Positions 1 through 64,000 of a DNA stretch of 64,000 bases are shown here, piece after piece. The DNA comes from Leptodontidium sp. MPI-SDFR-AT-0119 (Eukaryota; Ascomycota; Leotiomycetes; Helotiales; Leptodontidiaceae): contig JAHLEZ010000042.1 in the NCBI GenBank assembly GCA_020726505.1, positions 306,656 through 370,655 of the forward strand. The letters run 5' to 3'. The position numbers and the translations under genes are program-made. The notes under the pieces were generated by a model that was given only the letters and a program-made list of their open reading frames with translations, ran no database searches and was not told where the DNA came from. Position 1 is the first letter of the stretch. Each line of letters starts with the position of its first letter.

Positions 1-700
1 AACTCGGAAGCAAGGGAGCCCTCTAGCCTTTTGAGGGTTTCGAGCTGAAATGTCCTCAAAATGGCTCCCACCCCAGGATATCCGGCTATGGAGAACGATA
101 ACATAGTTTCGAACCCACGATTCTCATCATCCTCGAAATCATCAAAGCTCTCTAGAACCCAGGTAGTAATCTGATTCGACAACCCATCATAAAGTTGTGC
201 AATTTTGTTTGTATGCGGTGGTCTTAGTTGAGCGAGAGTAGCCGTGGCTTCTTCAATACGCAAATGGAGCTGATCGTTCTCTGTCTCCAGCTCTTGGAGT
301 GACTTTCTATAACTGGAATTCGTCGCTGGATTCTTATTGTTCTGGTCCTTGGCCGTGGCATCCGTCCTGGGCTTTGGTGAAAGAAATATTCCGGCAACAT
401 CGGGAGGAATCTCCGGATCATGAGACTTTCGATTAATCGTTTGGACATCGCTGCCCTCTTTAACAAAATAACTAATTTCTTCTGATCTAGACCACCAGAT
501 CGTAGCAATTCCTCGGCATCGTGTTTCTTATAACATCCCCTAGCTTTATATGGAAAACAGGATCTATCAATAACGTAAATGGCACCATCATAGAGTATGC
601 AGACCAGGTCGCTGCCTTTATGTTTTGGGAGCGCGACTAGGCAAGTCTCAGGAACGCAGATGGTGCGTCTCGTACCCATGTTGAGAGTACTCGCAGACAA
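1..700 (-). CDS. Unknown fungal coiled-coil protein, 3' part off the window
   Basis: I do not recognise a named domain. The strand reads leftwards from an ATG near position 700 and runs off the left edge. After about 55 residues the coding frame changes. The second frame is open from about position 527 to the edge and carries ATIWWSRSEEISYFV, then a heptad-like stretch (ELETENDQLHLRIEEA) and an acidic FDDFEDDENRG segment. The frame change could be a 59-nt intron (donor after CTCTATGATG, acceptor TTATAAG) or a frameshift. The codons of the second frame look coding and contain no stop. The gene lies just outside the Tc1-like transposon at 898, so it could also be part of an older repeat. Product and exact start are uncertain. 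Confidence 0.5.
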
Positions 701-897
701 CCTACGTTAGGTATGATAATTGTGTCGTATACAGTACTGTATCTATGCAAACACTGTAGGCTTAGCTAAGAGATATGTTGGATAAAGCACAGGACAGCGA
801 TTTCACTTATCCCCTTGACTGCCATAAGCACCCTTCTACAGCTCAGTACCGCTAACCCTAAAAGGTATAGCGGGGTAGTTAGTGATTGAATAGCGTA

Positions 898-2480
898 CGA
901 AGGCGCGCGGCATTGAAATCCGGCTATTTTCGGATTTAACGATTAGTCGGTAACCGTGTAAATTTCTTAGCATCCCCCACCAAAATATTCTCTACTTCTC
1001 CCCCACCAAAAAATTATCTATTAGCCATTTAGACCCAATTTTTTAACCATGGGGAAACACGCTTCTCTAGCTCAAAAAGTGGCCTTTTTAGTCCATTTGG
1101 ACTAGGTCAACTGCTCTCAAGCAGCAAAGAAATCAGGTATCCCTCTCTCAACGGCAAACGGTACCAAGGCACGGGCGGGAGCCTTACGAGTGGAATGCGA
1201 AGAGAAGGGATGGCCTCCACCATCATACGAAGAGTAAGTTACAAGGAAAATAAGTAGTGGAGCCAGGCCAAAGACGTCAGTTGAAGAGGTGACGACGTTA
1301 ATTGCACACTTAACAAAAGACAACGCAAGAAGCTGTGGCACGTTGTTGCAAAGCAAGAGGGATTCTTCGATTACCACCGGCGTACTATTAAGAAGAAATT
1401 ACGAGAAGGAGGCCTCCGCAGAGCCAAGTCTACGAAAACGCTCCCCCTCAGCGATCTCCAAAAGGCTCAACGATATGAGATTGCTCTCTCACGCAAAGAT
1501 TGGGGACTCCTAGAATGGCGCACGATTATCTTCTCTGACGAGGCTTCGATTATTATCGCTGCTAAGCGTGGCTGCAAAATATCTCTCGATTCGCGGACGA
1601 GCGGTATCATCCTGATTGCATTGAACGACGGTACAATAACTACTCGGAGGCAAGGTTTTGGGGATGCTTCACATACGGCTGCAAAGGCCTTTGTCATATT
1701 TATTACCTTGAAACCAAAGAACAAAAGCTCACCAATCAAGAAACGATTGATCTTCTTAACGATAAAGAGGTCGAAGATGAGTATCGCAGAGACTTTGAGG
1801 CACAAGAGAGAGCGAAAGAGATGGAATGGGCCCGCAAAGTCAACGACCACCGACGAAGAGAGCTAGTTGGGAGATCTATTGGAAAAATAACAAATACAAG
1901 AGAGACAAACGCTCGCGGGGAGGGGTCGACAATGTTCGATATATCTCGGAAGTCGTTAAACCGCTTGTGATTCCCTTTTGGAAAGAGCTCATGCTTCAAC
2001 GACATAACCCCGACGAGTTTGAGTCCGATCAACTTCCTTATGTCTTTCAACAAGATAACGCTCCTTCTCACCATAGCAAATGGACCCTTCGTCGACTTGC
2101 AAAAGAAGACATTCCTCTTCACGAGCATATTAGCAATTCCCCTGAGCAAAACGCTATTGAGGGTGTGTGGATGCCCATGAGAATTGAGATAACTCAACAA
2201 TAGGATGCCCCTCATACGATAGAATAGACTGAACGTGCGTGGAGGCAAGTTTAGGAAGACCTTCCTCAAGATAGAATTAGAGCATTAGTTGCAAGGCAGG
2301 CAGCTATTAATACTCTAATAATTGAACATGAGAGTGGAAATGATTTTCATAGGTGAGACTTAGATTTTGGTAGGGTTGTTATATAATTTAAAGTAGTAGT
2401 TGTGAAATTCATTTATTTTTTAGTGTTCCTGCCCCGCACTCGCTTGGAAAATAGCTGGATTTTAATGCCGCGCGCCTTCG
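898..2480 (+). mobile_element. Tc1-like DNA transposon, inactive
   Basis: The ends are terminal inverted repeats starting CGAAGGCGCGCGGCATT on both sides. They stay closely matched for about 35 bp, through GCTATTTTC, with only two G/A differences. Each end is flanked by TA (896-897 and 2481-2482), the target duplication expected of Tc1/mariner elements. The 1583-bp interior carries one transposase reading frame in pieces. Substitutions and frame changes make it non-autonomous. The family assignment rests on the transposase motifs and the TA duplication. Confidence 0.9.
1049..2330 (+). pseudogene. Tc1-like DDE transposase, degraded
   Basis: The frame starts at an ATG in good context (ACCATGGGG). 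It gives a helix-turn-helix region (SQAAKKSGIPLSTA) broken by in-frame TAG and TAA codons. It resumes in another frame with the first catalytic aspartate (LEWRTIIFSDEAS, about 1510-1552), and finally in a third frame with FQQDNAPSHHSKW (second aspartate) and EQNAIEGVW (about 2050-2170), the usual C-terminal part of the catalytic core. Most stops fit C-to-T change of CAG or CAA, as RIP would give. At least two frameshifts are needed to follow the protein, so it is a pseudogene filling the element at 898-2480. Confidence 0.85.
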
Positions 2481-2482
2481 TA

Positions 2483-2973
2483 CTGTAGCCCGAACCATAC
2501 ACTATTTCTCGCTGCTGAGGGGCTCGTTACAGGGAGCCTTACAGGGCCTTCAGGAGAGTGTTTCTGGTGGCAGTCAAGGGGATAGCTGTACTGTAGTGTG
2601 AAGTCATCAGACCGCACTCTAAACCTAAGCGTAAAAGTAGGCTCCACTTGCGATGACAATTAGCTGCGGTACCATTAAGTACAAACCGGTTAAGGTGCAC
2701 AGCCACAGGTATCCAGAAATAGACACCACTTAAAAAAAATTAACTAAAAAACCCCGCGACACCCAAATCGCCTTTCACAATGGTCTAAGTCTCTATGACG
2801 CTATATTACATTAGGCTTCCATTTAGACAGAAATGGCAAGAAGTGTGACTCGTTGCCTTCGTTATAGTTGGGAAGTCACACCCGAGTGTGCTGACTGCGG
2901 ATACTTCTTTGTCCGGAGGCTAAGTGCCTTACCTCAAAAGCCCACCATAAAGTAGGAGATTCAATATTCTTGA
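2483..2973. other. Intergenic, probable promoter of the monooxygenase
   Basis: No supported gene. It lies between the Tc1-like element and the monooxygenase start and includes an A-rich run near 2730. Nothing else stands out. Confidence 0.5.
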
Positions 2974-4897
2974 ATGAGAACCAACACTATGTCGACCTTG
3001 TATAACGACGTTGTAATAATAGGAGCCGGATTCTCTGGCATCAACCTGGCTTGCCAGCTCCAGCGAAAGTTGAACTTCACTGACTATGTGATATATGATC
3101 GAGGTCATGACCTTGGTGGTACATGGTCGTCTAATAAATGTAAGAGTCCGAGTTGTTTTGCCTGCTAATCACTAAAATTATAAAGACCCTGGTTGTGGTG
3201 TCGATATACCAGCCATATTCTATTCGCTCTCATGGTTTCCCAATGCGAACTTTACTAGCGTATTTCCTCCCCAGGAAGAGATTCTCGATTACCTTCGGGA
3301 CGTAGCTGTGCGGCACAATATCATACCACATATAAAGCTACGGACTGAATGGAATAGCGCCCGGTGGTCAGAACAGACCTCCAGATGGCATATTGTTGTG
3401 CAGAACCTTGAGAATGGCGAAAGCTTTGTGCATGAAGCAAAGGTTCTGGTGTCAGCCGTTGGCGGCTATACCAACCCAAAATACCCAACAATACATGGAA
3501 TAGACACATTTGAAGGCCCTGTGGTTCATACCGCCAAATGGGATCAGTCATATGATCTCAAGGGTCGTAACGTTGTTGTTATCGGTAACGGGTGTGAGTT
3601 CATCAGCGATCAGGCAGTCTACCATTTCACTGATCTTTTAGGTTCCGCCTCTCAGGTTGTTCCGGCGATCATGGGTGAGGTCAGTAGCATTACTCAATTC
3701 ATTAGGGTAGGTCAGGAAAGCTCCAACGTTTCCAAGAGAACTATTTTTGACCACCTACTTAGAGCCCTCAATATTATATTCCAATGCCGAACTTCTGTAT
3801 AAATCGTCTATGGCGAGCTTTATTCCAATATACACCTCTCTTGTTGATGCTAAGTCGATGGGTTGTCTTTTGGATCCTGGAGACAGCACTCACTCAGTTT
3901 TATGAGGACAAAAGTGGGCAAAGGGCACGGCAAAAATCTGTGCGCATAAGTCAAAATTATGTCCGTAAATCAGCCCCAGGTTGGTTCATCCACAAGTACT
4001 TAGACTCGTCAGGCAGGCTGATATGATGTAGAGCGATATTGGCCTCTTCTGAGTCCCCAATATGATTTGGGTTGTAAAGTAAGAGCCGCTAACTATTAAT
4101 TAATTGACTTGCTGAACTGTCGATAGCGAAGAATCCTTGATAACAAATATATGAAAACGCTCCACAACCCCAAAATGCTCCTTATCAAGGATTCGGTAGT
4201 TTCAGTGCGATCCAATAGTGTCTTAACCGCATCGGGAAAGGACTACTTTGCTGACTTTATTGTAAGTGCAGGCTAAAAAAACTAGAATAGAAAGTTCTCA
4301 CTAATTGGACAGCACAGATCTTGGCAACTGGATTCGAATTTACTCAATGGCAAGCCGACTCCGTATTTGGACGTAAAGGTATTTCCTTGAAACAACACTG
4401 GGATGAGTTTGGCGGAATTGAAGCTTATAAGACGATTGCCATGAATGAATTTCCCAATCTGTTCTATCTACTAGGCCCAAATTCTGGCCGGGGTCACACT
4501 TCAGTTCTATATTCAATCGAATGGTGCGTCTACAATGAGTGGCGTCTTATAGATAATGTTTTACTGACCTCTAGCCCTAGCTCTGTTGACCTTGTTATAA
4601 AAGTTGCACGTCCAATACTTGAGGGACGCGCGGCTTCTATAGAGGTCAGAAAGGATGCTGAGGAGGAATGGTGTAAGACAATGCAAGAAGCGCTGCGAGA
4701 AACCGTTTTAACAAGAAGCTGTTTTAATGTGAGTTACTGAAACGTGAAGCTTGTTCTGTTTCTAGAGGTGACTCGTAAAACAGCAGTTCTCCGATCCCAA
4801 GACTGGCTGGAACTTCTTTTCCTACCCGTTCAACTCCGTCCGCTTATGGCTTGGCACTAGATCCCCAGTCATGTCGCACTGGAGCTACAAGAAGTGA
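2974..4897 (+). CDS. FAD/NADPH-dependent Baeyer-Villiger-type monooxygenase, 520 aa
   Basis: Joining eight exons gives an uninterrupted 520-aa protein. The introns are 3140-3185, 3594-3641, 3707-3762, 3980-4031, 4079-4126, 4262-4317 and 4729-4783, all GT..AG and 46-56 bp; the exon total divides by three. Domains in order: FAD Rossmann motif GAGFSG (residues 17-22), GTWSSNKYPG, the Baeyer-Villiger fingerprint FEGPVVHTAKW (164-174), the NADPH Rossmann motif GNGC (189-192), and ILATGFEF (347-354). These enzymes insert oxygen into ketones or hydroxylate substrates, often in secondary or xenobiotic metabolism. The start is the first ATG; a second lies five codons on. The stop TGA ends 459 bp before the convergent MFS transporter's stop. 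The substrate cannot be read from sequence. No disabling change is seen, although transposons flank it on one side. Confidence 0.92.
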
Positions 4898-5355
4898 TCT
4901 CAGAAAGCCTCGGTAGATAAATCATCGATGACAAAAATTACAAACTCGTCATGTCGCAGAACCTCTTAGTGCTTTCATCTTCACATGTGAATCTAGTATT
5001 TGCAGTATATACTTCTGCGCTGGTTAAACATTTGATCCCGCGGTGAATTTGTTTTTAGGATGTTGAGAGCAGATAATAGTCATGAAAGACTTATATTCAG
5101 GCGCGGTAATCATAAAAGTACTAATTGTCATCAGGATTTCAAGAGAAGACGACGGCTCTGTAATATTTGACTATTCTGAGTACTTTCACTAACGGCATAA
5201 AGAATATACGATCTAAAGTCCATTTACTACGTAACTAAGTTTACTTTAGAAAATGTTTCAATACGTATAGACTTAGAGGGGCGTGAAATATGTCATCCTG
5301 CTGTTCCTATTGCCACGTGTGAGAATTGGTGTTACTTCCAATCGCCACGGATGTG
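4898..5355. other. Convergent intergenic region
   Basis: It separates the 3' ends of the monooxygenase and the MFS gene and should hold both 3' UTRs and terminators. No gene seen. Confidence 0.5.
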
Positions 5356-7003
5356 TTATACAGCGAACTTTGATTTTGCGCGAAGTCCTGCTCCCGTATA
5401 GTAGAGTATCCATATGCCACCGATTCCTATACAGCTCAGTCCACCAAGCAATGATACTCCCTTCCCAATACCAAGGCTAAGAAACAGTGGCCGCGCGAAC
5501 ATAATCGAGGCACAAGCCATCGCGGAACGACAGAAATCGTTTCCAGCAAAGAGAGAGGCAGCATACTAGGAGATGTGGTTAAAGATCAACAACCTTAAGG
5601 CAGAGGTTGCGAAGACTTACCTGGGGATATGACATAGGCACATACATAAAAATGCACTGGAGAATGATAAAGACACTTCCTGCATAAATGACGATTCCAA
5701 TAGTTGGTGCTATCCAATGAATGCTAGGCGCCGAAGCCCATGCGAACAAAAACAAGCCGGCTGGTGGCCCAAAGCATGCAAACAGAGCAGGAATAAGGCG
5801 ATGCTCTTGCGGTCGCATCCCATTCTTTTCGAGATCTGGAGAAATAACCCATCGTACATACGTAGAGTATATAGCCAGAGCAACCAGAGCTCCAACTATA
5901 ACGCATGTAAAAGCAATACCAAGCTCACCAATACTGAATCCATAATATGCCATGTAAACGATAGGGAAGGCTTCGAAGAACGAGTAGTAGATAGCATATA
6001 CAAGCGATGTATATATGTTGACGAAGAGTATCGCAGGATCCTTGATTGTGATCTCGATTGGCTTAATCATGCTATTAACGAAGAATGAAACCGGTTTGAT
6101 ATTTTTCTGGTCAATCTCGCTTTGGCTAAGGAGGCGGTCATCCCTGGTAATCTTCCGGAGGCGGCGTGCACGGTGAAGGAGGATGGTTGGCGATGAAGTT
6201 TCAGGCAGACATAGGAGCATTAAAACCAAGACTGGACCGGACATCCACACAATTTCCCAAAGCGACCACCGCCAGTTCTTAGCCATGATGGCAAATCCAG
6301 AAAGTAGAGGTCCAAGTGCAGGGCCGCAGTACGCCGCCGTGGTCCAGAGCGCTATGCCATAGGGAAGTTTGAAAAAGTTGAACATATCCCCTAAAGTGGC
6401 AGCTCCATTAGCCAGACACGGGCTTCCGAGAAACCCTTGAAGAAACCGTAACACCAAGAGCCCGCCAAAGTTTTCGACAATAGATGTCGGGATTGAGATC
6501 AGTAAGAAGAGGCTGAAGGTAACAGCGTATACGGGATTTCTACCGACACTTGGGATTTCACTTAAGGGAGCCCATATCAAGGGACCAACTCCGTAGGCTA
6601 GCACATAGAGAGCCAGAGGAAGGGATGAATTCTCAGTACTGACCCCGAATTGCTCTTGGACACCCTGTTGACCGGTTATGTAGATCGCCGATCCGCAATA
6701 CACCACGAAAGTATAGAGGCAGATTAATGCACATACGAAGTTTTGTCTGCCGTTAGACCAATTTTGTGGATTGGCCGGATCTTTAGGGGCATACCAGTCG
6801 ACAAGGATATGGCCATCAACAGTCAAACTTGGTTGAGACCTTGAACCATCTACTGACGAATCTTTCTTTTCGCTGTTGAGAGCTTGAACATATGCTTCAG
6901 GCAATACGAAGTCCGCGCGCTCTTCAGGGTATTGAAGCAATCTATTTTTTGATAAAAACCGTGTTAACTGCCCGATTGGCGAATCTCGAAGAGTTTCTTC
7001 CAT
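5356..7003 (-). CDS. MFS drug:H+ antiporter-like transporter, 530 aa
   Basis: Two exons (7003-5621 and 5565-5356) joined across a 55-bp intron (donor GTAAGT, acceptor CTAG) give 530 residues. The long upstream extension of the open frame is discarded because MEETLRDSP fits the usual short cytoplasmic N-terminus. Visible family marks: VDWYAPKDPANPQNWS before the first membrane helix, the loop motif PLSEIPSVGRNP, a RFLQGFLGSPCLANG helix, and about twelve hydrophobic segments. The C-terminal exon supplies the usual FAGNDFCRSAMACA segment and a short basic tail. The type resembles fungal plasma-membrane exporters of toxins, azoles or polyamines. It faces the monooxygenase tail to tail, so joint detoxification or export of a product is plausible but unproven. 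Intact. Confidence 0.92.
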
Positions 7004-7911
7004 TTTAGAGAATAGTAATGAAGGGTAATAGACGTGGCAAGCGGATATTGTTTCGACCCGTACACAAAGGAATGCACGTGTACAATTGAAGATGCAAGGG
7101 CTGCATTCATGTACAATACAGTACTTTACTGTGTCTCTTTTCAATTAAGATTTTACTGATTCAGTTGCAGCGACTTCTGCAATTGAGGCTAGGAGGTGAC
7201 ATTTTTGATGACAGCTGGTGAATCTAATACATTATTTCATGTCTATCATCGTTCGGCCACAAAAGATGACCAAACCTATGAACACACAGTGTCTAAATCT
7301 TAACTTATAGTATGGTAACTTGTTGTACTCGTTTTCCAAACCAGGTCATCAACTGTTCAGTACGCTGCTCCCTACTATACTTATAGTTATATTGGCAATA
7401 TCAATATACCGTATGTGACATATACCTTTTTGCATTTCTCAACATCCTTTGATAAATTATGTTCCTCGATTGCACTTGAGGCTAGTTCCCGTAACCCAGT
7501 TTCGGCGTTCGGGTCGCAAGTGTGGTTGAACACAGTGTAATGGCGAAAAGACAGAACTGGATGAACCCTGCCAGCAAGTAAACCGCGATGCATGGTGGGC
7601 TAGCAAATACAACAATCTTGCCAGTACAGTATTGCAGCCGGTCCAGATCCTTCTTTTAGATTCGTATGGAGTATGAGAACCTAGAAATTCACAAACAAAC
7701 GAAATAAAGGACTTAACTGACGATCTCTTGTAGCATGCATTCTGTAAATGGCAGTTCTGTTAAAGTGGGCTTGGTGGTGGCGGTGGCACGTGCATGGTCC
7801 TGACTGCTAACGGTAGCTACTAGTTATCGGGGTTGTTTTGAAACACACTAGTCGGACTAACCCTAAGTCCCCACAATCCCACCCACATCTTTGTCCAATT
7901 TACAGTCAAAC
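7004..7911. other. Intergenic, promoter side of MFS gene
   Basis: AT-rich, with only short open frames and no supported gene. The right end carries the 6-bp TCAAAC copy (7906-7911) that flanks the next element. Confidence 0.45.
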
Positions 7912-8668
7912 CCAGCGTGTCAAAGGATTATTCAAATTAGTTAACTAATATTCTATTCTAGTTAACTAAAATAGAATAGAATATGAATAACAGGAATTTG
8001 ACTTGAATAGAATAGTTATTTTTAGTTAGTTAACTAATATTCAACTATTCAGCTCTATTTTTAGAAAGAATAAAGGAAATGATTCTATATAAATATAGTA
8101 AATCCTAGTGATATATAATATCAATTATAATCGATCGTATTAGTAATTAATCGATTATAATTACTAATAGTTTAACTTGTAATTAATAAAGCTAGAAAAA
8201 GTAAGATTTTATGAGTCGATTCTCAAGGGTTCCTTATCGCGAGCTTCGCTTGATAAGCTTCAAGTAGAGAAACCTTTCCAAATCAGGTAAAGCCACTGTC
8301 ACGACACAAGAGCCTTGGCCGTAGAAGGTTGACTTAACACTTAGAATACAAAACTACAGAGCTACTTTACAGGAGGGAGCCATATATATAGGGAGTCGGA
8401 GGGGAGTCGGACCTGTTCCGGACCCTGACCTAGCCGAACCCTAGCCGAAGTATACCTGTCGTAACAGCCACCGTACTTCCCGGACCTTAAATTAAGCGAG
8501 TAGCTTTAGTTGGCTAACTAGCCTCTTACTCAGCAACTATTCAGCGTTATTTAACTAGAATAGAATAATAACCTAATATTAATTAAATAGAATAGAATAA
8601 GACCTAGTTTTATTAGAATAGAATAATCACGTGTTATTCTATTCTATTCTATTCATTTGACACACTGG
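7912..8668. mobile_element. Non-autonomous TIR element (MITE-like), 757 bp
   Basis: The two ends are inverted copies of CCAGYGTGTCAAA followed by an AT-rich GAATA-type tract. The element is flanked by direct repeats TCAAAC at 7906-7911 and 8669-8674. The interior is AT-rich, rich in ATTCTATTCT and AGTTAACTA repeats, with a more complex centre (about 8200-8500), and has no coding capacity. This is the structure of a non-autonomous DNA transposon. The 6-bp duplication does not by itself name a superfamily. Confidence 0.65.
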
Positions 8669-8674
8669 TCAAAC

Positions 8675-9289
8675 CTAGCTTGACTCAAGGTTAATCTGGC
8701 CGCATCCGTATTGGTCCCTGTGCCGGGCCCCTTCCCTGTATGTGTTGAAGGGGTGTGGAAGTCAAGAGAGGTAAGTGTGAGATGAGTCATGTGTGATTAT
8801 GAGTCATGCGCAAGGCACATGACTACGGATGGACAGCACTTAATAGAGATCCGGTCGGTCGATATATTCAGAACCTGTCAAAAGTACGCTCTCCTCTCCG
8901 ATCACTGCCAAGGTCTTAAAATGGATTTCCAACACAAAGTTCAACAGATGCTGGGGGGCAAGACGCCTGCTCAGTTCTCGAAGTTTCAATGTCGAGAATC
9001 ATTACGCTATTAGGGCCATGTTCGATATCTGCATGCTTTTCACTGGCGACACAAGTCTCGTTGAGAGGCTCAGTCGCCAAACGATCCAGTGAGCCATGGC
9101 AGCGAAATTGAGCAAATTCATAAAAACACAATTGGGTCACCACACAAAATCAGCAGAGCGGGCTAGGACCGCAAACGTCATAATTAACAGGTTTTTCCCG
9201 GACCTCAAATCTACGGCATCACCAACCCTAGTTGCCCCAACTGAACAATCTCATAAGTAAAGATCAAAGTATGCATATTCTGGGAATAG
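8675..9289. other. Intergenic, degraded
   Basis: Only short frames on both strands overlap here; none shows a family motif. No supported gene. Confidence 0.4.
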
Positions 9290-12200
9290 CTGAACTAATA
9301 GTTCTTATAAACTCCATTGCATCTTCAACCTCTTTAAATACCAACTTGACAATAAAGCGCTTCATCTATGGTTCTTGATATGTTAAAGAATACTTTGCAA
9401 GATGCTTGTGCTAGATCCAGACGATTTTATCGTCGATAAGGAGAGATCCCAACTTTAGCTCGGTAACCTTGTCCAACTAAATATTCAAGTCGAGGCAGCT
9501 TTACCACTCTAGTAAGAGATCTATATCATTTGCGCCGACAACTTCAAATCCTAGTTCCAAGATCTTAGCATTTATATCGAGATAAATCTGGAACCGCATA
9601 TAGCTAAGAATTAATCGGTTTTAGCTCGAACCTAGATGAGTGAGATCGAAAGTCGCAATTTCCCGGTTATGCGATATTTCCAAATTAAAATCCAAAAGTA
9701 CATAGTTATAAACTTCGTTTTGTTTAGTAATCTTACAACTTAGTATTAAATCACGTTCGTGATCGCGGTTTTTTGAACTTGATTTTGGTGTAAATGTTTC
9801 AATTCCATTTTCATCAAACCATCTTTCTCCACCTCCAGGTCCACCAGGCATATACCTAACCTTCTTCGATACTCATTTTAGCAACTTACGAGCGCTTTCT
9901 ATCAAATGTAGGCCTGGTGAGTATCATCGCATTTTATCTTTGCTAGGATTCCCGTGATGTCTAAATAGTTTTGGAGTCGAGGAAGAACTAGAAGCCTTTC
10001 TAAACATCCTAGGATAGGCAACTATACGTTATAAGTCAGATATCAGATATTTTGCGCCTCTCTTGGTGCCATTAACTTACTAGCTTCGACTTCTCGCTTA
10101 ATTGTGAGGTACTTTCTATCCATCTTAGAGAATTAACAAAATTTCCATTTTAAACCCGGTAATTTACTGTATTAGGATATAGTTGCAATCTGAGTCTAAG
10201 TCGAAACCATTAAAAGGCTTTTATATTTGTGAAGCCCTAGCTCATTAAGGTAAATATAATCGCCTTAAAACTACTCATATAGTTTATATTTAATAGGTCA
10301 TTAGTCTTTCCCCGTTAGTAATACACTCTTTACTCACGATTTAGTTTAAATAGACGGGACACTCTTTACTATCAAAGTAAGATATACCGCCCGGTATTTC
10401 GATATCCCGGCATATCGTCCATTGTTCGTCCCAGTATAGATCTATTTCACTAATCTTCCGGACAAGAACACCTTTCATCCACCACGGTGCAGTATATATG
10501 CTGTTAATAATCTTCAACTTAACATCCGTCCAAATCTTTTTAGTCTTCAAATCAACTCTCAGCACTTGTCTAGACTAGGCCTCCGGATCTTCTAAGATAA
10601 AGCTATGTGACGACCCACTTGGAGAAGCGGCGTCCTTCGGCTGGTGATTGTTTGATTTTGAGATCGTTGTGTATAATTTAGATGAAGGTGAACTTGACGC
10701 CGCAAATGAAGATGAATTCTCGGTAGGTGTTATGGTTACGAGAAAACCTTTAAATGTAGGGAGTGTTGTACAGAGAGAACATAGGATAAGGGATAACGCG
10801 ATTTGATCTTAGATAGAAATGCTTCCTTGGTTAACCTCTTTAGATATTTGATATTGACTAAGTGTCATTAGAAGCCATATCAATAATATTAATGGTATTA
10901 AAGCTTACACGAAGGACCATTATAGGTAGCAATAATAACTCCAGTATCGTCTCTTAGATATAGCTCGAGGATGTGGAATAATGAGACCCATATAGAGCCA
11001 GCAGAGGTCAAACTTGCGAGGTCTCGCCATGAACCGGTATCGACTTCAAAGAAAGGCGACTTTGAGGTACAAGATACATCAATTTCATGTCGTTCGCAGA
11101 GCTTTGAAAATAAACGGCACCAATGCCTCTTTTCGATTTCATAGAAGTGGTAGCTTGAGGATAGACGACGTTGTAGATAGTGCAAGTAGCTGGAATTATA
11201 ATTAGGGGCTACTACCGATCGACCTTGGAATAACAGCGCCTTATTCAAGGTCGAGAGGAGCTTTTCCTTGTTTGTAAATTGCTGACCGAACTCTTTTGCT
11301 ATGCTAGTGAGGACGCTGATGTCAGTGTTTGCATTGAGTTCCTTCCCTTGAAGATATAGAAGATCCTCGGTCATTTGATGTTGGTTTTGTGCCCCAGCCT
11401 GTATTTGTGCATTTATTATAGACGAAGTTGGTGCTACATCTGCGCGCGATCAATTATCTATTACAAGCATCGACAGTCTATTAAAACTCACCTGCCTAAT
11501 GAGTCTAAAATAATTCCACTACTTTACTTAAGGCCTAATCAACTCCTATTCCTTATTTAAGGATTATTATATCGCCTTTGTCCCTTAATTTCTCTTCCTA
11601 TAGCCGTCGCAAGATCTCTTCCTCTTCTTCCGTTTCTTATATCATCTTCTCAATCTCTTATTTCTTCTCCCTCCGTCTCTCCTCTACCTCCTCACGCCGG
11701 TATTGTTTTTCTCGTTCGACCTAAATCTCTTGGCGTAAAAGTAGCAGTTCGTTATCTTCATGTGCCTTCTGGCAGTACCTCATCACCTAGATAACCTGGC
11801 TCTGGGCCCAGGCCATTTCTATACCGGCATTAAAAGTTTCGTACGTAATCCGTACAAGCTCCTCATCCCAAGTAATCTCATTACTAATATCACTATTCAT
11901 CGCCACCAGTTCACGGCCAAATTTCTCATTATACTCATTAAGCAAGTTAAAAACCTTAGCATCGCGCTCTATAGTTATCTTAGCTTCTAAATTACGCTTT
12001 TGTTAAGGATATTCATTGTCCCTCTTCATCTTTTGCTGGCGCTTCGAAGCGCTGAGTTGTTCGATCTCTTAGCAATTCTTTTCTTGTTCTTGTTCGATCT
12101 GGAGCATCTGTTACCAACACTCCTCATCGTTCTTAGCCAGTCTATCGCAAACTAAAGCCAGTTGTGCCTGCAACTCCTCGAGCCGCTCGGAGGTTTGCAT
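9290..12200 (-). pseudogene. RIP-like degraded coiled-coil gene, unknown family
   Basis: Reading leftwards from an ATG at 12200, the strand gives a long glutamine/glutamate-rich coiled coil: SERLEELQAQLALVCDRL, then ITWDEELVRITYETFNAG, then many ER/EE repeats. It is interrupted almost only by TAG or TAA where CAG or CAA would fit. A 158-residue open piece lies at 11374-10898. Further pieces follow at 10565-10341 and 9851-9621, and the frame continues with a few stops to about 9290 (YLDINAKILELGFEVVGAND). The pieces use two frames, so introns or indels intervene. I know no family for it. The stop pattern indicates C-to-T decay of one repeated or duplicated gene rather than random sequence. Confidence 0.5.
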
Positions 12201-14770
12201 CTTTTTTAGCAGTGACCGAGAAGCTGCGGTTCATAATAGTACCAGAAGATACTTTCCTCTCTAGAAACTCTACTACTAGCTTAAATAAGACAGTCTATTG
12301 TTTCGTTTCAGCCTTCGAATCCTAATAAGAGGGGACAATAAGGGGACAACTTGTACAAAACGCCGATAAACAACGATGTAACTTGTCGATACTACCGTTC
12401 CTACGTTATGTCGCTAGGAAGTTGGATTAAAATTCAATTAAAGAACTCTAGGGATATTTCCAAGTGTCATCCTACTTGCTTCAAATCCCTATGCAAAATG
12501 TGACGATCCTCAAGGTTACGAGTCATTTAGTCACGTTTTGGTCATATGATACGGCGATTAGTCGAGGGATGGTCGACTCGCTTAAAGGCTAATGCTAAGG
12601 TTCGATTATGTCGTACTCTTGTCGCATCGAGTGGCGAGTCGACTCGATTAGCTAAGCCTACTAGTGCGGCTACTTTGTGTATTTATACTCGGGGTTCCTT
12701 ACGAACCTCTTCTTTCCTCGTCTTTTGTCCTTTGTTAGTAGCGATGCAATACTACTCGTCGGTTTCCTGGAAAAGTTAACTAATCTAGCTAGCATATAGG
12801 TTATTAAGTGTGGGCTCGATAGTATTGACCGTCCTAGTAATAATAACCCATGAGATGATGAGATCTAGCCTCTATTACTTGTAGTTAGCAAAGCAGCCGG
12901 GGTATACACTAGTCCCGCTTTTCGCCTACAGTTTATAATACAATCCGCGAAGAAGTCGGTGGATATGCAAGTTACTTCGAAGTACACTATTCGTGTCTAC
13001 TCACGCAAATCTATTAATCATATTTCTTAAGTTATTAACCTTATTTCAAGTTTGATGGCTTTTTGTGGGCCCAGATGATATGTTTTAGGACTATCAAAGG
13101 TTTATTGCTGGTAAGCAATACTGTCCGCAATAATAGTAACTTTTGTACAAACCGCATAAGATTTTAATTCTTAGGCCACAAATCCAGTGAGTAGAATGCA
13201 ATCCTAGCCAGTACCTTGGTGACGCTGATGGAGCTTTGATCCATTGTGCAGACGTGATGACCTTAACCTGCTAGAGGCTTAATGGGGTCATGTTTCGCCG
13301 AATGATAATCTACTCGTTTAGACTTTAACCTTAGTTTGGCCATCATTAATTGGCTTACAATTACTATCGGGGTCTGCGCCTGCTGCGTGGACCTGACCAA
13401 ATGGAGTCTAGTAGTTTGAGACTCACTTCTAAGTTATTATTATTCTTCATTTTTCGCCACGCAAATTTCGAAGACCCCGAGTGCGCAGGGCCCACTTCAA
13501 TGCAGGTCATTAATGCGTACTAGTAATGCAGGTTATCAAGAGTGGATCTAGACGAACACTAGTAGGCCTAATAATATAACGATGTGAGAGGCCCGTATGA
13601 AAGATATTCGAAATATTACTTCGTACATGCGGTAAATAATGGAAGTTTCATGTTAACGCGCATTGTATTCTTGACTAATACTGATCAATGCTACTTTTAC
13701 ATTTTTTTGTGCTAAGATGCTTCCATAATAGAGAATTGCTTAAAAATGAGTGTGAAAGCGGTGTTCCAAGCATTTTAAGCTCATTGGCTATAGTGACGTA
13801 ATAAGGGGAATCTTCTAGAGATGCGCATAGATGTAGAACCTATATTATTTACCACATGTACTTTGGTAGTCGGCGTAATAGACTGGGCCAAGCCTTCTAG
13901 AGATTTCCTTTGTTCCAGGGGAGACGAGCCAATCAAGTTACTAGAACTTCCGATATACTACCATATTAAGAAAAGTCTGGGGAAAAGCTTGGCTAAGTCT
14001 ATTAAGCCTAATACGAAGTACGAAGTATTACGGACGATAAGAGCAAGGATCCACACTACCGGTAACCCTTTAGCAGAGGAAAGTCATCATGTCCGCTTTG
14101 AGCCCTATTTCTTTTTCATCCGCTTCGCACTAATACTTTGAGCCCTCATTTTTTTCTCCTCCACCAGTAAGGTGAGGTCATCACGTCTGCACATACTTCG
14201 TACAAGTCCAAATAATTACATTTTTTTGTCACAGCGCTAGTTCCATATTTTACGTCGCTTTAGCTAATAATGATATAATGCTCTCGATACTGCGATATTA
14301 TCATTGGCTAACACTTGCTCGATAACTCGACTCATAAGTAATTCCGACGCTCGTATGCGTTTTGGGTTTGATGCTGCACTCGGTACATGATTCTTGATAT
14401 CGTCGGCAGTATATGCCAAAAGAGTAGGTGACACGTGGCTTTTAAGATCGTTGGCAGTACCGCGTCTAAGTAATATGAAAACACGTCGAGATGAGGAAGC
14501 AGAGGGTGGCTCCATAGAAAAATGCTACAAGCCTATTTTGTCACCGAACTGGCAATGCATGGACGTTGCGCACTTTCAATAGGAAGAGCTGCAAAAAGGA
14601 TTGCGCCAAGGAGGCGCGAGCAGATGTTCGTAGCCTCATTACGGATGTGTTACAAACTAGTTAAAGACTTCTAAAATGATGCAGAAGCTTGTCGATATCC
14701 TGAAACGATAAATTTATTATTCCCAGTGCGAGAGCAAATAACGTACGTCTCTGCGTCCCGCGACGCAACC
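12201..14770. other. AT-rich relic region without supported genes
   Basis: Short frames only. At about 12500 the sequence TGTGACGATCC followed by a TATA-like TATTTATACTC (12677) resembles the start of a fungal LTR, but I find neither the other end nor a second copy. Two frames of 106 and 83 residues (13821-14141 plus, 14264-14515 minus) show no recognisable motif and are not called as genes. Confidence 0.35.
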
Positions 14771-14988
14771 TGTCACGGGGCGAATGCAAAGTATACAATG
14801 CAAAGGCTCGTTTGTATTATAAGAAGAATTACCTAAGGAGAGAAGAGAAAAATAGGAGTTCTTTCCTCAAGAACAAAGGCAGAGCCGCGGCCGCTAGTGG
14901 CAGTGGGACTGACGCGTGCATAACACCTCGTCAGGGGACAGCGTAGACGCATAAGCGTCAAGCATAACTACGGGTGCAACCCGTTACA
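14771..14988 (-). repeat. Solo LTR, 218 bp, with 5-bp target duplication
   Basis: On the minus strand the repeat begins TGTAACGGGTT and ends CCCCGTGACA, giving the TG..CA termini of an LTR. Both sides carry CAACC (14766-14770 and 14989-14993), a 5-bp target duplication. No internal retrotransposon domain is adjacent, so this is best read as an LTR left after recombination between the two LTRs of one element. Local base composition is more GC-rich than the surroundings, so it is less decayed. Confidence 0.8.
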
Positions 14989-14993
14989 CAACC

Positions 14994-16205
14994 TGTCACG
15001 AGACAGGTATAGCTTCAGAATCATAAAGTTTTTCTCGATCGGTTCTATAAACTTGCAATTAATATTTTATTTTCTTTGACTATTTCTCTAACTTAAGTTA
15101 AGTTAATAAACTTATTCCCGTCATTCGTAACCTCTCATAGAGCTCGGCTACTTTAAAATATAATAAGCACCAGGGAAGTGGAGGACAAAAAAGTATGACA
15201 TTATTAACTTTTAACGTGCGTCCCCGTGTGGCGGAGAATTAAACAAATTTCAACATTCAAAGGTTACTATATAAATATAACACGTGTAATAAGCCTATAT
15301 CTACCCTTAAATATAAATATTTTCTGTTGTGGTTGGATTAAAGAGAATATTATGGCGAAAAACCCGTAATCTTTGTGATCTTATTAGTCGTTTCCGGCAC
15401 ACTGGGTTTTCCGCTATGCAAGGACGAACGTTACAGGTATATGTCAGATGAATTTCTGAGTTCCGACCTACTCGCCTTACAAGAATGATGTAACGTTGCT
15501 GGGTTCTGACTGGTACGCGTCGTACAAGCTCCGTCGGTTGGTATCAGCTAAGAAGTAAAGTCACAAGAGGTACGATTCTCAATAGGAATTGAGACGTTAC
15601 TAGCAATGGTTAAACTGCTATATGAGTTTGAGCACGAAGCTCTACTACCTAGGAAACTACTCTGAATATATAGAACTTCGATTCCGGCTGGATCCCTCAG
15701 GAGCCCAAGGCTCTGAGGTTCCTGGAGCCCTGGATCCTTAAGCTCCAAAAGCTCCACGCCATCACGTGACACCTGGTCCCATGATTCTGTCCTTGTCTTG
15801 GCTTCTCTGTGCAGCAAGGCTGCCGAGCCTCAGGGCCAAGACACACGTGATCCTGCAGATCGTGACAAATGAATTGAAAGTCAGTTGTAAAATAACATGG
15901 GTGCTCGCCAGCGGCTCACACGAAGCCTTCGAAATTGAAACACCGAGTAAAACGCGAACGTCCTTCGATTGACCCCGGACTAGATCCTCAGGCAGAAATC
16001 ACGAGACTAATGAATTTTACGGCGATTCGGGGTTAGTGTTTTTCCGATCCCGCCCCCTCTCTTCTTGTCGAAGAACCTTCTCTCTGAGCTTATCAGCTCA
16101 TTTCGAAGGCACTGTAAATTTGAGAGCTTGTGAGACAAACAGTACTAAAAAGCCATTTATTATCAACCCTTCTCTTCCGGACTAACGCCTATCACATGTA
16201 CATGT
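14994..16205. other. Intergenic, AT-rich
   Basis: No supported gene. The first bases, CTGTCACGAG, resemble an LTR end (reverse complement CTCGTGACAG) and may be the remnant of another copy of the same LTR family. Confidence 0.4.
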
Positions 16206-16942
16206 TCATTCATAAAACCAATACTCTGCTGCGTAATCAACACTGTGTGACTCTCCTGCTGAACTACAACCTGGACTTATACCCCCTGCTGTTACAACCC
16301 TATACACAGCACGCAAGCCGATACTAGTATAGCCCGCCGTCTTATTACCCAGATAAAGCCAATCTACAGCCCCCGTGCCCGCTGGGCCTTTGCTCGCTGT
16401 CGCTGGTGCCTTGACGCTCTGGATTTTCGTAGCGAACAAAATTTCACCTGCAGGGTGTAAATCAAATATGGGCGTCCCCGCAGCATCGAAAAAGTGGTGT
16501 CCCAGTGGTTTCAATATCTTGGAGTACAATCGCAGGGATGTCGATGGATTATGCGGGGTAGTGATAGTAACCGCCAGAGGAGGAAACATGTGCAAGAGTG
16601 TGGTGGAGGTATAGGCTATATCGGTAGCATCGTAAAGTTTTGCGATAGCGCCAATTGCAACGGGAGCGGCGTCGGGAGTAATGCAAGTGTAGTTCTGAAC
16701 TCCGCGGCCGACAGCGATATATTTCAGAGAAAGGCTGGGAATTGGGAGTTCAATTAAGTCTATGGAGTTGTTAGTAGAACACACGGAGTAGATGATTGAT
16801 ACTTACTACCACTAGAAGGGAGTACTGGGGGAGCCAATTCAGCATCGGCGACTTGAACTGTAGCAACACATAGTGCTGTGGAAAAAAGATTGAATGACAA
16901 TGAAAGGAGAAAGGCAACAGAGAGAGATCGTAATGAAGCCAT
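16206..16942 (-). CDS. Secreted DUF3455-family protein, 229 aa
   Basis: Two exons (16942-16807 and 16759-16206) separated by a 47-bp intron (GTAAGT..ATAG) give 229 residues without a stop. The N-terminus is a clear signal peptide (basic start, then LSVAFLLSLSFNLFSTALC). The body shows DUF3455 hallmarks: LKYIAVGRGVQNYTC, the GHHFFDAAGTPIFDL block, TGAVDWLYLGNK, YRVVTAGG and a terminal YAAEYWFYE. The family is common in ascomycete secretomes; its biochemical role is not established. The chosen ATG is the one directly in front of the signal peptide. The gene is intact. Confidence 0.92.
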
Positions 16943-18899
16943 GTTATTCTTAACACCCATTGATGATGGATCTTCCCGTGAAAGCGTCGAGGTAACGTAG
17001 TACTTATGTACCCATTCGGGCCAAGCCTCTTTGGTCAGCCATGGAGACCATGTCATCATATGTTTTGTTGCTGATTTCTTGCTCCACTATCATGATAAAC
17101 GAGGGTCGCCGCCTTTGTGAAATGATCCGAGGCTTACATGAGTGTCAAATATGAGCATTCTGTCCTTCATTGTCATCCATAGCACCTTTTTGTTTGGTAG
17201 ATGGGACAGAACCCCTTTATTGCCACCGTTAATGGTTTCTGACCACATTGCTCAAGCACAGTCAGCCTTTGAACAATGGTCCCTATTCTTGAGAAATTGC
17301 AGACCGAGCCAATCGGTGACAGGATCTTGAGCGGATCATCTTTCACTAAGTCAGTTCGGAAGTAGCAAAAGCTGCTAGTATTCATTGCTCAAGCAATCTG
17401 CTTGAAGATCCACCACTTCGGTAGCCTAAAGCTCCTCGTAACAGATGCTGAAGATCTCTGTGTCCCGATCAGAGCGAACGCAATTCCATATAGAAAAATT
17501 ACCCCCAGGGGATGGCCCAGCTTCATGTTTGCGCACAAAGGGTTCAGAATAAAGCGGCAAGCACGTGGATAAATTTTATCGGAATTTTGAGTGCCCAGGC
17601 ACAGCTCTGGGGAATTTCCGCGGTATTAGCGCTACCTCTGATTCAAAATTCTAGCCGCAGCAACTTCGATTTAAGCATACTTCTACTCCAGGACTGGTAA
17701 TCCTTAAGTATAATCAAGACTTTTACAACTTCTGATAAGGTCGATAATTCCGTAAAATTCGACGCAAATTTCTCGATCGATAACTCCTCCGATAATGATC
17801 TCCCCTTTATGTATAGACCCACCAATCCCCCAAAAACCTAAAGTCCAATGATATCGCTCTCTATTTCTCGTTGTGACACGGGTTAGGTAGCCAATAAATG
17901 ATATAAAAGTAATATAGAGTTGACGCCGCATTGATAGAAGCTTGAAGCTGGTCTGAAGCCTATCCTATCCTACTGGAATAAGGGTTGGTGGGGTTACAGC
18001 AATGTCAGTAACCAGCTTCAATCTGGATTTTACCGAGCCTCACCAAAAAGCGAAGAATCAGCCTCGATGCCCCTCTGACTTTACTCTCTGTATAACAGGC
18101 TATTAAATAATAAGTTAACAATCTTGTACTTCAGCATGTTCTTAGCATTTATATTAGCTTTTTTTATCGTGCAGCCTTATATATTAAGAGAAATAATTGA
18201 ATCTTTAAAAAGTGCCCTTTCTCGGCGTTACCTTGCCTCGTCTTACTTTGAGAGCCGCAAAAGGGCGATTTTCAGGGCCCTCTTATAATTACAAATATAA
18301 CGAAGCAAATAAAACCCTTAATTGTGGGATCGGAGACCACCACCTTTCGGCAAAGCTGCGCCTCCAGGTGGGGCGCACCGAAAAGCAAGATTTTTGCAAG
18401 TAAAACGACCACTTTTAATATATTACAAGATAGGTGGACGTAAAAGAGGTCTTCTACGTAACAATGGAAGCGAGGTGAGAGTGTCATTACGTAATGACGC
18501 TGCGCTGGCCTTCCCGGGGGACCACTGCGTGGAGCTGTCAGGGGATGAAGCTATTCAGAGCTACGCTGTGGCTTCGCCTGCCTCCGGCGGTGGTATTTGT
18601 AAATTCAAGCCGATTCCCTCGTGAACCTTAGAGGCAGTTTTCAGGCAGAATACTGGCAGCCGGTGGATGCAATTGTGCTGGGGATCTCACATAAACGCGT
18701 GATGCTATACAAAAAGCATTGAAATCGACTGACTTCAGTGATCCGTGAGTTATATCAGCAAGCAGCTGACTTCTGGCTGCCTTCGTTCTGGCTGCTAAGA
18801 TCAAGATCAAGGATTAAGAAACAACGTATTCTATTTTGTCTATCTAGAAGTACAGGAGCAACCCCCCATCATAACCTCCCCAATCTCTATTCAATGTCC
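16943..18899. other. Intergenic and possible Helitron 3' flank
   Basis: The first few hundred bases should hold the DUF3455 promoter. From about 18200 composition becomes more GC-rich. A 100-residue frame (18322-18624 plus) shows no motif. The 3' end of the Helitron (CTRR plus hairpin) should lie somewhere in 18200-18900, but I could not fix it. Confidence 0.35.
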
Positions 18900-19890
18900 T
18901 TAATGCCCCCAATCCAACTCAGGAACCGCGACGGAAATGTGCTGTGGCAATCTGCGTGCATAATCAGCCAGTTTCATTGTCTCAGTCTTGTTGGCCTTAG
19001 CACTGCGGAACCGAGAGTAGTCGAACGGCTCTTCGAACTGCAAGCCCGTCAGCTTCTTGACTCGAGAAATGGCGACATAGGTAAGACCAACAACGTGGTC
19101 TTTCTCCGCAATATTAGTCACAATCTTATCTGCTGTGATGCCTTGCGCCTTGTGGACGGTGATGGCCCAAGCAACGGTGAGTGGAACCTTTGTGCGTGTG
19201 CAAGCGACATTGTCGATGGCGAACTCTCCCTTTGATGGCGCACTTGGCACTGCACGAATACCACTTTCGAAGTCCTCAAGAAGTGGTCCATCGTAGCTAT
19301 CGAAGGCGATTAAGATCGTGGGAATGTCTTTCTCGATGTCAACACATTTTTGCCAATAGAAGCCCTTCACAGTGCCTAATGCGCCGTTGACCAATCCTCG
19401 TTCAGTCCATGAGTTCTCCTTCAACATGACTCTGGCGCCTAGGCAGAGTGGAAGTGTCTTGTGAAGATTGCCTCCCCTTTCCCACTCAGCTTCTGCAGTG
19501 TCAGTTCCAGTATGTTGTGCCTTTGATCTGCTTCACAGGAACACCAAGGTCACGCATCTTCTCGTGGTTGTACGTATTAACATCCTTCTTCTTTCCGTAG
19601 ATGCGAAGAGCATTGTCGAACGTAGCAATCTCAGCCGCAGACAGATTACCTTGGACACGAGTAGCAAGCAGTCTTCAATGATCTTGAGTGATATCGTTAT
19701 TGCGTAATCCCTCAAGCGCGTTATGAAACCTCTGCTGCTCAGGGTCATCGCCTTGCTGGCGCATAACTAAATCCAATTCCACAGTGCGATAGAAGAGCTT
19801 GTAGAGTGCCTGGCCGAGGATGTCGTACTGGTTCGTGAGAGCTTCGTCGTTGTAGAGGGCTTTGGCTTAACAGGAGGTAGCTGGAGGAAG
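18900..19890 (-). pseudogene. Helitron helicase, C-terminal part
   Basis: Continuation of the helicase beyond the hAT insert. It begins GDFLQLPPVKPK and soon needs a frame change to read ALYNDEALTNQYDILG. The last 175 residues (19427-18900) are open, with TVAWAITVHKAQGITADKI (helicase motif, about 19170) and LTYVAISRVKKLTGL. Several frame changes and stops lie at 19430-19880. The order and spacing match Pif1-like helicases of fungal Helitrons. Confidence 0.85.
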
Positions 19891-19897
19891 TCACCCC

Positions 19898-22800
19898 TAG
19901 GGTTGTGAAATGAAGATGAATTTTACGAATTTTTTGAAGAGATTTGAAGAGTTTGAACACGAATTTTACCTTATAAATTCGTCCTCCCTAGCCTCTGATT
20001 CGTCGAATTCGTGGCTTGATTTCGCGAAGTCAAAAAGTTCGTGAAGAGTTCGTGAAAATCACCGTTTCTGCATTTGAAATGTAGTATTTTGGCCCTAATA
20101 TCTTCTCTAATTGATGCGCTACTTATAGAAAAGGGTTTTATTCAAAACTAGACAATTCCAATCAAACCATCTGGCGACCGGAGCATAGCGTTTGCATCCG
20201 TAGACGCAGGGTTATCGAGGCCCGTAAAAAGCGCTGGCATTCGCGTAAGGGGAGAAGGAGGGATATCGGGGTCTATTGTAAATTCTCGTTAGATTAAGGT
20301 ACAAAGATAGAATAAACAGAGAGCAAATACCTGGAACGTGGCTATCAATTCTGTCAGGACGAAAGAGAGTGCTGAAACACGATCTAAACGTCAAATCAAG
20401 CTTTATTGCGTCTTGAATCTGTTCTTGATCGAGTTTATCCTCCGACTGAGAGTTGCTACGTAGTAGAGTCAACATCCTAACAGTATTCGAATGTAAAGTA
20501 TGTCGCCGTATCCCGTATTCGTCGCGGCAACCACTGAATAAACGTTCAACGTCAACCTCTGCTGCGGCGCAAGGCAGTAGAGTTCTTGCAGCGACGGCGA
20601 GATGAGGCCAGAGAGAACTGTCAACCTTCCACTAGTTCCGAACAAAGTGAGGATCGAACCTAGACGCTTCTATCTATTCTTCGGGATCCATTCCAATCCA
20701 ACGATCAAGTTCGCAGATTGCCCGTGTAACGAAAAACTCCGCCTCTCGTGCCCTTTTGACTTGAACCCCACGCTATTGGGCAATTGACATACTAAAAGGG
20801 CGTTCAGCACCTAATTCTAGCGAGCGACCTTCTAAATTCGGTGTATCTTGTCCAGCAACAGTGGGCCATTCGGTCTTAAAGTAGTGCTTGAAGTCGTCGA
20901 TAATCTGGTCGAATTGCGCAGGCACTATATCCTTGATCATGGACGCTTTGTAACGAGGATCGAGGATATGGGCGGCGTATATTATCGAATTCGATTCCAG
21001 TTTCTTGTCGTAGACTATATACTTCTTTTGGCCAGCTTTGAAAGTATCGCGAAGTGATTGATCAAGTTGAGAGTAGTCGCTAGCGCCTGTCACAACTTGC
21101 TTAAGAAGATCGTCCAAATCCTAGTAAAGCTCAAGAGATCGAACTAAGGAAGGCATTTCTTTTGATACCTTCAAAGTCATGTCTTTGAATGGCGCCAAAA
21201 CGAAGGCCAGTTGGCGCAAAGCTACGATCTCGCGCTTAAAGGGAAGAAGGCATGTAACCTAATCGTGGGACTCTACAAAAGCAGTGTATTCTGGTAGCAA
21301 ATCAAGGAACTGCTGGACTATATCGTATGTCGAATTCCACCGTGTATTAACGTCGTAAATAGGTCGGCGCTTGACAGTTTTCGGCATCAGTTTCTAATCC
21401 TGCTCGCGTTTAGAGCTACGCAGTATCCACAAATTGAGAAGTCTGATCTTGGCAATAGAACTGCGACTTGGATCCAAGGGTATTTCGTACTTGTTATGCT
21501 TGAATTCCTTATCCCAGCTGTCGAGAAACTTCTTCGCCTCTTTAGTAGTGCTAGCCTTAAAGTGAGTGAGGATATCCTTATAAACTAAAGCGACCACATG
21601 CGCAAAACACTGAATCTAACTAAATCTGCCGTGGAATTACATGCGAGGCTTGCCAATTAGACTATCTTTATCGTCGTAAGTCTTCTTTAAACACTTGAAT
21701 AGAGCTGCGTAGAGAGTACCGTTATTGCTAGCGTTATCGCCAGTAATAGCAAAGAGCTTATAGCTAACGTTAAGTTCTTTAGTAAGTTTCAAAACGATCT
21801 CTGCAAGTGCCTCTCTTATATGTGACCTAGTGACCTTAATAAACTCTAGAACCTCTTCTCTTTCTTCAAAATTCTTCGATATCTAATGGCCAATCACAGC
21901 GAAGATGGGGGTTTGATTTGGTGTCGTCCATATATCGAGGGTGAAGGAAATACTGATACAATCCGCTTCTAATTCTATTCGAAGGGCATTTCGTCTGAGA
22001 ACAAAGTCATCGTATATATGGTTTCGCAGTGTATATCGATTCTTGTAAGCACAGTATACCCTGTACGCATTAAACATCTCTTGGAATTCCTTAGTGCCAA
22101 CTACACTAAAGGGTTGGCGAGTCTTGACCACCTATTGGCGAGTAGCTTCCTTCGTTGTTAATCGAGCTTGTGTTTTCGTCTTGCCACTCTATCCCTCCTT
22201 CTTAGTATAGGATCCCTTGTCTTGTCCTTGACTATATCCGCGAAGTCGAGCAGCATGAGTTCCTTCGGTGATTTGGTGAGTAGATAAATACTTTATTATC
22301 CCCGAAGTGGCGCTATGGCGCTTGGATTCGTATATATCCCATAGTTTAAGACGCTTGCTTGACTTCTTCGAGCATTCGAGGCAGCTCCAGCGGTATTCTT
22401 GAAGGATATTTAAACCGCCCTTAACCTCAGGGTAAAGGTTTCCTTTTAGCGTAGTACGTTTTATGTAGTAGTATACTTAGATGCAAAAAGATCGAGTTAG
22501 CAAATGGATAAGTCATTAAATACTCGAGTAATTTGAATGCCTCGTAACTCTTGAAAACTTTGGGATGGAAGTAATCAACTCACGTAGCTATTCTTCTGTC
22601 TCTTTCTTTTCTCATGCTTATTCCTATAGATTGTCTATCGTTCGGTAGCCTCTGCCTTCTCTGTTTCTGTCATAGGAGTGCTGTTAAAGGTCGGGGAAGG
22701 AATATCTTTTATGTCGGCATTATCATCCGAATCCCAGTCCACGTGCCCTAGAGGGGCTTCACATATGATTGTATCGCCCTCTAGGTCTACTGGAATAGTA

Positions 22801-24220
22801 TTAGATAGCCCAGCACTAGCAGCAGACGCTGGGGTGGTTGGGGTGGCTGGGGTGGCAGGTGAATTAACACTATGAGAGTCTATGTGGTTATAGTCGTGAA
22901 AAATGCGATTCGCTCTCTGCGGACGAGGAGTAAAGAAGGAATTCTGAGAAGGAGTTCGATTGACATAAGAACAATAGCGATTTATCTTATTTATGTCCCT
23001 TAGTATACGTATTAATTAGAGCGTTGTAATAACAAAAGAGAGGGGAGAGGAGCTGACTTAGTAAGTGTTTGGGATACGAGTATTAGTTTGAAGTAAAGCC
23101 ACGATGGAATATTGCAATAAATAATAGATACTGTAATATAGTGATAGGGATTGATGAAGTAATAGAGAAGGATAGATTTAATGTAAAATACTTTCAAATC
23201 TATTAATTGAGACGATGAAAAATATGTAAAAAGAATAAAGGATTTGGGGAGGAACTCGCATATTTAACGAAACGACGCGCCGTGCCAAGGCTGTTAATAC
23301 TACTGTTTATACCTTACTTTACTATCTTAGAGACGCCTTTTTGGGATTATTTTCTTATAATTACGCGGTGATTGCATATTCTAATTCTTACGTCCATTTT
23401 AGTATATGTATCGCGCAAAAAGACGGTTTAGTAATCATGGTTTGAGAAATGACTACAGTCTCTAGAATAAAAATGCTCAGAATCAGTATGAATTAGATTA
23501 AACGTTTTAATTTCAATGAAAACAGTTAAGAATGACATCAATCGCGAGATCTACCTCTATATATTAGATATTCCAAATGGTGGACTTATAGAAGCTAATT
23601 TGCATGCTTAAGATTTAATCGGAACTCTGAACAGAATCGAGTTTCTTGAGCACTTATTCACTCAAACCCACCAAAGCTAACTACAACACCGCAAATTTAT
23701 CGTTTAGCGAGAAAAATGAATATAAATACTTCTCCAAACCTGAATTACCTAATTATTACTATCTAGTGCAATTGTTTATCAAGGGTTATTAAGTTATTAA
23801 GTATGTGTCGTGAGAAAAGCGGGGTAGGAGCGCAGACTCATAGCAGAATATTTTATATCTTCTTTCTTGACGATTTCCACTAATCTAAAAAATATTAAAG
23901 GGGGTTACGATTAATCTTTATATACAGAGAAATATATCTCTCCAATACATTAGTAACTCTGTCTTATAATTATTGAGTTATTCAGAGATAGAGTAGGATT
24001 TGGCGGGGTAATTGATATGACGAGAAGTCTAATTTTACGATACGCGGTCTTTGCGGTCGGCATTATATTAGGCCGAGAGTTCACGAACTCTTCACGAAGT
24101 CATGAATAAAGACTCATATTTTGCTCTTCGTTGAATTCGAAGACTAGGTAAAGTTCGTATCTCTTTAGTTCAAGAGGTTGTTGAAGAATTCGTGTTCAAA
24201 GTCTTCAATTCCCAGGCCTA
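19898..24220 (-). mobile_element. hAT transposon inserted in the Helitron, 4323 bp
   Basis: The termini are TAGGGTTGTGAAATGAAGA on the left and, inverted, TAGGCCTGGGAATTGAAGA on the right (15 of 19 positions equal). Both ends carry a further inverted GAACACGAATT block and GTTCGTGAAGAG-type subterminal repeats (about 20037 and 24071). The flanks are an exact 8-bp duplication, GTCACCCC (19890-19897 and 24221-24228), diagnostic of hAT insertions. The interior encodes a decayed hAT transposase on the minus strand. Confidence 0.92.
20330..22880 (-). pseudogene. hAT-family transposase, degraded
   Basis: Reading leftwards: a disordered Pro/Ala/Thr-rich N-terminus (about 22870-22650), a Cys/His region resembling a BED zinc finger (about 22400-22300), the conserved core block FTLDIWTTPNQTP (about 21940), GDNASNNGTLY (about 21740), ILDPRYKAS (about 20950), and the C-terminal dimerisation motif AAEVDVERLFSGC followed by DEYGIRRHTLHSNTVRML (about 20560-20460). 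In-frame TAG/TAA codons interrupt it repeatedly, again mostly at expected CAG or CAA. The element is not autonomous. Confidence 0.85.
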
Positions 24221-24228
24221 GTCACCCC

Positions 24229-27146
24229 ATAGACCAATGTCCATTCCACCAAAAGGCATGTCGGCGCGAGGAAAGAGCTGACTTAATCGCTGATCAAGAA
24301 AGGCGAGGACTGAAAGCGACAACATAGACTTCTCATCCATAATCAGCGTAGTACAGTCTTTGAAGGTAGCTTGAAGGGATCGTAGAGTGCCTGGAGAGAG
24401 CGGATCCAACTTGCTTGCGGAGGTCGGGAGTTGGAAAAGGCTGTGCAAAGTACGACCGTTAATACCATGAGCAGCAACACCTGTTGGAGTCGCGCGTTGG
24501 ACTGGGTTCACAGGTATCTGTCGTTCAAGCTGGCCAGATATGCAGTGTATCGTGAACCACTTTCCGGTGCCAGCTCTTCCGTCAGCATGGTACAGCAGCT
24601 GTCTCGGACGGGGAGCAGTAAGCATGTTGGCTTTGTGTCTAGCGTGTTGAAGAGCCTGATCAACGACGAGATCATAGGCTTGGCGCTGCTTTAAAGCAAG
24701 TGAATCAACCATCGATTGAGAGGCATAGTCCACTTCCAAAGCCTTTGGATAAGCCTCCTTCATCTCTCCCAGCCAAGTCAGGGATCCTTCATGCTTGTTG
24801 ATAAACTGAGACCAATCAAAAGCACGATCGACATCACGCTGGCCAAGTGCCTCGGGATCTTCTAACTGAGTGCCGCCTCTTCCAGGTCGCTGAGAAGCAA
24901 ATTCTGCCCAAAACAGGTCGTTCTCCTCGTTATCCTCGAAGAGCTCCCACATGTCGTCTTGCTCAACGATCTCGACTAGATCACCAAAACCGTCAGTGTT
25001 AAAATAGAGATGAGTGCCGCAGCAGTGTCGGTATGCTGAAGTCCAATCCATATATTCTTGAGTTGGAGTTGATAACAGGTTGTTAACTTCTCCTCGAAAC
25101 CGGTGGTGAAGCATCATCTTGACTCTAGCCTAGTCCTGGGGAGTCTTTTCAATGTCATATCTGGGAAAATAGTTGATAAGACATAGTTTGGCTTTTGGAC
25201 ACTCGGTGTACTCCTTCCAGTAGTATCGAGTGAGATATACGAAGAAGGTCAAGTCCTCAAGTTCCTCTGGGCAATTAAGATAGTTCTGTAACTTTGAGCT
25301 ACTCTTGAGAACAACTTCACCATCTTCATTGAACTGAATGGCTGGGCTATCTTGGTTTGGGCGACAGTCAAGCGGTACGACGTCCCGGGAGTCTTGTTGA
25401 AGGGGAACGTTGAGAAGAATGTGCATGACTTCTTGGGAAGACCAATCACGCTCTCCGACTAGTTTGTTCATCGTCTTGGATACCAAAGAGAGAAGAGGCT
25501 TGTCGGAATTGATGAACGGAAGGAGTTGCTTGACGAGTTCCATGTAGGTTGTAGTCTTCTTTTCCTCCTTCGTGCAGTACTTGCCAAGGTAGTTCATAAC
25601 AGCTTGTGAGCCTAGTGCATGGAGCAAAATCGGTATTGGCCTTCCAAGCCATAGTAATGATGCGTACATAGGAGTTGAGGCGGTCGTCATTGCGGACTGG
25701 CGAGAACATCCAGTGCGCGGGGGTTCTGTTCTTGTCGACGGTAGGCTCTTTTTGCAGATCCCAGGGGGTCCAAAAACGACATTCTGGTTCTGAATCGGGC
25801 GAAGCTCCTTTTCTGAGGCGAAGACAGTACGACGGAGTGCAAATGTGTCGCTGAAGAGGGTTCACCAACATATCCAATTGGCGTAGAGTGTTTTGGTCCT
25901 TTTCCGGTGGCAGAGACATCGCAGTTCGCTCTTGGAGTGCGCGGTCGACGTTGATGGGAAGGATGCCAGAAACGTGGACTCCCCAGAATTGCGCGAAGGC
26001 ACGACGAGATTCTAGGTTGTCGACGACGAGAGCAGGTCCGTCCTTAGACCATATAAAACCATGATTGTGGGATGATCCTCGTCCTTGGAACTCGTACCGA
26101 TTCCACCAGTCAGTGACCTCGAATTTAGGCTTGACGATGCACTCCATCATTGCGAGGAAACGACGATGAAAATGGTAAGCCGCGATGTGGGGATTATCGC
26201 GTAGCTGTTGTCTGCTGAGGTTAGTGCGTTCAGCAGGGGTACCATTCTTCCATTTGTGGTAGACATGGACACCATAGCAGCGATGAAGAGAGTCCCGATG
26301 GTAATCGGCAGCAGAAAACGTCTTGAAAACATCAGGGGAGCGAATGCCGCGCACATAGGTCTCCAGATTAGCACGTTTGCCGTTCCAGAAGGGTCGAGTA
26401 CCGCGTAGGCTTGCAGAGTAACGAACGATGGAATTGAGGGGCTTCTGAGCCTGAGGGTCATCAGGACTGACGAAAGCAGCTTGAAGATCCTTGGCGTCAA
26501 GAGTAAGGTCACTGTTCATTTTGTTAACGAATTATGTAGATTTCTTGTTGACCTGTAGTCGCATACAAGTATTGAAAACGACATAACGAAATCGTGGATG
26601 ACGCGCGAATCGACCATCGTGATACTTGATAAGATGCTCAATATAATCCGCAAACTTGACGTTGCGTACGCGGGAGCCAACAAACTCTGCCTTTCCGTAA
26701 GGAAATAGAGTTGGAAAGGCCAAACTCAGCAATGCTTGCGATTGATTGAACTCACGAAGAGGTGTTGCACGGAAAGGTGCTTGGGTCAAGTGAGCAACTT
26801 CATCACGACCTCCAGGTGCAGCATCACGCTACATTCGCTTCAATTCGGAGTGTTCAGCTAGCAGGTTGGGAATGGCGGCGACTTCGCGCTTCTCTTCCTC
26901 GTCAAGCCGGAGATTAGAGAGATCAATGTCTTCATCGACAGCAGGCATTTCATAAACAGCAATTTGGTCTGAGACTTCACAGTTCTCCGGTAGCAGGGCG
27001 AGTGATGTTCTGTCGATTTCAACATCTGCGTAGCCTGGGTGGAATCGCTTCAAGTGTTCAAGCCACATAGTCACGGCGGTACGACGAACCCTGCAAGGTG
27101 TGTGCCGAACTGCTGTCATCCAGTTCAAACACCGCAGGTTTTCCAC
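24229..27146 (-). pseudogene. Helitron Rep/helicase, N-terminal and Walker part
   Basis: In order: a conserved N-terminal block (RVRRTAVTMWLEHLKRFHPG), the LAFPTLFPYGKA block at about 26700, the Rep region with GRGSSHNHGFIW (histidine pair separated by Asn, where fungal Helitrons normally have a hydrophobic residue), the tyrosine region YLGKYCTKEEKK (about 25580), and the helicase with GRAGTGKWF (about 24555, Trp in place of Ser/Thr after the Walker lysine) and LIMDEKSM (about 24330). Stops separate these segments near 26830, 26530 and 25130. Rolling-circle replication would need the HUH and helicase activities, so this copy should be dead. Confidence 0.85.
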
Positions 27147-28415
27147 GGCCGAGACTTCGTAGCAGTCGTGGACAGAGAAAAAAAAATCCCAGACTCTCGC
27201 TCACATTGGGATAATCTCGCCTCAGAACGTGGTGACCTCGGGCGCACTGGAGGTATGTTTTCTAATGTTGTTTCATTTGAGGAATTTATGAAAATATGCG
27301 AGCAGGATAATGTATGTTTCCAGTATTCGTACCATGGGCAAACATGTTCTATTGGTAGAAGTGTCCGGTTAGGTCATGCGAGAGATCCTGACAGTGAAGG
27401 CGGCTGGGAAAGTGGATGGAATAAGACAAGGCTAGTGAAGTGGAGTAAAGAGCAGCCGCCTTGTAATGATATTACTTTTCAAGGAGAGCATAATTAGATG
27501 CCTTAAGGGTGCTTGCTGGTACCAAAGTTGATGCTCAGTTGTGAAAACTGGCCATCGATGTCCCGGAGTCGAATAGAGGCACAACAGTTAAATTAAGGTG
27601 CACTTTTTTGGTCACTTCGAGAGCAACACGTCTTAATATGAGGAGTGAAGCTCCAATAGGTGCTGTTGAATTTCGGCCTGTGCTAATCTGGAACCCTACT
27701 ATCTCGCTTAAACATTTTGCTCGGATATGGTAGGAGAGGGCTATGAGCGACCAATCCCACCCCTTCAGCTCAAGCAGATGTATACAAGATTTTAAGCAGG
27801 ATCTGATAGCATATATGGCGTTCGAGGAAATTATAAGAAACAGTCCCACGCCCTATTCCCTATTCCTCTCCATTTCATCCACTTGGCCGGTGCTGCCGCT
27901 TTTCCTCGGTAGTTATCTCTCCTTTTGGACCGGAGCTGTAATATGTAATTTCGCAATTAATAGCACTCCTGAATAGGGACCTTGTTTTATTCAGTTTCAC
28001 TCTGTGGTACGACCCCTGTGATTCTCGTCTTTGAGGATGTTTTTAATAATCAACGTAGACGATACTACTCCCGGAGGAACATGTCATCAAAAACATCTGC
28101 GGTTTATGATCGTTCTGTCACCAGTAATGGAACTTGCGAGTGTCATTATCAGTACAGTAGTCAGCTAAAAGGCAAGGGGCATGTGCAAACGAAGTTCCGA
28201 GATCACTCAGAGTGAACAATGTGTTTAGGGTGTGTGACCAGACGGGACCCTCTCGGCTGACTCTGGGCCAGGATTTAAATCCAACTAATCAGATGGCATA
28301 AGTACTTGCTCATAGTCCCTTGAACTAATCTATGCTTTTCGTCTCAATCGCCGTACTGTACTTTCGTCTGTTCCTTTCTGGTCCTTTTGGCCTCCTCTTA
28401 ACTCTTAGCCCCAAA
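27147..28415. other. Helitron right flank and promoter region
   Basis: An open frame of the plus strand (about 27160-27497, SFEEFMKICEQDNVCFQY region) lies just outside the recognisable Helitron. It has no known motif and could be an exon remnant of the target or a captured fragment. A 104-residue minus frame (27849-27535) is also unassigned. The last 200 bases precede the membrane-protein gene. Confidence 0.35.
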
Positions 28416-29303
28416 ATGTCGCATACAATTAATACGGACTCAGCCACCCAGTCAACATTAGGCATTCACTACCCACTGCTGCAATGGGTTGACCTGCCAC
28501 ACTGGCGACGAGATAATGAGTATATTATATCAGGTTATCGCCGCGAATCAATGTCGTTTCGAACGTCTCTGGCCAGTTGGAAATACATCCACAATGAAAC
28601 TGTGAATATTTACTCCCACCTTTTCGGTACAGTCTTATTTTTGGGACTTTTCATCTTTACCTGTTTGTCGCACTACTTTCCCATGGTACAAGAAAATGAC
28701 AGAATTATGTTTATGTTATTCTTCTGTGGCATGATAATTTGTTTCGTCTTCTCGGTCTTCTTCCACACCATTGCAAACCACAGCGAGGCTACATCTGCTC
28801 TAGGAAATCAGTTAGATTATGTGGGAATTGTATTTTGTATGTGGGGAGCCATAGCATCGTCCGTCTATTACTGTTTTTACTGTGATAGGTACCTACAGAT
28901 CGTGTACTGGATAGTCTTAGCTACTGTAGCACTGGCCTCGACTTATACAACTTTTAGTCCAGCCTTTGGTAGTCCAGCTCTACGACTACATCGCACCGCA
29001 ATGTACGCTGCCCTTGGATTACTACCCGTTGTATTTATTATCCATGGACTTGCTCTCTATGGTTTGGAGATGCAGAAACGTCGAATGAGTCTTATTTACC
29101 TGATGGGTACGGCAGCGTTAAACATTCTTGGGGCCGTGGTCTATGTTACTAGAATTCCAGAAAGACTACATATACAACGGTTCGATATCTGGTGCCACAG
29201 CCATTTAATTATGCACGTTATGGTCATGTTTGCTGGGTTAACATACATGTTCGGTTTGCTCAGGGCAGCTGAATTTGTTCATTCGCGGGCTCACCAATGC
29301 TGA
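28416..29303 (+). CDS. Hemolysin-III / adiponectin receptor-like (PAQR) membrane protein, 295 aa
   Basis: Single-exon frame. I choose the ATG at 28416 (MSHTIN) because family members start with a short hydrophilic tail before NEYIISGYRR; an in-frame ATG 28 codons upstream exists. The PAQR signature is complete: NETVNIYSHLFG, then SVFFHTIANHS with its histidine, LDYVGI with its aspartate, and near the C-terminus CHSHLIMHVMVM with the HxxxH pair, i.e. the zinc-site residues of these seven-helix proteins. Seven hydrophobic segments are visible. Yeast homologues (Izh family) act in zinc and lipid homeostasis; this gene's role is inferred only from family. It is intact although transposon debris lies on both sides. 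Confidence 0.92.
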   Translation: MSHTINTDSATQSTLGIHYPLLQWVDLPHWRRDNEYIISGYRRESMSFRTSLASWKYIHNETVNIYSHLFGTVLFLGLFIFTCLSHYFPMVQENDRIMFMLFFCGMIICFVFSVFFHTIANHSEATSALGNQLDYVGIVFCMWGAIASSVYYCFYCDRYLQIVYWIVLATVALASTYTTFSPAFGSPALRLHRTAMYAALGLLPVVFIIHGLALYGLEMQKRRMSLIYLMGTAALNILGAVVYVTRIPERLHIQRFDIWCHSHLIMHVMVMFAGLTYMFGLLRAAEFVHSRAHQC

Positions 29304-29439
29304 AAAGATTGCCAAATACCAGGAAATGGTGAAGGAATCAACGTCATAGACTATTGTAAGCTCCGTAATACGGGTACCGCAGTTCTACGCGCCATGTGCA
29401 TAGATAAATCTTTCCTCCCAGATTTAAGCTCATTAAGTT

Positions 29440-29456
29440 CCCCCCCCCCCCCCCCC
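29440..29456. repeat. Poly-C tract (17 C)
   Basis: Uninterrupted run of C between the membrane-protein gene and the dead pogo-like gene. Length may be unreliable in the assembly. Confidence 0.9.
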
Positions 29457-29573
29457 AATTCCAGCCACCTCGCTAAACACACCACCACTTTCACCCACCT
29501 ACCTTTAATAATTAGTAACTATCGCAACTTCTAATAGATTATTCTAAGTTTTGGAATGTGAATTGAGATCACC

Positions 29574-31483
29574 ATGAAGCCTAATTAGACTGAGTACGAC
29601 GTTGTGCAAGCTCTTGATGAGGTCGCAAATGGCAACTCATTACGAAAGGCTGCACGTGGGTGGGGGATTTCTAGGTGTAACTTCAAGGCCGGCTACAGAA
29701 CCCAACTAACTATCAAGAAGCCGCCAGTTACTTGCAAAGGCTTCCGACGATACTAGAAGAGCGTCTTACATAAGGATTTTGACCTAAGAGACCCTCGGAC
29801 ATAGTGTCACTCACTCGCAGGTCAGGATTTTTGGAGAGCGACTTGTGCGATTCAAGGGGACCACCGACCACTAGGAAAACGTTGGGTTCATCGGTTTTTC
29901 AAGCAAAATTCTGTGCTCAGTACTAAAAGGCAAAGTATCATTGATTCTGTACGGGTGAATAACGCTACAACCGATGTTAATAAGGATTAGTTCCAGAAAG
30001 TAGTAATTCCGGCTATCAGAGCTATTCCACTAGAGAATCGATGGGATATGGACGAGGCAGGGGTTATGGAAGGTCAAGTACTTAATGGATTTGTCGTTGG
30101 CTATACAAATCGACGTTTTGTATAGCGCAAATAGCCTGGCTCACGAAGTTGGACGTTATTTATTAAAGCTGTCTCCACTATAGGCGACAAACCCACTCCA
30201 CTTGTGATATATAAGGGGAAATCGGCCCGACAACAGCGGTTTCCAGCCGATTTGAGTGTATTCGAGTCGTGGCACTTTACAGCTACAGAGAATGGGTGGA
30301 CTACCAACAACACAGCTCTAGAGTGGCTTGAGGTGTTTATACCTCAGACCGAACCACGTGATCATTCACCACGACTCCTCATTTTAGACGGCTATGGAAG
30401 TCACGAAATAACAGAGTATATGTGGAAAGATGCTTAGAGCATTAATATATACCTTCTTTTTTTTTTTTACCTCCACATACGTCACACGTCTTACAACCTT
30501 TAGATTTGTCGATGTTCTCTCCTCTCGAGACGGCCTACCGAAAGGAGCCCTCACTACTAGTATCACTCTCCGATTCTACACCAATTGGCAATCGTAACTT
30601 CCTTTTTTGCTATCAAAAGGCACGAGAAAGCGCTATAACACCTGAAAATATCAAAGCTGGTTGGAAAGCTACTGGCCTATGGCCGGTCACTATGGACAAA
30701 CCTCTTATGAGTCGATTACTATTGGAAAACAGCAATCAAGCTCTTGATTCTACTCCTCAGAAGGAGCCAGAGGTTTATTGCCAATTCTATATCGTCTATT
30801 ACGTGGAACACTCCAAAAGCGGGCAAAGAACTACGTCAACAGGTAGACCAAATGGCCCAATCTGTAAACGACGATCTTCCAGACTTCCAACGCGTCATCT
30901 ACTATTCAGGAAGGCTATCAAGGCGTTTGATAGAAAGGATTTTGCTTTAGGGCAAGCAGAGATGCGAATACAACAACTAGAAGCTAGGCTAGACCAACTA
31001 CAGCCTCGGAAACTTAGGAAGGTTCGGACTAGCCCAAATTCAAGGTTCGCAGACGTCAAGGCTATCGAGTTCATCGTGGAACCCTTCAAGGCAGTACTAT
31101 CTCAGATCCAATCAATGTCGCTTACCGAATTCGCCACTCTGATAGAACTCATATATTTAATAGTTAGGTCTCCAGAAATAGCTCTTGACATACTCCTCGA
31201 ATGTCTAGAACCCGTGGCACCAAAAATTCTTTCTGGAGACCCAGAATCAATTGAACGCTTTGTCCGAAATCTTTTTGGGATATCCCCGGATCATATTGAC
31301 GAGACAGCTCACTCACAAAAGCCCAGACAAAGATTCCTAACTTTGAAACACTCTAGTAACTCAGAAGGCTACCCAATAGTTGGAAATCTACTCCGGATTG
31401 ATAGGCCAGTGAACTCGCTCGCATCTTCAAATCATGTGCGCTTAACGTCAGCGAGTTCTCCAAGCAACACTACCACGACGTAG
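29574..31483 (+). pseudogene. Pogo/Fot1-like DDE transposase, degraded, with unusual C-terminus
   Basis: An ATG at 29574 opens a helix-turn-helix start (EYDVVQALDEVANGNSLRKA), then TAG codons and frame changes. Catalytic blocks are recognisable: MDEAGVMEG (about 30050, first Asp), LLILDGYGSHEITEYMW (about 30380, second Asp), then, after a T-rich stretch, the region leading into MFSPLETAYRKE (about 30510, third Asp region). From 30506 the frame is open to 31483. It includes ITPENIKAGWKATGLWPV and a coiled coil typical of the family, but its last 130 residues do not resemble the usual transposase tail. TIRs were not found. Confidence 0.75.
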
Positions 31484-31729
31484 GTATACTCTATGGATGC
31501 CCTCATCGAGTCATCAGAAGCGGGTCTCACAAGATTTCGATGCTTCTATCCACTCCCACTATTTCTTGAGGAGTGCTCATTGGGAGCTTCGGAATTGCGG
31601 TTCCTTTGTGACCTCAAAGGCCATGTTTGATGCGTTCACGCATTAGCTACATACCCGCGGGAGTGTCGCAAGAGAGATTGTAATGTTCATATTCAATAGT
31701 CAAAGTTGTCTCTGGAGCAAAAATCTTTG

Positions 31730-32425
31730 AAATGGAATGAAATACAGTACAGTCGGCTTCGAAATCGGCTTCTTTAATATAATCTCTTTAGTAGTATGAT
31801 CTTGGCATTTCTCCATTGCGTAGGGAGCTCCACTTTATCCAACGATGTTTGGAAGAGGAGCAACACTTTGTCTGTTACTACCGGCCATACTTGCTTCTAT
31901 ATCATAGCTAGTAACTCATCATCTCCTAGCGCCTTCCATACCTTCGCCGCAAAAATTCTCCGTTCTACCTCTTCCATCGTCAGGGGAGGCATGACCACTG
32001 CAGCTCCCTGTGGGCGTGGTCCTTCATCTTCTATCCTCACTAGTAGTAGGGGAAAGAACACCGACAACAGTTCTTCCGCTTATTTCATTTTATCCTTCGT
32101 AGTAGATCTATCTGTCTCTTCTTGTTAGCGGCGGTATCTTGTCAAATGCTGCGCTGCCATTGGGATCTAGGTACTTTGTTGCTTGCTAGATGTTTGTGTC
32201 ATTTACAGGGAAATCATCTTAGTGAGCCTTTTTCTGTCTCCTGACGGCATCATAGTATTCCGTAGCAGCGTCAATTGCTGTTCTAAGTTTAGAAACATGT
32301 GACCTATTCGCCGTTGAGTTCTTGCTTGGTTCCTCTAGTATGTGTAGACTCGCCGAAGCTGGGTGAGGTCCGTTGTCCACTATCTCTTCGCACGTGAAGG
32401 CTTGGCCTTGGGGTAAGTGCATAGA
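31730..32425 (-). pseudogene. Tad1-like LINE reverse transcriptase fragment
   Basis: Read leftwards from about 32425: an open 67-residue piece with KLRTAIDAATEYYDAVRRQK, then QATKYLDPNGSAAFDKIPPL with TAG/TAA interruptions. After frame changes comes the start of the reverse transcriptase domain (FAAKVWKALGDDELLAMI, then VELPTQWRNAKIILLKR near 31800). This order is typical of the ORF2 of Tad1-group non-LTR retrotransposons in ascomycetes. Both ends are truncated and stops are numerous. Confidence 0.75.
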
Positions 32426-32574
32426 CTGCCTCCAGCATCGCTGTCATCAACTCATTAGCTTGTTATTAACGTCCCACCCCACCCTTCCGACCACCCTTTT
32501 ACACCAAGAACAGCGTTTTTGAGGTATTAATATCTTTACAACGAATTAATAAAATCTTATAATCTGGGCTGTGG

Positions 32575-34104
32575 TGTTGGCCCCCCCGGGTTTAGCGACC
32601 GCCGCATGCGGCAAGGCGCGGGCACGGGCCCGGCGCCGCTTTCGCGAGGTATAAGAACCCTCGCCCATCCCCTCCTCGACCTTCATCCTCCTTCACCTCC
32701 TCTCTCCCAACGACCCCACGCCGACCACACCCCTCAGGCAGCCCCTCCTCGCATCACCTCATGCGCCGTCGACGCCCTTCTGTCGGACCCGCCCTCGTGC
32801 ACCAGCGTCGGCGTCGCCGCCCCTGAAGCTGAGACTGAGATTCCTGGCGGCGCGTGCGGTTGGGAAGCTGCTACCTCTCGATCTACCACTCTGGCCTCGA
32901 TCTCCCTTCAACGGTGACGGCGATCCTCTCTCCGAGCCGTGTCGCACTGGCTGAGATACGAGCAGAGGAGTCGAATGCCTGCACCTAAGCACCCTCGCGT
33001 CGCACCATCCTCACATCCACGGCGGCGCCAGTCCTCGGTGAACTGCAAAGCGCAGGCTCTGCCTAGGCAGTGCTCCACGCGTTGCGACCTCACCAATGCA
33101 AAAAATGCCTCACGATGACGCGGCCACCCTTCTGCCTAGCTGGATCCTCGGATCAGTTACGTACCGGCAACAGCGGTGACGAGGTCCTTGTGGAAAGCTC
33201 CTCCCCCAAGTGGAGGCATTGGCAGCAAGTGTGCTCTGGAACTGGGCTGACCTGCGACGGAAGGGCCGATACCTGTGTACGTGGCAGTGGGGGAGTGGAT
33301 GGGGAGCTGCTACAACCTCCTGCTCCTCCTTACCGAACACGGAGGCCCCTCTCGTCTAAGCACCGTCACTCGACCACGTTCCCCATGCATCGACTGCGAT
33401 TTGTCCTGGCCACGAGGAGCTGATACGGGGTTGAAGAGGCTGGGAAGCATCCGGTGATACGAGAAGGGCTGGGCAGAGTGGTGGAAACTACAGATCGCAG
33501 CAGGATTCCTCGATCGACGGTGAAGCTGCCGGATAAACGGAAAGCATATAGAGGCGGGCCAGATCCTCTGCCCTCGGATGCTGCAAGATCCGGGTCTTGG
33601 GCACCTGCGAAGATTTCCTGGCTGTGTCCCGAGCTGCAGGAGGATTCCTGACAGCACGCTGGTACTGACGACTTTATTGGAGGAACGAGGACAGGACGGA
33701 GCCAGAAATGGTCACAGTGGAACGCTGTGGTGGCCGGCAATGACGGCTGAGTTCAGCTTTGCAGGGAAGGACGGGTTGAGTGCAATGGCGAGCACTGCCT
33801 AGTCGAGGAGCATGTCCCGTCCTTTCGTGTAGGGATCGCAGGTTCCTGGGTGCAAGGGGGAGAACGGAATGGAAGCCATGGGGCTTTTGTCATGCAATGT
33901 GCATTTCCTTTGGCCTTGCTAGGATGGGCAACGACGGCCTGACAACCGTGAGCGGCAGATAGGAAACCAGGGCCGGATAGCGGGAGGCCATATAAATCAG
34001 TATTTCCCACTTTGAAGTGGCAGTTCAGTCCAAGAAATCATCAAGTTTCCAACTCGAGGCCAATTCCATTTATCCTTGCCACACATATTCTGAGAGCCTT
34101 CACC
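32575..34104. other. GC-rich leader region of the island
   Basis: Composition changes abruptly from AT-rich to strongly GC-rich at about 32575 (GGCCCCCCCGGG). A TATA-like GGTATAAGAAC lies at about 32648. Several overlapping 60-124-residue frames on both strands have no motif and are typical of GC-rich DNA, so no gene is called. It may be the long promoter/5' leader of the SANT/Myb gene. Confidence 0.4.
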
Positions 34105-35918
34105 ATGGCTACTATCGACTTGATTTGGCAGCCGCCAGAAACATTATCCCACAAGCAGCACACAATCCCACACAAACATAGCAGGGCTTCTTCTACAACC
34201 ACATCTCGAAACCAGCCAGTTGCAGCAAGTCAGCAACGAGGGCATTACTTTGCAGCCCGGCCTGAAGATGAAGAAGTCGAAGCTCAAGGTACGATCGCAG
34301 AGAATCTTTGGAAAGGACATAGAATAATCTGCTGTGAGAACTCGCAGGCCGCATTCACGACCCCACCAACTATGGCGATGATGCAGACGATACCTTCCCA
34401 TCAATCAAAAAGCTCCTGGATCCGCTTTTGCGGAAGGAGATCGCGGCAACAGGATGCCAGGGCACTCGAGGTATGCGCGTCAGCTCTTTATTACCACAGC
34501 AAGCCGAATTCTGACAACTTCCAGACAGGCCGGTGATTCTTGAGGAGGACGAGGGCGATGGTCCTGACCGCACTGCCGACTCCGAAGCCACCTCCACCTC
34601 CGTCAACGCTGGCCCTGTTCCCACCTTCGAGCGGAGCCAGCGCGCTGATCTGTCCCACCGCGAACTATGGTGGGACGTCGAGGAAGGCTGCTTCGTTTAC
34701 GAGGACCTGCATCCACTTCCTCCGCTGGACCATGAAGGTTTGGCATCTACGCCCGCCCAAGACCAGCCTCCCTCCTGCCCCCACTCGATTGGGGTATCCC
34801 AGGACCAGACCAAGCCACATGGCGATAATAGAACCACGCGAAGTGCATCGGGAGAGTCAACGGCCCAGTCTCTGCCTATAAGATTGGACGAGGACGGTGG
34901 AGGGGGGAGTGAAGAAAACGCCTCGGATCTTGAAAAGGACATGCAACTGGTCTTCGAAGAGCAAGAGGAGTTCTTAGCTACGTCTCCTAGCTCCCCACGT
35001 CGTCGCTCGTTTGAATTATCGCAGGAGGAGGAAGGCCCGCGCAAGCAAGAACAGGAGGATATGGCAGCAGATGAGATAAGGCACAAGGTACTGGAGCAGG
35101 AACTGGAGGAGGCCGACAACGATGACGATCGTGGGAAGCGCGAGCAGCGGGGAGGGAAGGGGCAGCACCAGGACCAAGGGATCAATAGTGGCATCCACCA
35201 TTCCGAGAGCAGCGGCCATGGTCATGACACGAACGACGATGGTGACGAGGAAGACGAGAACCCACGACCTACGAAGCAGCGGAGACTGTTCCCAGCGTCG
35301 CCTGATATGCCTCCAACGCCTCCCCTTGGACAGAGCTCACCAAAGCAGCCTTGCCTGGCACGGCCTCACAGCACGGCGCTATCCTCAACCACGCAATTTG
35401 AGATCGGCAATGCGCAGTCCCAGACTGATCTGGCTCACCCGCCCACGTGCGTAAATGACGACCACCACTACACCCCACCAAGCTCTCGCAGTTCCCCAGA
35501 TAAGGGAAAGTCGGCATCAGGCGCGGTGTATCAGGAATGGCCCCTCCAAGGTTTCCTAAAGCGCGTTACGATTGGCGATCAGATCACATACAATCTCGAG
35601 TTTTCGTTGTCACATGTCCCTGAGCACTTGAGCCTCTCACTTCATTCAGAAGTGTTAAGCACTAGCTCTAGGGAGTCGTCAGTGGAGGCTGCAGTCTCTC
35701 GCCGTGCTGTCACTTCTCGCAAGCCGGGTAAGGAACTGACGAAGAATCAAGAGAGGCTGCTAGCTAAGATGGTCCACGACGACAAGACCTGGACAGAGAT
35801 AGGACGGCATTTCCCAGGCCACACACTGCAGTCACTGAAGGAGAACTTCTTCACGAAGCAAGGGGGGAAGCCTCGGAAGCGGGGGCGAAAGCCTGCTGTG
35901 AGGGCCGTCGGCGTGTGA
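34105..35918 (+). CDS. SANT/Myb-like DNA-binding protein, 566 aa
   Basis: Three exons (34105-34288, 34348-34470, 34525-35918) with introns of 59 and 54 bp give 566 residues without a stop; phases match at both joints. The ATG has the context CACCATGG. Most of the protein is acidic and low-complexity (runs such as EDEGDGP, EEQEEFL, DDGDEEDEN), as expected for a nuclear protein. The C-terminus carries one SANT/Myb-like helix set (KNQERLLAKMVHDDKTWTEI then GRHFPGHTLQSLKENFF), followed by a basic tail (GKPRKRGRKP) that looks like a nuclear signal or AT-hook. A role in transcription or chromatin binding is inferred. It sits in a GC-rich island unlike its neighbours, shows no RIP-type damage, and has strongly GC-biased codons, so recent transfer or a young repeat copy is possible. 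Confidence 0.85.
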
Positions 35919-36287
35919 ACAAGGACACAAGCTTATTGCGTAGGGGTAGTGTAGGGTTGAACCCATTTGCGGGAGTTAGTGCCTCCCCTTTTCAGTAGCT
36001 GCACGTATTTGGAGCCTCACACAAATGCAACTAGTCATCGCAAGGGATTATTTCTATATATTCTTGGCCAGTGACCATGTACTTTAGGAAAATTCAGTTC
36101 CATTAACACAAAAAGCAGGGAAAGCAGAGATCATTAGTGGGCCCAACATCTTTAGCCTAGGACCACCAAGCAGCATTATTCTCCTCGCCCCCTTATATCC
36201 CTTTCCCTGTTCACGTTCACTAATCCTTCCCCCTCTATCTCATCACAACTAATACCAAATATGATGTTCTCATTTACCCTACTGTAT
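35919..36287. other. 3' flank of the island
   Basis: Composition falls back to AT-rich within about 200 bases. No gene. It separates two genes that point towards each other. Confidence 0.45.
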
Positions 36288-37309
36288 TTACAATGCTGCC
36301 ATACAGATACTATCACCATCCATATCTGCGTTCTTCTGCAAGAATTCTTGACACTCTTTGATCCTGAGCTCCAACTCGTGATTATCCATGACTGGCACAT
36401 TTTTATAAGCGGCACTTAAGTCTGCAGTAATGGCATGTTTGACCTCGACGATTGAGCTGTATCTTTTTCTCCAGCAATTCTGGATGACTTCGCCAAAAAT
36501 CACGCCATGTGTGGACGGAAAATCATTCCAGAAGAACCTCTGCACTTGATCTACCGCGTCCTGAAGCGGCTCAGTTCCTGTCCCAATCGCGAAGATACAA
36601 GAGCCAATGGCTAGCTGCTCGCTGCTACAACTAGCCATACACGGCTGGAAGGTCTTCAAGTCGGAAACTTGAGAGAATCCTGGGGTTGCGGTTCGAAGTC
36701 GCTCACCAGGTCTGACCGTAGCGTCGAAATCGCAAAGCTTGACATGGTCTTCTTTGGTAAGCAAGATGTTTGAGGGTCGTAGATCGCCATGAATGTATCC
36801 AAGCTCTTCCAGATACGCTTCTGCGCTGACGAGTTGTGCGGTCCAACGGATCGCGGTACTCTCGCTGACCGGTTCTTTCTCTCGGTTTCTGTTTCGAAAC
36901 TCGAGTATTGTTGCAAGCCGTTCCAGAAATATACCTTCCGGAATGGCTAGTATACAACGGAGGAGATTGGGATGTTTGAATTTACGCTCATTCAGGACTT
37001 CGTAGATGGCCTTTTCGTGATCAAGTGATTCAATCCCCCCGGCATGATCCGCAATGTCAGTCGTGTCAGGATTGTTGTAGCGAATAGGAACCTTCAAAAC
37101 GACAGCCGAATTAATGACATACTTCGTACAGGTTGAAACTATTACGGATTTCGCGTCCGTGCACCCGTCGAATCTTCTACCAAGAACAGGGGGTATAGAC
37201 CAATAGAAGGTCAAGATTTCACTGCTTTTACGAAGTATCCCTTTTAGGTCCAAAAAAAGTCTGGGAAGCACAGACGTAAAATCCGGATTAGTTTCCACCT
37301 GTGCGAAGT
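36288..37309 (-). pseudogene. Protein kinase-like gene, 5' end cut off by a transposon
   Basis: A 337-codon frame ends at 36288. Kinase landmarks: AVVLKVP with the likely ATP lysine (residue 69 counted from the GTG at 37298), YIHGDLRPSNILL in place of HRD..N (catalytic Asp172 and Asn177 present, Arg replaced by Gly), and LCDFDA in place of DFG (Asp190 present, Gly replaced by Asp). The altered motifs are typical of divergent fungal kinase-like proteins. There is no ATG in the first 200 codons on this side. The frame runs open to the TA at 37309-37310, where the transposon begins. Across the element, at 42520 and upwards, the same strand stays open in the matching frame for about 30 codons. 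The simplest reading is that the element inserted into this gene. Confidence 0.75.
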
Positions 37310-37310
37310 A

Positions 37311-38263
37311 AGAGACGTCCCAGTGAAGCGAAAATCCCTGCCGACCGAAACGCGACCCCTGTCAGTCGAACAAAAATAATTAATTTATTAACACAGAGCA
37401 ACTATCCTGTATCCCTGGTGTGTCAGTCTGATCTATTACTTCTACGGTCTTATAGACGTAATGTAGCTTTGTTATATCTTAGACCAGGGTTAATTGGTTG
37501 CAGCATGAATATATTCTACATTAGAGAGTTTTCCGACTGCCATTTCTCTATAACGTTACAATTCAACTCCACGCCATCTTTATAACTGTGAAATGATAGT
37601 GAATTTAGAATAGCTACACTAATTCATATATAAATGGTTGTTCATTGTTTACTTCAAAGGGAGGCTAAACTATGAAGAGTTTACTACAATGGGTCCGCAT
37701 CACCTGATGTCGGCTTTGAGGTTGTGCGACAAGTCAGCCTTAGCCACAGTCAGCCACAGACGTTTGAGCCACAACCACTTTTCCGGCTGACAAGCCCTTT
37801 CAGAGTCATTGATTTGGATCAACGTTTTGAATTGCTAAAATTTCAACACAGAATAATGTTTCTCTATACCTGATGCCCTGATCTCATCTATTGCATCGTC
37901 TCGTTCATAGCTACAGTACGAGTTCTTTTCCCTATGACTTTGGATGGAGCTGTTCCGCTACGTTTTGAGACCGGTCGCCCTCTGACTGCGATAGTTTCTG
38001 TATCTTTTATATCACGCTTTTGCTGTGCCTGAACAATGACCTCGTAACTGAGGACTTTAGTATTACCTATATTAATATACGGGTGATTTTCTCGTTATTC
38101 TGCTCGAAGAATAATAAGTTTTCATCCAAAAGAATCGCTCGCTTAGCAAAAGCATTCTCGACCGTATCTGTTATCTTCTGGATACTTAATTTAGTGTGAG
38201 TATCAACTACCTCCTGGCTTATAAGGCTCATTTCAACTTTTCTGCGTAGAGAAACTAGGTTGT
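37311..38263 (-). repeat. Left inverted arm: 3' end of a pogo-like copy
   Basis: Reverse-complement homologous to 41455-42519. It contains the last part of a transposase (THTKLSIQKITDTVENAFA region, about 38200-38130, with stops), CAGCCACAG subterminal repeats (about 37740-37780) and the terminal repeat. Many point differences and small gaps separate the arms, so they are not a fresh duplication. Confidence 0.8.
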
Positions 38264-39916
38264 CTACAGCGTGCCGGTGGCCACCACCCAGAGCCGCACC
38301 GTCTTATCCCCTGACGCAGACGCCAGCAGCCTCGAGTCGGGCGAGAAGGCCACCGACCTCACCCAGCTGCTATGCCCCTTAAGCGTCTGCTGCAGCTCGC
38401 CGGTGGCCGCGTTCCAGAGCCGCACCGTCTTATCCCCTGACGCCGACGCCAGCAGCCTCGAGTTGGGCGAGAAGGCCACTGACCAGACCGAGCTGCTATG
38501 CCCCTTGAGCGTCTGCTGCAGCGCGCCAGTGGCCGCGTTCCAGAGCCGCACCGTCTTGTCCTCTGACGCCGACGCCAGCAGCCTCGAGTCAGGCGAGAAG
38601 GCCACGGTGTGCCCCTCGAGCGTCTGCTGCAGCGCGCCGGTGGCCGCGTTCCAGAGCCGTACCGTCTTGTCCCCTGACGCCGACGCCAGCAGCCTCGAGT
38701 CGGGCGAGAAGGCCACCGAGCTGACCCAGCTGCTGTGCCCCACGAGCGCCTGCTGCAGCTTGCCGGTGGCCGCGTTCCAGAGCCGCACCGTCTTATCCCC
38801 TGACGCCGACGCCAGCAGCTTCGAGTTAGGCGAGAAGGCTACCGAGTAGACCGAGCTGCTGTGCCCCTCGAGCGTCTGCTGTAGCTCGCCGGTGGCCGCG
38901 TTCCAGAGCCGTACCGTCTTATCCTCTGACGCCGACGCCAGCAGCCTCGAGTTGGGCGAGAAGGCCACTGACCAGACCCAGCCGCTATGCCCCTCGAGCG
39001 TCCGCTGCAGCTCGCCGGTGGCTGCGTTCCAGAGCCGTACCGTCTCGTCCTCTGACGCCGACGCCAGCAGCCTCGAGTTGGGCGAGAAGGCCACCGACCA
39101 GACCGAGCCGCTGTGCCCCTCGAGCGTCTGCTGCTGCGCGCCTAACCGCTTGGCATAATTCAAGGTAGCCTGTGAAGGTTCGTCGAGTCGGTCTTTCCAT
39201 TCGCGGTTCAGCCTTCGGAATGCGTTCTCCTTCCCCTCGCCATAGATAACCGGTATTGAGATGTCGAAGATTCCTAGCAGGGAGTAAGCAAGGTCTTCTT
39301 CACGCTTGGTATCCCGATTTCGTGTCCATAATACTCGCTCGTCGAAGCTGAACCTAAAAAGAGGGTTGCCTCGAAGAGCGGAAACCGGAATATCCGTTAT
39401 CTTATGAAGCTGCCCCTCTAATGATTTCTTATCACCGAGTCGGTTGCCATTCGAGCAGAAGAAGTCGACCGATGATGGCGCAATAAGCTCTTGAAGTGTC
39501 CAACCACGGGTAAACCATCGACTGTTCCTAAAAGCTGCTTCCCACGGCTGTAAAGACAGGTCGATTTGATCATCTGTCGAAATATCTGTCAGATACGCGT
39601 AGCATTTTGCCGCTTTGCGATACCAGCGAAACATGGAGTTGATAGCTTCCGAAAGCTCCCGGTCGCTCGATTTGTTAATACAGCAAGTGTCCACCCAGAA
39701 GTATTGTAGGCCATCGCGAGCGGCCTGCTGTCCACAGAACCGAAGCTTTTTATATCCGTCTTTCGTCTTCGCAGAGCTATCCTTTAGGTCCTCAAAGTTA
39801 ACCTCTTCATCATCTTCTCCCCAGGTGTGTGAAAGTATCGCATAAGGCGTTGTGGGGGAGATAATATCTTTCGTGAGGCTAATTTTGCCATTTTCTTCCA
39901 GCTTCAGAAGCCGCAT
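38264..39916 (-). CDS. HET domain fused directly to seven WD40 repeats, 550 aa
   Basis: Uninterrupted single exon. The HET domain occupies about residues 1-230: AILSHTWG (26-33), FWVDTCCINK (73-82), RGWTLQELIAP (137-147), REEDLAYSLLGIFDI (205-219). HET domains trigger heterokaryon-incompatibility cell death in filamentous ascomycetes. In the Podospora HNWD family the order is HET-NACHT-WD40. Here a linker of about 20 residues joins the HET part straight to WD40 repeats (261-550), with no P-loop or NACHT motif. The start MRLLKL is typical of HET proteins. The stop lies at the junction with the left transposon arm, so the original C-terminus may be lost (the last repeat ends in VVATGTL instead of NAATGEL). 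Seven repeats suffice for one beta-propeller. Function is inferred from the family. Confidence 0.9.
   Translation of the reverse strand: MRLLKLEENGKISLTKDIISPTTPYAILSHTWGEDDEEVNFEDLKDSSAKTKDGYKKLRFCGQQAARDGLQYFWVDTCCINKSSDRELSEAINSMFRWYRKAAKCYAYLTDISTDDQIDLSLQPWEAAFRNSRWFTRGWTLQELIAPSSVDFFCSNGNRLGDKKSLEGQLHKITDIPVSALRGNPLFRFSFDERVLWTRNRDTKREEDLAYSLLGIFDISIPVIYGEGKENAFRRLNREWKDRLDEPSQATLNYAKRLGAQQQTLEGHSGSVWSVAFSPNSRLLASASEDETVRLWNAATGELQRTLEGHSGWVWSVAFSPNSRLLASASEDKTVRLWNAATGELQQTLEGHSSSVYSVAFSPNSKLLASASGDKTVRLWNAATGKLQQALVGHSSWVSSVAFSPDSRLLASASGDKTVRLWNAATGALQQTLEGHTVAFSPDSRLLASASEDKTVRLWNAATGALQQTLKGHSSSVWSVAFSPNSRLLASASGDKTVRLWNAATGELQQTLKGHSSWVRSVAFSPDSRLLASASGDKTVRLWVVATGTL
38267..39136 (-). 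repeat. Seven near-identical WD40 coding repeats (126-bp units)
   Basis: Six 42-residue units and one 35-residue unit. The core SVAFSPxSRLLASAS and DKTVRLWNAATG is nearly invariant. Variation is concentrated after GHS (GS, GW, SS, SW), in the following V-[WYSR]-S, and at E/G before DKT. The fifth unit lacks the seven residues between GH and VAFSP. High identity of adjacent units implies recent expansion or gene conversion. Confidence 0.92.
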
Positions 39917-40152
39917 CTGAGCCTGGGCATTAATCGGTTTGTACGTATGGAATTCGATAAAGCAAGAGCTCTAGGTGGGAGTGCTTGGTTGAGGAGGTAT
40001 ATGATCCAGCAAGGAATCGTAAGTTGGCGGAGACGGGGTCTGGTTTGAAGAGGTTGATCAAAGGTTTACGGAGGTAAGGCTGAGGCTCCAGATGCGTGCC
40101 ATCGGTAAGCTAAGAATAGATCCATCACGTGACATGAGGCCAGGTATCCTCA

Positions 40153-41892
40153 ATGCGAATTGGGAAGGATGGGCTTGAACATCTGCACAAGCAGCAAAGC
40201 GTTATGGCGGCCGCAAGCCCGGACCCGGCCAAAGTCGTTCTCGAAAGGATCGGACACTCTCCAGAGAACACTTATGCTGCTCTGTGCGAACTCAGTGGAG
40301 TTCCTGCGACAACCTTGTGGCATCGCGATCATGGACGAATGTCAATTCAACAGCGGGCAGCCATGCAGCAACGCCTTAGCCCACAAGAAGAGAAAGCGCT
40401 GGTAAGTTATCTTCTTCGAATGTCAGCTAACGGGTATCCATTGCCTGTCAAATTTGCAAGGAATCTAGCACATGTTATCATGCTTCAGCGTTCCTCCATT
40501 TTCCAGATTCCCGCGGCCGATCGTAACGATATCAAACCTCCTGGAAAGAATTGGCCACAGGCCTTCTGTAAACGCCACCCAGAGCTTAAAGCTATGCGAA
40601 TGAAAGCAATAGATTGGGATAGACATGATCGTCATACATACAATAAAGTTGTAGACTGGTTCACCGTAATTGGGAAAGAGCTAGCGAGCCCTGTAGTTCT
40701 CGCCGAAAATACATACAACATGGATGAGACAGGTGTTCTTCTCAGTGTCCTCAACTCGCTCAAGGTCCTCGTAGGCAGGCATGAGTTGAAGACACATAGA
40801 GGGGCAGGTGTAAAACGAACCTTGATCACTGCAATAGAGTGTGTCTCTTCAGACGGTCGGTATCTCAACCCTCTGATCATTTGGCCTGCTGCCACCCACA
40901 GGAGCACTTGGACAACTCATCCTACCCCGGGATGGCATTATGGTCACTCCGACAGTGGATATACAGATACAACGATCAGTCTGTACTGGATTCGACACGT
41001 TTTCGACCCTCAGACAAAAGAACGAGCGAATGGCAAGCCCCGCGTATTGATAAACGATGGATTCGGCACCCACGAATCGTTGGAGCTGATGAAGTTCTGC
41101 TTCGAAAACAGTATAATCCTCTGTCGCCTTCCCTCGCACACTTCCCATAAACTCCAACCTTGTGATGTCGGTGTATTTGGCCCATTGAAGATCGCGTATC
41201 GTGAGGAGGTCGAACGATTATATCGAGGAGGTGCAAACATGATCGGAAAGCAGCACTTTACTCTTCTGTACGATCGCGCACGACGTAAAGCAATAAATTC
41301 TCGAAACATTATCTCGGGGTGGTCGAAGACAGGACTTCGCCCATTTAATCCAGAGCGAGTGCTAAAAGAGATCCAGAAGCCAGAGGAGGTGAGGGTCGTC
41401 AAGAGTGAGGGCGATGCCACCCTCCATTATCTCGAGACTCCGAAGACTCCAACGACCTTTGAAAATTTAGCTTCTCTGCGCAAAAACGTTGAGATGAGCC
41501 TTAGACGTCAGGATGTACTCGATACTCACACTAAACTAAGCATCCAGAAGATAGCAGATGCCGCCGAGAATGCTTTTGCTGAGCGAGCAATTCTTCTGGA
41601 CGAGAACTTGTTGCTCTTCGAGCAGAACAACGAGAAAACAACCCGTATATCAATAAAGGCGACTGTTGTAGGTACTGCTAAAGTTATGAGTTACGAGGAC
41701 ATTGTTGAGGCACAACAAAAACGTGACATGAAAGATGCAGAGACTGTCGCAGTCAGAGGACGGCGGACAAAGCGTAATGGAGCTCCGTCCAAAATCATAG
41801 GGAAAAGAACGCGTAGCCGCGAACGAGAAGAAGCATTAGATGAAATCAGGGCATCAGGTATGGAGGAATATTGTTCGGTATTGAAATTTTAG
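40153..41892 (+). CDS. Pogo/Fot1-like DDE transposase, uninterrupted, 579 aa
   Basis: Open frame without stops. The N-terminus has a Psq-type helix-turn-helix (ENTYAALCELSGVPATTLW) and a CENP-B-type DNA-binding block (SPQEEKALVSYLLRMSANGY). The DDE core shows YNMDETGVLL (first Asp), LINDGFGTHES (second Asp) and SHTSHKLQPCDVGVFGPLK (third Asp). The C-terminal part has a coiled coil (ERAILLDENLLLFEQNNEKT) and a basic tail (GRRTKRNGAPSKIIGKRTRS). A start at MAAASPDP (about 40204) is equally plausible, since the first 17 residues do not look conserved. All three catalytic Asp are present, so the enzyme may be active. It is divergent from the HET-WD gene, 236 bp apart. Confidence 0.92.
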   Translation: MRIGKDGLEHLHKQQSVMAAASPDPAKVVLERIGHSPENTYAALCELSGVPATTLWHRDHGRMSIQQRAAMQQRLSPQEEKALVSYLLRMSANGYPLPVKFARNLAHVIMLQRSSIFQIPAADRNDIKPPGKNWPQAFCKRHPELKAMRMKAIDWDRHDRHTYNKVVDWFTVIGKELASPVVLAENTYNMDETGVLLSVLNSLKVLVGRHELKTHRGAGVKRTLITAIECVSSDGRYLNPLIIWPAATHRSTWTTHPTPGWHYGHSDSGYTDTTISLYWIRHVFDPQTKERANGKPRVLINDGFGTHESLELMKFCFENSIILCRLPSHTSHKLQPCDVGVFGPLKIAYREEVERLYRGGANMIGKQHFTLLYDRARRKAINSRNIISGWSKTGLRPFNPERVLKEIQKPEEVRVVKSEGDATLHYLETPKTPTTFENLASLRKNVEMSLRRQDVLDTHTKLSIQKIADAAENAFAERAILLDENLLLFEQNNEKTTRISIKATVVGTAKVMSYEDIVEAQQKRDMKDAETVAVRGRRTKRNGAPSKIIGKRTRSREREEALDEIRASGMEEYCSVLKF

Positions 41893-42519
41893 CAATTCAA
41901 AATCAGAATCAGAATCAAACAATGACTGCTTGGAAGGGGAGTGCTGAGAAGGTAGAATTGTGTCATCTTGAAGTAGGGGTCAGCCGAAAAAGGTTTCCGA
42001 AAAATGGGCAGTCAGCCTGAAATTGGGAAGAAAGTGGCTGTCAGAGCTGTGGCTCAAAACGGCTGTGGCTCTAAATCGGCTGTCGTCGTGGCTGTGGCTG
42101 ACCTGTGGCTGACTGTGGCTGCCCCCCGCAAAACTTCGCAAAGTCGGCCCCGCAGCAGCAAAATCTTCATAACTTGGCATCCCTTTGAATAAAACAATCA
42201 ATGAACATTTATATGTCAATTGGTGCAGCCGATCTAAGTAATTTAGAATTTAACAGTCATAAAGATGTCGTTGAGATATATTATAACGCTATAGAGAAGA
42301 GGGACTTAGGAGACTAGCTATATTCAGACTGTATTCAATTCACCCTTTTGCAAGGTATAATGAAGCCGTTTTGTGTATATAAAATCTTAGAAGCAGAAAA
42401 TCAGATTAGCTAATCAGAAACACGGAAAAGGTGTTCTGTGTTAATTAATTAAATATTTTGTTGTACTTACAGGGGTCCGTTTCGGTCTGCTGGGATTTTC
42501 GCTTGGCAGGGACCTCTCT
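41455..42519 (+). repeat. Right inverted arm: transposase 3' end to terminus
   Basis: Covers the last 145 codons of the intact transposase, a CTGTGGCTG-rich subterminal block (about 42020-42130) and the terminal repeat. Matches the left arm in inverted orientation throughout, including outside the coding part. Confidence 0.8.
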
Positions 42520-42521
42520 TA

Positions 42522-42802
42522 GACATGTGCTGCGGCGCCTGCAGCGAGGAAGTCGTATGGCTTGAGAGAGGCGACAGACCAATTATACGTATGCCGAATG
42601 GAATGTCGGCCTAGCTATGCTGTGTAACAACTTCATGCTGCTATCCAATGACCTAGAGACACATGATCTTCCAAGAATTCCTTTGCCGAAAGTGGATTTG
42701 CTGCCTAAGGATTCAACTGAGGCAAAAATCGCCGCATGTAGATCATGAAGATGACGTCTTGTTTCAAGTATCCCCATTTCCATCATTTATCCACCCACCG
42801 CA
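42522..42802. other. Right flank of the element: likely 5' part of the split kinase gene
   Basis: On the minus strand the first 80 or so bases to the right of the element keep the kinase reading frame open (LKPYDFLAAGAAAHVYFA when one TA is kept), up to a possible acceptor CTAG near 42612. Beyond it a 67-residue minus frame (42786-42583) may be the first exon. Plus-strand frames here are also open in parts, so the assignment is tentative. Confidence 0.4.
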
Positions 42803-43198
42803 ATGGACAATAAAGGCTTTTATTCCCAAGATACACCTTTCATGATCCGCCGTCAAGACACTGGCGCCTGCGCGGTTCTCCTACATAGTCTCGATTATCC
42901 TGCTACGAATCAGGCAACCTATCAATCCCTCGTTTCCTCCATCAAAGACCTCTTCTCTCTCAAGAAACCCAATCGGTCCAGTGCCCCGGAGGAGAAACTC
43001 ATTAACAAGCTCGAGGCTCGCTGGCTGCCTCGTCGCGGATATGACTCGGAAGGGTACCCTCATACGCTCTTGCTCGACGAAACGAATGCACATGCAATAT
43101 TGAAGTTAATTCTTCAACGACAAGGAACAGATATAATTGAGGTCACAGTGGAGACGGATGAGGAGAAGGAGAATAGGCTCAGCCGCAATCGGTATTAA
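42803..43198 (+). CDS. Hypothetical protein, 131 aa or first exon of a longer gene
   Basis: Open frame starting MDNKGFYSQDTPF, with a mixed polar composition and a basic-acidic middle (LKKPNRSSAPEEKLINKLEA). I recognise no family. It ends shortly after EEKENRLSRN. GT/AG pairs just behind it could lead into further short exons up to 43343, but those introns would be only 32-38 bp, so I do not join them. A separate open stretch with an acceptor-like CTCAG lies at 43613. Confidence 0.4.
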   Translation: MDNKGFYSQDTPFMIRRQDTGACAVLLHSLDYPATNQATYQSLVSSIKDLFSLKKPNRSSAPEEKLINKLEARWLPRRGYDSEGYPHTLLLDETNAHAILKLILQRQGTDIIEVTVETDEEKENRLSRNRY

Positions 43199-43612
43199 TA
43201 TCGAGACTTCAAGCACCCAAACTTGTCAGTGCAATGGAGATAGTCCCGCTGTGCAACTTCGAGCAGGAGCAGATGAGGGAGGTATGTCAAAGGGAGGACA
43301 GCAGAATATGAAGGAGGCGTGGGCGAAAAATACCTTGGAATAACCCTCTGATCTGGTTCCAATGCTTGGCCGCGCAAGTGACGGTGAATGTTACGCTCGA
43401 CGAGCGAGGGATTTTGTACACAGTGGTTTTACTGCGCTCCTGAGTTGAGTGGCATTTTCGGGCAAGCACTTTAGGGCCTTCTTTTTGATGTGTACGGCAA
43501 TCGTCCAGAAAAACTATCATTGGACGTCTCAACTGAGCTTTTGTTGATGATGCATTATTGATATATTGTGATTCACTAAAAGTCAGAAATGAATTAAAAA
43601 ATTTCTATCTCA

Positions 43613-43987
43613 GGCTTTGGCATCTCGCCAGACACAGTTGTTATCTGGGATCTCGTCCATTGTGTCTTCAATGACTACGTCGTGAAGTTAGCAGAGGCCA
43701 ATACTCGAGCATGGTGTAGAGAAAATCATGGGTCATCCGCCGACGTGAGTCAGGCAGAGGCAGAGGCCGTAAGGGAGCTCGTCGACGTCGTCTCAAGAGG
43801 CAGGAGTGTGGAGAATTACCGGAAACATCATCGTTTTTGGAAGTTCCTACATGACGTTCGTGTGGATTTCCCGACATCCTCCGAATACTCTATGATTTTT
43901 ATTCACATTTACCCTGGGCCTAGTACAGTTATAGGCTATTATCAATCATATATCGTCTTATATCATATTCCAGTCCTTCATTTATAA
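43613..43987 (+). CDS. Unassigned coding-like stretch, possible last exon
   Basis: After an acceptor CTCAG (about 43612) the frame reads FGISPDTVVIWDLVHCVFND and continues in frame through ENYRKHHRFWKFLHDVR to a stop at 43985-43987. Codon use looks coding up to about residue 85; the rest is hydrophobic and AT-rich. No family recognised. It may belong to the gene starting at 42803. Confidence 0.35.
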   Translation, partial: GFGISPDTVVIWDLVHCVFNDYVVKLAEANTRAWCRENHGSSADVSQAEAEAVRELVDVVSRGRSVENYRKHHRFWKFLHDVRVDFPTSSEYSMIFIHIYPGPSTVIGYYQSYIVLYHIPVLHL

Positions 43988-44008
43988 TACTGTATCACTC
44001 ACGTCTCA

Positions 44009-44662
44009 TCAATCTGTCAATGAGATTCCTCCTTTTCCGCATTTGACACAACGCGCCTGAAGTGCTTCAGCAATCTGGTCCGGACCACAAGAGGAACAAC
44101 GACCACGTAGAGGAGTATTAACAAACACCAGAATTATATCAAGAGCAAACTCGGGTATCTGCAGCAGGGCGGTTTGTACGAGGTCAGATTTGGGACCTTG
44201 TAACATTCCTCGAAACCTTCTCCTGGCATGTTCGACAGTAATAGCTTTAAGGGCATTGGTTGGTACAGGTAAAGTGTAAACATCTGAGACTGCAGAGAGG
44301 TAGTCTTCTTCGGTAAGTCCAAGGCTAAGCGAAAATTTGAACCTCCTCTCTGCGAGCTCCATCAGTGCCGGTACATCGTATTTGTCGGCTAAGATGTAAA
44401 TTATAATTGCAGTTCGTATTTCGAAGCGAATCTCTCCGCTCTCATTGGCTGGCTCGATGTAATTGCTGGTATAGAAAAACTTCAACATTGTTTCGACTGC
44501 TGCCGGATCATCGTCACCTAGAAACGTCAGATTTGGATAAAGTAGATTGTTTTAAGAAGTACAACTTTAAACCCTGTCATGCATGCAGCATGCAAAACCC
44601 TCGATTGAGAACAAACGACCACACGAAGTTCTTGTCCTTCTCCAGCTGTGATTCTGCTCGAA
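44009..44662 (-). CDS. BTB/POZ-like domain protein, partly resolved
   Basis: The clear part is 44535-44009: DDDPAAVETMLKFFYTSNY, then AIIIYILADKYDVPALMELA, the second half of a fungal BTB/POZ domain (acidic DDPxAVE, FFYT, YxLADKY). Upstream, ELRVVVCSQSRVLHAACMTGF (about 44645-44566) matches the first half of the domain (VHDxxLCxxSxVLxxACxxGF). The 40-50 bases between them should be an intron, but no GT..AG pair gives matching phases, so the exact joint or a small lesion is unresolved. The C-terminus has four cysteines (RCSSC, RCVKC) that could bind zinc. BTB domains mediate dimerisation, often to recruit cullin-3 ligases. Confidence 0.65.
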
Positions 44663-45173
44663 TAAACACCGGAGCATGCGCTCTTCCCGGGTACGGATAC
44701 ATAAACTAGCCGAGATCAGATACGCACAAGTACACTCGTGCGTCATCTAGAGCCTTGAAGCCGTGGCTGTGAATGTTGTGAAGAAGCTATGCTGGGGAAA
44801 CAACCAAGGTGGGATTGGATGGGAGGAGTCGTCCGGTAGAACGCGAAGCCGTACGCGTGATCACCACCATACACCTATCTTCTACTTCCGGGTAGAATTA
44901 ATGGGGCAGCTGGCTTGCTTGGTTCTGGAAGTCATGGCATGGTTTATTTGCCGTGGCAGGCGACTTACCGTTCTAACCCAAAAGGCTTTAGCCTGGAATT
45001 AGAGCCATGTCTGCATCGGGTCTTCACAAGCAAGAAGTGCCTCTCCCGTCGTCACATGACCATTGTTTTATCCTTGCCTCTCGACTATGTGCAACTCCTC
45101 TTCCCAGCCATGCACCACTAATTGATTCCAATCCAACACCAGGCTACCCCACCGCCGCCATACGTCAAGTGAT

Positions 45174-47342
45174 ATGGAGTCTTCCAAGACGTCCTTCCTC
45201 GCCACCGACTGTTGTGCGTTCTGCCACGAACAATTCCCGCTGCACTGTGTGCCCGGCCCCGACGCCTGGCAATCTACGGTTCGCGCTGGTATACTCTGGA
45301 GCCTTCGAGTTACTTATGCTGCTAACAAATCTTGCAGTACTGTATCTGAACGTCGAGGGTGAAGGTAGCATCGAGCTTACCAAACCTACCTACCTCCCAA
45401 CTAATAAAAGCGATGTCAACGTTGCTTTGACCGGCCGTCCACGAACTGAAACAGTTACGATTTTTCGCGAACCACGAGTCAACCAGAAATGCCGAAGTGA
45501 TCAACTGGCCTTCTGCTTCCACAGCTGGTGCTATTCGGTCCTGACATGGGAATTGAAAGGTTGTTCTGTCTCAGTCATCCACAGACTCGCTCGAGCCCTT
45601 GCACCGGACCCTTCGATATGGGAGGATATTCAAGAGAGGCGTCACAATCTTGACTCAGCGAGTAGACTGAGGATGGTAGCTTGTCATGAGGAGCAACCGA
45701 TCTTTTTGTCGAGGTTACCCGCGGAGCTTAGAATCTATATCTGGGGTTACACCGGGTTGATGACACCATACAGTGCCTTTCTCCTCGTGAGAGGCGAGAC
45801 GTCTCGTCTCGTTGGTCATCTGCGTTCCCCTCCGAGTCGCGGAATAATACTACATCAAAGACCTTACTTGTCTGCCAATATGGTCTCGGTTTTCGGTACG
45901 GAATATATCCAAGACTTGATTGTAGACGGAGACTCGGAGGGAAATCGTTGGTCTATCCGGGATGCGACTGGATTGAAATATATCACAAGTCTTGGAGGTC
46001 TTTGTGCGATTCAGTTTCTCGGTATCGATTGGGAAAGTGATTGGATTGGAAAGATTCCCAGTGTGGACTGTGTCTGGCATGGGATTATACGAGGAGCAGT
46101 CTCGACCGTTCGGTATGGCTACAGCGTAAGTTTGTATAACATCTTTGACATGATGCCGACTAACCTCGGAAGGATCTAAACTACACAGCTATATCACTCG
46201 CTGAACCTTGCTCCAAAAAGCAGGTAGTGTGGGATCAACCCAATTTCCCATGTACTCTCCTCGATCCAGATGCCGCATTATTTGATTTTGATCGAGATAT
46301 TATCCGTTCCGTCCCCATTAGTGCCGAGCGACGGTTTTTCAGATACCTATCTTTGTATTTCAAGAACGAGTATACAAGGGGACTCTCTGTGTATATCTCT
46401 GGACGTGGCATAGTTGGCTTAGAAGTTCATTTCACTTGCGTTTCACGGTTATCAGGACATCGCAGTGGTTGTGCGCTACACTTTTCCCTTTTTCCGGATG
46501 AACGCATAGCTTATGTATGGCTTCGCGTTGTCAATTCCCCGAGTTCCGCATTTGCCGCGCCTGCATTAGTGGTCAGTTCCTATTAGCTGTTGCATTTGCT
46601 CTTACTGATACGTTGTGCTAGATTGAAACGACACGTGGAAGACTTCACACCTTTGGATCGTACATCCTACCATCTATGGTGATTGGTAATGGCTACAAAT
46701 GGATTCTTCTTCGGCACGAAGGATATATTGCAGGATTGTATTACGAAAATGTAAAATCCGGCATGACAATTATGAGACTCGGGGTCATTGGTGATGGCAC
46801 TGCCCCAGGAGCTGCACCTCTCCAACCTCAATATCACAATTGTGGTTTTCCTTCTCCTCCGATTGGGACCCCGAATGCCGGGCTCTTCTTATCATTCGCT
46901 GTTCTGGATGGCTTAGAAAGAGTCGACATGTGTCGTGTCAAAAATCGCTGCACTGGGTTAATGATACATTACATCGGCGGTGGCACCAGCGTCCTTGGCC
47001 AGTGGCATACCTCTTGTGCCTCGCAAAGCTCCTGCATATATGACGGTAATGGGCCAGCTATTACTCATATCTATTTCGAGATGTCAAGGTGCAGAGACCG
47101 TCAGATTGTCACCGCAGTTAACTTCGCACCATCCACGGCCGAGACGACTTCAGATTCCGAGTACCGAGTCTTTAGTATCGGAGAGGTAAGGCAGAAGATA
47201 AATTTCGATACGCAACATTTACTAATACACTCTTGCGCAGCATATCGCCTGGTGGTTCTCAGAACGCTACGACGAAATCTTACGCTGGACGGGAGAACTC
47301 CAAGACATCCCAGGGGAGAGTACGATGAAACAAAGCGTGTAA
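45174..47342 (+). CDS. Fungal protein with F-box-like LPAELR motif, 655 aa
   Basis: Five exons (45174-45288, 45338-46125, 46173-46571, 46622-47185, 47241-47342) joined by 47-55 bp introns with GT..AG ends and CTAAC branch sites give 655 residues without a stop. Near the N-terminus is CCAFCHEQFPLHC, a possible zinc-binding cluster. At about residue 180 LSRLPAELRIYIWGYTGLMT resembles the F-box-like start of many fungal proteins (LPxELRxxIW). The long C-terminal part has regular beta-type segments ending in HIAWWFSERYDEIL. The family is common but unnamed in ascomycetes. Substrate recognition for ubiquitin ligases would be a guess. Intact. Confidence 0.85.
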
Positions 47343-47413
47343 TTTGCGGGCAGCTTGCGAGGGTCTCGAGAGAAAGATAAGGAAAATTACAACATGCTCA
47401 TCCTCCTGCTTGA

Positions 47414-48622
47414 TTATCGGAAAATATCATCAAAGCAGATATACTTGTGATGTTTCCAAGCAACCCGTCCATTGTAAGTCGTTCTCCTCCAATCATCCCG
47501 TGTGGTTGATCTCGACCTTCCTTTCTTGTCCTTGAAAATGAACTCATCCTTCGATAACTTATGAGCTGTTTTGGTAACTTTGACGACACGGTAGTCGGTT
47601 TCTGCAGTTGACGTTGCAGTTTGTTGAATATCTACCTCCTCCTCCATCTGATCGTCCTCATTGTCTTCTTCGCTGTCACCAACTTCCTCGCGCATCGGCT
47701 GGTTATTCCCACCAGTCACAACACTCTCTCCAGGCTGGGACGCCGGAAGGAACGTTGATGTCGTATAGAGGCTGGCTTGGTAGTCAGATGTTCGATAACC
47801 TGTTGTGGAAGGAGTTTGATAGGCTGGCGTGGAAGCTTGATAGCCTGGTGCGGGAACTTGATAGCTGGATGTGGGAGCTTGATAGCTTGATGCGGGAGCT
47901 TGATAGCTTGATGTGGAAGCTTGGTAGCGCGGTGCAATAGTGCTAGCTGTACCATAGGTATGGCTACTTTGGCCGGCATGTGGTGTAGGTGGCAGTCGTT
48001 TCATTTGCCCAAACCAATACTCAATCTCCTGCCCAGCTTTGTCATCTCCAACGTCTTTATATTGACTCCATTCCCCACCACTGTTGGGACCCCAAAACGG
48101 TACCATTTCAGTCTGATCACGCCAACATGTCCAGAGCCTGACGTGGGCGCCAGCCATTGTGGCAGCATACACGAACTCCATGTCTTCTTCACTCTCGAGG
48201 CACAACATACAGTACTCGGTTGCCTGCTTCTCTAGTGCCTTCAAACTGAACGGTTGACTAGTTCTGGTCCGCTTGCATTCGACAAAGCAAAGGATTCTGA
48301 TTTTCTGGGTTCCTTGCTCGAGATACCTAATGACAATATCGCACCTTCTGTCGGACTGGCTTGCAGGGGGTTGCTGAGAGTTCACCATGAAGTTTTCGCG
48401 GGTGGTGAAGATATTGCTGTAGAGGATAACTTCCATAAGAGCAGACGTTTCGTACTCTCTGGGGTCTGCTATTCCAGTGTAGACGTTCGCAATATGAGCC
48501 CTGTGATACAAGGCTTCCTCAACAGGATTTTTGATGAGTCCATGAGGTTGAAAAGCCAAAGACGACATCATAGGCAGAATTTTTGATGAGCTGAAAAAAG
48601 AAGACTGTAGTTTGTGGCCCAA
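47414..48622 (-). CDS. PD-(D/E)XK nuclease-like protein with Tyr-Gln repeat region, 402 aa
   Basis: Single open frame. The core RRCDIVIRYLEQG then RILCFVECKR gives Asp95 and Glu115-x-Lys117, the arrangement of the PD-(D/E)XK fold, followed by a helix with a conserved-looking Gln (EKQATEYC). This fold includes restriction-type and Holliday-junction nucleases as well as inactive relatives. Residues about 235-290 are a repeat of YQAPxSS-type units, then an acidic stretch (DSEEDNEDDQMEEEVD) and a basic C-terminus. The start could be the first ATG or one of two ATGs at residues 18-19. Convergent with the 655-aa gene (72 bp between stops). The nuclease call rests on motif spacing only. Confidence 0.6.
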   Translation of the reverse strand: MGHKLQSSFFSSSKILPMMSSLAFQPHGLIKNPVEEALYHRAHIANVYTGIADPREYETSALMEVILYSNIFTTRENFMVNSQQPPASQSDRRCDIVIRYLEQGTQKIRILCFVECKRTRTSQPFSLKALEKQATEYCMLCLESEEDMEFVYAATMAGAHVRLWTCWRDQTEMVPFWGPNSGGEWSQYKDVGDDKAGQEIEYWFGQMKRLPPTPHAGQSSHTYGTASTIAPRYQASTSSYQAPASSYQAPTSSYQVPAPGYQASTPAYQTPSTTGYRTSDYQASLYTTSTFLPASQPGESVVTGGNNQPMREEVGDSEEDNEDDQMEEEVDIQQTATSTAETDYRVVKVTKTAHKLSKDEFIFKDKKGRSRSTTRDDWRRTTYNGRVAWKHHKYICFDDIFR

Positions 48623-49863
48623 GAAGATCCTTCTTGCATGTCACCCAGGCTGATTTTGATAAAAGTGCAGGCGATGGAGCCTTCATTTAAATAATTGGTG
48701 CATACATATTGCGCGGCGATACGCCAGTCGGAACGCCCTCTGGCCTCAGATGCTGGCAAACCTTGGTTGACACAATGCAGCCTTGACCGCAAGCTTGGCC
48801 AATGAGGGTTTGGGGCGCCTTGGAGGTATTGATAGGGTTAGGATGAGCCGATCGCAACCTTGTCCAAGTTATCGGTTTCAATAGTGAGTCATGGTGTCGG
48901 ACGCTTAACTGAGCGCTGCAACTGATCTGTGAGGCAGATGTCACTGTTGTACACTCCAATGTCCATTTGTCCTACAAAACGTGTACCCCGCTTTTGTAGT
49001 AACGAATAATGTATGTTTCTTTATTTTCAGAGGCTAGCGACTAGGTCAATAATTTAGCTTCCAGAAGATGATAAACGTGGCTCTCCAATTAGCCATCACC
49101 ATGGGGCCAAGAAAGTTCAAATATTATAGTCGTTTCCATTATACACACTTGCTGGCGACCAACCGCCGTATCCAGCGGCCCAACTTGAGCTCACTTGCGG
49201 CAAGCAACTCGAGTTATTGGGCCGTGATCTCTAGGCATGCCACCGACCAGCGTCCAAGAGTCTCGATCCGTGCAAGGGTTCCTTATCTTTACCCCACCTG
49301 TTCGCCGAATTCACACACCAGTGCCCGCGTCTTCTCGTGGAAATTTAGGAACAGCTGCCTGTGCTCCCCGCTCTAGTGTGAAGCGGGCCGATAGGCCTTA
49401 GCGTGATATCCGACGCCATATTGTGTTATGCATTGAAGGGAGTCTCTACTGTTAATGACTATGCATGGAATGACTCACCAATGATTTGTTGTTGAGAAGC
49501 GTAACGAACTAAAAGCACACAGTACACATAATTAGTTCAATTCATCAGCAAATAATGCCAGCATCGGTAGGGCAAGTCGCCTGTTCGTCCGCTGACACGG
49601 GACGGCTTGGAACGTATCGAGTAGCATCATTACATGGGAACGTCGTATAGGCACAAATAGATTGCTTGATCAATCTTCCCGCAAAAGAAGGATGAGTTAT
49701 ACAGATTTCCCCAAAACTTTACTGCAAACAAATGCTCCAGTCCTCTCCTCGCCTAAGCATTACCTTCTTTCCCAAACGGCCGATCACTTGAAAGCATTCC
49801 CATCTTCAAACAGCGTCTTGTGACTGGTGTAGTTCTACGGGCCGAGCCCTTTTCTTTGGCTTT
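48623..49863. other. Intergenic
   Basis: No supported gene. A TTTAGCTTCCAGAAGATG sequence at about 49055 resembles the repeat units at 54941-55190. A 102-residue frame at 49068 has no motif. Confidence 0.4.
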
Positions 49864-51594
49864 TTAAATGCCTTCCCGTCGATCCTCTGAGACAGGGAAG
49901 TATCGGGGGGTAACGTCTCGCGAACCAGCACGGCTTGATTGACTGTCAGCTCCCTCCAGAGACGCGGCATTATGACTTGATTGGTCAGAGAGATGTTGGC
50001 TTTCCAATCCTTGGGAAAGTCCAGACTCCCCTGGCTCGGATTGCTGTGAGACCTCAAAATCCAGATCAGGCGGCAACTCATCGATAACTGAGCAGATTCT
50101 TTCCAAGTGAGTCGGCATCCATATATCGTAGACATTCTTAACGAACTTATTCGCCGTCCATTTCTCTTTGCCATCCAACGCCGTGAAGCTGAACTCATGG
50201 ATCGGGTGGCGATAGAAGGTGGTCCTTTCCCCGTCGATTACAGGATAATGGCCGTAGATTCTCACCGTCCGGTGATCGTGCGAGACCGAGAAGGCGAGGA
50301 TTTCCCGGTGAAGCTCCTCTTGACGCTCCACAAGTCTAAAGAGCTCAACCACTCCCCTCACCGCCAGAGTCATACTATGAGCATTCTGTCGGTCTGCAAT
50401 ATCAAGTGCCGCAGCACCGCACTTAACCTCGCAGGTCAGGAACGGGAAGTACATCTGCCAGGTGGCCATGAAGTAGGACGTAAAAGTATCTGTAATCTCG
50501 CCAACGAAAGGCTTCAGCTTTTCGAGTTGATCGTTCGTGAATGCTGATCGTCCGAATCCCACAGAATAATCAGGTTGTGGGCGAGGACCATAGAAAGGTA
50601 TGGCACTATTCCAGCCTTCATTGACACCTTCAATCAAAGGATCGAGATGCGTGGCACCATATGTGGCTAGGGTTTCCGCGGAAGGCACGATCAATCGAGT
50701 GATATCTTGAACTACCCTTGCCTCGTTCCTATCTTGTATCTTTCGGCAAGTTTTTTCGAAAACGTCATCGCGAAATAAAGAGTCTGCAGGAAGCGTCTGC
50801 TCTTTCTCCAGTAAAATCCGGCAGAGACTCTTGGTTGCATCCATGATGCCTAAGTCGGACTTGTCCATAAAGCTACCCTTGGTCGCAAGAACGGTTGTGT
50901 AGCTCGGACGCGTATAAGGGGTGCTTTTGGCTTCCCTCGGCTTCTGATCGCTAGCTGTCGCAGAGCTGGGCGCGGCAGAGCCAGCTTCTGATTGTTTCTC
51001 ACGAAGAGAAGAAGAAGATTTCTTCCTCGCAAGCAGAGGATTCATGTTGCTTTCCGGTTCAAAGTATTCCTTAGGCCAACGAAATTCCTTCCTCCAATAT
51101 TCGAGTGGGTTGATCTCTTTCCCGCTGAGACCGGCCGCTGTATTCTCGCCGATTGTGTGCTCGATAGGAGATCGTGGAGGGGACGCTCGCGGGCGCTTCT
51201 GAGAGGGAGTGGCAATAGAGAGGGTGGTTGCGTCGTCGTGCGATTGTTTTCGCTTTCTTTTTCGATCCTCAACTTGTGGAAACTTGTCTCGAGTTAGCTT
51301 CATAGTATAGCAGGAGGAGAGTGACATACCTTTTTTCCGGGAGTGTTGCTAGTTGGGGAGGGAAGCAGGTGCTTTGGTTCGATATTCCTATCTCTGGATA
51401 CAGTTCGCTCTAGGCGTGCGCTCTTACGACAAGATAGCTGTGATCTTTCCTTCTTGATACCTTGAGGCCGCTTCCCTATTAATGATCAGTCAAAGGATGC
51501 AGAAGCGGGTATGAATTGGCCTACCTTGGTCTCTTCGCAGTGAGGGTTGCCGCCCAGTCTTTCGGGTGTTTGGTTTTGCTTGATAAGGGGCCAT
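49864..51594 (-). CDS. DUF7924-type protein (PD-(D/E)XK-like), 544 aa
   Basis: Three exons (51594-51525, 51475-51330, 51282-49864) with 49- and 47-bp introns give 544 residues; phases match. The start MAPYQAKPN and the basic, Ser/Pro-rich first 170 residues (RKRKRKQSH, KRPRASPP) suggest nuclear location. The domain at about 285-475 carries FYGPRPQPDYSVGFGR, MYFPFLTCEVKCGAAA and IYGHYPVIDG, which I know as the DUF7924 pattern of ascomycetes. Asp310 and Glu357-x-Lys359 fit a PD-(D/E)XK core. The Ser/Gln-rich C-terminus is probably disordered. DUF7924 genes are often multicopy; function is unknown. It lies upstream of the other PD-(D/E)XK-like gene on the same strand. Confidence 0.85.
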
Positions 51595-52880
51595 ATCGAC
51601 TGGAAAGAGGAGGGGTAAGAAATGAATTTATGTTGCCGCCGCTTGGTTTGAAATGGTCGAATGGAAGGAAGGATGAGATGTAGGACATGAGAGGGTGACG
51701 GAGATGAGTGCGCTAAAATATCGCAGCGGCAACCATTCCTATTTTTGTCATTTCGTGGACAGAGTGTCCCTCCCCCAGACCACTCACATGTAAGGCTGGC
51801 CCATCAGAAACGGGCAGAAGTGAGAAGGATCGGGTCAGTATCAGTGCTGGGAATGCCGACTTGGGGATGAAGAACAAGGATCGCAAGTCAAGCCTTCAGC
51901 TTTGGGACGTCATTTGGCGCCATATCAAATAAAGATTAGTCCCAAATCCGAAACTGTCTTATGTCAGCTGATATTGCTCCTGGAGCAGCCTGATTTACGG
52001 CCTGATTTTCAAGGCTCCAGACGGTTTTTGATTTGGTCCCCTCCTATCAACAAAAATGTGTCGTTGATGGGGACAAATCGGTGAGGGGTTAACACATTCT
52101 CTAATGAATATCAGATGTCAATTTTGCCCCGCAACATCTTAAATTTCCTTCATTTGTTTCGATTCGAGATTCATGACCCCCTTTTGCCCTTGATCTAAAC
52201 AACGTATATCTGCTGAGGCGGTTGTAGGATTTAACAAGTGCAAGATTCCCAAAGAGTTAAACCTTGGTCCGAAGCTTGGCACGTTGCAGCCTGAAAGGCA
52301 TTGGAGCCTAAGTGCACGGGGTGTGTTTTCGGTCAGTATCACATCACATGGCATCGAACCCCACCACTTGCAAAGTCCCGCAAACCACAATTTCTTCCCT
52401 CAACCTCTCGAACTGCAAGCAAGAGATCAGACGCCATCCAAGGTTGTTTCTTTCCACAACGATGACTCAGTTGTTCTGCCCGCCCAGCTCTGCCCGGCTC
52501 CAGCAGTAGACTTCATCCCACCCTACACCAAGAGGCAGCCGTCTCGCCCTCTTTCCGCCGAAACATCAGCATTCCCTCCCGCAAAACATTTCATCAGATT
52601 CATTTCTCCCTTGTGCAGCGCACCGTTACCCTACCTCATTGCACAAGTCGCATATAGCATATTCTATCAGAGGCGCAGGGAGTGCTTCTAATTCCGAAGA
52701 CTCGACTCTACCTTCTGCCTTTGCGCAAACAGGCAACCTCATTCTACCATCTCCCAAAGGGCACAACCACATCCTCCGCAACCAAAGTAAATATTAGGAC
52801 CACCCTCCATACAGTCTACTCAGCTACTTACTGTGTATAGGCGATAGTCACGTTCCTCCCCTCTCGCATTCTTCCTCACC
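51595..52880. other. Intergenic, divergent promoter region
   Basis: Upstream of the DUF7924 gene and of a small plus-strand frame. CT-rich tracts (52530-52900) look like a fungal promoter or 5' UTR. A 135-residue frame at 52284-52691 is proline/serine-rich and not called. Confidence 0.4.
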
Positions 52881-53255
52881 TTGCGACGAGCCTCTATCAG
52901 GCAAGCCGACAGGCTCTTCGGCACACTCTGTGTTGATCATGGCGGTCAGGCACTTCATCTTCTATCTCACTCCTTTCATGTATTTATAGCTGACATGTGT
53001 GTATCCACGAAGACAGGCGATGAAGCTCTCGCTGGACAAGACGAAACGATCCGGATTTTCGGTTTTCCCCCAGATAACACCAATGAGAGGACGATACAGT
53101 TCAAAGGCTATTATCTTTCGATCTACAACGAGCAAACGGAAGACTACAAAACCCATATAATGAACAAACCCTCTACAACCACTTTCGAGAGTTATACGGT
53201 GCCTGCCGGTTACTCTGTTTACGTCAGAGCCGCTACCGTTAAATTCGAAGTTTAG
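52881..53255 (+). CDS. Small hypothetical protein, 124 aa (or 86 aa)
   Basis: No recognised family. The better-looking part begins at an internal ATG at 52995 (MCVSTKTGDEALAG) and continues with alternating hydrophobic and polar residues (TIQFKGYYLSIYNEQTED, YTVPAGYSVYVRAATVKFEV) suggestive of a small beta-sandwich. No signal peptide in the short form. Its stop overlaps the end of a minus-strand frame. Confidence 0.4.
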   Translation: MRRASIRQADRLFGTLCVDHGGQALHLLSHSFHVFIADMCVSTKTGDEALAGQDETIRIFGFPPDNTNERTIQFKGYYLSIYNEQTEDYKTHIMNKPSTTTFESYTVPAGYSVYVRAATVKFEV

Positions 53256-53587
53256 GAGAACATTTCAACATCTCCACCGAAGAAATCGGTTAAACGGTTT
53301 CCGTCCTTGTTACCACACCAGATAGTAAAGGAGACATCCTGTGTCTGGTCTTTCGGGAATAAACTTGGCCAGCATCCTGTCGTCTCCAACCCCTGTCTTC
53401 TTTCCCATTTCCACAGCCGGCTATTCTCGATAGCCGTTCTAAACGGCTCAGGCATTTTCGATATGTTGCTAGCGGGTGCATTTGTGTACATATCCTTCAT
53501 TTCTGTTGGTAATTTATTAGCAGCTCCATGTATATATGCAACGCTTCTCCGCACCGCGGTTTTCCTTGGATGGTGGTAATGAATCAT
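53252..53587 (-). CDS. Small hypothetical protein, 111 aa
   Basis: Open frame from MIHYHHPRKTAVRR to FFGGDVEMFS, ending inside the previous gene's stop. The middle (EPFRTAIENSRLWKWERRQG, TGCWPSLFPKDQTQD, FTIWCGNKDGNRLTDFF) looks coding and polar, while the opposite strand is hydrophobic. No family recognised. It may be convergent with the previous gene or spurious. Confidence 0.3.
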   Translation of the reverse strand: MIHYHHPRKTAVRRSVAYIHGAANKLPTEMKDMYTNAPASNISKMPEPFRTAIENSRLWKWERRQGLETTGCWPSLFPKDQTQDVSFTIWCGNKDGNRLTDFFGGDVEMFS

Positions 53588-54029
53588 CTGCTACCGGGTT
53601 CTCTTGCTCATATTGTCGAGAGGGATAATGTACACTCTTGCAATGAATCGGCCGGTGCCGTTGTCCGTCAACGAAGGTATACCCACTATCAGTGGTTAAG
53701 TCTTGCCTGGAACCCCAGCCATGTGTTTGATCTGTCTTTCAATTAGCCTTGTCCATGAAAGGAGTAGTATCATATACCACGATTAAAGGATGGTGCAATA
53801 AGTGCCATTTGTTGTAGACTTGGCAATTGAGCTATTTAGAGGTCAGTGTTGCAAACAGTTATAAGGTAGTTGTCATACGCATCCCAGAGTTATATTGGCC
53901 AGATGGAGGAGTCTGACTAGCCAATTCGCCAATCTGCACTGGTGGCAGTGGCACAATCTCCCGTGCAGGTCCGTCAATCTCGCCCAATCTTCGACGACGT
54001 CGGCCATGACGCTGGGAGATTTTTGCTGC

Positions 54030-54890
54030 TCACTGGTCAGTCAAAACCTTCAGAAAGAACGTGAAGTTGGCTATACCGCGAAGATTTCTAAACTCGACAC
54101 TCATCGGCCTTTCTGCTTCCAGTTCGTCCATAATGTCGACTATCTCCTCCGGCCAATCCTGCTCCTTCTCTTCTTTCAGTAGCTTAATGAGGCCGTCAAA
54201 AACGTCCGTGCTTGATTCTGTCCAGACCTTGGTAGAGTAAGTCGTTGAGAGGGCGATTGTCAAGGGCTCGAATCAGGTGACTTTCATACTTTTATGAAGC
54301 TATTCACAACTTTGTATCAGCCGCACGAGCTAACTCGTAAACGAACATAAAAGACAGATTTCCTTAAGAATATCTTCTCTCCTTGTAATCAATCAATTCA
54401 ACCAAGTCGCAATTGTCCACGTACTTGCACTCGTTCCGTGACAGCGATTACAGCGTCAGGGTTGCTTTCACAGAGACCGCGGATGGTGTTAACCCTGATG
54501 AGGTTCGTAGCCATCACTGCCTTGGCGCTGTTGCTTTTGTGTTCTGTCTCTCTTGGTGGTCCGAATATCAACCTAAAGTTCGCTTTCATGGTCCGTGGCG
54601 AATCCAAATCGGAGGTAGCTAGTATCTTTCGCTTGGTTGAGTCTGATTGGGTTTTGAGCCTGCGAACCTTATCTTGGACGTGTTCCTGACTTGCTGCTGC
54701 AGCGTTCTGGGCCTCTAGTCAGATCCTAGTCACAGCATCGATCAATTTTGAAGTCCATATGGCAATCTCATTGGCTTGGCTTGTCGCGAGATCCGCAGAC
54801 TTTGCAAAATGCACCGACATCGCGCCAAACTTTTTAGCTTGTACCGTCAGTGCTGAGATGGCCTGAGTGCAAAGTGTTAGCTTGGTTGCC
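54030..54890 (-). pseudogene. Unknown gene, probably interrupted
   Basis: From ATG 54890 the strand reads MATKLTLCTQAISALTVQAK and ADLATSQANEIAIWTSKL, then a TGA. It reopens in the same frame (AAAASQEHVQDKVRRLKTQ) through RPRETEHKSNSAKAVMATNL-like sequence and GLCESNPDAVIAVTERVQV to 54398. A further piece with a helical look (DVFDGLIKLLKEEKEQDWPE) lies at 54263-54030 behind a possible intron. The helical composition resembles a coiled-coil protein; no family is recognised. Confidence 0.35.
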
Positions 54891-54940
54891 ATCTTTGCAG
54901 AAGATAGTTGCTGAGGTTGTTTTTTGCGGATTTGCAGGTT

Positions 54941-55190
54941 TCCAGAAGTTGGCCGACCAGTCTGTAATTTAGTTTCCAGAAGACTGCGAGGGAATTTTCG
55001 TCGAGGAGCGGGCAGTGGCGGTGTTTGAACAATTACTTTCCAGAAAACTTGCGAGGGGGCTTTGCCTTATTATCGAGGAGCGGGAGGTTGGTGGTTTTTA
55101 ATAATTAGTTTCCAGAAACTTGCAAGGATTTTGGATCTCGTGGAGTGGGTGAGAGGTTATTTAAATAATTAGTTTCCAGAAACCCCGCTC
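54941..55190. repeat. Imperfect tandem repeat of a TTTCCAGAA unit
   Basis: TTTCCAGAA occurs at about 54941, 54973, 55037, 55109 and 55173. The later copies stand in a longer unit of 60-75 bp with AATTAGTTTCCAGAAACTTG and GAGGAGCGGG. No coding sense. A related AGCTTCCAGAAG lies at about 49055. Confidence 0.75.
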
Positions 55191-55630
55191 CACATTCGCT
55201 TGAGCCAAGCTGTGATCCGTCCCGTCTCCTTGACGCCACCAACTCTGGAGGCGAATCAAATCTGCACTCGTTCGTCTGTTCTGGAAACTAGAAATAGGCT
55301 TGCTTCAGCTACCAACATCAACGACATCCTCGAACCCTGAACTGACCAACCACGTTTATCTTCCCATTAATTTGTACGTCAGCCCCAAATACCTTTTAGT
55401 TTTCAATTCTGCACCCGCATGTAAGGCGCTTACTATTCATAGTGAGCTTTCCCCTAGCTGCCTCAGATGAATTTAAAATATCGTCTCCCCGCTTTGTCCG
55501 CATAATAAACCGATCCACGTTCGCTTACGCCAGGCTGTGATCCGTTCCGTCTCTGGAAGCCACCAACTCTTGAAGCGTATCAAATCTGTTCGTTTGTTGG
55601 TTCTGGAACCGAATAAAAGCCTGGCTGCTG
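55187..55630. repeat. Two direct repeats of about 115 bp, 325 bp apart
   Basis: 55187-55303 and 55511-55630 share TTCGCTT, GCTGTGATCCGT, CCACCAACTCT, CAAATCTG and TCTGGAA in the same order. They lie in a gene-free stretch (54891-56448) where no supported gene was found; a 125-residue frame starting inside the second copy (55537-55914) is not called. Confidence 0.7.
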
Positions 55631-56448
55631 GTATCAAGGAACATCCTTGGACCTTGACATTCTTTTCAAATTCTTGCACTCGAGTCAATACCCATACCCC
55701 GTGTTGCTTGCATGATAAACCGATCCAGCCATCCATGATCATTCACAGGCAAGTTGCCACGTCCCTGAACCTTGTGCCTCAACTGCCCCGGGAAGATACA
55801 ACCCCCGATGTCATTTTCCAGTATTGCCTTAATCCAATGGGGATCTTAGGAATCGAAGAGTATCATACGAAGACGTTCCTTTTTTTCGAGAACTGCACCA
55901 TTGATGCCCCATAAACTCTTCCAATATGCACGGTCCGAACGCTGTCAATGCTCCAGACCAATGTCTTGCTTCCCCCACGCCGCCTCATCATGTGTCGGCG
56001 AAGCCAGCTTGACCATTCAAAGAAGCCAACACTTTCCACACCGGCATGAAGCCTAGGTGACTATTCAAGACTAATCCATTTTGGGAGACCAACACCGTCG
56101 ACATAACGCCGGTTTCTTCTTCCTAGTTGCAGCAAGATGCAGGGCAAATCGCACGGTCAAGGAACATATTGAAGTAGATGAAGCTGTACACAAGGCCCCA
56201 GTCTTGACCACTTGACTTTGATTGATAGGACCCAAGTGAATATTTTCGATCAGATGAGACGGCTGAATGAGAAGCCGATGAGTAATTCGTTGCAGGAAAG
56301 ATATATACGAACTTTTAGTGTAAAAATGTATATAAGGGTACAGGTTTGACAGTTCGCTTCCTCATCTCTCCCAGTTCTTCAGGCATCTTCTCAAACATCA
56401 CACTTCTACATATATATTAGAGCTATCTACCAACCCTCCACATAGACA

Positions 56449-56679
56449 ATGGCTCCAACAGAGACAACCGCAAAGCCGAAGCAGCTAGAGCCGCCCAAAG
56501 TCGACCACAAACCTGAAACTGCGCAGAATCTGTCCACAGACGCAGCTACTACCGAGCATCTTCAGCGGACTGTCAGCAAAGCGAGTGAGCTCACAGACCC
56601 AGCTATGGAGGAGACTCTTCGAGTAACCTCACCCAGTTGGGAGTACGTATCCAACGGAGCGTTGGTAAAACACAGCTAA
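56449..56679 (+). pseudogene. Truncated paralogue of the AAA gene's 5' end
   Basis: A 76-residue frame MAPTETTAKPK... is preceded by a leader similar to that of the AAA gene: TATATAAGGGTA, a CATC-rich stretch, CTATCTACCAACCCTCC versus CTTTCTACCATCCCTCA, and ACAATG directly at the start. The first residues (MAPTET / MSPTEM) agree. The rest of the AAA gene is absent. It looks like the remaining 5' part of a tandem duplicate. A short product could still be made. Confidence 0.55.
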
Positions 56680-57321
56680 TAAATTCCTTAGCGATCTCCC
56701 TGTAACGCTCTTTGAACCAGAGCCGTTTGCTGGCGAGCGGAAGGAGTAGGATACTGTCTCGGATCACAGGGTTGGGTTGTTGGATTCAGGATCTTTAGTT
56801 TTGGGTCTTTCCAGGTTTGCTTTGAATGTATCAAATCGTTCATATTGTAAAATGCGAGCACGAAATCCTGGTGCAATGCAACCTCGAGAGAATCAAAATA
56901 ATGGCGTGCCCCGGCGAACGCCTATGCAAAATATTACTTTTCCAATCTAGCCTTAATCGAGTACTGTATGCATCATCAATTGATCCGCAAGTGACTTGCC
57001 AGGGGTGAATCGGCGAAGCCAGCTTTGCCTTCAAGCAGCTAAAGCATCATGCTGCATGCATAGGCCGCCGGTCCATCCACGGGACAACAGAGACAATTTC
57101 CTTAATCGACTGTCCCGCTTTGGCCGCGCAAGAATGGACCTCCGTTGCAGACAATGATACGAAGACTAATGAGTATATAAGGGTATAGATCCCCTCTGAA
57201 GTTTCGACCATCACCTTCTGTGTTCTCCAGCATCCAGCTCGTCAAGCATATTTCTGAAACTACGCCGTATATATCTTGTCTATCTCGTACATAAAGCTTT
57301 CTACCATCCCTCACGTTGACA

Positions 57322-59798
57322 ATGTCTCCAACAGAGATGGTTCACACCGGGGCCTCGTTGACCCAGGCACGTCCAAGCACACCACCTAGCAGCCCGACTG
57401 ATTCATCTGAGCATGTTGTCACTTTGAGCAGCGCCCAACAGTTCATTGAGATAGTGAGCGCCATCGTGGCCATGCAGATGGCTTCCTCTCCTGCCTCGAA
57501 ACGCACTTGCTCTCACGTACCACCTGAGAACCCAACCTTCCAAGCATCCGAACGACCTCTTACACTCGAGCATCTCGAGGAGCTCCTGCTGAAGCTCGTT
57601 GGAGCAAAGTCGACGGACTCCGCTGGGAAATCCGAAGACTCTGAATCCACTACCTCCGAAGACACTCAGCAAGAGGACGTAGTAGCTCCAGCATCGAGGC
57701 TGGAGTTCAAGACAGTGTATGAAGTGTATGTCTCCAGCCGTGTGCAAGTCCCATTCACAGCTAACAAGTTAATTTTCATCCAGTTGGGACTCGAAGGCGC
57801 ACAAGTACACCATCCGAGAATCGGCGGAACCGAAAGTGGACGAATTGGATCAATATGCATTTGTTGTTCGCGGACGGGTCGGTCAGTATATCAACCCCAA
57901 ACGAACGGGCACTACTGACGAGGATACTACTAGACCGAGAGACAGAAGAGACGACTTTTCATGTTGATATCAAATCAGAATGGCTGCGAGATGTCTTGAG
58001 AGACGTATTGAAGGATGTCCAAGTGATTAGTCTGAAGGATGGTAAACTTTCTGTAAGCCAACCCCTCCAGCGCAATGAAACCAGGTACTCAACCGAGATC
58101 AGGTCGAACAAAAACTTCTGTTCCACTATCTTCCTGAGCTCGAATCATGCCAAATCTGGAATGAGATCGCTCCGCTCGACCAGCTGGGCTCAGAGCACAT
58201 CAGACTGCTTGTTGACTACCTCAAGCAAACATATGAAACTACGACGCGGCATCTCGAATCCCTTTTACAGAGTGGCGAGATCACATACGACCTTCTCTGG
58301 GCCCTTTTCAAGCCAAACAGCTTTGCATTCACCACTTGCTCTGGTACACAGAGGCCGCGATGTGTCAAGTATGACTTCGGCGAGGAGAAGAAAACAAAAT
58401 CCGGGTCGAAGTATTGGAATATCGAGTGCCGGTATCTGGATTTCGATGGTGCAGACCTTGGAGAGTCCTCGATCGAGCTGAAGATTCCCATGTTCCGTGG
58501 GGTGAAGCGGATCAACGCCCTTCAAGCGTTTCCCCTTCAGTACCATTCAGACGCCAACCGCGTTAAGGCCGATCTTCTCAGGTGCGGACGGGAGTTCGTT
58601 CGCTTGATGGGAACGCACCACCTTCACTGCCGGGGCACAGCCTTCGTCATGTTCAAAGGGAAGCAAGTGAAAATATCTGTCGACAGCCGTATTATGATTG
58701 ATGCGGCCTTCTTCAGGAAGATGAACCCCAATTATTCCAGACGAAGCATCACCGAAGACACCGATGCGGGGTCAATTCCCTTATTTGACCTCATCCGTGT
58801 CTCAAGAGAGCCACCTCCCGAATGGGTGAGAACTAATGGCATGGAGCCTGCTGATCTGACAGACGATGATTTCCTCATTTGCTGTCCCACGGTGCCAGGA
58901 TTCAGTTTCAACGACAAGTTGTGGGGTAAGATATTTCCTCTCTATTAGTGATTGTCAACCTAATTCTTCAATCACAGCAGAGTTTGCTGTCGCCGATATC
59001 AAGGAAATCCAATGGTCTTCTACGCCTTTTGACTGCTTGACGATTCCTAACGAACAAGAAGAGGCCGTCATGGCACTCCTAGAGACTAAAACTCGTCAAG
59101 TGCCCGGGTTTGGATTTGATGACTTCGTTGCTGGGAAAGGGCGTGGTGTCAATATACTCTTGCAGTATGACCCTCACTCCCCATCTTATCTCCACCTACT
59201 CACGTGAAATCAAGTGGCCTCCCTGGACTCGGAAAGACTCTGACAGCTGAAGCGGCATCTGAACGTCTCGAATTACCGCTCTACTCGGTATGAAGACCTT
59301 GTACTGTATCTTGTTGAAGCCTTGCTGACTCTCTCTCAGATCTCTGCTGGTGAATTGAGCACCAAAGCAGCGCAGCTGGAAGAGCAACTCTCGGTCATTT
59401 TTCAGATCGCCAGTCACTGGAATGCAATTCTTCTTCTAGACGAAGCAGATGTGTATTTGGAGGCACGATCGCCCCAAAATCTGGAACGCAACGCCCTCGT
59501 TTCAGTGTTCCTCCGTAAACTGGAATATTGTGAGGGAGTCATGTTCCTCACGACAAACCGCGTGTCTCAATTTGATCTAGCGATTCTTAGCCGAATTCAT
59601 CTCATGCTGAGATATGACAACTTGAGTAAAGATGCGAGGAGTGAGATCTGGGGCCAATTTCTTTCTCGAGCAGCTACTCCCTGCGGAGATGCAGACATTA
59701 AAGATTGTGGACTTTGGGGACTGTATAGGGGACTTTGGGGGCAAGGGCATTCTAGGGACAAGAGAATTCCCGACTTGGACATTGACGACAAGGATTGA
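57322..59798 (+). CDS. Fungal AAA ATPase, 720 aa, with unusual C-terminus
   Basis: Seven exons (57322-57725, 57784-57881, 57934-58052, 58103-58925, 58978-59164, 59215-59287, 59340-59798) give 720 residues; introns are 50-58 bp and all phases match. The N-terminus is Ser/Thr-rich. The middle (about 130-480) has the pattern known from fungal AAA proteins with a DUF7025-like region (YAFVVRGRVD, LFKPNSFAFTTC). The ATPase domain has HGLPGLGKT (Walker A, about 544-552, Leu for the usual Pro), ILLLDEAD (Walker B, about 598-605) and LTTNRVSQFD (sensor 1 region). After YDNLSKDARSEIWGQFLSRA the expected C-terminal helices are replaced by a Gly/Trp/Asp-rich tail encoded by short repeats. These proteins are common in ascomycetes; function is unknown. 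Probably transcribed, since all splice sites are intact. Confidence 0.88.
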
Positions 59799-59866
59799 GG
59801 ACAAAGGAATAGAGGACAATGGATTAGAGGACAATGGAATAGAGGATAAGGACTTTGGGGGGGGGA
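59796..59866. repeat. Short minisatellite, about 15-bp AGGACAATGGAATAG units
   Basis: Three to four units with single-base changes (AGGACAAAGGAATAG, AGGACAATGGATTAG, AGGACAATGGAATAG), followed by GGACTTTGGGGGGGG. A related GACTTTGGGG repeat lies just upstream inside the AAA gene's last exon (59707-59742). Confidence 0.85.
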
Positions 59867-59970
59867 GGGCGGCCATGTTTGCCGTACCAAGGTTCGACAT
59901 CGGTAAAACCGGCAAAGAATACCAGCAAACGAGTGAGAATAAAAGTCTTCTCAAAAACATCTTGAAGTGA

Positions 59971-60833
59971 ATGAGTCTCTCACATCACGAGGTAGCTAGG
60001 AACGAAGAGCGTACCTTTACATCACCGTATAGGTTCTTCTACTACAATTTTCAAATCTTTCTTCTACCCCTCCCTGTTGTGACTTGGCTCTTAGTTCTCT
60101 TCTCCCCAAGGAGTATGAATTTGCGAGCCATAGCAGCCACAAGTCTGACGATGGTCTCTGGTATGATGGGAGGCCTGAACAAAGTAAAGAGAGAGTTGTG
60201 TTGGAAATTGTGATTTTCGGTGGGGATGCTTGAGACACTGTAAAATGGCCATCAACGTAGCATATGTCTAAATAAGCATAAATTAAGCAACAAACTAGGA
60301 GTGGAATTTTGAGTTTGTAGAATGGCTTGCTAAAGTGGAGTAATACACCAAGGATGACTTGTCCGCTCGACTAGAGGGCGCGCACCAGTCGTCACTGATA
60401 CCCCCCCCGGCTCAGTCGCCCACCTGCGTATTCTATACACGGCCCGGCGCTGTATCGCTTTCCCAACACACCGGATCAGCATAAAGACACCATAGAATAC
60501 GAGGTATTAGCCTCACAAAACGTTCGAACCTCGCGATATGGGAACCTGGCAACAAGGAACAAGACACGCCAGCGTCGGGCACCAATTTTTGCTCCACTTC
60601 TCAAGGCTAGTGTGACACGCCGTCGCAAAGAGAGCAGTAAAAGTAGCTTGATTTCTGGACTTTTCCAATGAGTTCACTCTATTTACGAAACACTAGACAC
60701 CCGTCATCTGCACTGAACTGAACAACTACGCTCTGCACGAATAAGTTCTCGGTGCCGTGACTTCAGCTGAAAATATTAAACCTAAAAGATCTTCTTTGCG
60801 AGTACGATGTTTCAACAGTGAATGCTAAGATCA
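59971..60833. other. Intergenic
   Basis: No supported gene. Contains a run of nine C at about 60401 and moderately GC-rich sequence. The first 270 bases have overlapping short frames on both strands with no motif. Confidence 0.4.
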
Positions 60834-61852
60834 TTAGCCCTTAGTCATTGATGAAAGAGAGCCACATACGCTTTGTAATTCGAGCGCGGACGCAGCCGAT
60901 GTCGTCTCAGAAAGAAAGGTCACGGCGTCACAATCAGAAGACCAACGGCGCAGATTGTCCACGCCAACCGCGCCATCGTCCTTGACGTACTTTTGCATTA
61001 ATTCCATCATAATTAAACTAAGCGCTCTCACATCCCGAGGCTCGCCTTTCCCATCTACAGTTTCACAGCATTGCAGGTTCGCTGGTCTCGTCAGTTAAGG
61101 TTGAGGTTGGGACAAGATCGACTAACTATTTTGAGGTTGCCCTGAGCGCTGAGGAGGATAACAGAGCAGTGGAGAGATCCATGTTGGAACTTCTCGCGTT
61201 CGAGATAGACTAGGCCACAGATGATCTTGCGTGCTGTGTTAGCGAGTATACTGCACTAGACATAAAGAATCTCACCTGCTTGAGGATTGCTGCCAGCTGC
61301 CACTCAGTGGGATACTTGGCGCCCTCGACAATCTGCAAGAGAGAGATGGGCAGGTGTTCGAGGAAGATGTAAAGGGATGTTTCGGTGGTAAAGGCCTCGA
61401 GGACATCGACGATATTCTCGTGCTTGACGCGTTGGTGCCTTTCAAGTGCCTTCTCAGCAGCCGCCGAGGGAAACACTTTGATGGCAACCAGCCCAGCGTG
61501 CGGCGCTTTCCGTTCTGCCACCGTAATGGAGTTATCGAGGTGCTCGACAACGAGAACCTTCCTGTACCCATCCCACGGCGATCCCATTCGCACTTGAAAG
61601 TCTCGCGGGACGTTCCTTCTATACGCTTGAACCTTGACCGTCTCAGTAGTAGCTATAGGATCTCCTCATCATCCGAGGGGCGGTATCGTTCTTGCTCGAC
61701 CTGACCGGACTGCTCCCCAGGGACAAGTTGTGACCAGGAGAGCTGGAGCGTTGGAGCTGCTCACCAGGAATATCACGAGTTGCGTGAGACGACGCCTCGC
61801 CTTGTGCCTTGCTGAAATCGACAGCCGTATATCGTCGGGACTGTGAATCCAT
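60834..61852 (-). pseudogene. Protein kinase-like gene, truncated or degenerate
   Basis: Coding blocks read leftwards: an N-terminal Ser/Arg-rich block from ATG 61852 (MDSQSRRYTAVDF), then in another frame FQVRMGSPWDGYRKVLVVEH, GLVAIKVFPSAAAEKAL (likely ATP lysine), NIVDVLEAF and YIFLEHLPISLLQI. After a clean intron (61275-61226) comes CGLVYLEREKFQHGSLHCS (H-G-S-L in place of HRDL, so no catalytic Asp) and ILLSAQGNLKI. The last block (about 61050-60834) reads GEPRDVRALSLIMMELMQKY and ends at a TAA. The first and last joints do not splice in phase. Activation-loop and catalytic motifs are missing, so it is at best a pseudokinase. It resembles divergent fungal kinase-like proteins. Confidence 0.6.
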
Positions 61853-62043
61853 GTCGGAGACCTCGACGACTTGGGAACGAAAGGTTGGATATCGATCGAT
61901 ATTCAAGTCGGGAGGGCCGAAGAGCGAGCGAAAGGTGTGGAAGGGGATGGATAAGCGTCGTAACAGTCCAACTCCTGGGGAAGGTGGCCTGGCTGAGCGT
62001 GGATGGTTTTGTTGAGGGTGTGAGCTTGCTTACAGCGTTTTAC

Positions 62044-62090
62044 TTCGCCCAGCCTAGCCTATGCCGTAGGCTAGGCTAGGCTGAGTGCCC

Positions 62091-62126
<36 letters not shown>

Positions 62127-62235
62127 TTGGCTGGGCTGAGGCCAGGCTAACCAGAGTATACCTCAGGCGAGGCTAGGCTAGGCTGACCATAGTAAAAGGC
62201 TAGGAGTAGGAAGGCTGACCAAGGCTAGGGGTAAA
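62044..62235. repeat. TAGGC-type repeats around a 35-bp poly-C run
   Basis: Poly-C occupies 62092-62126. On both sides AGGCTAGGCTGA-type repeats occur, including the near-palindrome AGCCTAGCC..GGCTAGGCT (62051-62078) left of it and GGCTAGGCTAGGCTGACC (about 62168) right of it. No coding sense. Confidence 0.85.
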
Positions 62236-62239
62236 AAAT

Positions 62240-64000
62240 AATATCCGGGTAAGGAAAATGGATTTTTTCAAAGAATATCTGGTATCATATATGCCAACTC
62301 CTCTTTCTTTCTCTTCTTACTTGATCTCCACCTATTCTGTGCTTTCCGGGCCAATCTACCCGTAGAATTGACTGCCCGCTGCCTCCTTTAGAAGTCGATT
62401 AGAGGCTTTTCTAACGGAATCGGCTTTGAGTCGAGCTATACCTTTAGTTGATCTTCGGGCTCGTCATTTTCCAACCAAGTCATATCTGTCTCCTTTTGGA
62501 AATCATCCATGGTACAAGCTCTTGGCCGCTTCCCCCTGCTTCTCCAGTACCTTCAATGTCGTAATCGAGATATTCGTTCCATAAGAGATCAAGAGTGTTC
62601 TTTCCGCGAGTAAGCTAGGTCTTGGGGTAGTCTCTCTACGTGTTTTAGAAGTATTTCCACTTTGACTGAGGCCTGGTAATAACGGCCGTATATATAGCAC
62701 CTGTTTGATCTGCCTTGTCAAAGTATTCGTTGAGTTTAGTCCACGAATTGACTGTACAACTCTTTAAATACTCAAGAGATGGAGTAACTAGCTTTAAGTT
62801 GTTGCATTTGGCTGTGAGATTATTACGTGTCTTTTCCATGTGTTTGAGAAGTATATTAAGCGTTAGCATGTAGTTAGAGATCGTACCACGTGAAGAATTA
62901 GCCAAAGAACCTTCGCCACGCAAAGTAAGGTCGTAGAATGGCTTTAAAACAGCTAGTACTTTTGTAAGAGCTTGCTAATCGTTTGCAGTTAAAATATCAT
63001 GTGATAGCAGTTGCTCTTGCTCTTCGTTAAATTGAGCTCTTTTTCGTGCCTCCGCGCCATGCATATACTCGGCGAAGTTGATACAAAAGTGGTCGATTCG
63101 GTCCCGTAGCTTGATAGATCTCTTAATCATAGAATATAAAGAGTTCTAGCCAGTAGCGTTATTAATCACTAAGTTTAGGTGGTTAAAGTCTCCCTTTTCT
63201 TCGCTATTTAGGCCTCTGATATCTGCAAACTTTTCCCGGCGCTGTGGCGATCGAGTGATGAAAATAATGATATTATGGAGCTTTCTAATAGGTCCCCCTC
63301 TTTCTCCACAACTTTAATTCTTTGATTAGATCTTTGTAGACTTGATTGACTTCTTGCTCAAAAGCATTATATTTCGTACTAAAAAGAAAGGTTTTGGTAG
63401 ATAGGTTGATTACATGGCCCAACAGCGAAGGCGACGTGCTTTACGCCTCTGGGCGGTTATATCAGGAAAGAAGTGCTTAAGAATAGCTTCAATGGCGGTA
63501 TCGTTATTAGTCGCATTGTTCGTGACGAAGTAGCTAATATTGTCCTTCAATTCGTAGTCGTTGATCACTTGTATAATAACCTCCGCTTGATTCTCCCCCG
63601 AATGAGAGCCATGGAGCTGTCGAATAGCCAGAAAAGTCTAGAAATCAAGAATTATTAAGTTAGCCATGTTTTCAAAAAGTGAAGGTATGTGGTGAGAAAA
63701 TCCAACAAATGCGCATCGGCGAATTGTTCATTTGCCGCGCAATATTATAAAAATCTAAGTAGTACGTTTTGATAAGCTGATTAAGCACTATTAGAAATAT
63801 TTAACTATCTCCTAGAAATGTTGCGTGGCAGATGAGAAATAATCAAGTGAAGTTGGACCGGATACGGGGGGCACTTCTAATATCCGACTAAAAACATTAA
63901 GGTAAACATGACTTACTGATTTATTAACTCCTGTGGCGTCTATATAATGTGCAACGATGCCTATTAGAGCCAAATGGTTGGGAGAAGTCCAAGATTAATG
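62240..64000 (-). mobile_element. Second hAT-like transposase relic, runs to the right edge
   Basis: The clearest part, 62923-62503, reads LANSSRGTISNYMLTLNILL, TPSLEYLKSCTVNSWTKLNE and AVITRPQSKWKYF, the C-terminal half of a hAT transposase. Upstream pieces up to about 63440 carry GHVINLSTKTFLF and HGAEARKRAQFNEEQEQLLS with several stops. It is distinct in sequence from the hAT at 19898-24220. Ends were not found; the 5' side lies outside the window. Confidence 0.65.

What the first reader, a model, noticed from the sequence alone, without database searches (positions are those of the whole stretch)
37311..42519. Pogo-like transposon that appears to carry a HET-WD40 allorecognition gene as cargo
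Seen: inverted termini starting AGAGASGTCCC (45 of 52 aligned columns equal), TA at both outer borders, an uninterrupted DDE transposase and, between the arms, an uninterrupted HET-WD40 gene. Known: pogo/Fot1 elements insert at TA and normally carry only a transposase; HET-WD-type genes decide vegetative incompatibility. Inference: two element copies trapped the gene, and since both outer ends are transposase-recognised termini, the 5.2-kb unit could move together. A mobile incompatibility gene would spread self/non-self specificities between loci or strains.
Basis: partly seen in the sequence, partly recalled or inferred. Interest (0 to 1): 0.92.

Follow-up and report, generated by a model that had tools for sequence, protein, structure and literature searches.

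The report
Transposon family carrying fungal self-recognition genes
In this fungal genome a family of cut-and-paste transposons repeatedly carries the cell-death genes that fungi use to tell self from non-self, and the reported element is a member that still has an open transposase gene, so part of the self/non-self repertoire may have been spread by jumping DNA.

Summary
In detail: TA borders, inverted termini (45 of 52 columns), an open DD35D pogo-type transposase and a divergent, open HET-WD40 gene. It is not a one-off trap. No terminus lies between HET gene and transposase. The same head-to-head layout recurs at four other transposase loci, 434-536 bp apart; the three read carry HET-NB-ARC-TPR or HET-NACHT cargo. 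A sister terminus has 54 pattern matches, control 0. It lies 638-960 bp upstream of 13 of 150 listed HET genes, facing inward; 0 of 5000 permutations reach that in either test. Nine of 12 facing end pairs enclose a HET gene; 0 of 39 in an ordinary pogo family of the same genome. One complete 5.4-kb element holds only HET-NACHT and WD40 frames. Similarity among copies stops at the TA. So HET/NLR genes are recurrent cargo, often without transposase. Recent mobility, empty sites and incompatibility function are not shown; copies are diverged, and two of six open close transposases have no listed HET gene beside them. Nine literature searches listed no report of such a family.

The parts
37309..37362 (+). 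left terminus: TA (37309-37310) plus inverted repeat AGAGACGTCCC...
   Evidence: 45 of 52 columns equal to the right terminus; 75% over 60 bp to a third copy on C20
37311..38264 (-). left arm: inverted 3' end of a transposase element, with decayed codons for transposase residues 437-501 and 506-567 (37879-38264)
38264..39916 (-). cargo: HET-WD40 gene, 550 aa (HET region 39197-39916, 7.1 WD40 units at 38267-39142); stop codon at the arm junction
40091..40104 (.). junction between HET promoter side and transposase 5' side; no terminus present
   Evidence: paralog L004 matches up to 40090, transposase copy L002 from 40105; no terminus match here
40153..41892 (+). pogo-type DDE_1 transposase, 579 aa, D191-D302-D338 (DD35D)
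41461..42521 (+). right arm: transposase 3' codons, 3' region with short CTGTGGCTGAC-type repeats, terminus
42468..42521 (-). right terminus: AGAGAGGTCCC... plus TA (42520-42521)

Best explanation
The 5.2-kb unit is a pogo-type (Tc1/mariner, DD35D) transposon of a family with the layout terminus - [transposase] - HET-type receptor gene - inverted terminus, the two genes head to head. The transposase recognises the two outer inverted termini, excises what lies between and reinserts it at TA, so the HET/NLR gene moves with it. Many members have the HET/NLR gene and both ends but no room for a transposase, and would be moved in trans by transposase-bearing relatives. The cargo (HET-WD40 here; HET-NACHT-WD40 and HET-NB-ARC-TPR elsewhere) would trigger cell death on meeting a partner protein, as HET-E-type receptors do in Podospora. 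Shown: anatomy, recurrence, TA boundaries, open frames, and low dN/dS in the sister subfamily. Inferred: transposition as a unit, trans-mobilisation, and incompatibility function.
For: Head-to-head layout: 6 of 23 close transposase hits have a divergent HET gene within 2 kb upstream (5 of them at 237-536 bp), against 0 of 52 distant pogo hits. 13 of 150 listed HET genes, on 8 contigs, have an inward-facing end 638-960 bp upstream (13 same versus 1 opposite orientation at 300-1100 bp); contig-shift null mean 0.11, maximum 4; local-jitter null mean 0.77, maximum 6; 0 of 5000 reach 13 in either. 9 of 12 facing end pairs hold a HET gene; ordinary pogo family of the same genome: 0 of 39 pairs, and 0 of 150 HET genes behind an inward end (100 of 143 ends were listed and used). 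Two members read complete: C14:196923-204842 with transposase and HET-NB-ARC-TPR, and C18:749845-755226 with HET-NACHT and WD40 frames only. HET promoter DNA of the three transposase-bearing members read is 72-87% alike with the HET upstream DNA of three transposase-less ones. Ten ends: 85% identity inside, 25% outside the TA. dN/dS 0.11-0.13 for the transposase of three members, 0.22 for the HET domain of two.
Against: No empty site or polymorphism could be examined, and no near-identical members were seen: arms within elements are 69-85% alike, the transposases of the three sister members 92-94% and the nearest HET pair 93%, so activity today is unproven. Two of six open close transposases (C13:1075374, C37:181926) have no listed HET gene within 6 kb of their start. 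The window-type terminus has one other clear copy (C20), whose element is unresolved, with no transposase match in the flank held. The closest HET-WD40 paralogs of the window gene (L003, L004) show no window-type terminus in the 1.5-kb flanks held. C14:151815 lacks a found right end and the C37 member its left terminus. 3 of 12 end pairs hold no listed HET gene, three pairs use an arm without a terminus match, and two are 13.9 and 15.4 kb long and may not be single elements. Three of the 13 HET genes are on C2 and four on C14, so they are not fully independent. One genome only; no contig length was shared between the best listed public relatives of transposase and HET-WD40.
Confidence: 0.75

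Rival explanations
1. Two-copy trap: in the window a HET-WD40 gene was enclosed by a truncated inverted copy and a second copy that lost its 5' end; the unit is incidental and the family pattern is a separate matter.
For: The left arm keeps transposase codons, so it derives from a transposase-bearing copy. HET and transposase sides join abruptly at 40090-40105, and transposase copy L002 ends at the same point beside unrelated DNA. Only one whole unit of this kind in the genome.
Against: The same divergent order and similar spacing occur at four other transposase loci, which chance trapping does not predict.
Confidence: 0.3
2. HET genes multiplied by ordinary gene or segmental duplication; an old terminus sat in the ancestral HET promoter and was copied along.
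For: 11 of the 13 terminus-linked HET genes are among the 42 best of 150 hits to one member (which is itself one of the 13), so they are related.
Against: Opposite-facing ends 2-7 kb downstream (12 in those bins, the window's own included), 9 of 12 end pairs with a HET inside, and alignments between copies that stop at the TA.
Confidence: 0.08
3. The elements and HET genes are merely enriched in the same repeat-rich contigs.
For: C14 and C37 are dense in both.
Against: Contig-preserving and local-jitter nulls fail, orientation is 13 to 1, and the ordinary pogo family in the same genome shows no such link.
Confidence: 0.03
4. Fossil family: the units once moved but are now dead or domesticated, the transposase kept as a host gene paired with a HET gene.
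For: No near-identical members; some copies carry many TAG/TAA stops and RIP-like indices.
Against: Six close transposase loci, the window's included, remain open over more than 500 residues, with dN/dS 0.11-0.13 among three; but purifying selection also fits domestication.
Confidence: 0.35

Closest known systems
pogo/Fot1 group of Tc1/mariner transposons
   Same: DDE_1 transposase with DD35D and TA borders; the ordinary pogo members of this genome also have termini that begin TAACGTC
   Different: 5-8 kb instead of about 0.8 or 1.8 kb, arms of about 420-950 bp, a HET/NLR gene inside, no terminus between HET and transposase
HNWD / HET-E-type fungal NLRs (Podospora het-d, het-e, het-r)
   Same: HET-NACHT-WD40 layout in the C18 element and 126-bp WD units (architecture as described in PMC12222747, passages read)
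   Different: lie inside elements with inverted termini; the window gene has no room for NACHT; the passages shown from four Podospora papers report no such element, one reports a transposon relic beside a pseudogene
Starship giant transposons
   Same: mobile elements of ascomycetes that can carry NLR genes (PMC12134995, passages)
   Different: Starships are giant and moved by a tyrosine recombinase; here 5-8 kb with a DDE transposase
ToxhAT and gene-capturing (Pack-type) DNA transposons
   Same: DNA transposons that carry host genes (ToxhAT from abstract starts listed; Pack-type recalled)
   Different: there one effector gene or mixed gene fragments (recalled); here the same class of gene recurs in many members

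Membership tests
pogo/Fot1 (Tc1/mariner) | DDE_1 catalytic domain | tested here: met
   E=4.7e-29, 101.7 bits, cut-off 22
pogo/Fot1 (Tc1/mariner) | acidic triad with about 35 residues between the last two | tested here: met
   D191, D302, D338, invariant in 20 aligned sequences
pogo/Fot1 (Tc1/mariner) | N-terminal helix-turn-helix (CENP-B/Tc5 type) | tested here: inconclusive
   HTH_Tnp_Tc5 19.3 bits, cut-off 22.2; 21.4 and 19.3 in two sister transposases
pogo/Fot1 (Tc1/mariner) | TA at both borders with unrelated flanks | tested here: met
pogo/Fot1 (Tc1/mariner) | termini directly flanking the transposase gene | tested here: not met
   no terminus 5' of the window transposase. Scan of 1.5-kb flanks: best 11-13 of 18 bases in nine close loci against 11-13 in the reversed control; 18 of 18 in two (L036, L037) of seven distant loci, so the scan also misses some distant ones
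pogo/Fot1 (Tc1/mariner) | transposition activity | not testable with these tools
   no other isolates, no assay
HNWD receptor | N-terminal HET domain | tested here: met
   window HET E=5.2e-15
HNWD receptor | central NACHT | tested here: not met
   WD-type matches begin at about residue 257, right after the HET region, leaving no room in the 550-residue frame; NACHT is present in the C18, C37:255525 and C14:232975 cargos
HNWD receptor | C-terminal array of alike 42-residue WD40 units | tested here: met
   7.1 units of 126 bp, 87% matches
HNWD receptor | controls vegetative incompatibility | not testable with these tools
   needs allelic strains
Starship | tyrosine recombinase captain gene | tested here: not met
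   inside the unit only the DDE_1 transposase and HET-WD40 frames reach 200 residues; no search for a captain gene elsewhere on the contig was run

The most novel reading that the evidence does not exclude
The HET/NLR gene is a resident working part of the transposon, kept even when the transposase is lost, because killing or rejecting cells that lack the matching type favours cells that carry the element. A sizeable part of this fungus's allorecognition repertoire (18 of the 150 listed HET genes by the criteria used here) would then be transposon-borne and reshuffled by exchange of cargo.
Probability: 0.3. Interest if true: 0.95.

Novelty: new variant of a known kind. Interest (0 to 1): 0.85.

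Why it matters
How fungal genomes gain and disperse so many HET/NLR allorecognition genes is open. A small DDE transposon family with HET/NLR receptors as recurrent cargo would give a direct mechanism, explain dispersed paralogs with shared upstream DNA, and make testable predictions (empty TA sites between isolates, excision by a defined transposase, exchange of cargo on one transposase chassis). It also raises the possibility that a transposon benefits from self/non-self killing.

Tried and rejected
A second copy of the whole 5.2-kb unit in the genome: none listed. A normal 5' terminus beside the transposase: none in the window and none clearly above the reversed control in nine close relatives; the same scan found perfect termini in two of seven distant relatives only. 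The Pfam HET list was no use for the association test, because its 150 scored matches are all above 90 bits while the cargo HET domains score about 50-57, so one HET protein was used as query. The C20 copy of the window terminus stayed unresolved. Insertion into genes: the HeLo frame at C14:151815 is cut at the element border, but the right end was not found, so the other half was not seen; the DUF3723 frame at C14:196923 starts outside the element and is not interrupted. No structure prediction and no viral, phage, plasmid or metagenome scan was run. PDB sequence search for the transposase: no hit at E 0.01. Co-location and promoter duplication were rejected by the controls. Dropped before counting: two short rows (117 and 67 bp) of the 42 arm matches; matches beyond the 150 listed of 153; 43 of 143 control ends not listed.
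Full report
Observation. The window is contig C37:306656-370655 of an unnamed 77-Mb genome in 69 contigs. The best public relatives of the HET-WD40 protein (75-79% identity over nearly its whole length) come from unnamed metagenome sources; named ones include Hyphodiscus, Cadophora, Acephala, Cudoniella, Lachnellula and Bisporella, beside Penicillium and others. The host is therefore probably an ascomycete near the Helotiales (the placement of those genera is recalled). At 37309-42521 there is a TA-bounded unit with inverted termini (45 of 52 columns equal) and long inverted arms, 37309-38264 against 41461-42521. It holds an open transposase (40153-41892, +) and an open HET-WD40 gene (38264-39916, -), transcribed away from each other.

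Anatomy. The transposase is DDE_1 with D191, D302 and D338 (35 residues between the last two), invariant among 20 aligned sequences; its helix-turn-helix match is below cut-off. The left arm is the inverted 3' end of another transposase element: it contains decayed codons for residues 437-501 and 506-567. The HET-WD40 stop codon is at the arm junction, so the last of the 126-bp WD units is cut there. Between the HET gene and the transposase there is no terminus: similarity to HET paralog L004 ends at 40090, and similarity to transposase copy L002 begins at 40105. Both outer ends are therefore the transposase-3' kind of end. Arm identities of 69% (outer) and 83% (inner) say that the unit is old. 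No second copy of the whole unit was listed in the genome; its terminus recurs exactly only at C20:403656, where the element is unresolved, and at 3 mismatches at three places on C39.

The family. A search with the transposase protein listed 75 places, the number scored out of 320 candidates. Of 23 close hits (43% identity or more), 6 have a divergent HET gene within 2 kb upstream, five of them at 237-536 bp, the window's included; of 52 distant pogo hits, none. Against this, two of the six close transposases that are open over more than 500 residues (C13:1075374, C37:181926) have no listed HET gene within 6 kb of their start; an unrelated-looking HET frame lies downstream of the second. Three of the HET-linked loci were read in full or nearly so. 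C14:196923-204842 is a 7.9-kb TA-bounded element with transposase and HET-NB-ARC-TPR cargo and 82% inverted arms. C37:260.6-268.7 kb has HET and TPR frames, the stretch between them being 89% alike with the C14 one although Pfam did not call NB-ARC there; its arms are 80-85% alike and its left terminus is missing. C14:151815 has transposase and HET-NACHT cargo (NPHP3_N above cut-off, NACHT itself below); its right end was not found. Their terminus is TAACGTCCCTCCCTRCGTGCCGAGAAACCCT.

Genome-wide count. That terminus has 54 matches at up to 3 mismatches and none for the reversed control pattern; the 425-bp arm has 42 reported matches, 40 of which were used (two short ones dropped). Merged with the six window-type matches this gave 70 ends (64 without the window type), set against 150 listed HET-E-type HET hits (153 found, list cut at the best, so counts are lower bounds). 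Thirteen HET genes on eight contigs have an end 638-960 bp upstream that faces inward; twelve of the ends match the pattern and one is an arm without a matched terminus. At 300-1100 bp 13 HET genes have a same-strand end and 1 an opposite one. Shifting ends within contigs gives a mean of 0.11 (maximum 4), jittering them locally a mean of 0.77 (maximum 6); none of 5000 permutations reaches 13 in either test. Twelve neighbouring end pairs 1-16 kb apart face each other; nine hold a HET gene and three do not; two of the nine are 13.9 and 15.4 kb long and may not be single elements. Only one outward-facing pair exists. With the five transposase-linked genes this makes 18 of 150 HET genes; for one of the five (C14:255695) no ends were examined.

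Control family. Ordinary pogo elements of the same genome (terminus TAACGTCYSACCCC..., 143 ends, 100 listed and used) form 39 facing pairs, most about 0.8 or 1.8 kb long, with no HET gene inside and no HET gene behind an inward end; 1 of 150 HET genes has such an end within 5 kb, against 21 of 150 for the 64 ends of the HET-linked family.

A transposase-less member. C18:749845-755226 was read whole: exact terminus matches at both ends, 82% inverted arms, and a HET-NACHT frame (833 residues) and a WD40 frame (513 residues) that overlap in different frames, so one continuous gene would need splicing or a frameshift that was not resolved. No other frame reaches 200 residues from a start codon and no transposase match was found. 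HET-NACHT-WD40 is the layout of Podospora HNWD receptors (PMC12222747, passages read). The HET promoter DNA of the three transposase-bearing members is 72-87% alike with the HET upstream DNA that in C18, C37:255525 and C14:232975 lies close to the arm. So the two kinds of element are one lineage with and without the transposase. In ten ends, found in 12 loci by allowing 5 mismatches to the terminus, identity is 85% over 60 bp inside (the first 31 bp being selected by the pattern) and 25% over 40 bp outside (highest pair 42%); whole-locus alignments, made without the pattern, also begin or end at the TA.

Selection and age. Between the three sister members the transposase frames have dN/dS 0.11-0.13, and the HET domains of two of them 0.22. 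Copies on C69 carry many TAG and TAA codons and two have RIP-like indices. Apart from one 129-bp inverted stretch at 99% between two members, nothing near-identical was seen, so recent movement is not shown. The C14:196923 and C14:151815 members share 92% of the transposase but only about 71% of the HET region, while the latter's cargo is 76% alike with that of C18: cargo seems to have been exchanged on one chassis (inference).

Mechanism. Most likely the transposase acts on the outer termini and moves the HET/NLR gene, at TA sites, in cis or in trans (inference from anatomy and from what pogo transposases are known to do). Whether the cargo governs vegetative incompatibility is inferred from homology only.

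Prior knowledge. Nine searches of the paper library listed no paper whose title or abstract start reports HET/NLR genes as regular cargo of a DDE transposon; the listings were capped, at 20 of 1,404 and 20 of 440. Passages shown from PMC12258605, PMC12222747, PMC1805685, PMC10799480, PMC3321046 and PMC2873952 mention transposons as RIP targets, as insertions in or relics beside NWD genes, as a cause of fragmented assemblies or in pogo domestication, or not at all; no paper was read whole. PMC12134995 (passages) reports one NLR inside a Starship. The library lacks most subscription papers and holds no bioRxiv preprints, so priority cannot be claimed firmly.

Verdict. I rate this a new variant of a known kind: a DDE transposon family that repeatedly carries allorecognition receptors.

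Noticed in passing
window 29814-30706: Remains of another, distant pogo-type transposase (30-44% identity in two pieces); an ordinary-pogo terminus lies at C37:339122, i.e. window 32467.
   Followed up: no
window 36288-37298: Protein-kinase-like ORF (-) whose first possible start lies 10 bp outside the left border; its open frame runs on through the terminus to 37361, so the element may have cut or replaced its 5' end.
   Followed up: partly
L067:1208-1873: A HeLo-domain frame (profile 1-157 of 205) is cut at the border of the C14:151815 element; the other half was not found.
   Followed up: partly
L015:3-290 and 687-1100: Two ORFs near the C13 transposase end in stretches that resemble amyloid signalling motifs of fungal NLR partners (NSGLQGGIFNG, NSGFQAGNINGTVSG); the resemblance is recalled.
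   Followed up: no
L066:1459-1902: DUF3723 frame directly beside the C14 element; DUF3723 is reported as common in Starships, so the C14 cluster might lie in one.
   Followed up: no
L065:7797-8891, L066:7524-8745: TPR arrays of the HET-NB-ARC-TPR cargos consist of 126-bp units (86-89% matches), like the WD40 arrays of the other cargos.
   Followed up: no
ten element ends: The base before the target TA is C in 8 of 10 ends, hinting at a CTA preference.
   Followed up: no
L065:4992-5120 and L066:4963-5090: A 129-bp stretch upstream of the transposase is 99% alike but inverted between two members that are otherwise about 89% alike.
   Followed up: no
genome G000: The first look for the HET domain gave 828 candidates (150 scored); no comparison with other genomes was made.
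   Followed up: no
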